From contig JBBELK010000517.1 in assembly GCA_037783545.1 (NCBI GenBank), forward strand, positions 1,116,001 through 1,180,000: a stretch of DNA of 64,000 nucleotides, in the 5' to 3' direction. The DNA is from Henricia sp. BOLD:AAB3569 (Eukaryota > Echinodermata > Asteroidea > Spinulosida > Echinasteridae). How positions within the stretch are numbered: position 1 is the stretch's first letter; each line of letters opens with the position of its first letter. The notes below the pieces were generated by a model, which saw only the letters and a program-made list of their open reading frames with translations, searched no databases and had not been told where the DNA came from. Of this stretch, positions 1-64,000 are shown in pieces. The translations under genes were made by a program, and so were the position numbers.

Positions 1-38
1 CGGTTGTTGCTACATTTCGCCCATCTGAGTGATCCGGC

Positions 39-300
39 GTGTCAAAACACTGTGACGTCATCAAAGCCGGTCAGAGCACGCGGGCAGATGCATGGATAAC
101 TGGGGTCTCTTCCCGGCAGAACATGGTCGCTAGCTGGTCCTTGGTGGAGACATTCCCGGTCAATGCACAGATGGCGCCTGACCAAAGGCGGTACATACGA
201 TGGAGGATGGATCACTCGGTGCCTACAAGGACCAAGACGGTCCCCAGATTGTCGCCGGACTGTAGCCGGTGCGGCCTCACGATGCATATAAAAGGACACC
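39..300 (+). other. possible LINE ORF2 C-terminal relic
   Basis: This GC-richer start of the window contains a frame reading RLSPDCSRCG after a basic stretch (KTVPRLSPDC). It resembles the cysteine-containing C-terminal tail of L1/Tx1-type LINE ORF2 proteins, where a similar LSP-x-C-x-x-C motif is usual. The frame stops soon after and nothing downstream extends the match convincingly. It could equally be chance or a fragment of an unrelated gene. Confidence 0.28.
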
Positions 301-1386
301 CTTGAGGCACTTCCTCGATCTGTCCAGGCACCAGCATTCTCTGAGCTCTCTGGGATAAAATTTCAACTCCTGGATGGTCCCGGTACCTTTCCTGTCTCTA
401 CAGACTGACATTCCGGTGGCTTAACAGAGCCTCTCAGCAATTCCTTTTGGTCAACGTGGATCATTTTCTTCAGAGAGATCCAGGGAGAAAAATTGAATAT
501 GCTAAATGTTTCAAGGCCGGATGGCCATGGATGCAGCTGGAGGTCCAGCTGGCTTCTATACGGTGCTCTGAGATCATCACGGATGGTGCTGGACCAGCCA
601 TCCGGCATCATTTGGTATCTCATCTGTGAATGTGTGAAAGGGGCTTTTAGGCCCATTGTATCATTTGCAATAACCCAATATGTTTGGCTGAAAGCCATTA
701 ATACCTTACTCAAAATGGGAAAAAAAATTCCGCCTTAGGTGGTATTTTTAATTTTATTATTATTTTTTTTTTATTAAGAAAAACGGAAATTGAAGATGGT
801 TTGAAAAATGAATGTGCACACTCATTTATTAATGTTCATTGAGAGCGTATAAACTGGACGATTTGTGTGGATTCCACACTGTAGTGATTTTGCCGTCACT
901 ACAAACAGACATGCTTGTTGTGTTTGGAATCAAAATGCGCACGCACGTCGCTTAGAGAAAATGCGGTGTGGAGGAAATTCGGAGGGAAATGACATGCTGA
1001 AAACAACAGGATCACAAAAACACTTTCCGCCCAAGTTGATTCTGTTGCTTTCAGTACGTCGTTTCACTCCAAATTCTGCTTACATTGGCTTTTTTTTTCA
1101 TAGCGAAGCGCATCACATTTATGTGTAAAAAGGCTCGGTGTGAATCTGTTTGCAGTGACGACACAATGCTACAATGCGTAATCCATACATAACATGCAGT
1201 TTATGCACCTAAAAGCACTGCAGTTATGGCAGATATGGATTCATGTATAATGTAACACATGGTTTTTCAAAATCCACTGCATTTATGAAGCTGAAATCTC
1301 TTGTTTAGTTTTTTTTTTTGGGGGGGGGGGAGAAATTGATTGAAAACATCTGTCAATGATACATTGGGCCTTCAAACTTAAAATTC
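301..1386. other. no gene recognised; fragment of a common repeat
   Basis: No coding exon is recognised. Around 637-720 a piece beginning GGCCCATTGTATCATTTGCA resembles one end of the abundant TTAA-ended repeat family found whole at 51913-52233 and 47796-48558. A T-run followed by a G-run lies near 1310-1331. Confidence 0.4.
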
Positions 1387-1840
1387 CAGTGTTCTCCACT
1401 AGCTGTTTTGTTCGAGCATGCTATGTGTACCTCAACAAAACCATCAGAGGTACAAATGTACCAGTAGCGTTTTGACAAATTTTCCCCTCTAAAATCACTT
1501 CAGCAGCCGATTTCACGTAACCTTACGCACTGCGTAAGCCCACTTGTTAAACATTTTATTGCGTAAGCTGCGCAACATTTCTGTGATAATTACACGCAAT
1601 CTAATGGGGCTTATACCATTTTCAAAAGCTACGCAAGCTACGCACTTTTTCGTGAAATCAGCTGCCGAAGTATGGCTGAGTCATTACAAAATTCAGCGAC
1701 ACAATCCGCGGCCGATAACGGCCGTGACAGTTGCATGCATCTGTTTTGAACAGTGCCCTCATGCGATGAACAGTCTGAGGGTCAGTGTTCGCCGCATAAG
1801 GGCGCTGCCCGGACAAATTGTAGACCAGTGGAGAACACTG
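1387..1840. repeat. candidate inverted-repeat element with CAGTGTTCTCCACT ends
   Basis: The 14-bp sequence CAGTGTTCTCCACT at 1387-1400 is exactly inverted at 1827-1840. The CAGTG start is typical of hAT-type ends, but no matching 8-bp flanking duplication is seen. No transposase frame is present, so at most it is a non-autonomous copy. The interior is rich in TACGCA/TGCGTA words. Confidence 0.45.
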
Positions 1841-3187
1841 AAAGCCACTTATGAATGCAACACTGCTCATGAAAATATAAACTAAATTATTCAGTTCAAA
1901 ACAAAAATTATGCGAATAATTTATTGGCAATAATGAGTTCGTTGTTTTCATTAGAAGTGCACTGACTGGAAAGTGTAAAATACTGGAGTGTATCTGTTTT
2001 TAGCTATGTGTGCCAGTCTCATTTATTTGATAACGCCTGCTATTTCTAATGACAGAAAGCCGTGGAAACCGATGATACGCACACGAACACTGCAGATGTT
2101 GCGGACTTTTGCACGGTTGGCCATCTGAGAGCAAACAAGATGAAATCACGCTGATAACTAACTCTCGTTAAAATGACTGCACTGTTTAACCGAATAGCCC
2201 AGTTAAACTCTGACTTTGCACATTGACTTTGTATTTTTTTTGTTATTAAACCACATCGGATTTTCAAGTGAAAAAAATGTGTGTGTCCACTGCCGCTGTA
2301 CATGTACAGTATTATTTTGTTTTAAAGGCAAAATTTCGCTTGAAGAAATTTTTAAGCTGAAAAAAAAAAGCCTGTAAAAAAGTTAAATAATGCAACATGG
2401 ATTATGCATCACCCATTGAAAATGTTGTCTTCCCAAGTGTTGTCTTTCTATGATGCATCCTCAAATATTGTACATTCAAATTGTACATGTACATTTTCAG
2501 CCACGTATCCTCTAAATTTCTGACATTTTGAATAATTGTAAATTTACGTTTGGCAAGACATTCTCATTTCCTAAATTATGACAAGCTATTTGTGCATATG
2601 TTCTGGTACAGCTTTGCATAGGACATGGTCAATGTTCAATATCTAAAAAAAAAAAGTTTTATTTTTAATTTTTTTCCTGTCTTTTTTCCCCTTATGTTTT
2701 GCACCAAAATTGTCCTCTGCAAATGAAATTTGTGCGTTTAACTGGGCTTTCAAGATGAAATCTTAATTTTTCTAAAAATGTCTTGATTTCTTGTAACAAA
2801 TTTCTTCATATGCTGCTGTGACTTACATGTATAGCCTTTCCTAGCTCTAAAGAGGAACTGGTGACTGTTGCGCTTACAATGGACGTTCGGAAGCTTCGTG
2901 AATTCACAACATGATATAAATTGCAGTCAACTTGGAGCTCAAAGTGAATGGAAAAAGCCTTCTTGTTGATTTTGATCAGAAAGTAATTATATGAAGTACA
3001 TAATGAGCGTATTTCTACTGCAGGCATCGGCATTAAATGATTTTTAGAGATGCATTGGGCAATGTCTTTAAAGTTATATTGTCTGTGGTTCTCAGAAAAT
3101 TCGAATTTTTAAAGCATTTACTTTATAATTTAGACATTGGCAACCCTGTGAAAAAAAGCCGCTTTTAGACGGCCGTTTTATAGCCTT
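1841..3187. other. no feature recognised
   Basis: AT-rich sequence with homopolymer runs. Open frames here are short and show no recognisable protein. Confidence 0.5.
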
Positions 3188-3420
3188 GCCTAGACTTGCC
3201 CAAGTCTGACTAACCATGTTTGGTCTGTAATGTGCAGTGCACGGCGCGCCCTCTGGACTAGTGGCATGTCAAATTTCTTCTTTTCTACTGTCTCAGAAAA
3301 CTTTCTGAGACGGAAGAAACAGAAGAAAAGAGATTAGACAGGTCACCAGTTCACAGGGCTCGCTGTACGCTGCGAATTACAGACCAAACACGGGAAGTAG
3401 GACTTGGGCAAGTCTACGCC
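3188..3420. repeat. foldback element (TAGACTTGCCCAAGTC arms)
   Basis: The left arm carries TAGACTTGCCCAAGTC and TTTGGTCTGTAAT. Both recur inverted in the right arm ending at 3420, and the centre pairs again (TTCTTCTTTTCT with AGAAACAGAAGAAA). The unit is about 230 bp, consistent with a non-autonomous foldback or MITE. No coding content. Confidence 0.7.
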
Positions 3421-3651
3421 TTGAAATATTGGCAGACTGCCAAGAATTCAAACTATTGACAGTAATTGTTTGATAACTAAATGTTTTCGTCGAATTTAAA
3501 AAAAACAAAATCTTTTTTTTTTTAAACTCATTTGAAAGTGAATAAATTTTATGTTTCTAGAAAAATATCAATTGAAATTGTTTTTTTATATTTCGAGGTG
3601 CCACACCCAAAACGCTCGGACAATACATCTTTAACATCTTGCCTGTTTCTA

Positions 3652-4030
3652 CAGGGTGTCCCAGACAAACGGAAACCGAGATTAAATTGCTAATTACTCG
3701 GTTTTGACTGAGAATATTGAAAAAAGACAACTACTATATGTTTCAAATCGTTACATGCATGACCACGTTCGTTCAAACTGCTGCGCGTCGCGTTGTTTTT
3801 GTTCGATGCGTGCGTTACGCGTAATGCAGGTGTGTTGTACGTGCACACACACGACCGGTCACTTATCACGGTGCACATTTTGCTTTTGGGCGTGTGCAGT
3901 TTCTGTGTGCGTGTTCCATGGCGCGGGCCAGGCTAAAAAGTGTTTAAAACTGGCCGGTCTTTATCGACTGTTTAAGACTGGCCATGTGACGTGTCTCAGC
4001 CAATAGGGATACTGTCTAAGGTATTTATGA
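3652..4030. repeat. dispersed repeat, copy 1 (second copy inverted near 59.45-59.71 kb)
   Basis: The left edge reads ACAGGGTGTCCCAGACAAA, the style of end found on Tc1/mariner-type elements. The body (CGATGCGTGCGTTACGCGTA; GGCCGGTCTTTATCG) recurs in inverse orientation at about 59450-59710. The second copy helps define the family, but exact termini were not fixed. Confidence 0.55.
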
Positions 4031-4258
4031 ATTGGCAATTTAATATTGGTTTCCTTTTTTTCTGGAACAATTAACCCGTATTGAAAACAAAATATCGGTA
4101 TTTGGTGCACTGCACGCACGCGGCAGTTAAAATGACGCGGCCCACTAAAAGGCATTATCAGCTGTTTCTATACTGCCAAAATACTGTTGCGCGCATCGGC
4201 AAAAGCTTTTTCTAAGCAGGTTTTAATTTGCTGTTATGCGCATCGACAAATAATCATT

Positions 4259-4622
4259 TTAAGGACCATCTACACGAGCCAACATTCGTTGGCCAACAAG
4301 GACCAACATGAAGTTGGAATTAGTTGGGCGGTACATGGATGTGCTCGACCGCACGAACCAACATGTTCCAACATATCTCGACTGCAGTTGGTTGCTGCAT
4401 ATAACGTGACAAGCATTCTAGACAGTCTAGTCTGCTATTGGCCTGTTTCTCAAACAAGCTCTAACAAAGTCGGGTGATAGAAACATGTTCAAACTTGTTG
4501 GATGTTGTTGGACGTTGTCTGGAGTGACGTCTACACCATCCAACTTTTGGTCGGCCGACATCGTCAGACACGTGTTTTACCTTGTTAGCCAACAAATGTT
4601 GGCTCGTGTAGAGGGGCCCTAA
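4259..4622 (+). repeat. MITE, TCTACACGAGCCAACA family, copy 1
   Basis: Long terminal inverted repeats carry TCTACACGAGCCAACA and GTTGGCCAACAAGG at the left and their complement at the right, bounded by TTAA at the left. The whole unit recurs in reverse orientation at 46291-46658. At 364 bp without a coding frame it is a non-autonomous DNA element. Confidence 0.8.
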
Positions 4623-4940
4623 GGCTCTTTATTCTGGATGTATTGTGCTGAAGCATTTCTGAAATCGGCAATTGTGCTTGATAGAAATACGCTCTCAAAG
4701 TATTATATTTTGCAGCTTATGTGCAAAGTGGAATTTTATGAAAAAATAAAAACAGTTTGAGCTCCAAGTGTCTAAAAAATAATCCTTCAGTGTGACCTGA
4801 TGCCATGACATGACCTCCTACAGACAATCACAGACTTTTATGCGACGATTTTGAGCTAAAACTAATTCTACTTTACCGTTTTCCAATCCCGACTGTGCAA
4901 ACAAAAATACCAAAACCAAAACCCCCGGCCACAATCTCAG

Positions 4941-5152
4941 AGTTTCCGAATGTGTGTACTCGGCGATTGGATGTCCATGGAAGGGGCTGAACTGCGAAGC
5001 GAGGGACCACGAGAACGACTGCGAGTTCCCGGGGAAGACGGGATCGGACATCTTGGCAGCGGTGGAGGAATCCAACCAGACGTTCCAGACGGAGATCAGG
5101 AATTACCGGAAAATCATCAACCTCTTGTCATTTGAGAAGCTTGCTTTTAATG
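4941..5152 (+). CDS. ZFTRAF1: ZFTRAF1 penultimate coding exon
   Basis: The acceptor is CTCAG before 4941 and the donor GTGCGT begins at 5153. The exon contributes the last base of a split codon, 70 full codons and one leftover base. It encodes the TRAF-type finger tail (ECVYSAIGCPWKG), FPGKTGSDILAAVEE and a short coiled stretch to LLSFEKLAFN. The vertebrate counterpart reads IGCPWHG, PTKTGSE and LLSFEK at the same places. Confidence 0.88.
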
Positions 5153-6398
5153 GTGCGTTCTGATTTTTGTTAGATGGTGGCTTGTCGCCCGACAAAAATG
5201 GTGTTATCGGTCTGTGTAAACACTTTTTAGGGCCGATTCACCGACAAAATCGGTGGCCATTTGAAATCTGAAATTGCAGACTCCAGTCGGCCGATTTAAC
5301 ATTGGTGTCGGGCTGTGTAAACGTGACACCGGTTATGTTGGACGATAAACTTACGCAAAGCACGTGCAAATCGCCATGATTGTCTAGATGTTTCAACGTA
5401 AAGTAAACATGGCGAGCGAGTGGCCCGATACTACGGCACTTAGTGAGAGCCATCTACTTGTTTAGATACCGAGAAAATTGATCTCGCCAAGTTGACTTAT
5501 AACGTGGGTTATGTCGACTAGGCAAGATACTAAGTCACCTTGGCGAGATAATTTGCCAAGTCGACCTCCTGAACTCAATAAGTTGACGAGATAATTTTTT
5601 GCCAAGTCGACTTGACTTCCATAATTATAAATCTTGCCAAATCAACTTAGATTTAGAAAGTCAACATGGCAACATAAAATTTGTCACCACATTGACTTAA
5701 TTCACGTTTTATATACACCAATCCGAGAGCCGAGGACCTGTTCTACGTATGTCTGCCATAACTGGGGCGATCCAGTGCCATGAACTGTACGTTACATTAT
5801 GTTGTCACTTCGAACAATTTGCGCATTCTTTGTTGAAGCCTGTTCACACAGTTTTTTATTGTTTTCTCTGAACAGAGATAATGTATTTTATACATGTAGC
5901 TGCCTTGTACACAGGTTGTTTTTTATCACACATGGAGATAACACGGTTTGTAAGTTTTCCAATCTTGTAATCTGTTTTTGTGTTGTTGAAACATCTATCA
6001 CTGCAGATCTGCAGTTGCGCCCATACCGCACTGACGACTTCATCACCAAGCTGTACTACGAGACTAGTCGCTTTACCGCCCTCAACCAGCAGTGGGTGGT
6101 CAAGGCGCGCATCAATGACCCGCAGCGCAACCCGCTGCACTCCACGGACCGTCACTTGACGTACCAGCTTGTGCTGAAGAATCGCATCAATATCCCCACC
6201 ACGTTTCACTACATGATTCTCGGCGGGCCGTTCACGGACGTCAAGGTGCGCCCGGAGGTGTATCGTTGTGAGTTCACTAACGATAAGACAGAGAGCCCTC
6301 AACAGCTGATGCCATTGGAGAATCCCGCCGACGGGAACAAGCTCCTGTCGGTGAAGACGATTAATATCAGGCTTATTCTGTTTCAGGTACAGAAGTAA
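4941..6398 (+). CDS. ZFTRAF1: ZFTRAF1 (CYHR1), last two coding exons
   Basis: This is the C-terminal part of the cysteine/histidine-rich TRAF-type zinc-finger protein ZFTRAF1. Exons 4941-5152 and 6007-6398 join in phase and end at TAA 6396-6398. The first carries the end of the zinc-finger region (C-x6-C-PWKG...H...C, then FPGKTGS and LLSFEK). The second carries the diagnostic block RPYRTDDFITKLYYETSRF, the NQQWVVKARIND segment, and the terminal NIRLILFQVQK. I recall the vertebrate protein having the same blocks in the same order, including RPYRTDDFI and NINLRLFLFQIQK. The RING-type N-terminal exons are not recognised in the first 4.9 kb and probably lie upstream of the window. The intron contains repeats. 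The molecular role of the family is poorly defined. Confidence 0.9.
5455..5720. repeat. degenerate tandem AGTCGACTTGGCGAGATA-type array in the ZFTRAF1 intron
   Basis: Imperfect alternating copies of CCAAGTCGACTT, GGCGAGATAATTT and their near-complements fill this stretch. Unit length is irregular. It sits wholly in the intron before the last ZFTRAF1 exon. It looks like a minisatellite-like or foldback-derived array. Confidence 0.6.
6007..6398 (+). CDS. ZFTRAF1: ZFTRAF1 last coding exon
   Basis: The acceptor CACTGCAG ends at 6006, and two bases complete the GAT codon split from the preceding exon. The reading then gives LQLRPYRTDDFITKL and ends LILFQVQK-TAA. The open frame continues upstream to about 5799, but that extension is intron and shows no homology. 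No AATAAA is close downstream; ATTAAA at about 6555 is the nearest candidate poly(A) signal. Confidence 0.9.
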
Positions 6399-6634
6399 GA
6401 TCTTGGACAGGGTGGTTGTGAGAAGTAATGGAACGTATTTAAAAATTGAGGATATGGTTTCCTACGTTTTGGTTTCTGTACATTGACTATTTTGATTATT
6501 TTTTTTTATTATTCCAAAATGCTTTGATGCAACAATCATTGGTTGAGCAATGCAATTAAATGGAATCGGGAATGCAAAGAAATGCCTTAAGCCTTTAGAA
6601 ATCATAACGGCTACAAGCAGAGTTGAAAACATAC

Positions 6635-7910
6635 TAACCCCATTCTGTGGCCAAATACCTCCGTAGGCTCTGGGTGTTTGGCCACAGGGGTGTCTGATAG
6701 TAAGCCCCATACTGTGGCCAAGACTCCACAGGCTCCGATGCTTGGCCACACAGGCGTATAAATAGACCTTTCGCGAACCACTCCGACAACGAGTGCTTTT
6801 AAACTACACAGTTTCAGAAGCCGTAACTCACACTATTGTTACCTTACCTAACCCTAAAAAGATACGCATTAGGTGAGTATCATACGATGTCTACTTTCCG
6901 AGAAAATACAGCAGGAATTCCACCCAAATTTCACCGTTTGCGTTCGACACTCCATGCATCGAGTACTGTACGTATTGACGGCACTGCACATGCGTGTTGT
7001 GCCGTTGAAGCTGTGCGTTAAGTGTCAATTAACATGCACATGCGCAGTACCGTCGGTACATACAGTACTCGGTGCATGGCGTGTTGAACAAGTAGATCTG
7101 ACATCGTACGATACCCTACTAAATGCGTATCTTTTTAGGGTGAGGTGAGGTGAGGTAACAATACGGCTTCTGAAACTGTGTAGTTTAAAAGCACTCGTTG
7201 TCGGAGTTGTTCGCGAAAGGTCCATCGATATGCCTGTGTGGCCAAGCATCGGAACCTGCAGAGTCTTGGCCACAGTATGGGGCCAGTCTGATGGAACCTC
7301 TCGCGAAGAAACTCCGACAACCGGTTCTTACACAGTTTGAGAAGCTGTAACTCACACATTTTGTTGTCTTACCAGAAAAGATTAGGTAGGATATTGTACG
7401 ATGTCTCCTTTCTAAGAAAATTGCCGTGAGAATTCTACCCAAGTTTCTTGTATTTTTTGTCGTGTCATGCTAGCACGATCGTTCCTGTGCAGTTTCAACT
7501 ATCCTCGTGCCTAAGTACGCACGACCATATCGTGGAAACGAGTATGTATCGATGTTACTGGGCATGTACATTGTGCTTTTGAAGGCTTGAAGTTTCAACG
7601 GCTGTTGCCTTGTTTCCGAAATATGGTTGTGCGGTTGAAACTGCGCGGGAGCGATCGTGCTAGCATGACACAACAAAAAATGCAAGAGACATGAAGTATC
7701 ACAAGCAAACGCTGAAACTCGGGTAGATAGAATTCTCACGATTGTACGATACCCTACCTAATGCATCTTCTTTTTTTTTTGTGAGGTAAGACAACAAACT
7801 GTATTTCACAAGAACCGGTTGTCGGAGTTGTTTACGAGAGGTTCTATCAGACACCCCTGTGGCCAAACACAGGGGTGCCTCCGAAGGTATTTTGCCACAG
7901 AATGGGGCTA
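6635..7910. repeat. outer hAT-like foldback element, interrupted by a related element
   Basis: The outer arms (CCCCATTCTGTGGCCAAA at the left; complement ending 7910) enclose a long palindrome whose right half is 7294-7910. The left half is split by a second, related foldback at 6700-7285. Removing that insert and one copy of its GTCTGAT flank restores a left arm matching the right arm. No transposase is present. Open frames in the arms are by-products of the inverted repeats. Confidence 0.75.
6700..7285. repeat. inner hAT-like foldback with near-perfect 8-bp target duplication
   Basis: The ends carry GCCCCATACTGTGGCCAAGA, inverted at 7285. The flanks are GTCTGATA (6692-6699) and GTCTGATG (7286-7293), seven of eight identical. 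An 8-bp duplication is the hallmark of hAT transposition. The arms pair over most of their length with the centre near 6990-7000. Confidence 0.75.
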
Positions 7911-8093
7911 CAACAACACCAGTTACAGACAACTCAAGGTTCCTAATTTTCAGACACTCTATGTAAGCACGTTCCTTACAACAGTTCAGTTTTAAAATAC
8001 CGGTAGTTTGAATTCTAAACTTTCAAATACCGGTAGTATATATGACCCATAGAGTGGAACTAGATCTTTGCTTTTGAATATGTATACTTAATA

Positions 8094-9021
8094 TAGACCC
8101 AGTAACTGGGTCGTTGGCTCCTTTTTTGCTTTTTCTTTTCGCCTAACGACCCAGGCAATGCATATACCGCTACAGTGTTATCATGGTGTAATTTTTAATT
8201 TCCCGCATTTTTTTGATACTATGCCTTCCAGAAACCGCCCCCAAAACAACCAAACAGACTTCCAACCTGGCCGAAAATGCACTTACTGCATTCTGAGATC
8301 TCCAAGATCATTATAGTGCCTTCTTCTGGTACTTACGATCACTGCTTGAGACGGTGTGAATGTGTAAAGTTCAAAAAACTGTCACAGCTCGCACTTCTGA
8401 CGCCATTTTGATCGTTTGGTATTGTGCATTTGCATATGACACGTACGCCCCACGCACAAGCACTGTCGCGTGCATCGATGACTGTTTTCTGTCACAATTT
8501 GTAACGATTTGTGACAATGTTCAAGTACGAAGGACCATTAAGCGCCACTGCATTCGTAATTATGAATTAATAACATATACTTGCAGTGACGCTAATGGTC
8601 CTTCGTACTTGAACATTGTAATACAAATCGTTTTGTGACAGAAAACAGTCGTCGATGCGCGCGCCCGTAACCGTGCTTAAGTCACATACGAGCAAAATGG
8701 CATCAGAAGTGTGAGCTGTGACAGTTTTTACTCCATCTTTACACATTCACACCGTCTCAAGCATTGATCGTAAGTACCAGAAAAAGGCACTAGAATGATC
8801 TGGGGGAACTCTAGAATGCAGTAAATGCATTTTCGACCAGGTTGGAAGTCTATTTGGTTGTTTCTGGAACAGTTTCTGGAACCTACCGTTTCAAAAAAAT
8901 GCGGGAAATTTAAAATTACACCATGATTACACTGTAGCGGTATATGTATTGCCTGGGTCGTTCGGCAAAAAGAAAAAACCAAAATCGACAAAAAAAGAAG
9001 CCAACGACCCAGTTGGGTCTA
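8094..9021. repeat. 0.93 kb giant foldback element
   Basis: TAGACCCAGTAACTGGGTCG at the left end is mirrored by the right end at 9021, and the similarity continues inward through GGTACTTACGATCA and AAGTACGAAGGACCATTA to a centre near 8565. The arms are about 430-460 bp with little loop. No coding frame is convincing. It is a foldback DNA element or an inverted duplication. Confidence 0.8.
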
Positions 9022-9579
9022 ACTTCACTTTAATATTGAAAACAGTGGTACAGGGTTTGATGTTGACTAGGAGTTGTAGTATAGTCATTGTAATTCCTGA
9101 ACCTTCTTTATCCACACATAACATGTGCACAAATATAAAATGCAGTGTCACAAAAACATAAACTGCTGTTTGTGTGTATTTAAAAATTCCTTCCAGTTAA
9201 CTGTAGACTTTGAAAGCTTCATATTCTGTCACATTTGCATTTGAGGACTTCAATAAACCGCCAAAGCTCTGTACCTTTTGATAGAAAATCATCCAAACTA
9301 TTTTTGTCAAACTCTAATGTTTGTACATGTATATCTGGGCACAATACAAGAATGAAGCTTGTAATATTGTGTTGCCTTAAGATAATAACTCATTTTATCA
9401 TGAAGTGTGCAAACCATCGAGTTTTAAGTTGTCTGTTCAGTTGAAGTCTTAAAGATGTACTTGTACTATCAGTGGACATGCCGGTACGTGCAAACAGTTG
9501 TGGCTAAAATTTAAAACCACCTTTAAGAAAACTACATTTTCCATTCTTATTACAGTGTTTACATCATCATCAATTATTA

Positions 9580-9841
9580 TTGATCTCTGGGAGGGGTGGT
9601 TATCTCATTGAAGGGTTTATCCCTCTGTAGGGCTTGCTAAGCTCACGTGATAGCCAATCCCAATCAGTAAGGAACAACTGCAATACCGTGATTCGAGACT
9701 ACCAGTTGGCTTCTTAGCTCAATTGGTAGGGCATCTGCATGTTACGCAGAAGGTCAACGGTTCGAATCCCGGTGGAGCCAAGTTTTGTTTTTTCACTGCA
9801 TCCTGATTTCCCAAACTCATGGACATTTGTCCACATTTGTA
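9580..9841 (+). repeat. SINE family A, copy 1, with internal tRNA-like unit
   Basis: The tRNA-like part 9708-9780 has an A box (TAGCTCAATTGGTAGG), an anticodon loop ATGTTAC (GTT, Asn-like), a B box (GGTTCGAATCC) and acceptor pairing. About 125 bp upstream (GATCTCTGGGAGGGGTGGT; AGCTCACGT) and 60 bp downstream (TTTTCACTGCATCC, CCCAAACTCAT) also recur in copies at 26770-27017 and partly 27116-27245. It is therefore a SINE rather than a free tRNA gene. It is the most intact copy. Confidence 0.75.
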
Positions 9842-9910
9842 TCGAATTATAATTGCTTCAGATCACGTCATCCTTAGGGAAGACACACCCTTAAAGTCAC
9901 TTTTTAATTG

Positions 9911-11265
9911 ACCACACACAGTAAAAACTTTATTACGCTTGTTTTTTCCCCCCATTTGAAAGCCGGAAAAAAATGGGTAAAAACCGACACTCACAGAAGT
10001 TTCAGTGGACTCAAATTCTGCTTCTTAATCTTCACCAAGAAAAATACTCTGAAGGAGAGATTGCTAAGAAGATGAAGTGCATGCAGTAAGACTGCTGCAA
10101 TCTCAAATTCAGAGACTTATTCAGACAGGATGCAGTTTGAACGTCTCTGAAAGACCACGACGAGGGATGAGCATGGGCATAGGCTGGTTTGGGCCTGGGG
10201 GAGTGCGATTTCCATGAAAGCGGAACTCCAACTCCTGGCATTTGAGCGAGGAAGCGTGCGTGTAAGTAAAGCCTGCATCCCATAAAGCTGAGGTCGCCAA
10301 GTTGGGTGATCGGTCGGCGGTTGGGGCTAAACACCAGTGGGGATTTTTGTGAACAAATTACATTTTGGGAGAACATTTTTCTTGCAAGACTTATCTCCTC
10401 TGCTGCTGGCGGGTGGGAGGGGGATGGACCTCCTCTCCCCCCTCCCCCCCGCAGTCTACAATGAGTTCCTTAAGCAAGATACAGTCGGCACTTCTTGCCA
10501 AAAGTATGGATGTAAGTCACAGAACTGTGAGTCGGCGTTTGCTCAAACAATTTGGCTTGAAATTGTACAAACTGGCATAAAGTCACGTCTCACACCAGCT
10601 ATGAAAATCAAATGCATGCGAACCGATTAACTGAACTGTGGAGCCAAGTGTTATTTTCAGACGATTCTACCATCCAGCAGTTTAGTGTACTTCATCTTCT
10701 AAACAATTTCTCGTTCTGAGTATTGTTCTTGGTGACGAAGCAAGATTTGAGCCCTCTGAACTTCTGTGGGTGACAGTTTCTACCCATTTTCGTGTGGCTT
10801 TCAAATGCTAAAAAATGAGCGAAATGCAGTGTAATAAAGTGTTTTCTGCGTGGTAGTCAATCTAAGGACCTTGTCCAGATTTTTCCAGAAAATGCATTTT
10901 GCTCTAACCCAACGATTATGTAAAATAACTCCCAAAAATACTATCCATGGGAAGAAAACAGGAAATTTGCAATCTCCAATTTGGATGTGGAAACAAAAAG
11001 GTTGTTGTATAATCACTGCACTGCTTTATGGAACAGATAAATTAGTTTTTACAAAACATCTTAAGGCTTTTTGGTAATATCTTTAATGTGGACTGACAAC
11101 ATTTTAGAATGGTAATGAGAAAAATATGACAAATGATATGGTATTAAAAACTCAACACCTATAGGAAAAATGGGGGCTCAGAATATGATCTGGACACGCT
11201 CATTTAAAAGTGACCGCAAGAAGCCGATGTAAGGATGTCACAATCTGATGCAATTCTAATTGATG
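9911..11265 (+). pseudogene. decayed Tc1-like DNA transposon
   Basis: Translated fragments in order resemble a Tc1-type transposase. They are an N-terminal MGKNRHSQKFQWTQI with a helix-turn-helix-like EGEIAKKMK, then DVSHRTVSRRLLKQFGLKLYK near 10500-10570, then a FSDDSTIQ-like strand near 10650, then further scraps to about 11260. Many stops and frame changes separate them, so it is dead. A pair of inverted segments at 9911-9985 and 10765-10857 (both containing ATTTGAAAGCC) suggests terminal repeats or a secondary insertion; the true right end is uncertain. Confidence 0.5.
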
Positions 11266-11344
11266 ATGATGCAATCACGAAATCAGAAGAAAATGTTTTT
11301 TTTTTTTCAAGGTGTTTTTAAACGTTTGGCCACGATTTGTTTTG

Positions 11345-11475
11345 AAGGTATGGTGGTGACTGGATAGCATATCAGACCATCCATCGAGAAGTCCGTGGTT
11401 CGAATCCCGGTTGCCACTTTGGTATGTCCTTAAGTTGGTTATGTGACTTCTGGTCATGTCTTAAGTTTTAAAACT
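11345..11475 (+). repeat. tRNA-like SINE fragment
   Basis: A GTGGTGACTGGATAGCATA start, a GGTTCGAATCC B box and a TTGCCAC 3' acceptor strand give a tRNA-like fold, followed by CTTTGGTATGTCCTTAAG. No second full copy was found in the window. The anticodon arm is poor, so it is not called as a tRNA gene. Confidence 0.45.
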
Positions 11476-11680
11476 GTAGCCGAAAATCAAAATCTATTGG
11501 TCGACTCCAAAACTCATTTACTAATCAAAGTAGCATAGCTCACGTTATTGACCATATTTATGAAGGTGGGAATATCATATTTATATGCGGCTATCATTTG
11601 TATCGCAACTAAGGGTACGGTATTATAGATGTGTATATAGTACATGTAAATGTAATTAACCAGCTTAAACTATAAAGCTG

Positions 11681-12151
11681 GGGTGGATTGCAATATAATC
11701 GTCTTACGTCTGAGACACATCAACTGTGTTTATGACATCTTACCTCTGACACGTTGAAAAATGTCTTGCAATATCCAAAAGTTAGGATGTCTTTACTGTT
11801 GTGAGCAGCGTTTCCATCGCATTTGGTGTTTTTGCAAACCAGCTTGAATCGTAATTACCTTTCCGTGTCGGAATTGAGCAGGAAATTTTAGACAAAATGG
11901 CTCTACACTAAAACTCACTAAACCGTTTCCCTGTGCTTTTGCAATGGTACTTTGTCTGATAGCCATGATGTTTAGAGCCAATTACCATGGCAACCCACGT
12001 CACACTTCGGCTGTCTATTATGTGTCTTAAATTTTATGTGTCCTAGAACACAAGTTAGGACCCATATATTTTTATTGCAAGGCAAAATAATATGATATCT
12101 AAGTGATGTAAGAGTTAGGACGTCCTAACTTTCTTTATTGCAATCCACCCC
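11681..12151 (+). repeat. TIR element GGTGGATTGCAATA, copy 1
   Basis: GGTGGATTGCAATA at 11682 is inverted at the right end (TATTGCAATCCACC). Further inward, AGTTAGGA and CCTAACTT words also pair. A second copy, opposite in orientation and enlarged by an insertion, is at 55711-56934. No coding frame. Confidence 0.75.
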
Positions 12152-14535
12152 TGTATTGTATGTATTTATAATAGGCCAACTTGCAAGTACAACTAAGGGG
12201 CTGTTTTCAAAGTGACAAAATTGTTCATGATTATCAGCAGAAAACTTTGATAAATACACAACTCGACCTTTGAAAAATTACCTCTGATTGTGCTGGCATT
12301 TTGAATACCTAAATAAAATAAAAAGTACCCAAAATGACTTATCATAATTATTTGGAAATACTGGTGTATAAAGAGTTTATTTACAAATTATTTAATTTTT
12401 GTATATTTCTTTTAAAATTTTACTCACATTTAAATATTTTTATTTTTTATGATTTCTTTCCTAAAACTCATTTTATCTTAAAATTTGATTTTTGTTTGAC
12501 TGATCGTGTAAAAATTTGCCTTTTTTGCTAGATTTCTGGTGACAAATTGCATCAACTTGTCAATGAGGTTCATGCATTTAATATTTGCCAAATATATTTG
12601 ATTTGCTTGTAGAATTTGCATGTTATGTTTTACTAAGTATCTGGTGTAAATATAATGCATATGAGCTTCATGGCATGCTTTGGACAATGACTGTACAATG
12701 CTGAAAGTAATCTCATTGGCATAGCTCGGGGCGGTGCCGTAGGGTGGGGCAGGCGTATAAAACCCCAAAAATATTGAAACACCCCTCCCCACAGTAAGAA
12801 TCTCAAATGCACCACTGATATTTTAGTATTATGGACGTAGTATTCCATGTGTGTAGCACCTCAAACAATTGTCTTTGAACTCAAAGAAAGGGCAAGAAAT
12901 TCAAACATACATTTAGAGACTTTAAGGGGCCCCTTATTTAGGATTTTTATCAATGAAATCTATGCTTTAAAACCACTCTACTCAGTTAAAGTCATAACAA
13001 TCCTATTTGGAGCTTGCTTTGGGGGTTAAAACGAAGGTTTTTAGTTTTTATGCTAGTGAAAATATGCATATTCATGACCAAGGTCACGATGTCACAAGAG
13101 GCACAGACAGGAAAATAACATTTAACTGTGCACAAACGATTCCACTTTTTTCTCAATTTTCCTGAAACTTTTGTAATCCATGGCTGTTTGAGTTTGATTT
13201 ACATTTTGCCTGCTGTAAGCCATGATAAAACTAGGGGTAGAAACTGCAGCAATTTGCCACAAGTCCAACTTGAAGTCTTATGTTTTTTTCTTAACTTTTC
13301 CCTTCTGTCTTCCTTATGTGATGCACTCAAAACAGTGCCCTCTGTCTGTGATTTATTGCAATGAAATCTTCAAAGTTGCAAAAGGCCACCTTTTATTGAT
13401 TTTACATCCAAACGAACAATAGTATGTCTTGCTGAACAAGTAATCCGTCATTATGAAGCAAAGCTTAGGCACAAAGTTATTTAGGATGTCACGTACAGGT
13501 CCTTTAAGGGTCTGTAATGCTTTATGTAATATTCAAGTTGTTTGGTTTTAAACACATGTTCTTCAAGCATAGAAGTGTTACTCGATAAAAATTGATTGCA
13601 ATGCCATTCTCAATGAGCGTGGCATATGTCGAAAAATTCTTCAACTTCAAGAATGACAATTGCAGCGACACTGTGTAGTACGGACACCGCTATTTTGTCT
13701 GGAAACTGGGCAAAGAATGACGTTTTCGCGGACAACTCCTTTTGTGTACTCCTATAGCAATATATACGGGGTGTTTCAAAATAACGTCAAATATCTGTCA
13801 ACCAGAATTAAAGATTTTTTGTGACTTTAAATAACCATATCTCTACAGATTTACATCAAATCTTCTGAGAAGTGGCAATGTTTTGAGTATTTTTTATTAC
13901 GGTCATCACTTTTTTCATTTGTTTAAAATCAACAACTTGAATATGTGAACTGAGCATTACAAGTCCTCAAAGTCTTTGAATTGTATGTTTGAAATTCTTG
14001 AATTTTCCAGAAATAGCCACTACTGGCTACAGCACATAACTGGCTATGGTACTATAGCTCATTTTGTAACAGTAAAACACGTCTTTAAAATGGCACGCTT
14101 TTACCAGTCTGTTGACCGGCAGTATGATTAATTCGCATATGTAGAAGCTGTGCAAAGACTTAATATACCCATCACCGCAAATCAGGTGTACACTATTAAT
14201 AGCTTGGACCAAGTGTGCCATATTTATTCAATCCCCATCCCACTAGTGGTACATTGTAAACGTTTGTGATTATCCTGTATAGTAGACATACATGTACTTT
14301 AAATTTTATCCAAATACATTTTAAGATATATATTTTTCCCTGCGGGCTGTGGTATCATCTATATTCTTTCAGTGTTCCTACATGTAGTTGGATAGATTGT
14401 AGAGTGTTGAGCAATAAGGTTTATGAGTGGTAATCATAGCATATACTATTGTGTTGCCCTCTGTTGGGGAAACGTCAGAGGATTTGTAATGTCATTTTAA
14501 ATGGTTACAAACGACCCTTTTTGAAAGCTAACAAA
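12152..14535. other. no gene recognised
   Basis: AT-rich non-coding sequence. A mariner-like end motif GGGGTGTTTCAAAATAA occurs near 13769 without a visible partner. Confidence 0.5.
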
Positions 14536-15015
14536 AGGCGAGTTTCTATCGAGCATCTTGAATTTTACCGGTAAATCCAGGTAAATAGCAGGTAACTAAA
14601 AGTTTCTACTGAGCCGCTCTGTCCAGGAAAGAGCCAGCAAGCTTGTGGGCCTTCCATCACGCTTTCAGCGTGTTTCTATTGAAGATCCGGAATTTTTCCG
14701 GTAAACCCGTTTAACGGTAAATAGCGGGTAACGCGAAGTTTCTACTGAGCCGCTCTATCCGGACAATAGTGGAGATTGCTGGCCTTCGCTGTACATGCGT
14801 GAGTTTGCCGGATAAGGGTCACATGCAAGGGTCATGCACAGGCATTGGATCAGTCATTATGTGGTCACATGTTTGTATTTTCTCCCCTGTATGCACACTC
14901 GGGGTGGAACAATGCATGTTTCTAGTGGTGCTTACTGGAAAATAGCAGATAGGACCCGTTTGTACTTTTCCTCTTTTCCGGTATTATCCGGTAAATGGTT
15001 CTCAGTAGTCTGTAC
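14536..15015. repeat. locally duplicated CCGGTAAA-rich repeat
   Basis: A segment with TTTCTATCGAGCATC, TTACCGGTAAA and TTTCTACTGAGCCGCTCT at about 14540-14635 recurs as a diverged direct copy at about 14669-14763. A shorter related piece (TATCCGGTAAATGG) lies near 14984. Function unknown. Confidence 0.55.
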
Positions 15016-15174
15016 GTTTTAATTTTACGACAGATCCCCATGAGCGACTGGATTAACTATCACTGTATACCCTATATTTTTGTTGTCAATTTACAGACTA
15101 ACACGGCTGTTCTACTATTTTATAGCCATAGACCAAATAGTTGTACCATAACTGGTGTGTAATTTTGTGATGGA

Positions 15175-15295
15175 TGGAAGAAATAAAATGTACTCATCAG
15201 AATTTGAACCCAAGACACCGGACACTACCACTGTGCCTCATAACTCATCTGGTAGAGCATCTGCCCCGGTGTCTTGGGTTTGAGGACCATATTTC
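15175..15295. repeat. tRNA-like fragment inside a short inverted repeat
   Basis: CCCAAGACACCGG near 15208 is inverted as CCGGTGTCTTGGG near 15268. Between and across them lies an A-box-like ACTCATCTGGTAGAGC. It looks like a decayed tRNA-derived SINE. Confidence 0.4.
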
Positions 15296-16024
15296 TCATT
15301 CAGACGTACATGTACAGAAATCAGTATCGTAGTAAAGGCTTTCATGAGGCAAATAAAGGCCCTGCAAGTCCTCGCAACTCTGTGAATCTTTGTTTTTGTC
15401 AAGCCTCAAGTTTAGTGAACTAAAACAATCGCATTTATATGTTCCTTTGCTTTGACTTGCAATGGCCTCACGGAAGCTTCGACTACATAATTGATACGAA
15501 TACTACATGTACTATCATAAGACATGTTTTTTTTTTGTCAGACCTTCATAATAACTTAAACCGTAATCCACAGGAAGAGGAACTTTGCGGTTTGTCCTGT
15601 CCCACAGGGTCGGGCTTGCCCTACATGTATGCGCCCATAGTTGAGAATGTACTGATTTATAGTGCAGTTGTCATACGCATGTTTTGATTGCGACATCTGC
15701 AGGCAAGAGTTAATTAACCAAAGAAAAATACTGCAGATTTGTCAACACACAGACATGACAGACTAGTTTGAGTCAAAGGAAATTGAATATATTTCTCTGC
15801 TGGTTGTATATATATATTTCTTTTCTTCCATTATTAAACACTTTTTTGCATGGCAGCCATCTTATGAAGCAAGCGCTATAAAATTTGAATACATGAATAT
15901 ACATAAATTTAGCCAAAACTGAGGAGTGTTCTTTGCAGGCCACAATTTCATTGTGGTTAAGCAGAAAATACCATTTGGCAAATATTCGCTGGGTACCAGT
16001 CAAAAGTAACCCAGATGGCATCAG

Positions 16025-16239
16025 CCTGGGGGCCACTATCATCTGTTCATGGCGCTGTTTAGCAGCTGACTTTGTCCTATAGGGACACCATAACCCTAAG
16101 CACTGGTAAACACTCTAGGGATGCAACAATGCCTATTACCAAGCATGCTTTTAAGCACTCCGCAGCCGTAAGAAACGGCGGTAACGTTAGCACACGTTTT
16201 CAGCTTGCACTTAAGCAGCGCCATGAAATTGGCCCTCGT
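16025..16239. repeat. MITE, CCATGAAATTGGSCC family, copy 1
   Basis: The right end (AGCGCCATGAAATTGGCCC) pairs with a diverged left end (GGGGCCACTATCATCTGTTC). The better-preserved relative at 55212-55446 shows the same termini. A half copy is near 15940-15975. Confidence 0.6.
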
Positions 16240-17058
16240 TTTTAGAAAGCGCTATTTTGCTGTGCTAAACGGTTAATGATGAAATCAGATCTTGCTGTTG
16301 TATGTCTCAAACAACTGGAAATGATCTCAGCCCAAAGTGAATGTTATTGAAATTTAAACTTTAGTGAAATTTCTAATCTTCCAACTTTATTTTTTCGAAA
16401 TTGGCCCCTGGTTCCAAGTACAGAATATGGCAGGACTGAACAACCTCAAATGTGACTATTAACGAGCCATTCTTCCATTGTAAACAATTTCACAAAATGA
16501 ATGTATACAATTCAAATTTTTGATTTATTTACATGTGTGAATTGAAATAACTAAGGGCATTATTAAAGATGTATAATCCATATACAGGTATGTTAGTATT
16601 AAAGTATTTATTTTATAACCAATTAATAGAGGAATCAAAGTTTTGAAATGAGCACAATAGACTACATCAGTTGCCAAGGTAAATGGGTCTAAACATTCAC
16701 TGGTAATCTGAAATGTCCATTGCTAAAGTGCACGGAAACACTCCACTGGTTTTAGTGTAGAGACCCAGTAACCTTGGCAACACAAAGGGTGACGTTTTCA
16801 CTTAGTGCTCTATTTGAATGGGTGAAAAAATACAAACAATCAAGCTCTAAGTCTCACATTTGCCAATTTTGTACTCGCAATTTATTATTATCAATGTATT
16901 AGTATCAATGGTTACTTCAACAAGTCTTATATATTTATTTCCCTCTCACTGGAAGACTTCTATGGATATCTTAAAAAGTAGTTGAACTGTGATAATAAGA
17001 GCTCTGTTGATGCAACATTCTGCTTATAACAAGGAAAATCTTAGGTCCCAATACGTGC
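16240..17058. other. no gene recognised
   Basis: AT-rich stretch without recognisable exons or a clear repeat structure. Confidence 0.5.
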
Positions 17059-18050
17059 CTTTACAGTTCCCCCACAATTCACTGCGTGCAGTACATGGGG
17101 TAGTGCATGATGGGATGCAATTCTAGTACACCGCACAGAAGCGCTCAGTTTGATCGTGTACAAACGAATGGGATTTTGCAGGGGAGTGCAGCTCTCGACC
17201 GCTTCAAACTCGTAAAACGTGGCAAATTTATATTTTTGACACAAAATATTAAGCTCAGATACAACCTGCTGTATGTTTTGAGATTATATCGGCGTCTAGG
17301 GGTAAAATACCGACTTGATTTGCCATGAGGTAGAGCGGTACGATGAGCGTGCATGCCACAAGAGCACGTGTGGTCTAGTGGGTATACAGCCGTGCTCGTG
17401 ATCGAAGGGTTATGGGTTCGAGCCCCACTTGTGCCAACATGTTTGTGTCCGTGGGCAAGACACCTAATCTCAATTGCCTCGTCAACCCAAGCGATATTTG
17501 AGGAGCTGTTAGTGAAATGCCACAATCTAAGTGCTGATAGGATTGTGCGCCTTGGCCAGGTAGCCACCTAGTTAAAGCGAAATGGTTCTGGTGATTTCCT
17601 GATGGCAGCGATAATGTTAATGGAAACAGCGCTAGGAGTACCCTAGGGTAGACATGTACGGTTACAAGTGTCCACCATTACATTACAATGAGTGCGTGGG
17701 TGTCATTGTCGGTACACTCATTGTGGCATGCACGCTCATCGTACCGCGCGACCTCGTGACAAATCAAGTCAGTATTTTTCACCCCTAGACGCCGATATAA
17801 TCTCAAAACAGATGTACATGTACATGCACAGTAGGTTTAATCTGTATCCGAGCTCTATAACAATTTGTGTCAAAAACACAAATTCGCCACGTTTTACGAG
17901 TTTGAAGCGGTCGAGAGCTGCACTCCCCTGCGAAATCCTATTTGTTTGTACACGATCAAACTTAGCGCTTCTGTGCGGTGTATATAATTGCATCCTATCA
18001 TGCACTACCCCATGTACCGCGCGCAGTGAGTTGTGGGGAACCGTAAAGTC
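17059..18050. repeat. 1 kb foldback with a SINE at its apex
   Basis: The arms of about 300 bp (17059-17361 and 17721-18050) pair through CGCTTCAAACTCGTAAAACG, TATATCGGCGTCTAGGGG and GAGCGTGCATGCCACAA. The central loop is mostly a SINE of family C. Two long open frames (one plus, one minus) across the arms are mirror images of each other and not genes. Confidence 0.8.
17362..17650 (+). repeat. SINE family C, copy 1
   Basis: The tRNA-like head 17364-17436 (GCACGTG...CTTGTGC acceptor, GGTCTAGTGG A box, GGGTTCGAGCC B box) is followed by the tail TTTGTGTCC, GGGCAAGACA, ATTGCCTCGT and GCCACAATCTAA. Copy 2 at 52573-52868 matches along its full length. Confidence 0.7.
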
Positions 18051-18869
18051 ACTTATTCATTACTCTTTGCATTCCTGTTATAACATGTCCCAAGGATCTT
18101 TTAACATGGTGCAAATTAAAAGTGATTTTTCAAGTGGTCAGAAGGGATACACTTTGAAAAAACAAGCCTCCATGTGCTGGTACTTAACTTTTATAACAAT
18201 TCTATGCTGGCAATATTTTGGAGAAATAAGCAAAATAAGTTGTCTCTTCCTTTAACAGTGCCGTTATTATCGAGGTTCAACTGTATTATTAACACATGGC
18301 AGTAATCATTGTAAAGAACTTGCATAGCTAAAAACAATTTAGAAGAGAGACATTGCCGAGGCAACTACCGATAACCAATTCATTTCAGCTCTCCATGGTA
18401 AAGTCAGTATTGCAGTAAAACTTCATTTTTTTTTATGTCCAAATGCTCCATCTGCTGGTTAAAAATCTCCAATGGAATCCATAAATTGTCTATTGTGTAA
18501 AGGCTACTTTTGCAATGCATAAATGCCACACATCTTTAATACAAATGAAGGTTTGTGATTGCTGTGTATTGGGGCTTCCCAAAGATGTATCTTTCAGTAT
18601 TAAGAATAAAAGCTGGTTGTATGAAGGGAAACAGTTTGTACTTGCGTAAATTTGTGCAACACATATTTTTGTAATTGACCGTGACATACCAGCCCCATGA
18701 TTACCCATGGGTGCATTCACACTGAGCTATTTTCAAGCGTTCTGCATGTAAATTTGACAAGCAATGCTTTAGGAAAACTCGGCACAGAGAGACTTGAGTG
18801 AAACAACCCACTTACAACCACAAAATCAACTTGGGCAGCAGGGGTTTTGGTGATACTGTGATTTTCACT
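18051..18869. other. no gene recognised
   Basis: AT-rich stretch; nothing recognised. Confidence 0.5.
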
Positions 18870-19112
18870 GCGTCGGTTCAGTTTTCACTGGGTTCGATAC
18901 CCGGCAGTGGTAGCTGTGCTCTTCAGCAAGGCACTTAAACACACTTGCTCCATCCTTCGGAAGGGATGTAAAGCCGTTGGTCCAGTGTGTTGTGTACCGC
19001 ACTTAAAAGATCCCAGTGCACTCTTTCGTGAAGAGTAAGGGGATTCCCTGGTGTCTTTGGCCGTGGGCTGCCAATGGTACCACCCACCTATGTATCTCGA
19101 TGTTTAGGTGGA
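18870..19112 (+). repeat. SINE family D, copy 1
   Basis: A B-box-like GGGTTCGATACCC is followed by AGCAAGGCACTTAA, CTTGCTCCATCCTTCGG, GTAAAGCCGTTGGTCC and AAGGGGATTCCCTGGTGTC. The same blocks in the same order occur at 35808-36075. This tail type is widespread in tRNA-derived SINEs of marine invertebrates. Confidence 0.7.
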
Positions 19113-19213
19113 AAACACTAGCTTCATAAATAAAAACCGACAAATGTGCAGCGCACATGAACATACTCATGCCATATTTTCTTGAGGCTCTACATGTCAA
19201 ATTTTAGATTGTT

Positions 19214-19298
19214 CCCGATCCCTATAGATTGGTTCGCTTATTGCGAAAATATAGGGATCGGTAAAGGGCAGCCATGACGGGCAGAATTCTGCCCGTCA
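19214..19298. repeat. two adjacent hairpins
   Basis: CCGATCCCTATA at about 19218 pairs with TATAGGGATCGG ending about 19261. Immediately after, 19275-19298 is a perfect 24-bp palindrome centred on GGGCAGAATTCTGCCC. An (ATT)n run follows. Confidence 0.6.
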
Positions 19299-19855
19299 CG
19301 TGGTTATTATTATTATTAATATATTGTGCGCAGATTTTGCATTGACTTTTGTAACTTGGCCGTGCGTGTCGAACATATCCAATTATGTAAATAAAGTACA
19401 TTGCCTAAAGCAAAGGGCTTGGTTAATTTTTAAATATAAAAACCACAATGTGCACGCGCAAAGACGACCAATTACAGATCAAGATGAAGCGCCCTTTACC
19501 TGTCCTTATATTCTCCTGTGTGGAATATGTGGACGGGAACCAGTCTAGTCAAATTTATGCGCATATTGCCTGGAAAAGGCTCAATGTGAATCTAGCCTTG
19601 TGTAAAAAAAAATTTTCTTCTTGGGTGCAGCTTTATGAATACCGGTAAAACAAAGCACGATGGTAGCTATATTGCTTGGATCTTATGCCAGAAAAGGTAC
19701 GTGTACACGTATGGTCCATGAAACTTGACTACAAATTCAGCAAGTTGAATACATGTAACTGGAGAATGTGTGCAATGCTTTGCACAAAATGACATGGTTC
19801 CGAGAAACAATAGAGAATTACAGAATAGATCGTATTAAATAGCTGTAGAAACAAC

Positions 19856-19996
19856 TTAAAGGCACAGGCTCGTCAGCAATGCGCACGCGCCAAATTCGTG
19901 CCACGAAATACGCAGTTTTATAGCAAATGTATGGAGCTGCGTATTTCGTGGCACGAATTTGGCGTGCGCGCATTGCTGACGAGCCTGTGCCTTTAA
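19856..19996. repeat. 141-bp near-perfect palindromic MITE with TTAA ends, copy 1
   Basis: It begins TTAAAGGCACAGGCTCG and ends with the complement. The arms continue through CAATGCGCACGCGCCAAATT and CGTGCCACGAAATACGCAG, leaving a loop of about 15-20 bases. Related copies are at 51226-51356 and, more diverged, 25903-25998. Confidence 0.8.
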
Positions 19997-20037
19997 TAAT
20001 TAAATTGGTCAACAATGTGCACAAATGATTCGAACCG

Positions 20038-20445
20038 GCCATTTAACAGCGGCTAGCTCGGTGGTCAAGGGGTTAAGACGTCTGCCTTGTTTGCAGGAGG
20101 TCGTGGGTTCGAGTCCCACCCGAGCATGCTATGAAGTTTTTCATAGTGTCTCGGGAAAGCACTGAGTATACAGTGTTAAAATTAAGTTTCCCCGACGCAA
20201 GCTAAATAAATTTCTGATTAATTGCGATCACCATTGCAAAATGATTCGAACCGGCTAGCTTGGTGGTCGAGTGGTTAAGACGTCTGCCTTGTTTGCAGGA
20301 GGTCGTTGGTTCGAGTCCCACCCGAGCACGCTATGAAGTTTTTCATAGTGTCTTGGGAAAGCTCCAAGTATACAGTGTTCAGATTACGTCGGGTAAGGGC
20401 AAAACAAACCTTAATTAACATTCAAGTTTCACCAACGCAAGCTAA
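20038..20445 (+). repeat. two tandem SINE family B copies
   Basis: tRNA-like units at 20056-20126 and 20258-20328 (GCTCGGTGGTC start, loop CTTGTTT giving TGT, GGTTCGAGTCC B box, CCGAGC acceptor strand) are each followed by GCTATGAAGTTTTTCATAGT and AGTATACAGTGTT. A third, headless copy is at 52405-52562. The shared flank ATGATTCGAACCGGC before both heads suggests tandem duplication of about 200 bp. The fold is good enough to score as tRNA-Thr, but the shared tail argues for a SINE. Confidence 0.7.
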
Positions 20446-20691
20446 ATCATTTTCTGAATGTAAGCACAAAATGCGCAACCATGCGTTCCCTCACGGAACA
20501 AAAAAACTGCCCTACAAGATAGCAGCTATTCGATACGATCCTCAAAAACGACATTGTGCATGTTCTACTGCCCATCCGTTCTTCACTTTATAAAACAATC
20601 CTTTGAAACCACGAAGTCTACCAAATGCAACTCGGACCGAGAGTTATGGGATTTTCTGCATGTACTGGAAGTAAAAGTTCAAATGTTACAA

Positions 20692-21297
20692 TCAGTTGTC
20701 CTTGTAATAAACCCGCGGATTGGAATACGCAAAAGCTCTTAGAAACACCACGTTGGCAAAAGCTAGCAGATAGTGAAACCAGTCTACACACAGGATGCCA
20801 CCTAAATCGCCGGTAATCCCAACAGCTCCCGCTGCTGCGTATAAAACGGCTGCAAAAATCCCAAACGGATTAGCATGGAGTATGCTGAATATCGCTACAG
20901 ACACGACAGCACCCGTGGACACCATGGACACTAATAGTTGTTCTGTAGCAGAAGTAAAGATGACTGCTCCCTTGGATAAAAATACGAGCGCGAGGGCACT
21001 GCCCACGTGAACAGCCGACAATACGGAGTTATCGTATCGTCTGTGGAATCCACTGGCTATAAGCGACATTCCTACGACAGTGGCTAGCCAAGCCATTGTC
21101 TGGTGCCAATAGAGAACGGTCGGTGATGGCGACGAGAGACTAAAGCGGTATGTACCGCAACTTGCAGCTAGACCCATCAGGGCGAACCCGGCCGAGGCAA
21201 TAAGGTTTGAGGGAAGCAGAAATGTGGCAGTTCCAAAGGACGTGATTGCCAGAATCAGGTCGGATATAGCGGTGCTTATTTGCTGCATGCTGGACAT
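20692..21297 (-). CDS. TMEM276: TMEM276-like multi-pass membrane protein
   Basis: A single-exon frame of 201 codons on the minus strand, with ATG at 21297 and an in-frame stop a few codons upstream. The product is strongly hydrophobic with about six membrane spans and short loops; there is no signal sequence or catalytic motif. It resembles vertebrate TMEM276 in length and layout: an N-terminal TAISDLILAITSFGTA segment, central spans, a FSILHANPFGIFAAVLYAAAG pair and a C-terminal FLRAFAYS tail corresponding to YCRALHTQ. Sequence identity is modest, so the call leans partly on linkage to ZFTRAF1, its neighbour in human. Function of the family is unknown. It is transcribed away from PIEZO, whose first exon begins about 2.1 kb away. 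Confidence 0.62.
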   Translation of the reverse strand: MSSMQQISTAISDLILAITSFGTATFLLPSNLIASAGFALMGLAASCGTYRFSLSSPSPTVLYWHQTMAWLATVVGMSLIASGFHRRYDNSVLSAVHVGSALALVFLSKGAVIFTSATEQLLVSMVSTGAVVSVAIFSILHANPFGIFAAVLYAAAGAVGITGDLGGILCVDWFHYLLAFANVVFLRAFAYSNPRVYYKDN

Positions 21298-21644
21298 GTT
21301 GTAAATGCCGTTTGCTGGTGATAAACTGGCGACCTACAAGTACAAAACAATGGCACACAATAAGAACATGAATATATCAAAGAATGTACAATTAAAGCCA
21401 TCTCATTGTATGACGTCACTGCAGTACAATGAGATGACCACAAGAGGGGGCGCTATCTTTGCACTGGTTGGTTTAAAATTAATCAGGCTGTTGAATTCCA
21501 ACATTGGTGCAGTTTGCTGGAGAAATTTAATGAACAATTACATTGAACTAGTTTTTTCCTATTTAGAATCATCATCGGAAAAAGTATTGCATGAACACTT
21601 GACAACTCGTACCCAGGACAACTCATACCCCTTTTGTTGTTATT

Positions 21645-21875
21645 ATTTTGTTTTTTTTAATGTCCTGCGAAACGTCCCCCAAAGACTCAGCAAAGGTTCC
21701 AGCAAACATCGCGGCAAAAGTCAGTAAAGTCGCAACAGAAATTTTCAACAAAGTCCTGGCAAAATTGCGGCTTAAATCGAGTCAAAAGTTTGTAAAAGTG
21801 CCGGCAAAAGTGGCACCAAAACTCGCGCCAAACGTCTTAGCAAATGTCCCAGCAAACATCCCGGCAAATTCCTGA
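21645..21875. repeat. degenerate AAAGTCCCAGC-type minisatellite
   Basis: Roughly 12-bp units around GTCCCAGCAAA/GTGCCGGCAAAA repeat imperfectly. They leave a frame rich in AKVPAN-like peptides (21648-21875). The frame has no homology and reflects the repeat. An ACCCAGGACAACTC unit just before it is inverted at 22426-22522. Confidence 0.5.
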
Positions 21876-21885
21876 TATTAAGGTC

Positions 21886-22291
21886 GGTATTTTTTTCATA
21901 TACATTGAACACGGATTTGGGTAAATTTATATAGTGGAATCGATAGCTTATTCAATTCTAAGATATACTTCCCACTGACACTTCCGTCGCAAATGTTGCA
22001 TTTCTGAGATAAATAAATGATAAAATTACTGCATAAAGTAATGCACAAAATGATGCGGCGAGCGGTCTGTGCGTAAGCGCGACAACAGAGGGCGCTGCGC
22101 GCGCGCGTGAATGGTTATCTTGTGCACTAACTGAAGGCAATTTTTGAAGAGGAAAACGTGATTTTTCTACAGAAAAGCAACATTTGCGACAAAAGTGCAA
22201 GTGGGAAGTATATCTTAAAATTACATTATCTGTTGATTCCAGGAGGTAATTTTCTTTAAAATCTCTGTTCAATGTATACGAAAAAAATACC
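21886..22291. repeat. hAT-like foldback, family J, copy 1, with perfect 8-bp duplication
   Basis: The left end GGTATTTTTTTCATATACAT pairs with the right end at 22291. Inward, AGATATACTTCCCACT and GTCGCAAATGTTGC also pair. TTAAGGTC flanks both sides exactly (21878-21885 and 22292-22299). At 406 bp without coding it is a non-autonomous hAT-type element. Confidence 0.82.
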
Positions 22292-22425
22292 TTAAGGTCC
22301 TGCAAACTCCACGGTAGAAGTGTCGTTCCAAGTAGGGACAACAGTGCCAGAAAGTCTATGCAAATAAAAAAGTTAGTAAAACGGTTTCATATAAAGTGGT
22401 GCGCACATATATACATGATGGAAAG

Positions 22426-22522
22426 AGTTCGAGTTGTCCCGGGTACGAGTTGACCAGGGTGTCTTTTTTGGGGTTTGACTTGTCACAGGTTCGAATTGTC
22501 CTGGGTGCGAGTTGTCCCGTTT
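22426..22522. repeat. short GAGTTGTCCYGGGT tandem repeat
   Basis: About five diverged 20-22 bp units (GAGTTGTCCCGGGTACGAG and variants). The inverse motif is at 21600-21635, so the two may be the ends of one larger element that contains the family J copy. Confidence 0.5.
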
Positions 22523-22800
22523 CCATATTGGGAACCATACACCCTCGCCACTAATTCTTCATCATAATATAACATGAATGATAATAATATGACATGATAA
22601 GAGTAAATATGGTGAGGAAACATGAATTTGCAGTGAGAAAAGTTTTCCTTTGAAAACACTTGACTTATAATTTGTATGTCATGCTCCATAAACTTTAATG
22701 TGCATGGAGTCTCAACTGGCGAGGGTGTATGGTACGGTAGTTTTCCGATGTTCACCGGGGGACTGTGCTGCAAGCTCAAGCAACCAGCAGCCCTAGCCTA

Positions 22801-22848
22801 GCCCCGCGATCGCGAGCAGTGCTTGAATTGAAGCACTGCTCGCGGGGC
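22801..22848. repeat. 14-bp perfect hairpin upstream of PIEZO
   Basis: CGCGAGCAGTGCTT (22811-22824), loop GAATTG, then AAGCACTGCTCGCG (22831-22844). GCCCCGCG and CGCGGGGC around it can pair too. It lies about 0.6 kb before the PIEZO ATG in the spacer between divergent genes. Confidence 0.6.
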
Positions 22849-23379
22849 TGGTCAGACGGTGAAGAGAGACCGTACCGGCGCGGCGAACGAAAAATGCAGC
22901 AGGGGTAGTCGGACTAGTTTCGAAAATCGTTAATAATAATATCAAGAGGCCCTCTCACGATTTTCCCTCCTCACTTACTGTTGTTCAATCACTCAATGTT
23001 TTTTTTAAAATGCATTTACAAATCTTGCGCTGGAGCTAGCTGGATCCGGATATATGCGAGCGAAAATCGGCATAAATTCCAAATAAACAGCGCCCTCTTT
23101 CCTACTGGCCGCACCTTTCGTACATGCCTTGCATGCATCAAGGCCAAGCCATGCGCCAGGGGCCCGGGCATACGGCATGCATGGCATGGCATGCTGTTGT
23201 GTTGTAACAAAAGGCATGAAAGACGCGGGCAGGGATTGCGTCGTTTTGTTCTTTTTCTGCCATCTGCACTTTGCAAACGGACGACTGCAAAGATAACGTA
23301 ATTACATGAACTACCTGTCTCCATCAGTTATCTCTGTGCACTACCAGCCTCTAGCGTGGGGAGATTTTTGGTCCTGAGA

Positions 23380-23458
23380 TAACCCTTTCGTCTAGACCGG
23401 CCGCGGAGCACGCGAGCCGTGAATTTTGACAGGGCGCGCCGGGGTCCGAACCGTCAAC
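23380..23458 (+). promoter_or_regulatory. probable PIEZO promoter/5' UTR region
   Basis: CpG-rich sequence (GACCGGCCGCGGAGCACGCG, GGGCGCGCCGGGG) directly precedes the exon 1 ATG and contrasts with the AT-rich surroundings. No TATA box is obvious. A promoter here is inferred from position and composition only. Confidence 0.4.
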
Positions 23459-23537
23459 ATGGGGGCTCTCGATTTGGGGAAGCTCGCCTTCTCAACGGTG
23501 CTGTTTAAGATCGTCTTGGGAGTTATCTTGTTAGCAG
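23459..23537 (+). CDS. PIEZO: PIEZO exon 1a (short N-terminus)
   Basis: ATG 23459 opens MGALDLGKLAFSTVLFKI, continuing as a hydrophobic helix VLGVILLA, and ends at donor GTAAGG (23538) after one base of a split codon. Length and hydrophobicity match the start of vertebrate PIEZO (short lead, then helix 1). The next exon completes the codon as GCT. Confidence 0.85.
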
Positions 23538-26500
23538 GTAAGGAGAATTTTCACCAAGCAAGCAACACATGGTTGTGGTGTTCGTTTGGAACGAGAAGCC
23601 ACCCAGCAATTGTCGATTTGTATGAGAAGAAGAAGATTACTGAAAATTGAATGTGATAATTTGATTCTGAAATTTCAATTGCAAAAGCTTAGGCCGGCCT
23701 GGGCCTGCATTATGAGCGCATTGCCAGGTCATATGTTACTTGTTGAATAGTTTGTGTTAGAAATTTACTAGGTTAATGATTTGATGATTTTTGTCTTTTT
23801 GAACCGACTGAAGAATCGGAAGCATTATTGAAGAATTTGCCTATTGGAAACATCTTATTGTATTGTAACAAATATCTTTTTATTGGGTGATACTATTTAC
23901 CGGAAAATAACGGGAAAACACACCGGAAAACACACCGGAAAACACACCGGAAAACACACCGGAAAACACACCGGGAAAACATACTAAATACCGGGATACA
24001 CACTAAATACAGGAAAACATACTAAATACCTAGACAATGTTACCTCGGCTCAAATTTTTTCATGTGGTGTAATCTTTTAACCCGAACACAAAAAAATGCA
24101 CCCAAAACTATGCCAACAAATACAGAAAACACCAAAAAATACTGATTTTCTGCTGTTTTCTCTATGTTTTGGGGAGTTATTTGGGTGTTTTCTGGTATTT
24201 ATTGTGTTTTCCTGTGTTTTCTTTTTTGTGTTTTCTCTTTGTTGTTTTCCGGTATTTAGTATGTTTTCAGGTGTTTTGCAATGTTTTTCAGGGTTTTCCG
24301 GTAAATAGTACTTTAACGTCTACAGGTTACGCTTTTCTTATCTATGGATTTCCATAATATTAAGGTTTAACAGTGAGCACTAGGGATAGTACTTTTAACC
24401 GGTTAACCATTTAACCGAAAGAAAATGTTTTGCCAAAGAAAATGTTTTGCCAAACGTTTAAACGAAGAATGTACAATAGTTTTCAAAGGGTTATTTGTAA
24501 TGACTTCATGAAATTGATATAAATTTATATGGGGTCGTGGTAAAATGCTGACCAGCAGACAAAGGTTTAACGACTATTTTGGGTGTCTAGGGGGATTGTG
24601 TGCATTGCAAATGCATCTATTCTAAAACACTAGCAACAATCCTTGGTGTCAGCCGAGCGGTTACCTGGTCGACCGACACTTGAAAGAATTGCAAACCTGT
24701 TTTTTAATTAACCGTAAATTCCCATCCCTAGTGAGCACAGTGTTTTCTGCTGTTGAGAATGAATGCAGAGTTGTGATAAAGTTTATTTATTGGGCATTTT
24801 TTTCCGTGTACATTGAATTCCGTGTACTCTTGGAATCAACAGATATTATATTCTCCCACTTGCACTTTTGTCGCAAATGTTGCTTTTCTAAAGAAAAATC
24901 ACATTGCCTTCAGTTTGTGCACAAGATAACCATTCACACGCGCACGCAGCGCCTTGTCGCACTCGGCACGGAGCACTCGCACTGTTCATGCCGTTTTTGC
25001 ATTTACCGGTACCACCGTACTCTCTGCAGCAATTGTATCATTATTTATCTCAGAAATGCAACATTTCCGACAGAAGTGCAAGTGGGAAGTACATACAGTA
25101 TATCTTAGAATTGGATTATCTGTTGATTCCAGGAGGTAATTTCCTTTAAAATACCATTTATTGCATGCAACCTACATACATGCAGAGCGTGTTTCTAGTA
25201 CTGAGCACGAAATGCTTTGGAAACGGTATATTTCCAGTTAAATGGTAAGGTTATTTGCAGATGCACACACCGGCAAATTAAAACCAGCTCAGAGAAGGTT
25301 TGTGCTGGTGCTCCAAATACAAACATACTTCTAGTGTGTTATATGTACCGTAGACCTACTGTTGTTTGATTTGAGAGAAATACACTTTACACACATTTTG
25401 AAAGTCTAATGAATAATTTGCAGGGGTCAAAATTAGCACTAGTCCGCTATTCCAAGACTAGTGGTTTTTGCCGGAGGACTACTACTATACTAGCTGCATT
25501 GTGCCGGTAGTCTGATGGGCTAGTAGGCCAATACATCGTGCTACATCAGGGGCGGATCCAGGATTTTGAAAAGGGGGTGCGTGAAATTTTAAGCATGAAA
25601 TACTGATGACAATGAAATAGCGAGCGCATAGCGCGAAGCCCTAACGGCTTTTAGATGGATTCTAGATGCTCTGTGGTGCGATCTGGGGCAATATTTAACC
25701 ACTTTAAGCAGGAAAAGTGTGCACAAAAAGTGGATTTTTGTTTTTGTTTTTTGGAAAAAGGGGGGGCGGGGGCGTGCGCACCCCATGCCCCCCCTGGATC
25801 CGCCCCTGTACATCATGCTTTCTGCCCACCTTCCCCATTTCCGTCCCTCCGATATCCTTTCAGCCCATCCCGCTCTTTGTTCACCCTGTTTTTGTTCTTT
25901 TAACATAAAGGCGGAGGCTCCATGATTCAGGCATGGAGCTGCACACTTCGTGGCACGATCCTGGGCCCAAGCGCGCATTGATGGGCCTCTGCCTTTAAAT
26001 CTAATTTTTATTTTACATACATATATGTTTTTATTCTACTCATGTGCTTGTATTGGTTTTAATTGATGGCCAAATAAATAATAATAATAATAATAATATG
26101 GTGTTTGTTACCATTGCTATCAACACAAAGTTTAGATTTTTTTCTGTGTTTTAATTCATCTCTGTAGACTTGAATATCCGTCACGTGTGAAACATTAACG
26201 GACTAGTGAAACATTGACGTGACTAGTCCTGTGGGCTATCAAAAAATTGAAGTCAATTTCGACCCCTGCTCCTTTAAGAATAATAGGCCTATTGAAGATT
26301 CTGTTGTCACCTTTACAACAAAAGCCTGAAATGCTCGTGAAAAGAATAAACATTATTTTTGCTGAAAAAAAAAAACAAACGGTAGTTGCAGCTGCTCCTG
26401 TCTATTGTGGCAAAGTGTAACCCCAATACAAGACGATTTCAACCGACCTATATCTTAACTATGGGCTGTATTAAACCCAAGGTCAGCAACTGCCAAGCCT

Positions 26501-29500
26501 TTTTCACATTGGCAGGGGCGCTACGGTACTCTTACACAGACAAAACCTCAATGCTTCACAAGCATTAGTGATGCGTACATGTATGTACTGGGTACCGTAT
26601 ATGAGCCTGCACACAAAGGATGTCTATTTGTTGAATGCTTAGCTAATGGGTCTATTATGCGAACGTGCCTGCAGATTTCAAGGTGGGGCTTTCCACAGTA
26701 AAGGATTACATGGACATTTGGAAACAAAACCATAATTTCATACAAATGCATACATTGTCTCAACAAAAAAAAACTGACAAATGTCCATATGACTTTGGGA
26801 AATCTGGATGCAGTGAAAAGCAACTTGGCTCCACCGGGATTCGAACCGTGGACCTTCTGCTTAACGTGCAGACGCCCTACCAATTGAGCTACATGTATGA
26901 AGCCAATTGGTGGTCTCGAACCACTGTAGTCAGTTTGTTTCTCACTGATTGGGATTAGCTATTACGTGAGCTTAGCAAACCCTACAGAGAAATGACCACC
27001 CCTCCCAGAGATCACTTAAGATACACCATAAACCCCTGCCTGTCTTGCCCCATTATTATGTATGAGTACCGGTATGAATTATAAGTAAAACAAAATTTGG
27101 GATTGTAACCCAGGGACCACCAGTTGGCTTTATAGCACGTTAAGCAGATTGAGAAGGTCCGCGGTTCGAATCCCGGTGGAGCCAAGTTGCTTTTCACTGC
27201 ATCCAGATTTCCCAAACTCATATGGAAATTTGTCAATTTGTATCTAGAATGCATTCACCCCGGCAGTCCCTGGGTTATAACCCCTAAAAAATATAATCAC
27301 TTATCCATACAAAAAACAAATGAGACAAACATTTTAGCCGTGTCCGCATTGGACTTGTTTTTCGGCAGGTTTTACCGAGACGATGGTAAAATGAAAAATG
27401 GCAAAAGTTTACTGCTGTCTGCATTTGGACTTTTTTGACACAGGAAAAATTTACAGAGACCGTGAGAGAGCATGCGCAGTGTCCCTTTGCTGTATGACCT
27501 TGGTGTGAAATGTATACCCGGTACATGTACCATTGCTACATGTATCACAACTTTTAGTCAGATTTTTCTTGTCAACTCGTGAATTAAAATTGCAAATGAA
27601 AAGTTCTGCAAATGATGTATTGGGGCTTTAATAAAGGCCCATTGTATCGTTTGCAATGACCCAATTTTGTTTTTCATGAGTTGACAAGAAAAACCTTACT
27701 CAACGTGTTGATAGCAATGGTAACAAACACCACATGAATTTATTTCCATCCAAAATGGTATTTCATGTTGAAAATTTACAACCGAAGGTTGGTTTCTAAA
27801 AAAGTCCTGTACACGGGACTTTTTTTACCATTTACTTAAGTACACAAATGCCATAGATTTTCAAGGTTTTCTGAAGCACTGATGCATCTATGTACATGTA
27901 GCTAAAATTTCTTCAGGCTAGTTTTATACCAACATTCTTCTTATTTGACACTCTTTTCCACGAATCTGCAAAAAGTTGTATCTTGCGAATGATACATAAG
28001 GCCTGTAAGACATTTCATACATGTATACATAGAAAGGAAGTGCATGTATTGACTAATTGAGGAAGTTTCCTATACAATTGAGGTTCAAGGTTGAACCCTA
28101 GAGGAAGGTCACTTCTCATTTATGAGTTCTGTTGAGTTTGCACATGACAGTTATATTTAGATTTCATTGTTTTGACAGGAAATGCATGCTATACAATATA
28201 CTTATTATAGAATCAACAATTGTTTTTGCACTTATAAGATTTTATTAGTGTGAACAAAATACCCCTGTTTTGTACAGCCAGATCTTTTTAGCAACCACCT
28301 GCACAGAAAGACCACCTGTACATAAAGACCTCTCAAAATGTCCCCTGCCCCTGAAAAACCATATATTCAAGGTTAATCCCTGTACAAAAAGACCACCTCC
28401 AAGTGACCTACATGTAATACTAGTGACCATTCATTGTCTGTTCACACTGCAGGGCAGGAAATTCTTCACTGAATCGGCACTGCCATTTGTGTTTTTGAAG
28501 GAGTCGTTTGAAGATTAAAAAGGGCACTTCCATTGGAAAATGAACAAGTCTGTCAGCGGCCTAGGGTGGGGGCGGGGGGCGGCATGTGCCCTACCTGTAG
28601 CACCGCCACCAATATGGCGGAACCTGAACTTTAAGAGTGGACAGAAACTTTGTTTGGCTAGTGCAATCATCCACTGCCCAATCGCCACCAAACTCCGTCT
28701 AATAGTTCTTGAGACACTCACCTTGCGTGTATCTACGGAATTTTGGTACTATTTGTCCATGTTGAAAATCAACGGGTACCGGTACATGTGCGATACATCC
28801 ACAGACATGATTCAGGCATTCGGTTCTGGATTTTCCAGAACTGCCGCGTGCGCGATGCTAAATCGAATGAAGGCGCGCAACATGATGTAGTATGTAGTTG
28901 AATTTTGTGTATTGTAAACACTCCTGAACGAACACATGTATACGGTAGTACTGCCCATGCAGCACATGCTACGGTAAGTACACGATGTTGTGTACAATGG
29001 CGTTGTGTAACAAAATTGCACTACGTGTACATACATATTTTTAATTAGGCCGTGAGGCTTTTAGTTGGCAATTTGTTTGGTTTCTTGTTTCCTTAAACTC
29101 ATTTCTTTTAATTTACATTGGGAAATAATTTTCTAACTTATGCTTTGATTTACACGGAGCACCGAAAAAAAGTTTAAAAAACGCGCACAGAAACCTTTTG
29201 CAAAATGCATAATGAATCTGTTCCATGTATGTGAATATTTTGATGTCGACTTAATTACAAAAGAGATTTTCAAATTTATTCCTCGGAATAAAAAGCTACT
29301 TACACTTATCGCAAATTATTTTGAACTAAATTATTTTGCCCTATTGCCTATGGTACATGGCATCCATGCATGTTTTGTACAGGGAAAGTGTGCACTTGTT
29401 TGTGCAGGAAAATCTCACACACTGACACCATCTCAGCCATGTGTACATTACACGTGGAGCGAGCGTGTGTCTGCTGTCTACATGCTGTGCCTCAATAGAG

Positions 29501-32500
29501 GCAAACAGACGTGCTCATTAAAATCTCGGGCGGCGGCAGTTTTTACCCTTCGTTGCCGACCGGGCGCAGGCACGCGTCACGAGGCCGGGTCATTGAGTTG
29601 CGCCTTCAAGTGTTGCTGTGTAGGCTACATGTACATGTAGAGTAGACCATATTGTCTAATGTGTATGGCCAAGCGTCGTTATTGACTAGGCCTATTGATC
29701 TGTTTTTCGGTACTATAAACCTTGGATTTTGAAATTAGAATTGTGCTTGAGTGATTATAAAATTGTAGGTTTTTGTTCAAGGATTAAATTCAGTGTGCCA
29801 TTAAAGTATGGCGTGTGTACAATTTTTTTAAATCCAAAAATCAATGCATGTAAATTGCTTTTAAAGTAGGACCCTACATTATTGTTCCTCACTTGATTAT
29901 TATTTTAATTTTGTTTGGCACAATATCATGGTCCAATGCCATATTTTTGTCCAAGTAAAGCATTTAAAATGTTGCCTTCTATGGTATTTGCCTTCTGTGT
30001 GTTATTTATTATAATAATATTCAGTAATGAAACCTCCAAAGTAAATATTTACAAAATAAACACAAAATACATTCCCACAATTGTATTGTGAGAATGTACC
30101 GCTGCCACACACTGGCAGTAGACTAGGCATTACATGTGTACAACCAAAACCATCGGAGGAAAACAATATTTTCACAAAACAGCCAATGTGTGAAATGCAC
30201 TTTTATCATGTCTTAATTTTATACACTGTATGTACCAGTACAACACAAATTATCAAATTTAGGACATGATGTACGAGTATTAAAAAGTGATGCTTGGCAG
30301 CTGCAATAACATCAATATTAAGAGTGCAGTTGATGTTGATTAAGTTGATGCAGTTGATCAAGCAGTTGATGCTGGAAAAGCTCATTATTTTTTGTTTCAA
30401 AATATGACGTGCAGATCACAACAAAAACAGCCTTTTTAATTTTATCACGTTTTCTTTATTGTCTTTTCCTGATAGCACAAACTTCAACAGCCATGCAACT
30501 CTTTATAGGAACATCTGCACAGTATTCTTTGTTTAATTAAAAATATTTTTTTGCCAAATTTGTTTCGGTTCAGTACATTTCTGAAGCCACTTGTCAAATA
30601 TTCTGTAGTTCCTTTATTATGAAAATCCACCCTTGTGCAGCTATTACAGGAAGCACCACACAAGGTTGTCTGGTGTATGGATGACCTTGTATATGGATGA
30701 CCTTGTATTGTCTATAATGGAACTCGGTGCTATTTCATAATGACACAGCCTGTTTACACTTGATCCCGAGCCCAAGTTCGAACACCGAGCTCAAGATCAG
30801 CCCAGGATCACAAAAAGCCTTTTCACACTTGCAAAATCTCAGGGTTGGTGCAGGGTTGGAAAAAAGCGACGATTCACACTTGAGAAATTTCAACCCCGCG
30901 TCAACCCCGAGATTGCTTTCAACCCAGGTTGAACTCAACCCTGCTCGGGACCAGGGTTGAAATTTTTCGCCCCGGGTTGAAAACGGTAGTAGGCCTGTTC
31001 ACACTTGCACAAGTGTTAATCTTCACTGTTCATATCTCGGGGTTGAACTCGCCCGGGGCGAGATAAAAGCGGGTTGAGCGAAACAAGTGTGAAACGATGA
31101 GGGGTTGAAAATTTGTGTTTTTAACCCGGGGCGGTCGCGGGGCTCGCCCCGGGTTGAGTTCAACCCGGGTTGAAAGCTCTAGTGGAAAAAGGCCTAAAGT
31201 GAGTTTAAACGCTCTCTGAACCAAATTGGTTTTATGTGACTAATTTAATGCTGCAGACCAATTGTAGACTTGACAATCAACAGTACACACTTGCTTTTAT
31301 GAAAGCCCTAATCAGCGTTGGAGGTCTCGAGGCCGGCCTCGGCCTCGAGGCCGGCCTCGAGGCCGATTTTTGAGGCCTCGGCCTCGGCCTTGGCCTTGGA
31401 CGTTGATGGTCTCGGCCTCGGCCTTGGCCTCGGAGCTTTCCGGCCTCGTGAAACTGGTCGAGGCCGGCTCGAGGCCGCCCAATTTCCACCAATTCAAATT
31501 TGTTTTCTGTTTCAAATTATTTATATTTTATTACCATATTAAAATTCCCGAAAGGCTGCAGTAATGGGTTCCTTCTGTGTCTCCCCTCCGTGTTAAACGA
31601 AATGAAAAAATACAGCACGCACGATCGAATGAATAAACTGGAACCCCGGCCTACAGTCGTACAATTACCGGTATGTACAATGTACACGTACGTTGCGTGC
31701 GTCCCTAGCATCATAATTTATGGACTTCTTTTAGTCCTCGGCGACCCAGTCGGCAATTCTACTCCCGCTATAGACTGGCTTCTGGTCCACCACGTCACCC
31801 ATAAACTGTCACTCCTGTTTCATTGCACTATGCATCGCACATACTCACTGCATCATCTTCTTGTTATACAACCAGTCTAACTCCCGCTTCGCACTGGTTT
31901 CCGCTCTACGGTGTGCCTGAACGTGTGCAATAGGTACAGGGAACCTTCGCTGTACTGCGGATGCGTGCGTACATGTATGTACGTTCGCACAGTACATAAT
32001 CACTCTGTACATGCATCACGCACTAACCGCTAACAAAACCTTGATAATTGTTTAAAATGTCTTCAAATTCCCGGATCATCCAGTTCGGGTTTGTCAACCA
32101 CGAAGAATATGAAGAAAAGGGGAAAAGAAAACATAGAGCCTCCTGCAAGTTTTGCAAGGCAAAGTCTCAAAAACTCAGCGAGTTCTGCGGCACGACATCG
32201 AATTTTACAAGGCACCTTCAACGTGTTCACAAAGCAAAGTAAGTGTGTTCTTTACGTTCACAGGTTGTTTTGTCTCCTTGTTTTTGCCTAATCCTAGCTG
32301 TCATTTTTAAAATTGTTGGAATTTTGTTCATATACATTGAACAAAGATTTCCTCCTGGAATCAACACATAATGTAATTTTAAGATATACTTCCCACTTGC
32401 ACTTTTGTTGCAAATGTTGCTTTTCTGTAGAAAAATCATGTTTTCTTCTTCAAAAATTGCCTTCAGTTTGTTTTTTTATATATGTGTGTGTGTACATAAT

Positions 32501-35500
32501 ATAACCGGCCTCGGCCTCGGCCTCGGCCTCGGACACTTTGGCCTTGGCCTCGGCCTTGGCCTCGAATGCTGTGACTCGGCCTTGGCCTCGGCCTCGGAGA
32601 CCCATGACTCGGCCTCGGCCTCGGCCTCGGAGGTTGCGGCCTCGACTACAACCCTGGCCCTAATGCATCATTTGCAAAACTTTACTTGACAAGTTCACAA
32701 GAAAAACCCGACTAAAAGTATTAATAACAGTAGTAACAAACACCAAGAAGGAGGCCAAGTCGAAAGTACATGTAGCGAATTCTGAAATTGACTTGTTTTC
32801 GTATGGCGTTTAAATCTTAACCTTTTGGACAAAACTGATGAAAGTCACTCAATAAAATCTGTCAGGCCTCATTTACATGATGTGAAATTTTGGTTTAAAT
32901 CCGTTGAAAAATGACAAAGTTATTTAAGATTAAAAGTAGGACATGTCTTTTTTTGACACGTATATGTAACAAATCTTGTTAATTCAGCAAAAATATGAAA
33001 TTCTAAAAGACCATGTTTGATTCTTATGGTAGTAGGTTCGAAGCTCCCTTCCTGTGCAAAGTGTTTATGCCCTTAAGCAAGGCACTTTGCCATAAGTTTC
33101 TTCTCTCCACCTACATGTAGGAGTAAATAAGCCTGATTTCATTTTAATGCCAACAGCATATTTCTGTGATTTTTTTTGATAATAGATTATTGGTACCAGC
33201 AAATGCTTGACATAAACTTTTATTCGAAGAATTGATATATTGGATAAGAGAAAAATCATGCAGCTCACATCAAAACTTGAACCTTTGACGCACATTCAGA
33301 GCCACATATGAAATGAGAGAAAAATAATATAATCCTCCTCCGGATTTGATCCAAAGATTATTGACACACCGGGCAGATGCTCTGGCAGCTGAGCTACACA
33401 ATGTGGAATTTCTTTTCGTTTTAGAACGACAGGTGCCAGTGTATTCACACTGAACACAATATAATTACATAACAACTGGCTATATAAACGCCACGTTTGC
33501 TTCAGTAGCTCACTCTCGGTCAACCGTGTCAACTTTGCCGTACAATGATTCTACAGAAGCAACGCTTATCAGACGTTCCGACGTTCAAACGCGACGGCAT
33601 CAACAGCAGCACAAGCACTGCGAGAAGCTTCTTTCGCTTGTCGAGTCGGCCATTCAGAACATTGACAGCCTTGACATCGACTCGGCCAAGACCGACTGGA
33701 ACGCCGCCGTGAAGTCCATCAAGGAACGTCAAAAGCTCATACGACTTGCTGACCGTTCTGATCTCGGCTGGGGAGTTGTGAAAGAGTACATTCCCCTTTG
33801 CCCTTTCTTTTGCGACTTTCTATAGACTACAGCAAGGTTCACACAACGACCTAGCCACTGTTCACCATTGGAAACATTTGACCTGTTTTTGTCCTTTTCT
33901 TGTCTCACATGAGGTATAATTAGAAAAGAAATGAATTTTCTGACGGAAGTATGGAGGAAGAAAGTGGAATTTCTTTTCGTTTTAGAACGACAGGTGCCAG
34001 TGTATTCACACTGAACACAATATAATTACATAACAACTGGCTATATAAACGCCACGTTTGCTTCAGTAGCTCACTCTCGGTCAACCGTGTCAACTTTGCC
34101 GTACAATCCCGCCCACCCCATTTTCCCACTTCAATCAGAATTCGGACCCGGGGAGTGCACCCCTGTCGAGTGCCCTGGATGCACCCACGTTTCCTCCAAT
34201 GGCTGGGGGTTTTTCGTGGCCACCGAGCGCCAGCACACATTGCTGGTCCGACACTCGACCCGAATTCAGTTTCAGTTCCGAGACACTTTATTGTCGAGAC
34301 CTAGATACTGTGAACTTTTTTATTGTTTACAGCTCGCAATTCATACATCCAACTTGGTTCAGATGCTAGTTTGATAGCCTCTAAATCGCTAGGCCTTTAA
34401 CACGGCTTACACCAGACGTGTATAATTATTGTTTTCAACCACATTTGAAGGACATTACATTTGTGCATATAATTTGATCCTAATCAAGCTGATTAGCGGA
34501 GTTTAAAATAAATCGAACAGCAAGGTTCACACAACGACCTAGCCACTGTTCACCATTGGAAACATTTGACCTGTTTTTGTCCTTTTCTTGTCTCACATGA
34601 GGTATAATTAGAAAAGAAATGAATTTTCTGACGGAAGTATGGAGGAAGAAAGTACCGATACCATACATGTACATGTACATGTATGTATTGAATGCACAGT
34701 GCTACTTGTACGCAGGCAACCCCCTTGTGGTTTTCCCTAAGTGTGCACCCCACTAAATCAGACCCTATTGGAAACGATGGTAAATGCCCAGTTTTAAAAA
34801 ATCATTTAAAAATACTCTGAGCTCTCACAGCTTTTTGGGATGGAAATAAAAACTCCACTTAAAATCTCATCTTTTCAATTACGTTCAATTTTATAGGGAG
34901 AGTTTGTCACTTTTATTCACCAATTTCCACTTGAAATAAAACCATCCCTGCAAGAGCAAATATTGCCAAATATGCCAGCGTTCCACACGCACTTCTGGGC
35001 TATATTTGACTATTTATTAGCTAGATTGTCAAAAATATTTTAAATTGAAAGAAAAAATATACCACATTACAGCGATTTCTACATAACATCACACTTGTTC
35101 AGCTCTGAACTCTCTGACGGCCGTCCAAAGTTGTCAACATTTCTAAAGTGACTTTAATTCGCCATTTTCAGTTCACTTTTTGCATTTACACATAGCGCCT
35201 ACCCGGCCTCAACTTGCCTTTTTTGAAGTTGCGGAGTCAAATCAAGTGTAAACAGGCCTTATTACTGGCACACTTTAACCTAGTATTCCATGACCTTGGT
35301 CAGCATGCTTAACATTGCACAGTGTGTTTATAGAGCCCCAGAAATCACAGCACCTGCCTGGCCAAAAAGTACAACTAACCCCACTCCAGCATGAATGAAT
35401 ACAGTGTACATGTGTGCCAAGAAGCCAGATCATTCAAACTGTGAGAAGAAGCTGTGAGATGACAAGATTTTGAAGATACTGTGATGGAAGTATGCCCTCT

Positions 35501-38500
35501 GTCATTGTCAATAATTACTAGCCTGTAGATAAATACATACGTATGGCCGGAATTATAGTTACATGTATGACCCATGGGATCATGCAGGGGACACAGCTTT
35601 GTAACATTATTAAATGACATAACATGCATTTATAGGCCTATGGTTGCTTTATTTGGTGTGATCCTTGGTTAAATCGGCAATCGGAGTTTAATGGCTTTTG
35701 ACTGACACCCCTCAGGCAATGATACATGTAGTTTGTTCTGAAGGGCCATGATTATAAATTGAAAGAGCATCATAAAACAGAGTTAGGGTTAGGGTTAGGG
35801 TTAGGGTGGGGTTCCGTGGCCGAGTGGTTTGGGTCACTGACTCGCAATCACAGGTGAAAACAGGGGGGTGGCGGGTTCGAAACTCACCCCAGCTGGGGTG
35901 CCTGTGCCCTTGAGCAAGGCACTTAATCACACTTGCTCCATCCTTCGGAAGGGATGTAAAGCCGTTGGTCAAGTTTGTACTGTAACGCACTTTGAAGATC
36001 CCAGAGCATTCTTTCGTAAAAAGCAAGGGGATTCCCCGGTGTCTCTTGCTGTTTCTAATTCATCATGGGTTTCCTCACGCTTGCAATGGGCACTTTGGAA
36101 CCAGAAATAAATGTACCAGAAATAAATAATAATAATGCAGTTTAACATATGCAAACATGTAAAACTTCATGTTGAGATACATGTAATATCAGTATCTACC
36201 AGTACGGTAAAGGGAACTTCATCATTTTTGACACAAATATAGGCCTTTGTACACTACGGCCTCTCAACCCGGGTTGAACTCAACCCAGGGCGAACTCCGA
36301 GACCGCTCTTTGTCTTCTTTTTTTTTCAACCCAGCGTCAACCCCAAGATTTTTCAATTGTGAAAAGGCCTGATGTCCATTCTTCACAGAAATTTCGAACA
36401 CATGATTCCCGCCTTTATTCTTATACCAGTAAACCACTGTGAATTAGCATATGACGCCATTCTCGAGTAATACCATTTTCACCAGCGGCCATGACATGGG
36501 TTAAGTTTGCATGTGACAATAGATCTACAAAGTGCCTACTTATCATGCATGATGCACAGTGACATTAGAGAGGTTTCGCAAGGCGACGAATACGGTTAAA
36601 AATACAGATATGATAACGGTAACCGTTCACGTTGATGCACTCACTATACTGGGTTTCGCACTGTGTGACTACGTGCATACATTTCTCTGCTAAATCTGCT
36701 CTGTGCTTGGCTTTGTTTTCAACTGATTTTCCTCACTTTCATGTGGGCATGATTCATTAAATTCGATCGGTATTCATTGAAGACAAAATGCATAAAACTT
36801 ATTAATCCATCACGGAAAAAGCGAAAAATCCGCATAACCGGTATATGTTTTTATGCTACGCGTATGGAGGCCGTTAACCATTATTCACGCGTATGAAAAC
36901 ATGTGTACTACGGTTACGTGTCACGAGAAGCGCATAAAGTCATGACGTATCGGTATCCGTGACAGTGCAAAACCTAATGTAACTGCCCCCTGTCATGGCC
37001 GCCCAAAGTGTTATACGTATGTACCCCGGTATGTACATGTAGCACATCTTTTTTATTACATGTACTTTATTATATTTTTAAGTTATAAAACAAGAAACAG
37101 AAAGTCAAACACAAAGTGCAACAGAAAGTGCATGAAACTTTCAAAATCAAACCTTTTTGATTCATTCAGAAGGCCTGATTCCGTTATTACCAACATCAAT
37201 TTAAAAATCTGGTAACCTTAAAAGGCCATTTTTACAAAAACCGTTACTGTACATTAGAAAACTTACACTTTGGCTTCCTTTATCACAGAAATACCCACGT
37301 ACATGTAGTTACATGTACTGTTTCTGTTTTACACCCCTGCAACGTACAGAATGACATGGTTGTACTGTATACCGTACATGCACTTTTTCCCTCAACATTA
37401 AAGACTGGAAATTTATTGAAGACATACCTGGATTACACGTTTCTTCGCTCATCAGTGCGATTGGTTAATATTACCACATGTACCTTCTGGAGATACTCCT
37501 GTCCAATTTACATTGTAAGTGAATAACCGGCTTTGATAGAGTAGATAAATCCCACCGTATGAAGTATATATTGAACTTTGAATGCAAAGTCTGGGCCTTA
37601 ATTAGTATTTGTCCACCAATATCAATGCCACATGACATAGTTTGGCTGGACTTTGTAAGACTGAGCAAACACATGTTGGAGTGCAGTGTCTGAGCGAAAC
37701 AGCAAGCCATGCGAACGAGTTTCACAGTACTGCAATATATAGTGTGCTTGTGCCAGGTTTTTTGGATGATGTGGTATTTGAACGGAATACTGTGATAAAC
37801 GGTGAAGGGGAAAAATGGATGGTAAAAAAGGAAAGTACACTCCCATTCCCTCAGATGAATCTTCAGCAGATGAAGCTGACACGGTTGATCTACGTGGGTC
37901 GGGTTCTCATCCACCCAAGGGTAGTAAATCCAGCTTGAACAAGGATGGACGCACGTATCACATGTATCAGGATAGTTTGCATAAACCATTTGAGACCTCG
38001 AACACAATTGACCCATCCATGGATATCGATGGTGGCGAAAGTCACGACAAACATCCCTACGATATTTACGACCAACCGAAGCCAGGCCTGCCTCACAAGC
38101 ACGATGTTCAGTCCGCCCACGACAGCGAAACCGCGACCTCTGCGGGAAGCACAGTAATGAGCAAGCTTGCGCTGCAGGATCTGTGGCAACGCATTAAGAA
38201 GTCGATCACGACTTCGTGGTCGGATTCCAGCAGGGGCTTGGGTCATTTCTGTCGAGTGACAAAAGCGTGGGTTTTCTCGCGATACTTCCTCACGTGGCTT
38301 CTTTTGTATTTTGTGGTCGGTCCGACACTCATTACTGGTGAGACTGAGATTAACTCCTGTAGTATATGTGTATGATGATGTATTAAAAACAAGTGCTTTG
38401 GTGTTTAATGTTGTTAAAGGTTGGTATAGGTATATGGTAGGCTGCAGTTGTTCTGCCATTGTTAAACTTCAAGTGGTAAAGTGTACCACAGTAAAGAGTT

Positions 38501-41500
38501 TTCAGAACATGTTTTGTCAAGCGATGTACATGTAGTGTTTTGAAGTGATGTGCTGTTTTTATCCTTTTTTTGTGAAGATTTTTGTTTAAAGTTGCACTGT
38601 CCGATTTTAGGCTGATTTGAGCATCAAAAATATTTTAAAAAGTTAAATTGCTATTTAAATATTTTTCTAGAATAGAAAGTTATCAGCTTTCATTTGGTAC
38701 CAAGAACGTAAAAATCCGTCAAGGATTAATGCCAGTCGATTAACATGTGTTAAGTGGAATGCAAGCGATCGCATGGACCGGGGAGCAGTCTAGGCCAATC
38801 ATTGTTCGTGGGGTACAATGGCGGCCGGCGCGTGGCTTCAATTCTCGTATAGCCAACTACTATTGCATACTTCATCCAGTGTATATAGGTATATCGATGG
38901 TTATGACATACATGTAAATGTACATGTGTACATTGTACATATGTGCACGTACGCGCACATGTACAACATGTGAAGCCCGTTTCAAGAAAAAGGCAGGTAT
39001 CTCCAATTCCCGACGTCGGAAATTTAATTTTTTAAAATATTTTCCGTTACAGAGAAACGTAAGCTTTCTAAATTCGTTTGCTTGTGTGAATTAGTTTTTA
39101 AAATCCTTTCACCCAAACATGGACAGTGCAACTTTAAATGAGAGGATTGTTAGATGTACATGTAGGATATGGAATTCAGTGTTAAAATTCTTTACAACAA
39201 TGTTTGTGCAATGTATGCTGGTATGTACCACCTGTACATGTAATGAACCACCAGGCAGGTGATTCAACAAGGTTTATGGTGCTTGGAGGGGAAAAGAAGA
39301 CCAGCATAAAATAATAATTACCAATGAACAGAAAATATTACCTGGTTATTTAGCATAGGAAAACTCTGTAAAATGTACAGATTTAGGGATGGGAATTTAC
39401 AGCTAATTCAGAAACCGGTTTGCAATTTATTCAAGTGTCAGTTAACTGGTTAACCATTCGGCCGACACTAAAGATTGTTGCTGCTGTTTATAGTCTATAG
39501 ATGCATACTTATGTGCAATGTACACAATACCCCTAGGCCCCCAAAATAATAATTGAACCTTTATATCTAGTCAAACTTTTACTGCGACCACATATAAATT
39601 TATTTTAATTTCATTGAGTCATTACAAATCACCCTCTAAAAACTATTGTAAATTCTCTAAAATTGGGTTTCGTTTAAACGTTCTGCAAAAACATTTTTTT
39701 TATAATGATGTCCCCTAACGTGGCGCAATTCAATAACTCACTGGAAATCCACTCACACTGCAGCAAAATAATCCATCAGCATATGAGGTTTAGAATTGTA
39801 CAGCTTAATCCAGAAAAACAGTCATTCACTTATTTTGGCCAAGTACAAATGACACAAATAATGGAAAAACTTTGACTGATGCTGCAAAAGTATTATACTC
39901 ACGGAAAATTTTCTAAGTGTTCCCTAACATGGCGCACTCGACACCTGTGATGACCATTTGTACGCACGCACCGTGATACAGGAGACAATGCCAATAGGCA
40001 TGTCTGTTACAGGCTCTCGTGATGTATGTAAGATGTCGCATCAAGCTTAAAAGCGAACGGCACTGCCTTCACCTTCCGGTGAATTTCTCCGTATTTTAGT
40101 AATTGAAATTTATGAAGGTACTTGAAAACTTTATTTTAATGTCAAGTGCAACAGATTGTTCATTGTGCCAAGAGAGAGTTGAAATTAAAGTGCTCCATGT
40201 TAGGGGACAACAATAAATGTACACTAGTCAACAGCACTAGTAATAAACATCCACACACTGGCCCATGGTGGCCAGCCCGCAGTGGCCGGCCGGCCAGTCT
40301 TTTTTTTTACCCTGGTCTTGGCCTTGGTGCTCTTTATAAAATTTCCTCAATTGCATTGCATTCGCATTGCTTTCAACTAATTGTTAAATGGATGTACAAC
40401 TTGTATTCTCTGATGCAATTCCCATTGTTTCTGTGTTTTTTGCCAGCTTCCATACTTCGCTACAATGCCTTGTCTGCTGTGTATCTCCTGTGCCTTTTGG
40501 TACTACCTCTCATGCCCAATCCCAGTCGGAGGACCATGTCTGGTAAGTCACTTTTTTGACTGTTTTTATGCAGATTACATTGATCGAGTCGATGCATAGC
40601 ATACATCGACATTGCAACTGGAAGCAACACAATTGATCATTTGCTGTCGGTGTGCGTAGCGCGCTTATCGACATAAATTGATCAGTTGTGCAACTAGCGG
40701 CAACTGAGAACATCCAGTTTTCAAAGCGTGCACATCGACACGGCAACTCAGTAAAGCCTAGAGTACATTGACTTTGCAACTGGAAGCAACTGTTGCTTGC
40801 AGTTGTTGTTGATGTGCGCGCACGTATTCAGACACACACGTGCAACAGACAACAACTAGTTGCAACTACGGGTACATCGACGCAACTGACCCCAACTGGG
40901 TACAACTACATGTAGTTGCCAGAAAGTAGAACATGAGCAACTTGCGGCAACTGGAAATTTTTCCAGTTGCCAGTAGTTGCAAGTACGCGCACATCGACCT
41001 TTTTTAAGCAACTGATCAGTTGCTCACAATTGCCGCGAGTTGCTTCTAGTTGCCAAAAACACCAGTTGCCACTAGTTGCTTCCAGTTGCAATGTCGATGT
41101 ATGCTAGGCCTAAGAGTTGCATTCCCACAACAAATCTCTGGTTGCAAATTACCTGGGCTAACGAGCTAAAAATGCCACTTAAACCGGGTAGCTTTTAGCC
41201 CATATCTGGAGGTGTGTTAATCAAGGTTCTCCGTTAACTGTTTTGTTTGGTTATCAACCTGTTTGACCTGCATGGGATGAGCTGGCCACTACATTTGTGT
41301 GCCTCCAATGCAGCCCCCATCATGGTGCAGGAGTTCAGAGTGGCGCACCCTGCCTCGGCGGCTCTTACAGAGGCTGGTGCAGTCAGCCTTGCCACAAGAG
41401 GTGGTCATACTTGCTACTGAAAATGTTCTTGGCTACCTCAATCTTTCGGTCAGATTAAAAACTTGCGTACATCATGTTTTGATGAGTATCTTTGTTTGCT

Positions 41501-44500
41501 GTGCTTTGTTGATAATAATTAAACAATAGAGATGTAAACGTAATCCATTTTGTCCCTAGCATGTACATGTACATTTATTGGTAATTTGTAAAGACGGACT
41601 GTAATGAACGAATTGATGATTTTGACCCTCAGGAGCAACAGGGGCCTACCTGCTCATATTGCTCATCTTGGCCATCTTAGCATGCCTCACCCAAGCCATA
41701 TTCCAGATTGTGTTGGCTGCTAATTCACCCTATGGACACGGTTGGGAACCATGTAAGTATACATTCTAAAATCCACTTAAAAAGTTAGAAAGTACATGTA
41801 ATGCATAAAAATTGTAATAAGTTTCATCAGGGAACTTACTTGTACATGTTTTTTTAAACTGGGAATCTGTTCTGTGGTAGAATTCTGTAACAGTGAAAAG
41901 ATGGGGTCGTTCCTTTGAGCTCTGTATGATGGGGGAAAATATACAAATATTGACTACTCATCATGAGGATGATGGTGCACACTACTGTCCCGAGGTGATC
42001 CTGAGATGGCAGGCCTGCCGTCTCAAGATCCCTGAGCGGTGGTGCACCATCACCCGAATAAATATTTGTTTTATTGATATTTGTGTCAAATGATTGGTAT
42101 TTCAGGACAAGATTGAGTTTTCCCTGAGAGCCAAGCCAAAATGCACATTGTCCACGTGAACGCAAGCACCACTACTACATGTAAATGGCTTCACGTGAAT
42201 GCCTGCACACTGTCACACACGAGTGTACTGGCACACGCACACGTGCGCAATATTCCGTATGTGCAATATTCCGTACACGCTGGGGAATAGTACTTAAAAA
42301 TGTACTATCCTACAATAGTACTTTTTTTCAGATGCGCACAGAAATGGTTAGACTAATCCATGTTGTGTGACATGCTTTTAACCAATCAGTGAACGAGAAT
42401 CAATGTATGAGGTATATAAAATAAATTAACTCTCCCTTTGATGTTTTATTTCAGGTAATGGAACTGAGGCACTGTGGAGACAACTAGGCTACCAACCGTG
42501 AGTTTAACTATTCAACCAATTTTTTTCTGTACTAGTTATGTCCTGCTGTATGGACCCTTTGCACCGGCGGCCATGACGGGGAGCAGGTTTTCATATTTAT
42601 AAAATGATGCAGTGGACTTAATTTTTGCATTTCTAGATTGATCATACTGCATTCAAATTTACTCTACAGTATACGTACATGTAGGCCAATTCGGGAATTT
42701 ACACTTAATAAATCATGACTAAATCAGGGTAAACGAATATTCTATATTCGATCGAACACTTTGTTAGAATATTCAAATAGTACATTATCCGAGTTGACCC
42801 AGCCCTAAAAACCAGACTTCTTGTATTTTGTAACAATCATTGTCTTTTCATTGCACTTTGCAACCAGGTTGAACGATCTCTCCGCTGCTTCTATCTGTCG
42901 CCTTATCCTGCCTGACGTCGTCGTCCTAATCGTCACAATCTTCGTTTTTGTCACCTGCAAGAAAGTCTTTGCCCCGCCGAAACCCACAGAAGAGTCCCAG
43001 TCCACGGAAGACGATGGCACTGCTGCCGTGGTCGAGCGACGCACTCGGCCCAAGTCCGTCGTGGTCGAGGGACTACAGGCTTTCGTCGCTATGGTGCTGT
43101 GTGCGTTTGCTGCCGTCATTTTACCATCAGCCATTTCGGCATTCTACTTCGTATTGTTTCTCCTCGTCATCACGTGGTGGTCGTTCTATCAATCGTGGGG
43201 TCGTAGGTTCTATCATATGTGCATCGTATGGCTGCTCTACAGCGGGGCACACATCTTTGTGTTGTATCTCTATCAGTTCCAGTTCTTTCAAGAGGTTTTG
43301 GGCATGGAAGAGTTCTTTGCAAGGTAAGAGAAGTGTTTACGAAGGGAATAGATGTGTGTTTGGATGGTTTTAAACTGTACTTTTTAAAACTAGATAGGGG
43401 TCTGTCTTCAGTCTAAGATACACCATATGTTCTGATTGAATTTCGGTGTCTTAAAGGTAGAGTACATCATTTGCAGCGACCCCAATTTATTTTCACGAGT
43501 TGACAAGAAAAACCTTACTAAAAGTGTTAATAACAATGGTACCAAACACCACATGATTTTATTTCAGTCCAAAATGGTATTTTGTGTGATAAATTAACAA
43601 CTGAAGATTATTTTCAAAAAAAAAAACAAAGTCTGGCCAGAACCCTACATGGCTGCAAGTTCCAGCGTTTAGACTAATTTCAAAATTATAGCTTGAATAA
43701 ATTCACTGCAGTGACTACTTGACTTTATCTGACTTGATCGACATGTCTGACTTGACTTGAGACCCAAAGGCAGTTAGACTTGACATTTGACATTTGACTT
43801 GACATTTGACTTGACTTGAGACTCGAGCAGAGGGAGACTCGTTCCAACCTTGCCATGTCGTGAGACATTCTGCCAACCTGTACACACTATAGACTGCCAC
43901 ACTATAGACTGCCACACTATAGACTGCCACACTATAGACTGCCACACTATAGACTGCCACACTATAGACTGCCACACTATAGACTGCCACACTATAGACT
44001 GCCACACTATAGACTGCCACACTATAGACTGCCACACTATAGACTGCCACACTATAGACTGCCACACTATAGACTGCCACACTATAGACTGCCACACTAT
44101 AGACTGCCACACTATAGACTGCCACACTATAGACTGCCACACTATAGACTGCCACACTATAGACTGCCACACTATAGACTGCCACACTATAGACTGCCAC
44201 ACTATAGACTGCCACACTATAGACTGCCACACTATAGACTGCCACACTATAGACTGCCACACTATAGACTGCCACACTATAGACTGCCACACTATAGACT
44301 GCCACACTATAGACTGCCACACTATAGACTGCCACACTATAGACTGCCACACTATAGACTGCCACACTATAGACTGCCACACTATTGATGCTTTATAGAC
44401 TGCCACACTATTGATGCTTTATAGACTGCCACACTATTGATGCTTTATAGACGTCCACACTATTGATGCTTTATAGACGTCCACACTATTGATGCTTTAT

Positions 44501-47500
44501 AGACGTCCACACTATTGATGCTTTATAGACGTCCACACTATAGACTGCCACACTATAGACGTCCACACTATTGATGCTTTATAGACTGCCACACTATAGA
44601 CGTCCACACTATTGATGCTTTATAGACTGCCACACTATAGACGTCCACACTATTGATGCTTTATAGACTGCCACACTATAGACGTCCACACTATTGATGC
44701 TTTATAGACTGCCACACTATAGACGTCCACACTATTGATGCTTTATAGACTGCCACACTATAGACGTCCACACTATTGATGCTTTATAGACTGCCACACT
44801 ATAGACGTCCACACTATTGATGCTTTATAGACTGCCACACTATAGACGTCCACACTATTGATGCTTTATAGACTGCCACACTATAGACGTCCACACTATT
44901 GATGCTTTATAGACTGCCACACTATAGACGTCCACACTATTGATGCTTTATAGACTGCCACACTATAGACGTCCACACTATTGATGCTTTATAGACTGCC
45001 ACACTATAGACGTCCACACTATTGATGCTTTATAGACTGCCACACTATAGACGTCCACACTATTGATGCTTTATAGACGGCCACACTATAGACGTCCACA
45101 CTATAGACTGCCACACTATAGACTGCCACACTATAGACGTCCACACTATAGACTGCCACACTATAGACTGCCACACTATAGACGTCCACACTATAGACTG
45201 CCACACTATAGACTGCCACACTATAGACTGCCCACACTATAGACTGCCCACACTATAGACTGCCACACTATAGACGTCCACACTATAGACTGCCCACACT
45301 ATTGATGCTTTATAGACGTCCACACTATAGACTGCCCACACTATAGACGTCCACACTATTGATGCTCTATAGACTGCCACACTATAGACGTCCACACTAT
45401 AGACTGCCACACTATAGACTGCCCACACTATAGACTGCCCACACTATTGATGCTTTATAGACGTCCACACTATAGACTGCCCACACTATAGACGTCCACA
45501 CTATTGATGCTTTATAGACTGCCACACTATAGACGTCCACACTATTGATGCTTTATAGACGTCCACACTATAGACTGCCCACACTATAGACTGCCCACAC
45601 TATTGATGCTTTATAGACGTCCACACTATAGACGGCCACACTATAGACGTCCACACTATAGACTGCCACACTATAGACTGCCACACTATAGACTGCCCAC
45701 ACTATAGACGTCCACACTATAGACGTCCACACTATAGACTGCCACACTATAGACTGCCCACACTATTGATGCTTTATAGACGTCCACACTATAGACTGCC
45801 CACACTATAGACGTCCACACTATTGATGCTTTATAGACGGCCACACTATAGACGTCCACACTATAGACTGCCACACTATAGACTGCCACACTATAGACTG
45901 CCACACTATAGACTGCCACACTATAGACTGCCACACTATAGACTGCCCACACTATAGACTGCCCACACTATTGATGCTTTATAGACGTCCACACTATAGA
46001 CTGCCACACTATAGACTGCCCACACTATAGACTGCCCACACTATAGACTGTCCACACTATAGACTGCCCACACTATAGACTGTCCACACTATAGACTGTC
46101 CACACTATAGACTGTCCACACTATAGACTGTCCACACTATAGAGTGTCCACACTATAGACTGCCCAACCTGTCCACACTATAGACTGCCAAAGTGATAAC
46201 GTTCGCTTTTGTTACAATGTAGTTGCCTAGGCAATAGCTCTACATGTACTAAACAAAATCACTGGAAACATGTCCCTGTGCTTTGATGCTTTAAGGCCCA
46301 TCTACACGAGCCAACATTTGTTGGCCAACAAGGTCCAATACGTGTCTGACGATGTCGGCCGACCAAAAGTTGGATGGCGTGGACGCCACTCCAGACAACT
46401 AGTTGGTCCGTGTTGGAACATGTTTCTATCGCCCAACTTTGTTGGAGCTTGTCAGAGAAACGGACCAATAGCAGATTAGAATGCCTAGGTCATGCTATAC
46501 ATGTACATGTAGGTACAGGTAGCAACCAACTGCAGTCGAGATATATGCTTGAAGTTGGTCTGCACGGTCAAGCGCATCCATGTACCGCCGAACAAGTTCC
46601 AACTTCATGATGGTCCTTGTTGGCCAACGCATGTTGGCTCGTGTAGACGGGCCTTTAACTGACGCACAGCTTCCATTGCCTTAGGAAGACGAGACATAAG
46701 CACTCAATATTCAAACATGGCCCATATCATGAGCCAACAGATGGGTCTTTTATTGTTGTACATGTAGTACATGAATTGGGATTGTATACAATGTACTTCA
46801 ACTTCGTGTTTACTTATTTTCCCATGACTCCAACTGCCATGTTATTGGCACAACCATCTGTTCTTTGGCATTAAAACACTGGTAAACCCATAAGCCAGTA
46901 TGTGAATAGTGACACATTAATGATTAGGGTGATATATTATTTTCACTTTGTACATGTAGTTTATTTTAATTTTTTAATGATATTGTTGGTATGCCTACAA
47001 AAGAAACAGATATTTCTTAAATTTATATGGTATTAATTATGAAACAATAGGTGCGTTCAGACAATGGTTGTTAGTGAGCACTCGTGAGTAAGCTCGTAAG
47101 TAGTGACCGTGTGGACGCACTTACTTACAAGTTAACAACGGCGATTTAACAACGAGAAATCCTATGAGTAGTGCGCTACTTACGAGCGCGCACCGTTGGT
47201 ATATGGGCCGTGTGCATGCCTGCGCGTCGTTGTTAAAGCACCGTGTGGATACGCGTCGTTGTTAGTGGGACTGTCGTTAACTTTACCTTCGAAGGTACAT
47301 GTAGTGCCCGTCTGAACATGGCTAGTGTGCTTGCTCCAGGGTAAATTTTGGCACAATAGATAAAAATGTTTTTGCACTTGAAAATATGAAAGAGTACATT
47401 ATACCATACGAAAAACAAGAAATATTACCACTGAAAAGAAGATACAAGCTTCACAAAGAAATGGCTTATAAATGGCTGCCACTGTGTTTATTGTCCATAA

Positions 47501-47890
47501 ACTCGGCAAAGAATGATGGTAATTGCTCACTACTTTTTCGTGAACATGTATGACCCTGGAAATGCAAGGAATAGTACATGTATGCAATACTGAATAGCAC
47601 TATACTTTGCTCAGCTTTGAAACAAAATGGCGGTGCCCGTACAACAAGGTATCGCTGCATATTGCCATTCTTTGTGAAGTTACATGTAGTTTCAGCTTTT
47701 CAGTGTCCTATTTCTTGTTCTTTTTAGAAAAGTAACAATGTACGAGTTGCACTTATTTAGCATAATGTCTTTTGTTTTTTGGATATAATTCTCCTTTAAA
47801 GACGGATTACATGATTGGAAAACTTTACAGCATTATATAACCAAAGGATATTGATAAACTGCCTTGTAGAAATTTCAGCCACATAGATGC

Positions 47891-47922
<32 letters not shown>

Positions 47923-50900
47923 TGCTTATATAGCGCTTTACACAAAAGTCTCAAAGCGCTTTACAAACTAAAAGGGAAAAAGCTTTCAAAACAGGTAAAA
48001 GCTAAAACATGTAATTAAAAAGGTAATGATCAAAGCTAAAATTGAGCCTAAGAACACTTATATAAATTATCGCAATGTACAAAATGTAATCTAAGAAGTA
48101 AACATATTTAATTAAAAAGATGAGTCTTCAAGAGCCGTTTGAATGTTGACAGAGAGTCAGCAGAGCGTATAGAGTCTGGCAGGTTGTTCCACAGACTTGG
48201 TGCCGCATGCTTCAATGCCCGCTGGCCATAGAAAGCAGTGGATGCATGAACCGGATTGGCTAGCAGATTCCTTGAGGAGGATCTCAGCTGGCGTGGAGGC
48301 TTATACAGTAATACTTCAGAAAACCTGAAAAATCCATGCATGGTTCTTGTGTTGAATGAATGGTACACAATTGTCTGCAGACGGTTCCTTTTTAAAAAGC
48401 ACCTTCAGTTGGCATTTTCTCCCACAAAGGTACCATTTCACACAGGAAAACAAAATCATGTGGTGTTTGTTACCATTGCTATCAACACTTTTAGTCGGGT
48501 TTTTCTTGTCAACTCGTGAAGTAAAACTTAGGGTAACTGCAAATGATGGGGGCTTTAACTTGGCAGAAAACGTTCAGAACTGAACATGATTTTGGGACAA
48601 CAAAATGTTTTGAGGGCCAGTAAACATCAATCTCCACTACCCCTGTGGGCCACCTACATGTAGATCTGAAAAATCACTTCCTCAATGTGTACTATATCAA
48701 ACTTCTACAAAAAAATGTTGCAATAAGCCTAGCACCTTACTAATTTTCTCATCTCTTTCAGGCTTTTCGGCTTGAAAGCAATCATCGATGCGACCGATTG
48801 TGACAATCCTCTTGTAATCACGCTAAACAACAACCAACGCTGGTTTGTGTATGTCAACCCGGCAGCTGTACTTATGTTCTACCTTTACCTCGCCGTCATA
48901 ATTCGTTGCTGGCTCGATGGACCGGTGAGTTATTAGCGTAATTGCGTTTATACTTTAGTGACATTAATGCACAAATGCACCCTCTGGCAAAAGAATTTCT
49001 ACTGAGTGAAAGTTGTAAGGAAAGGATTTTTGCATTGTACTGTGAATTTGGAGTCCAACAGCTTAAAAATCGGATGCAAAGCTCAATTAAAATAAGTAAA
49101 TATTTTTTTCTCTCAACTCCAGGAAAAATCATGCGCATGATTTAGTTTCAAGTCTTTTTCCCACAGCCAGTCACAAATATCTAAAAGAGATATGTTTTAT
49201 GTTGCTTTTTCAGAGCCATTCGGTTTCCAACAATGTCCGGTTATCTATGTACTGTGAAACAGAGTATAGCTTTTGTTACGATAGTGAAACTGAAAACAAT
49301 GACGTAGGTGCCCACAAAATGCACGTAGCTTGTGACTGACCTCTTGCACACATTGAATTTGGACTGGGACTTTTGGTTTTATCTGCATTTGGTTGGATGA
49401 GTGACAAATTCTGACCCAAATTTTCAGGGAAAAAAAGGTTTAGTTATGAATGAGAACTTATTATGATTGAAAATTTGTTTTTCCCTCTCCCAAAAGGGGC
49501 CGTCCATAAAGTACGTACGCACGGAGGGGGGGAGAGGGGGTTGTTGACATTGCGTACACCATGCGTACAGGGGGGGAGGGGGGTCCAAGCCAATGCGTAT
49601 GTACGCAAACCGAAAATTTCTTCAGACCTTATTTTCGAAATATATTAGACAGGCCACACATTTTTCTCACACATCTTACATTTTTCCTCACTCCTCAAAT
49701 TAGGTTTTCCCATTAAATCTCCAGTTTAATGATGCTTGATGTGTTATTTTAAGTAAACAAAACAAAATGCAAATTTATTTCAGACTTACGTGGCGACATG
49801 CGAATTGTACTACACGTAGTAGTATATAGCACTATACATGTAGTACTGAACCATTTTTACCAATGCTGAGGTATATATATGGAATGCGTATGCGTACAGG
49901 GGGGAGGGGGGTTGGAGCCACTGCGTACGCCATGCGTACGGGGGGGGGGGGGGGGGGGGGGGGGGGGGTCTAAAAAGTCGGCATTTCATGCGTACGTACT
50001 TTATGGACGACCCCAAACTTCTATAAGGTGAAAGTTGCTGTAACAAATATTCTACTATAGAGAACACCCCATGGTTTCCAATTATAAAATTATTTAATTG
50101 TTCCTTTGTTTGCTGTAACAAACACCACATTTTTATAATGAAGACTTTTGATGGGTCCTATATGATGTTTGTTACAATGATTTTCCTAAGGGAATTGTGT
50201 ACTGTACACCACCTCCCGCATTGATGAAGATTGCATTTGAGTTTTTCCACAGTAAAGGGGATATTTTGGCAACACAGACCATATTTTCAAGGAAATACCT
50301 TTGTCTGGTCTCAAAATAAAAGAAATAAGTTGAAGTTGTTCTGGAGAGATAAGTTAGGCCCAAAAAGGGTTACAAATAGTGTGACAACATGCCTTTCTGT
50401 GTACAAATTTCCAATATACGCTCGTAACCGGGACGGCTTAAAATGTAACACAAGTGTCCGTCTTGGTTACGACCGTATATTGGAAATTTGTACACAGGGT
50501 TTTTAGAAAGGCATGTTGTCACACTATTTGTAACCCTTTTTGGGCCTACCGGTAAGTTATCTCTTCAGATTTTGAGACCAGACAAAGGTATTTCCTCGAA
50601 AATATGGTCTGTGTTGCCAAAATGCCCCCTTTACTGTGGAAAGATCCATTTATAAGTTTCTGTTTACTTTTGTGTTTCATGTCTGTCTGTTTTGCTGTTT
50701 CTGTTTTGCGTTTTCACAAAGATTGTATAATTTCCAATTTGTGTTTGGCTGGCATGTGCATTGTCTGAATGCATGACTTGCTTGGTTTTGCACCACAGAA
50801 CAGAGTTAACGGTAGCATCTCGGGAGAGGTGAGTGTCTTTTTCCAAGCACGGTTCTTGCACAGAATGAAATCATGTTGCGCTAATCCATACTAGCAGGTG

Positions 50901-53900
50901 GCATTACATACGGTACATTCATGATCGTTTTAGTAATCTACATGCATCATGAATTCCATGACTGGAACAATTGCAATTGCCTTCGTGCCCCTAAAAGTGA
51001 AAAATGCCTTGGTGCCCTAAAAAACTGCCCTATGCCTCGGACTAGAGACCCGGACTAGAGTCCCGATTTTCATTGACTTGACTTGAGACTCAAACCTCAA
51101 ATGACTTGACATGAGACTAGAACCGCAAATGACTTGATTTGACTTGAGACTCGAACCTTAAATGACTTGACTTGACTCGGGTCTGACAAAAATGAAATTG
51201 AACTTTTATGCATTTTTTTTGTCATTTGAAAGGCACAGGCTCATCAGCAATGTGCGTGCGCCAAATTCGTGCCACGAAATACGCAGCTCCATGCCTTTGC
51301 GTATTTCGTGGCACAAATTCAGCGCTCGCGCATTGCTGACGAGCCTTTGCCTTTAAGGACCTACATGTAATTGTTTGTCAGAACTAAAGCTTCCTTTTAA
51401 AATGGACCATTCATGGTCAGAACAACAAAAATACCCTACACGAATGCAAGATTCAGGGTTTAGCCTTATTATGAAATTAGTTTGAACAAATTCTACTTGA
51501 CTTGAACCGACTTGACCAACATGCTTGACTTGACTTGACTTGGGACTCGAACAGAGGGAGACTTGTTACACCCCTGCTTTAAAGTGCCCTCCTTGGCTTC
51601 TAATTCCAGTCCTGTACATGTAATCTAGATTAATTTTTTTTTTAAATACGGATTTCAAAACTGCTTTAATTCCAATTAATATTTGTAAAATTTATTTTAT
51701 TTCATTTTATTTCAATTGTTTATTTGTTTTCTTTTTGGGGTTGGGGTTGCTCAATTTGTTTTGCGCCATTGAGATATTCAGCAAACAACTAATAAAACTT
51801 GCATACTAAAACTAACTGACAGCTGATGTACCACATGCTTGGCACTTTGTAGTTTGCAATAAAATGTGTACAGTGCATATTTTTATTTTGCCTTCATGCC
51901 TTCATAACCTATTTAAATGTAGAACACATGATTGGTAAACTGTTAAAAGGGGCATTACATGTATTTCCACTGTGATGAGAAGCCCATGTTTATAAAACTA
52001 CCCTGTAAACAATTCCAGCCACATGTAGGTGCAGTTAAGACCAGTACTTCTGAAAACTTGAAAAATCAAAGCAGGGTTTTTGTGTCGAGTTGAATGGTAG
52101 TCTTTTGCAAAAGACTTTTTTTAGAAAACCACCTTTAGTTAATTTCTCGCACAAAATTCCATTTAGTAAGGGTTTTTCTTGTCAACTCGTGAAACAAATT
52201 GGTGTCACTGCAAATGATGTGTTCTACCTTTAAAGTAGCGGGGAGCAGATGGTGTACTGTACATGTATGCATGTAAATCATTTTCTATCTTTGTCAGTTT
52301 AACCTTTTCATGTGTACATGTAACATCCAGGATGTTAAAACAAATGCACATGTAGTTCCTTATTATCCTAAGGGGCTGTGAGAACATAAAACATTTAGCA
52401 ATTTCAGTCTCGTGGGTTTTAGTCACACCCGAGCACGCTGTGAAGTTTTTTATAGTGTCTCAGGAAAGCACTGAGTATACAGTGTTAACAATTACGTTGG
52501 TAAATCAAACCTCAATTAACATTCAGTTTCCCCAACGGAAGCTAAATCAATTTCCGAATTTCAGTCTCATTTTGTTATGATGGTTTAGTGGGTACACAGC
52601 TGTACTCGTGATTAAAGAGGTTGTTGGTTCAAGTCCCACTAGTACCAACTTGTTTGTGTCCCTGGGCAAGATATTTAATTTCAATTGCCTCGTTAACCCG
52701 AGCAATATTTGCGGAACTGTTGGGGGAATGCCACAATCTACATGTAAGTGCTGATAGGGTTGTGTACCTTGGCTTGCAGCCACTTGGCTTGAAGCGAAAT
52801 GGTTCTGGCGATTCCTTGATGGCAGCGATAATAATGGCAACAGTGCCAGGAGTATCCTGCAGGGAACAAATCGTGCAAGAGCGCTTTAACCGCTTGACAC
52901 CGGAGGACGTGTAAACATGCCAAGATTTCCGCGTCGGTGTAGTGGAGAACAAGTTTAAACACGTTTGTTTGTTACTGCGTTTAATGTCCACTCTCGCAGC
53001 AATTTCCAAGAGAGACCAAAACATTTATAACAAAGCTACATTGGGATGTACAATGACAGTGCATCAACAAAACAACACTACTTCACTGTACATGGTTAAT
53101 GAGTTCAGTTGTTGTCCTTCCTCCATGCTTCAACTAAAAATAAACCCGCACCTACATGTACGTACAGCAATGTTTGAAATAATCCCGGCGTTAACAGCAC
53201 AATTCCCAACATATTTTTGCATTCGAAGAACACCATTGTCCCCATAGTGCTTTGCCGTCAAGAAGGCATGTATGACTTTACATGAATCACATTTCACAAT
53301 GTAATAAATGTACACTTTGATGAGTAAACTGGCTGATAGCGCCCATTAGATCACATGAGTCACCGCTTTCTCTAATTTACATGTTGGCTACCTGAACAAT
53401 AAAGCAGAAGTATACCGGTACATGTAGATACACAGGAAGGAATTGCCTGAGGGATTCAAATTTACATGTATTTGCATAACAGCTCTGTGAAAGTGTTTCT
53501 GAAAGTATGTAGTGTTTACACAGTATCAATTTCGTGTACGTACATTACATACACTACTGTGGACTGTCCAACAAAGGATGTCCACAGTTTGCAGGAGGTG
53601 GTGACGGAGTGTGGACTGGCACACGTCCACAGTCGGGTTGTCCAAGCTTGAAAAATAGGGTGGGGGTGGGGGGAAGGGAAGGGGTAGCTTTAGGGTTAAA
53701 GGAAGGGACAACACTTGCAGAGGGTTGCCTAATTCTGTACGCTTCATGTAAGTCGCCATATTTTGCAGTTCGGTGCTCGGACTTGAGAGGGCGCGAGTCA
53801 GGGCACTACAGATTATACATATTTCACGGCGTATGGAAGTCGGGAAAACAAGGCATCAATCTTGCGTCATCCATGCAATCGTCGTATGGTTGGCGTCATC

Positions 53901-56900
53901 ATCCCTTTCAAAATTTCAAATAGGGCGCAGCAAATATATATGTAATTGCATTAGATGCAGAGTTTATCATCAAAAAAATTGGGTTGCCGACGTTGAAAAC
54001 AAGATTCTCTGAATTTGATTAAATTTGTTGATAACTTCAAACAAGTGTTGTCCCTTCCTTTAAGTTTGTGTTAGGTAACGGATTAAAAGAGATCTTTTTA
54101 ATTTTAATGAAAAAGGTTGTTTGCATTTTTTTTAAAGTGACATTTTGGAACAGTTTTTCTTAACTATACGAGAACAAAGGAATGTCCACAGTTGGTACGA
54201 AACGTAAAGCCGTGTGTGTGGGTGAGATCACACGCCCAAAACACAGACCGCTGTAGTATAAAGGCTTGTCCGCATTGGACTTTTTGGGGAAAACTTAACG
54301 AGATGACGGGTACTTTTCCCATTTTTAACACAAAGTTTTTCTCTCAGTAACTTTTCTCGAGTCCAGCGGTTACTTTTCCTGGCCATTTTTCATTTTACTA
54401 TCATCTCGGTAAAAGCTGCCGAAAAACAAGTCCAATGCGGACACGGCTTTACTGTGATAATGTTCAAGCCCTTTCCACATGATCCATTTGCATTGTACCA
54501 ATATTGTGTGGACGCAAAATGCAATTTGCCAAGTACATGTATGAAGGACAAACCACTTCATGCATGGATAACAAGGTGTGCCCAGGCATTGATCACGCAT
54601 AGATAATTAATGAAATGGCTCAGGCGGGTTGATGTCCTTTCTTAATATGCAGTTTTAATGACTGCCTGAAAGGTTACAGTTTGCACCTGCAAGGCACCAG
54701 ACTCAATTAAGGAGGATTATATATTATGTCAGTAAAAATAAAATTAAAAAACTGAAGAAAAAAAAATTCACGTTCCATGCATTGTGGGTCATCCCTTTGT
54801 CGTCGTGTATTTCAGAAAGTTGGTCTAAAATTCTATTTGTTTTTAAACTGCAAATAGCTACTTCAAAAATATGAAGATTCTCCTTTAAACTGTACTAACT
54901 TACATGTAGCCTTACAATGAAAATGCATCACTTATTTGTCAGGAAGCTTAATTTTATTCAAGGGAAATGGCAATGTCATACAAGTCTGTGTACTTTCTGA
55001 GAAGCAATTGTATTGTTTGAAAAGGGCACTTCCATTAGACAATCAAAAACACCTTGGGGTTATTGCAAAAAGACATCCAAGGCCAAAAACAGCAACACTA
55101 GGCCAAGAACAGGGACATTAGGCCTAGAGGCTTTAAAATTTGAACTCGGATGCCAAGCAAATTTCATTTCAAAGGTGTTAAGCATTTGATTTCATCTGCA
55201 CACCTCGGTGACCACCTGGGTCCAATTTTATGCTGCTAAGTACACAAATTTGCTTAGCACAGGATTTGTTTGCTTTATTTTGCAAAAATGGATTGCCAGC
55301 CAAAATCGTAAGTGATGTGTATTGAAGGGCATTCTCCTACACAAGTTGGCATATAATTTTGGCTTGTAATCTATTTTATAAAGCAAATAAAAACTGTGCT
55401 TAGCAAATGTTTGTGTTTAGCAGCACCATGAAATTGGGCCCTGGTTTAAGGTATCATCACCAGTTTTTGTTGCTGATACGTACGTGCTGTACTACATGCA
55501 GCTACAATGTAGCATGAAATTACAAGCGGACAATTTTCTGATTTTACCATATTTACATGTATTTGACCAAATGTAGAGGTGCTCATAAAGATGTAGTCTA
55601 CATGTATGAGCATGAAAATAGTGGGGTCTTGTAAGGGGAGTATGCAGCCCCCAGCAGCCTGACACAACTAGTCGGGGGCGACAACCCTTGCAGGTACCCA
55701 TTTACTCCTGGGCTGGATTGCAATAAAGAAAGTTAGGACGTTCTAACTCTTAGGATGTCCTAACTTTGACATCACTAAGACATCATAGATTATTTTGCCT
55801 TGCAATAAAAAATGTTGTCCTAACTTGTGTCCTAGGACACATAACATTTAAGACACCTACCTGTAATATGTGTCAAAAGTTATGTCTTTAAAAAAAATTG
55901 TTTTATCTTTCCTGGCAAAAAAAAAAATAGTTCTGCTTCCGATTACATGGCATTTCAAAATAGGGTAGGTAGGTAGGGAATTTATTTTTTTTTGCCAATT
56001 TTTTTTGTGCACAATCATATGGAGGCATCTGCGTGTAGTCAAGGCTTAAGGGTAACAGTAAAACAATGGAAACTCCACTCAACTTTAATACCAGCAACAA
56101 ACCAGAACTATAAAAAAAGAGCAGTCACTGAACATTAAACATTCCTGCTCTAACTAACATAAATTTAAAAAAAAGCTGGTTCTATCGCTCTAAAGATTTA
56201 CCCAAATGCGAGGTAATCCGATTCATTTTGAATCCACCCGCAACTGATGAAGGGCAGACGGAAGCCCAGAAAGCTAGCTCTTGCTAAACCTAAAGGAACT
56301 GAAAAACGTTCCTTTACTCGCACAACCAAAAACTCTCCCATACCACCAATGCACAATTAACTCAGTAAAACGGAACAATTGGACAGACTTAAATTTTGAA
56401 ATTAAAATAACATATTTTATTTTCAAACAATAAAAAAATAAAAAAAATAAATAAAATAAAAAAAAATAAAAAAAATAGGGTCGGTCGGGAAACCGGAAGC
56501 AGAACTATGATTTTTTTTGGCCTTAATTCCGATAAAAGGAGCCTTGTGACTAGGATCAAATTTTTTGAAAGTCTGTCTTTGTTGAACTCAGTTTTTACTA
56601 GAATGTAATAAGTACGGTTCAAGCTACATGTAGGCCTATGTTAGTTATGAAAGTTTTCTCAAAGTTTTTCACGCCATTACCATGCGTATGGCCGGCAGCA
56701 ACGACCGGCAAGTAATGTAATGATCATGCGCGACAGTATGCAAACACACTGAATGTGATTGAAATGCCCTTCACAACAGTAAATACATACAAACATTTGT
56801 GTCTTGGCTATGTAAGATGTCCTAACTTTTGGATATTGCAAGACATTTTTCAATGTGCCGTAGGTAAGATATTATAAACTCTGTTAGGACATATGATGTG

Positions 56901-59900
56901 TCTCAGACTTAAGACTGTTATATTGCAATCCACCACTGGGTGAAAAGAGGCAACTTATGGCAAATTGTCTTGCCCAAGGGCACACACCATGGACTAGGCC
57001 TGCATTTGAACCCACAACTGTTGTAATTAAACAAGGTTTTAAGTTCAAATGCCAAACTACCTGTCCATGGTACTCAATGGAATGGCATAGATACTTTACT
57101 TTCCCATTCTCTCCATGAGTTATGTGTCCATGAAATATGTACATTTATGAATTCAAAGGAAAAGATTGGGCCCTTCACCACCATGTTCCATTGCATTCCT
57201 GTTTTTATTTACGCCCCTGGAAATGCCACTCCTTTGCACATTGATTATAAAACCAGTAATCCTATGTGTAAAATGTAAGTACATGCATCATGCCACATGC
57301 ACTTCAAAAGAATGCATGCTTGGTTGCTTTTGAACAAGTTTTCTTGTATGCCTCTGCATCATACATGTATACGGTAAATCATCACTCATGGTGGCATGCT
57401 ATCTATGTGTAAACAAATCACGTCTTCACTGTGCACAAATAGGGCAATGCATTTTCTGCTTCGGTCCATTCAATGCAGTACTGTACTGTACTTGTAGAAG
57501 AGCTGCCTGATTTTGCAAAAAAAGGTCGGGGAAAATTGAATGATCTCCCGAAATAGAACACATCTAAAGCCACATTTTTGGGTTAAACTACCATGGCCGT
57601 GTGGTAAAAATAACCAAATTTCACCAAACTGAAAGCCGCAGAGACTCATCAGCCATACTTTGACAGGGCTGTATTCAGTCCAGTACATGTAGGCCTACCT
57701 GCTGTAATAAGTCAACGCGCGTCAGACCCGTGTACAACCCAGAGAATTGTTATCGTGTAAAAGGCCTTTAGAGTTTTCTGCAAAACTAAGAAGAGCTGAC
57801 GCATACCTGCCAACTAGTCCGATTTTATCGTATTTGTTCTGATTTTCAAGTGTTAAAAGTGTTGAAAATCGGAACAATCGAGACAATCGGAACGGTTGAC
57901 TTGACCTGACTCCCCGCACACGCTGCATGTCTTGTGTACATGAAAATGGGTGCGGTACTAGGTCAACTTGATCGTTGTACCAACTCGACCGTTGCAAGTT
58001 TCACTACAGTCCGATATTTTTTTTGCAATGTTGGCAGGTATGCCGACATCTCTGTGTGCATCATCCTCTTGCAACAGTGCCCCTTTAACGCACTCCCCAA
58101 CTCCTGCGTACAGTGGCCCTGTTGAAAAAGGCCCCATTTGGCGGTGGGACTAGCGACAGAAATCCTGTCGCCTCTGCTGGACCAATCAGGACGCTTGCAG
58201 TGCATTGTAGCACGATTGCAAGCATTCAAATGTCACGCGCACAGATTGTAAACACCGTGCACGCATGTGATACATGTACTCGGTAATGCTGGCCGTTGTC
58301 CGCGTCGGCGATTGGCTGCTATTTAAAGCATACTGGGGAATCCGTTCCATTACATTCGTCAGCATGCATCCCTGTTATTAATTTGAAAAACTGCGGAGTA
58401 AATAAGGTTCGCCGTTTGAAAGTTTGGTAGGAATGGGACAGTCATAAGGAACGGAACCCAATACAATTTCTGGAAAGTATAGAAATTGTTTCTATTCGGC
58501 ATAACATGACCGAATTGATTAAATTACATCAAAATGACTCGGGCGTGAGTTGGCTCAAGACAACAGCCGGCTCACTCCACAGATTTGCGTGTATTTCCTC
58601 AGGGTATTGTCACGTCGCTTTGCAGAGTGGAAATTCCCTGAGATCTCAGGATGTGTGTGCATGTGGTCAATTGCAAAGTGGTTCTGTAAGCCTGCTTGCA
58701 AAGCATAACAACATATTCATAAAAATCTTCACAGCTAATTTTAGAGTAGTCAGAGAAACATACATGTGTATGATCGCCTAAAACTGCCCAGGCTAATTAC
58801 ACCATTTCCTGTTTTGGATGAAGTTTGCTGATCATGTAGATTATGCTTGATCTTTCTGCCTGTATGAAAAATACTGCACCGATGCATTGTGTCAAGTACA
58901 TGTAAAATGTCAGCCACCTGTGGGTATAATGCTTCACAAGAACTTAGAACTTGCCAGAAATTTCTAAATTTTCACAGCATCTGATCAAGTATTTGTTGAG
59001 CTACGAAAGCTCATGCATAATTTGTTCCTACAGTTAGTTTTTAAAGTGCTAACTTGTATAAATTGTGTATGTCATAGACTAACACAGCTGTTTAGTTTAA
59101 GTAAACTCTCATTACAGCGCTCTTCAAGGGACCAAAATAATTTGAGCTTTATATCCAGAGAGCGCTATAACCAGTGCTTACACAATGCAGAGAATAATGG
59201 CTGGGACTTGGAAAAAGGACCTTTATATTGAAGAGCTTTATATCAGGGGGTGTTATAACGAGAGTTTACTGTAATAGTATGGGCTACAGAAATTCCTTAA
59301 GTCTACATGTATAGGAGAGGTGCCTTACTTGCATACCAAAGAAACAATCATACATGTACATATTACATGTTATGCAACTCCTACATGTATAATAACAAGA
59401 ATTCATAAATACCTTAGACAGTTTACGCATCCTCATTTGCTGAGAGCACGTCACGTGGCCAGTCTTAAACGGACGATAAAGACCGGCCGGTCTTAAACAT
59501 TTTTTTTCCTGGCCTGCACCCGTGCCCGCGCCCTATTTAGCGCGTATGGAACACGTGTGCACACACAAACCACACGCTCCCGAAAGCAAAATGTGCGTAC
59601 ACGTATAACGCGCCTGCATTACGCGTAATGCGTGCATCGAACAAAAAAATTTGACGCACAGCAGTTTGAATGAACAACGCAATGTCATGCATGCATGTAT
59701 TTAGTAAAGTGATGCAAAACGACAAGATTATTGAAGCATTTTTTGTGATTAACACAAAAAGGTATACATTATGAATGGAAATAAAAGTGGGTTTGACCAG
59801 TCTTAAACAATACGTTTAAAACTGGCTTTAAAACTTGTCAAATCAGGACTTTTTGCATTCAACTTTATCATGTTCAGTATTGCCATAGAAATACACAATC

Positions 59901-62900
59901 ATTTGCTAAACATCTATATGTAGGCAATAATATTTTCTGCTTTAACAGCTCCATGAAATTGTGCTCTGATCCAATACTCATTCTGTATAAACCTTTAAAT
60001 CCTGCATATTCATCTCTTTGAAGCCATAATAACCATAAATCACAACCGTTCCACATGATGAGCACATAATGCAGGCGTAGTGAAATACCATATTATATTT
60101 GTACATGGTGCAGAGAAATACACATGTTCATTTTGTAAACTTGCATGTAGTGTTGTAACAGATGGGCGATTCCAGGCATTAGTGTAAAACCCTATTCCCA
60201 TGAATTAGCACGTTTGCAGTAGGGTAATTTCCAAAATTAGGGGTCCAAAAGTGTGACATGCTTTTTAAGATTTCCAAATGTTTTTAGTGATTGAAAGTGG
60301 TTTCCCAGTAAAAAAATAATTATTTTTATTTCAACAAATGAGATCTCTTTGAGATATGACTTAAATTTCTGGCAACATACATTAATGATGTTTGCCTGGA
60401 ATTGCCCTAAAACAGTTGCACTAACCTGATATTTGGAATGGCTTACTACATGTACATAGCTTGTTACCATGGTTACCGGCATACGGTACATGTATGCCAT
60501 TCTGTAAAATAATATTAATATTACTAAACTGTTTTTGCACATGAAATCCAAACGTACATTGCTTTTTAACATTTGTCACTTGCTGCATTTTTATTGGTTG
60601 CAGATTAATTTGGAAAGATTTGTTTTTGTTATTTTAACATTTTATTTGAGCACATTTTGACATTTTGATAAAATCATTCTAAAGAGTAAACAGTGAAGTT
60701 AGTAATTGTGCATTCAATATAGAAATAGCGCTGTGTGGAAACTCAGACATGTCCATTTATAGCGGGTATTAGTTTTTGCAACAGAAAAGCACATGGCCAC
60801 TTTATTTGAACAACCCTCCTTTTCGGATAATAGAAAAGTAGATGTCTGGTTTTAAAACAACGTGGCACAAAAGTTCAATCGGCTACGTCAATAATCAGAA
60901 AAGTAAAGAATGCATAATTTCACAAAAACCGTTCAATCTGCTTTTCTGCAATCTTGATAGCAGAAATACAGATGGCCACTTTTGAACCGCCAATGTAAGA
61001 TCAAAAGTAAAACCTGCTTTTGTGCTAGTAGAAAAATGCACATTTGGCGTGTTAACATTTGAGCAGATTAGACAGTCCTATGTCAACGAAAGTAAACTGA
61101 TCTGTCAATTGATTCTGATCGGGTGGAAATAAATCAAATTCAGTATTATTTTGTAAAATATTGCTTTCCTTTTATTTTCGTTAGGATCGTGACGTTGTGA
61201 ACCGGCATAAGAAGCCACTGAAACGACATGGGGAGAAGGAGGTAAGACTTAATCTTGAGGTAAGAAGGAAGATCTATACACAATTAGGGTATTGATTGCA
61301 CTTTTTAGCTCAATATCCAGCATTTCTTTGCCTTGGGTTTTAAAACAAAGGTAAGGTAAGTCATTTATGAGCCAATATTGGCTCATACGGCTGGTATTCA
61401 TTACCGGTTTCCGTGGCATGAAGTGACTAGGACCAATGCTACATGTACTCCTCCTGGATGGAATGCCAGTCCATCACAGGTCTACCCCCAGCAACTAGTT
61501 GGGTTTCCCCAACTGTTTTTTGCTGGTACCCATTTATACATCTGGGTGGAGAGAGACAACGTGAAGTGAGGTGTCTTGTCCAAGGACACAACACGGTGCA
61601 ATGGCCAGGTTTCGAACCATGGACCTCTCGAGTCCAAGCAACTAGGGGGTTTGTGCCGTGTGGACGCACTTAATTTCGAGGGAAAGCATTATACCATGTA
61701 CCCGGCCTTTCACAAACCCCCAAGTTCCCCTCGAGGGAAGTTCGTTCCCTCGAGGGGAACTTGGGGGTTTGTGATCATGTGGACACAACTCGGAGGGGAA
61801 GGCGTTTATACATTTTTATACATTTTTATGGCCGATACTCCATCCCATGAGGGGTTGTGACCGTCTGAACACGGCTATTATTTAACTACATGTGTAATTT
61901 TCGTAAAACAAAGTGATTTTCCTAATGTAAACAAGACCTGGCTTGTTTAAACATTGGGTTGCATGTTAGCTGTCATCTGGATCTCATTTACATGTAAATG
62001 TCCTGCGCATCATAAGCGTAGTTGCCATAAATTCAAAAACACCTATAAATAGTCTTTAAGCTTCTGCAAACATGTTTAAAGCCTAGCATACATCAACATT
62101 GCATCTGGAAGCAACTAGTGGCAACTGTTGTTTCCGGCAACTGGAAGCTACTCACGGCAACTGGGAGCAACTGGTCAGTTGCTTAAAAAGGTGGATGTAC
62201 GCGCGCTTGCAACTACTGGCAACTGAAAAAATCCCTGTTGCTGCTTTCTGGCAACTATACTCTCCAACAAAAGAAACTGTGCATGATAACAATTGCTGTA
62301 TTTTTTCAGCCATGGCAGATAACTCGCTGGAATAAACTGTTAATGAAAGTCCATGAAATCTTTCAAATGGTTAACCGAACTTGAAATGTACAAAATGTAT
62401 TCTTCGTGTTCTCAGAGGTTGCTGAAAACTGACTTGCCAATATTGAAGTCACAAAGTCAGTATCGAGTGTGTCCCCCTTGTGCATTAATCACTGCTGTAC
62501 ATCTTCGCCTCATGGAGCCAATGACACGCGCATGAAAGAGAATATTGACTTTTGGGTAGTCCTTTTATACGGCTTGCTAACGAGACCTGAACTTTATGGA
62601 ATTCTGTTACATAACAACCTGTAGGACCCCTATTGTGAAATCAACACCCAGGCATGCCGAAGTCCTGCATTATGCCATGAGCAGGTTTTGAGTGCATAAC
62701 CTTTTTCTAACAATGTCAGAGAATATTGTCTGTGAATTTGGTGTTTATTTTCCACCTTCTTGAAAAAATACAGCAATTTTTACCATGCACAGTTTCTTTT
62801 GTTGGAGAGTATAGTTGAACCCATGCACGCGTACTTGCAACTAGTTGCTGTCAGTTGCTCATGTGCATCTAATCACGTGCGCGTACATCGGGAGCAACTG

Positions 62901-64000
62901 CAAGCAACAGTTGCTCCAGTTGCAAGGTCAATGTACTCCCAAGTTGTTGTCGATGTGCGGGCTCTAGAAATGTAGACATGGCTGGATGCTCCCAGTTGCT
63001 GCTAGTTGCGCAACTGATCAGTTGCTGTCGATGAGCGCGCTACGCGGTCATCGACAGCATCTAATCAGTTGAGTTCTTCCAGTTGCAATGTCGATGTACG
63101 CTAGGCTTAAAAGTTAGTTTCCTGCATCGTTGCATTGAAATGTACTTTATTTATATTGGTTCATAAACGAATGTAGCTTTGAGCTACTGATACTTCTCTT
63201 ATTTGCAATTTCAACCATTTTGGATTTTGGTTTATTTTGAAAATGTTTGTTGGCTAATGTGTACGTAAGAAAGAATTAACACTATGAAATGTTAACAACC
63301 AGTCATGGCAAATCATTATAAAATTATGTCCAATGTAAATGCAGCCGGAACTTTTGGGAATTAAATAAGCACATAATTCACTGAAAATTGAAAATCTGGG
63401 TTTACCAGATAATTTTTAGAAGTCCATACCAGTTTCTCACTAGCCAGTATATCTAACTAAAGTTTGGTTGACACTTGCAACATTAACCAGTTATGCTTTA
63501 TTTACACATTGTTCTGAGTTTTGTTCCGTTTACAGGGAAATTTAATTGCTTTTAATTTCACTGCTGGATTTAAAATTAAACTTCATTAATCCAGTTTTGC
63601 TTTTAAAAGAACATCTCCCCACACCCCTCCCCTCCCGCCCCCCACATCCCCCATCCCCCACACATGCCCCACCCAATCCCCCATCCCTCGAACATTCTTT
63701 GTTCCACCTTTTCTCACTCTACTGGTTGTCTTGTTTCATCAAGGTTTCACCCCAGAGACAGGTTTGTAGTATCTCAGTAATACATGAATGTGGTTACACT
63801 CATTTTCACCCCACCAGCTCACAATTGCCATCCCAAGTCATGAAAATCACGCCAGCATTGTGTGTGTCAGAATGGACTTAATGTACAATGTCCATGGAAT
63901 TGGTCATAGTCAAAATAGTTTGGAGCTGTCCCTGTTTTTATTTTTTGTCCAGTTGAAACCCAAGCAGTGTTTTTATAATTTGTGAAATCGATCACTTAAT
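23459..64000 (+). CDS. PIEZO: PIEZO mechanosensitive cation channel gene, 5' part (partial)
   Basis: Nine exons join in phase to 378 codons and continue past the window. PIEZO proteins are trimeric plasma-membrane channels of about 2,500-2,800 residues; this part covers roughly the first eight membrane helices of the distal blade. Matches to vertebrate PIEZO1/2 run in order. They are ALSAVYLLCLLVLPLMP after the first helix, the extracellular loop with an N-glycosylation sequon (NGT) and WRQLGYQPL, LPDVVVLIVTIFVFV, a charged linker, TWWSFYQSW, GAHIFVLYLYQFQFFQEV (vertebrate GHLIGLYLYQFQFFQEA), EEFFARLFGLKAII, and NPAAVLMFYLYLAVIIRCWL. The pore and cap are downstream of the window. Introns are long and full of transposable elements. 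Exon 37815-38337 is a likely alternative start. Confidence 0.93.
23891..24310. repeat. TIR element TACTATTTACCGGAAAA with internal CACACCGGAAAA tandem repeat
   Basis: TACTATTTACCGGAAAA at 23891 is inverted at 24310. The left interior holds about five copies of a 12-bp unit CACACCGGAAAA (about 23913-23980), followed by a looser TAAATACCGG/AAACATACTAAATAC array; the right interior is T-rich with TTTTCCGGTATTTAG. Non-coding. Confidence 0.7.
24381..24730. repeat. hAT-like MITE, TAGGGATRG family, copy 1, with perfect 8-bp duplication
   Basis: TAGGGATAG starts the element and CCATCCCTA ends it. GTGAGCAC flanks both sides exactly (24373-24380 and 24731-24738). The interior contains TTAACCGGTTAACCATT near the left and GGTCGACCGACAC near the right. 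A related reverse copy is at about 39384-39700. Confidence 0.82.
24793..25155. repeat. hAT-like foldback, family J, copy 2, with perfect 8-bp duplication
   Basis: It shares AATCAACAGATA, CCCACTTGCACTTTTGTCGC and the inverted right arm with the copy at 21886-22291. ATTTATTG is duplicated exactly at 24785-24792 and 25156-25163. Open frames across it are repeat by-products. Confidence 0.82.
25547..25808. repeat. TIR element CAGGGGCGGATCCAGG
   Basis: CAGGGGCGGATCCAGG is exactly inverted at 25793-25808. The flanks share TACAT on both sides. The end motif is of the hAT style, although only five duplicated bases are evident. The interior is 230 bp without coding. Confidence 0.8.
25903..26135. repeat. 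diverged palindromic MITE followed by a LINE-like (AAT)n tail
   Basis: 25903-25998 is a decayed relative of the 19856-19996 palindrome (AAAGGCGGAGGCTC ... GGGCCTCTGCCTTTAA). At about 26077-26098, (AAT)n follows ATTGATGGCCAAATA, as at the 3' end of a LINE. It abuts a fragment of the common repeat (GGTGTTTGTTACCATTGCTA). Confidence 0.5.
26770..27017 (-). repeat. SINE family A, copy 2
   Basis: Reverse-strand copy with the tRNA-like unit at 26826-26904 (B box GGTTCGAATCC, loop with GTT), the downstream CACTGCATCCAGATTTCCC and the conserved upstream part (GATCTCTGGGAGGGGTGGTC) ending at 27017. Confidence 0.75.
27116..27245 (+). repeat. SINE family A, copy 3 (truncated, rearranged tRNA part)
   Basis: It carries GGTCCGCGGTTCGAATCCCG and the same 3' unit (CACTGCATCCAGATTTCCC). 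The anticodon-arm region is rearranged and the upstream 125 bp is absent. It lies about 100 bp from copy 2 in opposite orientation. Confidence 0.7.
27333..27480. repeat. partial GCCGTGTCCGCATTGGACTT element, copy 1
   Basis: GCCGTGTCCGCATTGGACTT and TTTTTCGGCAGGTTTTACCG match the end of the element at 54258-54452 in inverse orientation. The right part is diverged (CTGCATTTGGACTTTTTTGA). Confidence 0.6.
27545..27800. repeat. two head-to-head partial copies of the TTAA-ended common repeat (family F)
   Basis: 27545-27629 ends ATGATGTATTGGGGCTTTAA. From 27630 the mirror version AAAGGCCCATTGTATCGTTT continues through GAGTTGACAAGAAAAACC and AACAAACACCACATGA. Both match the ends of the intact copy at 51913-52233. 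Confidence 0.6.
27801..30740. other. no gene recognised (PIEZO intron 1)
   Basis: Intronic, AT-rich. Repeated AAAGACCACCT-like words occur at 28300-28400. A G-rich run is at about 28564-28583. Frames at 28540-28890 and 29212-29640 have no recognisable homology and are treated as chance. Confidence 0.5.
30745..31200. repeat. AACCCGGGTTGAACTCAACC-rich foldback
   Basis: Repeated direct and inverted CAACCCSGGTTGA words. Both sides carry TTCACACTTG or its complement, and GGCCTTTTTCCAC-like ends. A shorter relative is at 36247-36372. Confidence 0.6.
31314..31480. repeat. left subterminal GGCCTCGG array
   Basis: Dense GGCCTC/GAGGCC units, with CGAGGCCGGCCTCG palindromes, directly inside the left end of the hAT element. 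Six-frame readings such as RPRPRP are artefacts of the repeat. Confidence 0.75.
32057..32238 (+). CDS. BED-type zinc-finger exon of the hAT element
   Basis: It starts with ATG 32057 (MSSNSRIIQFGFV) and ends at donor GTAAGT (32239). The finger is C-x2-C ... H-x4-H: KRKHRASCKFCKAKSQ then TTSNFTRHLQRVH. BED fingers are DNA-binding domains of hAT transposases and the ZBED proteins derived from them. No downstream dimerisation or catalytic exon lies within the element, so only the DNA-binding N-terminus could be encoded. A domesticated host gene is possible but the transposon ends argue otherwise. Confidence 0.72.
32507..32645. repeat. right subterminal GGCCTCGG array
   Basis: Direct repeats of GGCCTCGGCCTCGG and GGCCTTGGCC close to the right end of the hAT element, same orientation as in the left array. 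Confidence 0.75.
32657..32760. repeat. fragment of common repeat family F
   Basis: CATCATTTGCA, GAAAAACCCGACTAAAAGT and AACAAACACCA match family F. It is the continuation of the copy into which the hAT element inserted. Confidence 0.6.
33020..33125 (+). repeat. SINE fragment (family D-like)
   Basis: TAGGTTCGAAGCTCCC followed by TTAAGCAAGGCACTTTGCC and TCCACCTACATGTAGG resembles the B box and start of the tail of tRNA-derived SINEs. Confidence 0.5.
33330..33403 (-). repeat. tRNA-like SINE head
   Basis: On the minus strand, TAGCTCAGCTGCCAGAGC (A box) and GGATCAAATCC (B box) are spaced as in a tRNA. It abuts the left edge of the split-repeat relic. Confidence 0.5.
33404..34653 (+). mobile_element. 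short Ngaro/DIRS-like relic with split direct repeats
   Basis: Two sequences recur directly. Repeat A (about 143 bp) is at 33404-33546 and 33965-34107; repeat B (about 136 bp) is at 33829-33964 and 34517-34653. The order is A, spacer, B-A joined, spacer, B, which recalls the split direct repeats of Ngaro and PAT-type tyrosine-recombinase retroelements, although those usually have no spacer between the last A and B. Repeat A includes a TATA-like promoter. The first spacer has a short gag-like stretch (ERQKLIRLADRSDLGW), a signature I associate with this group. The copy is a fossil: far too short to be whole, with most coding parts missing. The near-identity of the repeats suggests modest age. 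Confidence 0.5.
34654..35780. other. no gene recognised (PIEZO intron 1)
   Basis: Intronic, AT-rich sequence with TACATGTA clusters near 34670-34685. No exon recognised. Confidence 0.5.
35783..35806. repeat. interstitial telomere-type repeat (TTAGGG)4
   Basis: Four exact TTAGGG units, the animal telomere repeat, directly before the 5' end of a family D SINE. Confidence 0.85.
35808..36140 (+). repeat. SINE family D, copy 2 (most complete)
   Basis: The head TCCGTGGCCGAGTGGTTTGG is like the A-box end of a class II (Ser/Leu-type) tRNA, with B box GGGTTCGAAACTC. The body holds AGCAAGGCACTTAATCACAC, CTTGCTCCATCCTTCGG and AAGGGGATTCCCCGGTGTC. It ends in short AAATAAAT/AAT repeats. Confidence 0.75.
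36247..36372. repeat. short AACCCGGGTTGA foldback relative
   Basis: CTCAACCCGGGTTGAACTCA and CAGCGTCAACCCCAAGATTT match pieces of 30745-31200; the right edge reads GAAAAGGCCTGATG. Confidence 0.5.
36373..37732. other. no gene recognised (PIEZO intron 1)
   Basis: Intronic stretch preceding the alternative first exon. No coding exon or clear repeat pair was seen. Confidence 0.45.
37733..37814 (+). promoter_or_regulatory. possible promoter/5' UTR of the alternative PIEZO exon
   Basis: A TATA-like CAATATATAG lies about 75-80 bp before the ATG at 37815, whose context AAAAATGG is favourable (A at -3, G at +4). An in-frame TGA at 37803 limits the start. This is inferred from position; no transcript evidence is available. 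Confidence 0.3.
37815..38337 (+). CDS. PIEZO: PIEZO exon 1b: alternative first exon with long N-terminal tail
   Basis: ATG 37815 opens 174 full codons plus one base, ending at donor GTGAGA (38338). Exon 1a also leaves one base, so both join exon 2 in the same frame with the same split GCT codon. The product is a hydrophilic, acidic tail (MDGKKGKYTPIPSDESSADE; His/Asp-rich middle), then LALQDLWQRIKKSI, and a hydrophobic helix RYFLTWLLLYFVVGPTLIT directly before ASILRY of exon 2. The WLLL motif resembles helix 1 of vertebrate PIEZO1 (YWLLLPCALLAACLL). It contrasts with the stop-rich intron around it. A separate small gene ending here, or unrelated chance coding, cannot be excluded without transcripts. 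Confidence 0.68.
38585..39138. repeat. MITE with TTTAAAGTTGCACTGTCC ends
   Basis: The 18-bp end TTTAAAGTTGCACTGTCC (38585-38602) is exactly inverted at 39121-39138. The interior is about 520 bp, with a GC-rich island near 38760-38850, and no coding. It begins about 250 bp after the exon 1b donor. Confidence 0.82.
39384..39700. repeat. hAT-like MITE, TAGGGATRG family, copy 2 (reverse, one end lost)
   Basis: TAGGGATGGGAATTTAC, TTAACTGGTTAACCATTCG and CATCTATAGACTATAAA-like blocks match the copy at 24381-24730 read in reverse. The far end is not recognisable. Confidence 0.6.
40447..40542 (+). CDS. PIEZO: PIEZO exon 2
   Basis: The acceptor TTTGCCAG ends at 40446 and donor GTAAGT starts at 40543. 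It encodes ASILRYNALSAVYLLCLLVL then PLMPNPSRRTMSG (membrane helix 2), aligning with vertebrate FRYNGLSFVYLIYLLLIPLF and PTKATMQG. It is shared by both possible first exons. Confidence 0.93.
40594..41110. repeat. MITE, AGCATACATCGACATTGCAA family, copy 1
   Basis: The ends AGCATACATCGACATTGCAA and complement are inverted. The inside is filled with GCAACT/AGTTGC words in both orientations and a second nested set of similar ends near 40755. Copy 2 is at 62081-63107. Confidence 0.75.
41290..41430. other. unexplained GC-rich island in PIEZO intron 2
   Basis: A short GC-rich stretch between AG and GT sites gives open readings in more than one frame. It does not match PIEZO and is not needed to join exons 2 and 3. 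It is noted as a possible cryptic exon or repeat fragment. Confidence 0.25.
41633..41752 (+). CDS. PIEZO: PIEZO exon 3
   Basis: Acceptor ACCCTCAG; donor GTAAGTAT at 41753. It encodes helix 3 (AYLLILLILAILACLTQAIF) and the start of an extracellular loop (SPYGHGWEP). Confidence 0.9.
41971..42051. repeat. imperfect 81-nt hairpin
   Basis: GATGGTGCAC and GTGCACCATC form the base. The centre is GGCAGGCCTGCC with GATCctGAGA / TCTCaaGATC next to it. It is flanked by AAATATT-type words on both sides. It is probably a small foldback element. Confidence 0.6.
42455..42497 (+). CDS. PIEZO: PIEZO exon 4 (43 nt)
   Basis: Acceptor TTATTTCAG; donor GTGAGT at 42498. It encodes CNGTEALWRQLGYQP across the splice sites. 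The NGT sequon and following W/G pattern match the extracellular NCST-WEKTFRQIGF segment of vertebrate PIEZO2. Confidence 0.88.
42868..43323 (+). CDS. PIEZO: PIEZO exon 5
   Basis: Acceptor CAACCAG; donor GTAAGA at 43324. It encodes four hydrophobic helices and a charged cytosolic linker: ICRLILPDVVVLIVTIFVFV, then KPTEESQSTEDDG, then FVAMVLCAFAAVILPSAISA, FYFVLFLLVITWWSFYQSW, and IVWLLYSGAHIFVLYLYQFQ. The LYLYQFQFFQE stretch is nearly identical to vertebrate PIEZO2. Confidence 0.95.
43451..43850. repeat. family F fragment followed by ACTTGACTTGAG repeat
   Basis: 43451-43630 begins TTAAAGGTAGAGTACATCAT and matches family F. 43632-43850 matches 51410-51577, ending in GACTTGACTTGAGAC-type repeats and CAGAGGGAGACTCGTT, then runs into the minisatellite. 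Confidence 0.6.
43883..46190. repeat. 2.3 kb minisatellite with higher-order structure
   Basis: 43883-44380 is about 33 essentially perfect copies of the 15-mer CACACTATAGACTGC. From about 44385 a 26-bp variant (with ATTGATGCTTTATAGAC inserted) appears. About 44570-45080 is a regular 41-bp dimer of the 26-mer and a 15-mer ending GACGTC. 45080-46190 mixes 15- and 16-mers (TGCCCAC, TGTCCAC). AACCTGTMCACACTATAGAC occurs at both edges. It lies in the intron between PIEZO exons 5 and 6. Long repeat-peptide frames on both strands are artefacts. Confidence 0.95.
46291..46658 (-). repeat. MITE, TCTACACGAGCCAACA family, copy 2
   Basis: Reverse-orientation match to 4259-4622, including GTGTCTGACGATGTCGGCC and CCATCCAACTTTTGGTCG-type interior blocks. 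The ends are TTAAGGCCC and GGGCCTTTAA. Confidence 0.8.
47050..47325. repeat. inverted-repeat element GTGCGTTCAGACAATGG
   Basis: GTGCGTTCAGACAATGG at the left and CCCGTCTGAACATGG at the right form imperfect ends. The interior repeats CGTTGTTA and ACTTACGAG in both orientations and contains GTGTGGACGCAC, also seen at 61660. Confidence 0.5.
47796..48558. repeat. family F MITE with a LINE inserted
   Basis: TTAAAGACGGATTACATGAT at the left and ATGATGGGGGCTTTAA at the right correspond to the intact copy 51913-52233. The extra length is a LINE fragment at 47891-48312. Removing it leaves about 340 bp, close to the intact copy. Confidence 0.75.
47891..48312 (-). mobile_element. 5'-truncated LINE (CR1-like group), 3' end only
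   Basis: On the minus strand the frame ends in the characteristic LINE ORF2 tail: QRALKHAAPSLWNNLPDSIR then LSTFKRLLKTHLFN and stop. It is followed by a 3' UTR with two AAAGCGCT words and TATATAAGCATTTTTATT, finishing in (ATT)n. That tail is typical of CR1/Rex-type non-LTR elements. Only about 65 codons remain; upstream reverse transcriptase is missing by 5' truncation. Confidence 0.82.
48762..48924 (+). CDS. PIEZO: PIEZO exon 6
   Basis: Acceptor TCTTTCAG; donor GTGAGT at 48925. It encodes LFGLKAIIDATDCDNPLVIT, then NQRWFVYVNPAAVLMFYLYL and AVIIRCWLDGP, matching vertebrate RLFGIKSVIQTDC and NPILLLVMYYTLATLIRIWL. It ends on a codon boundary. Confidence 0.94.
49214..49303 (+). CDS. PIEZO: PIEZO exon 7 (90 nt, phase 0-0)
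   Basis: Acceptor CTTTTTCAG; donor GTAGGT at 49304. It encodes SHSVSNNVRLSMYCETEYSF, then CYDSETEND, in the cytosolic linker after helix 8. Both boundaries are in phase 0, so it could be skipped without a frame change. The linker is poorly conserved, so the call rests on splice sites, frame and position. Confidence 0.7.
49496..50014. repeat. MITE GGGGCCGTCCATAAAGTACG with internal duplication and G29 tract
   Basis: GGGGCCGTCCATAAAGTACG at the left is inverted at the right (GTACTTTATGGACGACCCC). The interior has repeated CCATGCGTACGG blocks and a run of 29 G at 49940-49968. No coding. The end motif is one I have seen in many animal genomes. Confidence 0.78.
50243..50643. repeat. 400-bp foldback TTCCACAGTAAAGGGG
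   Basis: The arms pair from TTCCACAGTAAAGGGG through TTGGCAACACAGACCATATT, CCTTTGTCTGGTCTCAAAA, TTACAAATAGTGTGACAACA and TACAAATTTCCAATATACG to a centre near 50435. Confidence 0.8.
50799..50828 (+). CDS. PIEZO: PIEZO exon 8 (30-nt micro-exon)
   Basis: Acceptor CACCACAG; donor GTGAGTG at 50829. It encodes NRVNGSISGE and is phase 0-0. Good splice sites and frame support it, but homology is absent and it could be an optional cassette or a false exon. Confidence 0.5.
51020..51580. repeat. ACTTGACTTGAGACTCGA-repeat element containing a palindromic MITE
   Basis: Both flanks consist of GACTTGACTTGAGACTCGAA-type repeats. 51226-51356 inside is a palindromic MITE (AAGGCACAGGCTCATCAGC) like 19856-19996. 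51410-51577 repeats 43632-43850. Confidence 0.6.
51913..52233. repeat. common repeat family F, intact copy (TTAA ends)
   Basis: TTAAATGTAGAACACATGAT at the left and the complement of TTAAAGGTAGAACACATCAT at the right. Interior words include CAAGTTTTCAGAAG-type sequence and GTTTTTCTTGTCAACTCGTG. Partial relatives lie near 640-720, 26098-26135, 27545-27800, 32657-32760 and 43451-43630. Confidence 0.75.
52405..52562 (+). repeat. SINE family B, copy 3 (head truncated)
   Basis: CACACCCGAGCACGCTGTGA, TTTATAGTGTCTCAGGAAAG and AGTATACAGTGTT match 20100-20222. Directly followed by a family C SINE. Confidence 0.65.
52573..52868 (+). repeat. SINE family C, copy 2
   Basis: GATGGTTTAGTGGGTACACA, B box GGTTCAAGTCC, TTTGTGTCCCTGGGCAAGA, ATTGCCTCGTTAACCC and GGTTCTGGCGATTCCTTGAT follow the layout of the copy at 17362-17650. 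Confidence 0.7.
53696..54063. repeat. MITE with TTAAAGGAAGGGACAACACT ends (T2/Kolobok-like)
   Basis: A perfect 22-bp inverted end starting TTAAAGGAAGGGACAACACT (53696) closes at 54063. TTAA boundaries and a TTAAAGGRR terminus are features of the T2-type MITEs assigned to the Kolobok group. No coding. Confidence 0.8.
54258..54452. repeat. TIR element TAAAGSCKTGTCCGCATTGG, copy 2
   Basis: AAAGGCTTGTCCGCATTGGA at the left and TCCAATGCGGACACGGCTTT at the right. A partial relative is at 27333-27480. Confidence 0.7.
54453..55211. other. no gene recognised (PIEZO intron 8)
   Basis: Intronic sequence; nothing recognised. Confidence 0.5.
55212..55446. repeat. MITE, CCATGAAATTGGGCCC family, copy 2
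   Basis: CCTGGGTCCAATTTTATGCT, continuing TTTGCTTAGCAC, is inverted at the right as GTGCTTAGCAAA, then TTTAGCAGCACCATGAAATT. Better preserved than the copy at 16025-16239. Confidence 0.75.
55711..56934 (-). repeat. TIR element GGTGGATTGCAATA, copy 2, with nested insertion
   Basis: The outer ends GGCTGGATTGCAATA and TATTGCAATCCACC and flanking AAGTTAGGACGT / GTCCTAACTTTTGG blocks match 11681-12151 in reverse. About 600 bp of extra sequence in the middle is a second inverted-repeat element. Confidence 0.75.
55914..56523. repeat. nested inverted-repeat element ATAGTTCTGCTTCCG
   Basis: GGCAAAAAA..ATAGTTCTGCTTCCG at the left mirrors CGGAAGCAGAACTAT..TTTTTTTTGGCC at the right. Inner TAGGGTAGGTAGGTAGGG and TAGGGTCGGTCGGG tracts lie next to A/T-rich runs. 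Non-coding. Confidence 0.65.
56936..57050 (-). repeat. tRNA-derived SINE fragment
   Basis: On the minus strand GGGTTCAAATGC (B box) is followed by GCCCTTGGGCAAGACAATTT, the usual start of a SINE tail. Confidence 0.5.
57801..58043. repeat. TIR element GCATACCTGCCAAC
   Basis: GCATACCTGCCAAC at 57801 and GTTGGCAGGTATGC ending 58043 are inverted; CCGATTTTATCG and CCGATATTTTTT lie just inside. No coding. Confidence 0.7.
58250..59096. other. no gene recognised (PIEZO intron 8)
   Basis: Intronic sequence; a short frame at 58506-58781 has no recognisable homology. Confidence 0.5.
59097..59275. repeat. pogo/Tigger-style MITE AGTAAACTCTCRTTA
   Basis: AGTAAACTCTCATTACAGCG at the left is inverted at the right as TTATAACGAGAGTTTACTGT. 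ACAGTAAACTCTCGTTATAA-type ends are usual for pogo-group Tc1/mariner elements. About 180 bp, non-coding. Confidence 0.65.
59395..59770. repeat. dispersed repeat, copy 2 (inverse of 3652-4030)
   Basis: CGGACGATAAAGACCGGCCG, ATTACGCGTAATGCGTGCAT and AAGCAAAATGTGCGTACACG correspond in reverse to the first copy. Confidence 0.55.
59771..61184. other. no gene recognised (end of PIEZO intron 8)
   Basis: AT-rich intron ending in a strong polypyrimidine tract before exon 9. Confidence 0.5.
61185..61241 (+). CDS. PIEZO: PIEZO exon 9 (57 nt, phase 0-0)
   Basis: A strong polypyrimidine tract and TCGTTAG precede it; donor GTAAGA starts at 61242. It encodes DRDVVNRHKKPLKRHGEKE, a basic stretch of the cytosolic linker after helix 8. 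It can join exon 6, 7 or 8 without a frame change. Confidence 0.78.
61365..61650 (-). repeat. tRNA-derived SINE (minus strand)
   Basis: On the minus strand a B box (GGTTCGAAACC) is followed by TTGTGTCCTTGGACAAGACA, a SINE tail, CCACCCAGATGTATAAATGG and a region with CCATCCAGGAGG. No second copy in this window. Confidence 0.5.
61655..61880. repeat. foldback with a perfect 29-bp hairpin core
   Basis: 61711-61739 and 61745-61773 are exact complements (CACAAACCCCCAAGTTCCCC, then TCGAGGGAA) separated by GTTCG. The outer parts (TTTGTGCCGTGTGGACGCAC; GTGACCGTCTGAACACGG) are loosely inverted. Confidence 0.8.
62081..63107. repeat. MITE, AGCATACATCGACATTGCAA family, copy 2, interrupted
   Basis: GCCTAGCATACATCAACATT at the left and AATGTCGATGTACGCTAGGC at the right match 40594-41110. 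The interior GCAACT/AGTTGC words are interrupted by a separate element at 62258-62811. Confidence 0.75.
62258..62811. repeat. Tc1/mariner-style element nested in the MITE
   Basis: TACTCTCCAACAAAAGAAAC starts it, and the exact complement ends it at 62811. The inverted ends extend about 50 bp (to GCTGTATTTTTTCA), with TA on both outer sides. A short interior reading (QSQYRVCPPCALITAVHLRL) may be a transposase scrap. Non-autonomous. Confidence 0.75.
63108..64000. other. no confident exon; C-rich tract
   Basis: PIEZO intron 9 continues to the window end. 63617-63695 is C-rich (CCCCTCCCCTCCCGCCCCCC) and could form a G-quadruplex on the minus strand. An 18-nt AG/GT-bounded segment near 63745 is not accepted as an exon. 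Confidence 0.45.

Follow-up and report, generated by a model that had tools for sequence, protein, structure and literature searches.

Does the first intron of the PIEZO gene of this sea star contain a second coding first exon, and would a channel that starts from it differ at the tip of its blade? The window, by which we mean the whole stretch of 64,000 nucleotides analysed here, lies on contig C517 of a searched genome of 740.7 Mb in 2104 contigs. Judged from its sequence, the host gene is a PIEZO channel gene, with the Piezo_TM1-24 domain, a downstream cap and the first two helices all present. A Pfam search of the genome returned six Piezo_TM1-24 matches (best E 3.2e-31) and two Piezo_cap matches (best E 2.1e-36), all on C517, the latter downstream and on the same strand, and with these two profiles the genome yielded no further PIEZO gene at E 0.001. 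The parts of the gene needed first are these:

23459-23537, + strand: PIEZO exon 1a, coding part, 26 codons and one base (G), MGALDLGKLAFSTVLFKIVLGVILLA
40447-40542, + strand: PIEZO exon 2, common to both first exons
42821-43324, + strand: open frame with a downstream PIEZO exon (PF24871, Piezo_TM1-24, E 6.6e-34)

Exon 1a ends in CAG ahead of the donor GTAAGG, and exon 2 begins with CTT behind the acceptor TTTTTTGCCAG. Joined, exons 1a and 2 match PIEZO1 chains in the PDB (best E 8.9e-7, query residues 15-56 on chain residues 10-51) as well as PIEZO2 (E 0.00038), which identifies exon 1a as the canonical first exon, encoding the canonical first helix.

The surroundings of the gene and the assembly itself call for a few remarks. 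About 2.2 kb ahead of exon 1a and divergent from PIEZO lies a coding-like hydrophobic frame of 201 residues (20695-21297, - strand; p 0.013 and 0.05) without a Pfam match above the cut-off. Further upstream, the frame 5799-6395 (+ strand) shows coding periodicity, with a margin over frames +1 and +2 that exceeds 400 of 400 nulls and a margin over the best other frame at p 0.285; it has no Pfam match and is perhaps part of some upstream gene. Short-unit tandem repeats keep several frames open on both strands at 43717-44418 (TIDCH, AVYSV and SIVWQ repeats), and at G000:C517:1264548-1266273 (L022/L023) one strand carries three open frames of 532-559 codons that overlap, probably a tandem repeat too. 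Many gene matches in the genome come in pairs with equal or near-equal scores (C22/C571, C525/C1102, C132/C190 and others), as if both haplotypes had been kept for some loci; the PIEZO matches are single. The mitochondrial contig, C955, holds COX1 three times, 16,221 bases apart, and is thus a concatenated assembly. Its COX1 has AAA at sites that we take to be conserved asparagines and ATA at presumably conserved isoleucines, a usage that makes the mitochondrial code that of echinoderms (table 9, common to flatworms). An inverted frame before COX1, which we assume to be ND1, and five of six tRNA genes found by ARAGORN, likewise inverted and before COX1, form an order that we believe to be the one of sea stars.

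Within intron 1 the following signals delimit the candidate:

37736-37742, + strand: TATATAG, a possible but weak TATA box that starts 79 nt before the ATG
37803-37805, + strand: in-frame TGA, the nearest upstream stop, just before the ATG of exon 1b
37815-38337, + strand: candidate exon 1b, 523 nt, 174 codons and a G, encoding a tail, an amphipathic stretch and a membrane helix
38338-38343, + strand: splice donor GTGAGA, behind an exon end CTG

The start context, GAAAAATGG, has A at -3 and G at +4. Exons 1a and 1b each leave one base and would join exon 2 in the identical frame. The initial annotation, which had described a frame of 523 nt with an upstream in-frame stop, a good ATG context, a GTGAGA donor and the one-base remainder of exon 1a, is borne out in all of these respects. 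Because the TGA at 37803 is in frame, the frame cannot extend from an upstream coding exon; an internal exon following exon 1a is ruled out by in-frame stops up to 37803. The TATA-like element has to be read against a frequency of one TATAWA per 1150 nt in intron 1. The GC content of exon 1b is exon-like: it stands at 0.499, where windows of 523 nt across intron 1 average 0.402 and 2.9% of them reach 0.499. A transposon or other repeat is ruled out as the origin of the exon, given a single match in the genome at the DNA level (E up to 0.001, in a search that passes over very common words) and a single one at the protein level (E up to 10). In bacterial and archaeal collections and in viral ones, where no relatives are expected, 44 and 2 stretches matched by peptide pattern, none of which was confirmed.

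The predicted product of exon 1b falls into three parts:

37815-38150, + strand: residues 1-112, a tail rich in Ser, Asp and His, without predicted structure, net charge -8
38151-38276, + strand: residues 113-154, a basic juxtamembrane stretch, net charge +5, modelled at moderate confidence as helical from residue 114 on
38277-38336, + strand: residues 155-174, a predicted membrane helix, SRYFLTWLLLYFVVGPTLIT, which would replace the helix of exon 1a

A structure model leaves residues 1-113 without structure and folds residues 114-173 into one helix. It was made from the single sequence with no alignment and has a mean pLDDT of 59.8, so that little outside the last helix is meaningful; there the block means reach 91 and 93 over residues 151-170. 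The hydropathy of this end is 1.78 with the residues of exon 2 and 1.43 without them, and the terminal hydrophobic helix that had been claimed for the frame is indeed predicted. The accompanying description of an acidic tail rich in Asp, His and Ser holds for these three residues and less so for the charge, which is just mildly negative (net -3 over residues 1-154, composed of -8 followed by +5). The N-terminus of PIEZO is expected to be cytosolic, and by the positive-inside rule the distribution of these charges would likewise place the tail in the cytosol. No known domain is found in the tail in Pfam at E 10. Residues 8-11 read YTPI, presumably a sorting-type motif of the YxxPhi class, and residues 16 and 17 are possible sites of what we take to be the casein-kinase-2 type.

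Compared with known PIEZO proteins, exons 1b and 2 together match PIEZO1 at E 2.3e-5, more weakly than exons 1a and 2 (8.9e-7), and PIEZO2 at E 5.2 (0.00038 with exon 1a). The helix of exon 1b bears a slight likeness to known PIEZO first helices (shuffle p 0.041); among 1218 overlapping hydrophobic segments of G protein-coupled receptors (GPCRs) that served as a control, 5.75% score as well as this helix and none reaches exon 1a, and homology of the helix with those of known PIEZO proteins is not established, nor is a common origin with the helix of exon 1a.

Could so suggestive an anatomy arise by accident? A chance open frame without function in intron DNA, aided by the locally high GC content, is one of two main rival readings, and the length of the frame speaks for it. 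On the opposite strand, open frames of 240 codons (37474-38193) and 192 codons (37893-38468) overlap exon 1b, and introns simulated at the stretch's own composition yield 0.59 frames of 120 or more codons to a donor per intron (150 simulations, whose zero helix counts are uninformative because the helix cut-off of 1.6 exceeded the 1.43 of exon 1b without exon 2 residues). Open length by itself is therefore not special. Two order-2 models of 600 introns each, which used a somewhat different threshold from the order-3 simulations below, likewise gave 8 and 17 frames that run for 150 or more codons up to a donor. What chance rarely supplies is the combination with a helix at a donor of the right phase: such long frames numbered 0 and 1 per 600 introns in the order-2 models, and in order-3 Markov copies of intron 1 a phase-1 helix occurred in 105 of 1500, a frame of 100 or more codons in 55, and both in one.

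When 22000-40440 was scanned blind on the + strand for frames opening with ATG and running in phase 1 into a GTRAG donor, eight candidates emerged, and the only two ending in a membrane helix were exon 1a (hydropathy 2.41) and exon 1b (1.78); five others had a hydropathy of 0.82 or less and one was too short for scoring. Over 170 kb, with both strands and any phase admitted, 14 of 413 ATG-to-donor frames have at least 100 codons and 9 have a hydropathy of at least 1.78, and both thresholds are reached by two, exon 1b and a frame at 79392-79694, which lies between PIEZO exons in the downstream part of the gene. The combination of phase, length and helix is rarer than chance, although these figures flatter exon 1b somewhat, the features having been picked after the finding was seen.

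Codon statistics discriminate less well, and their weakness counts in favour of a chance frame. They rest on two GPCR-heavy models, a 3-periodic one built from 43 coding stretches of this genome (18 GPCR, 20 dynein and 5 PIEZO) and one of plain codon usage built from 23 (18 GPCR and 5 PIEZO); L046 and L047, which contain stops as cut, were excluded and L066 was trimmed to its last 250 codons. Under the 3-periodic model the frame of exon 1b is the best of six, with +21.2 bits and a margin of 17.7 over the runner-up, the in-register antisense frame (3.5). Each of the 43 true coding stretches, when left out, likewise scores best in its own frame, and per codon exon 1b exceeds 4 of the 43. By thirds, exon 1b scores -1.6, 10.8 and 12.3: the first third is without coding signal, another frame lying slightly above it (2.3), and the antisense frame leads in the middle third (16.1 versus 10.8). 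Of the 103 open frames in 170 kb with at least 110 codons, the exon takes 17th place, with PIEZO exons and tandem repeats among those above it. Stop-free nulls of the same composition give p 0.05 and 0.018 for its lead over frames +1 and +2, p 0.75 and 0.51 for its lead over the strongest competing frame, and p 0.10 for its raw score. Plain codon usage gives the antisense frame 0.126 and exon 1b 0.061. The coding statistics for exon 1b are thus weak and mixed, suggestive only. The scarcity, in the simulations, of long frames that end in a right-phase helix makes a functionless chance frame unlikely.

The frame might also belong to another transcript. It reads 12 residues beyond the donor to a stop at 38373-38375, which is shortly followed by a signal of a different kind:

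38382-38387, + strand: ATTAAA, then GT-rich DNA, a possible poly(A) site of a nested gene

Read-through to this stop, with ATTAAA and GT-rich DNA directly behind it, would make a single-exon gene nested in PIEZO intron 1, encoding a tail-anchored protein of 186 residues, for which the position of the helix close to the C-terminal end is well suited. Under this interpretation the right-phase GTRAG donor just past the helix becomes a coincidence (there are 17 GTRAG in 16.1 kb), the hexamer is of a frequent kind here (29 A[AT]TAAA in 15.9 kb), and the protein has no Pfam match. Nor did a Pfam scan that covered ten open frames across the window, with six from intron 1, reveal another gene in the intron, the PIEZO exon at 42821 being the only one above the cut-off. 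We regard a nested gene as improbable. Coding content on the opposite strand, in the frame 37474-38193 or 37893-38468, is very improbable: both frames are long and plain codon usage prefers the in-register antisense one, but each stays within its own stop-free null (p 0.85 and 0.42) and both are without a Pfam match.

We therefore return to the PIEZO gene itself. The interpretation that we consider likely, on the strength of exon anatomy and reading phase, is that 37815-38337 is an alternative coding first exon of PIEZO, exon 1b, served by a second promoter inside intron 1. This is what the initial annotation had proposed, and the proposal stands as far as the anatomy, the phase, the helix and the single copy fit and their joint coincidence is rare in the controls; the codon evidence is weak and mixed and the likeness of the helix slight. 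The finding is probably real. On this model, a promoter of its own within intron 1 would drive the exon 1b transcript, which would be spliced from 38337 to 40447, so that the channel would retain all helices from exon 2 on and carry a different first helix. About 154 mostly disordered cytosolic residues would precede the swapped helix, and at the tips of the three blades this tail might change how the channel is trafficked or anchored or which partners it binds; candidate handles are YTPI and the amphipathic basic segment.

A more tentative extension would be that promoter choice gives sea stars, perhaps echinoderms at large, two PIEZO channels from a single gene. In one of them each blade tip would carry a disordered cytosolic tail that has a sorting-type motif, along with a basic amphipathic anchor and an exchanged first helix, and this channel would respond to force in different membranes or with a different threshold. 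To our knowledge, the far tip of the blade is the least understood part of the PIEZO channel. A natural isoform that alters just the blade tip would allow a direct test of the role of the tip in gating, trafficking and anchoring and, if real, would illustrate how channel diversity arises in an animal that has a single PIEZO gene.

How does exon 1b compare with the PIEZO N-termini already described? The PDB sequences of PIEZO1, PIEZO2 and Drosophila PIEZO continue in a manner like exon 2, and exon 1a is the counterpart of their start. These chains begin at the first helix and none has a long N-terminal tail, whereas exon 1b would add one; the remark in the initial annotation that such a tail was unfamiliar from vertebrate PIEZO1 and PIEZO2 agrees with the chains of both. 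Alternative splicing is known to alter PIEZO properties in the mouse, as RNA processing of the Piezo1.1 and Piezo2 variants illustrates, in a review that presents the two articles it discusses as the only ones exploring Piezo alternative splicing (PMC12490864). The variants described there concern exon 30 of Piezo1 and exons 18, 19, 33, 35 and 40 of Piezo2, and unlike exon 1b do not involve the first exon. In locust PIEZO a transposon in intron 1 is reported to truncate the first exon, which differs from the case of exon 1b (PMC13383693), and the available portion of PMC12919962 contains nothing on PIEZO N-termini. Among the open-literature matches listed, no title or abstract opening mentions an alternative first exon of PIEZO that adds a long tail and exchanges the helix. 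The closest parallel is C. elegans pezo-1, for which 14 mRNA isoforms with a common C-terminus are described as arising through splicing and different transcriptional start sites; a tag placed at the N-terminus labels just the longest eight of them, and the two shortest start from a first exon of their own (PMC7340503). As is proposed here for exon 1b, one PIEZO gene acquires different N-termini from different starts, and an alternative PIEZO start as such is therefore known. The portion of that account available to us does not mention an extra tail combined with an exchanged first helix, such as exon 1b would supply (PMC7340503). A second start, if used, would be shared with the nematode gene, and the addition of a long N-terminal tail together with another first helix is probably new.
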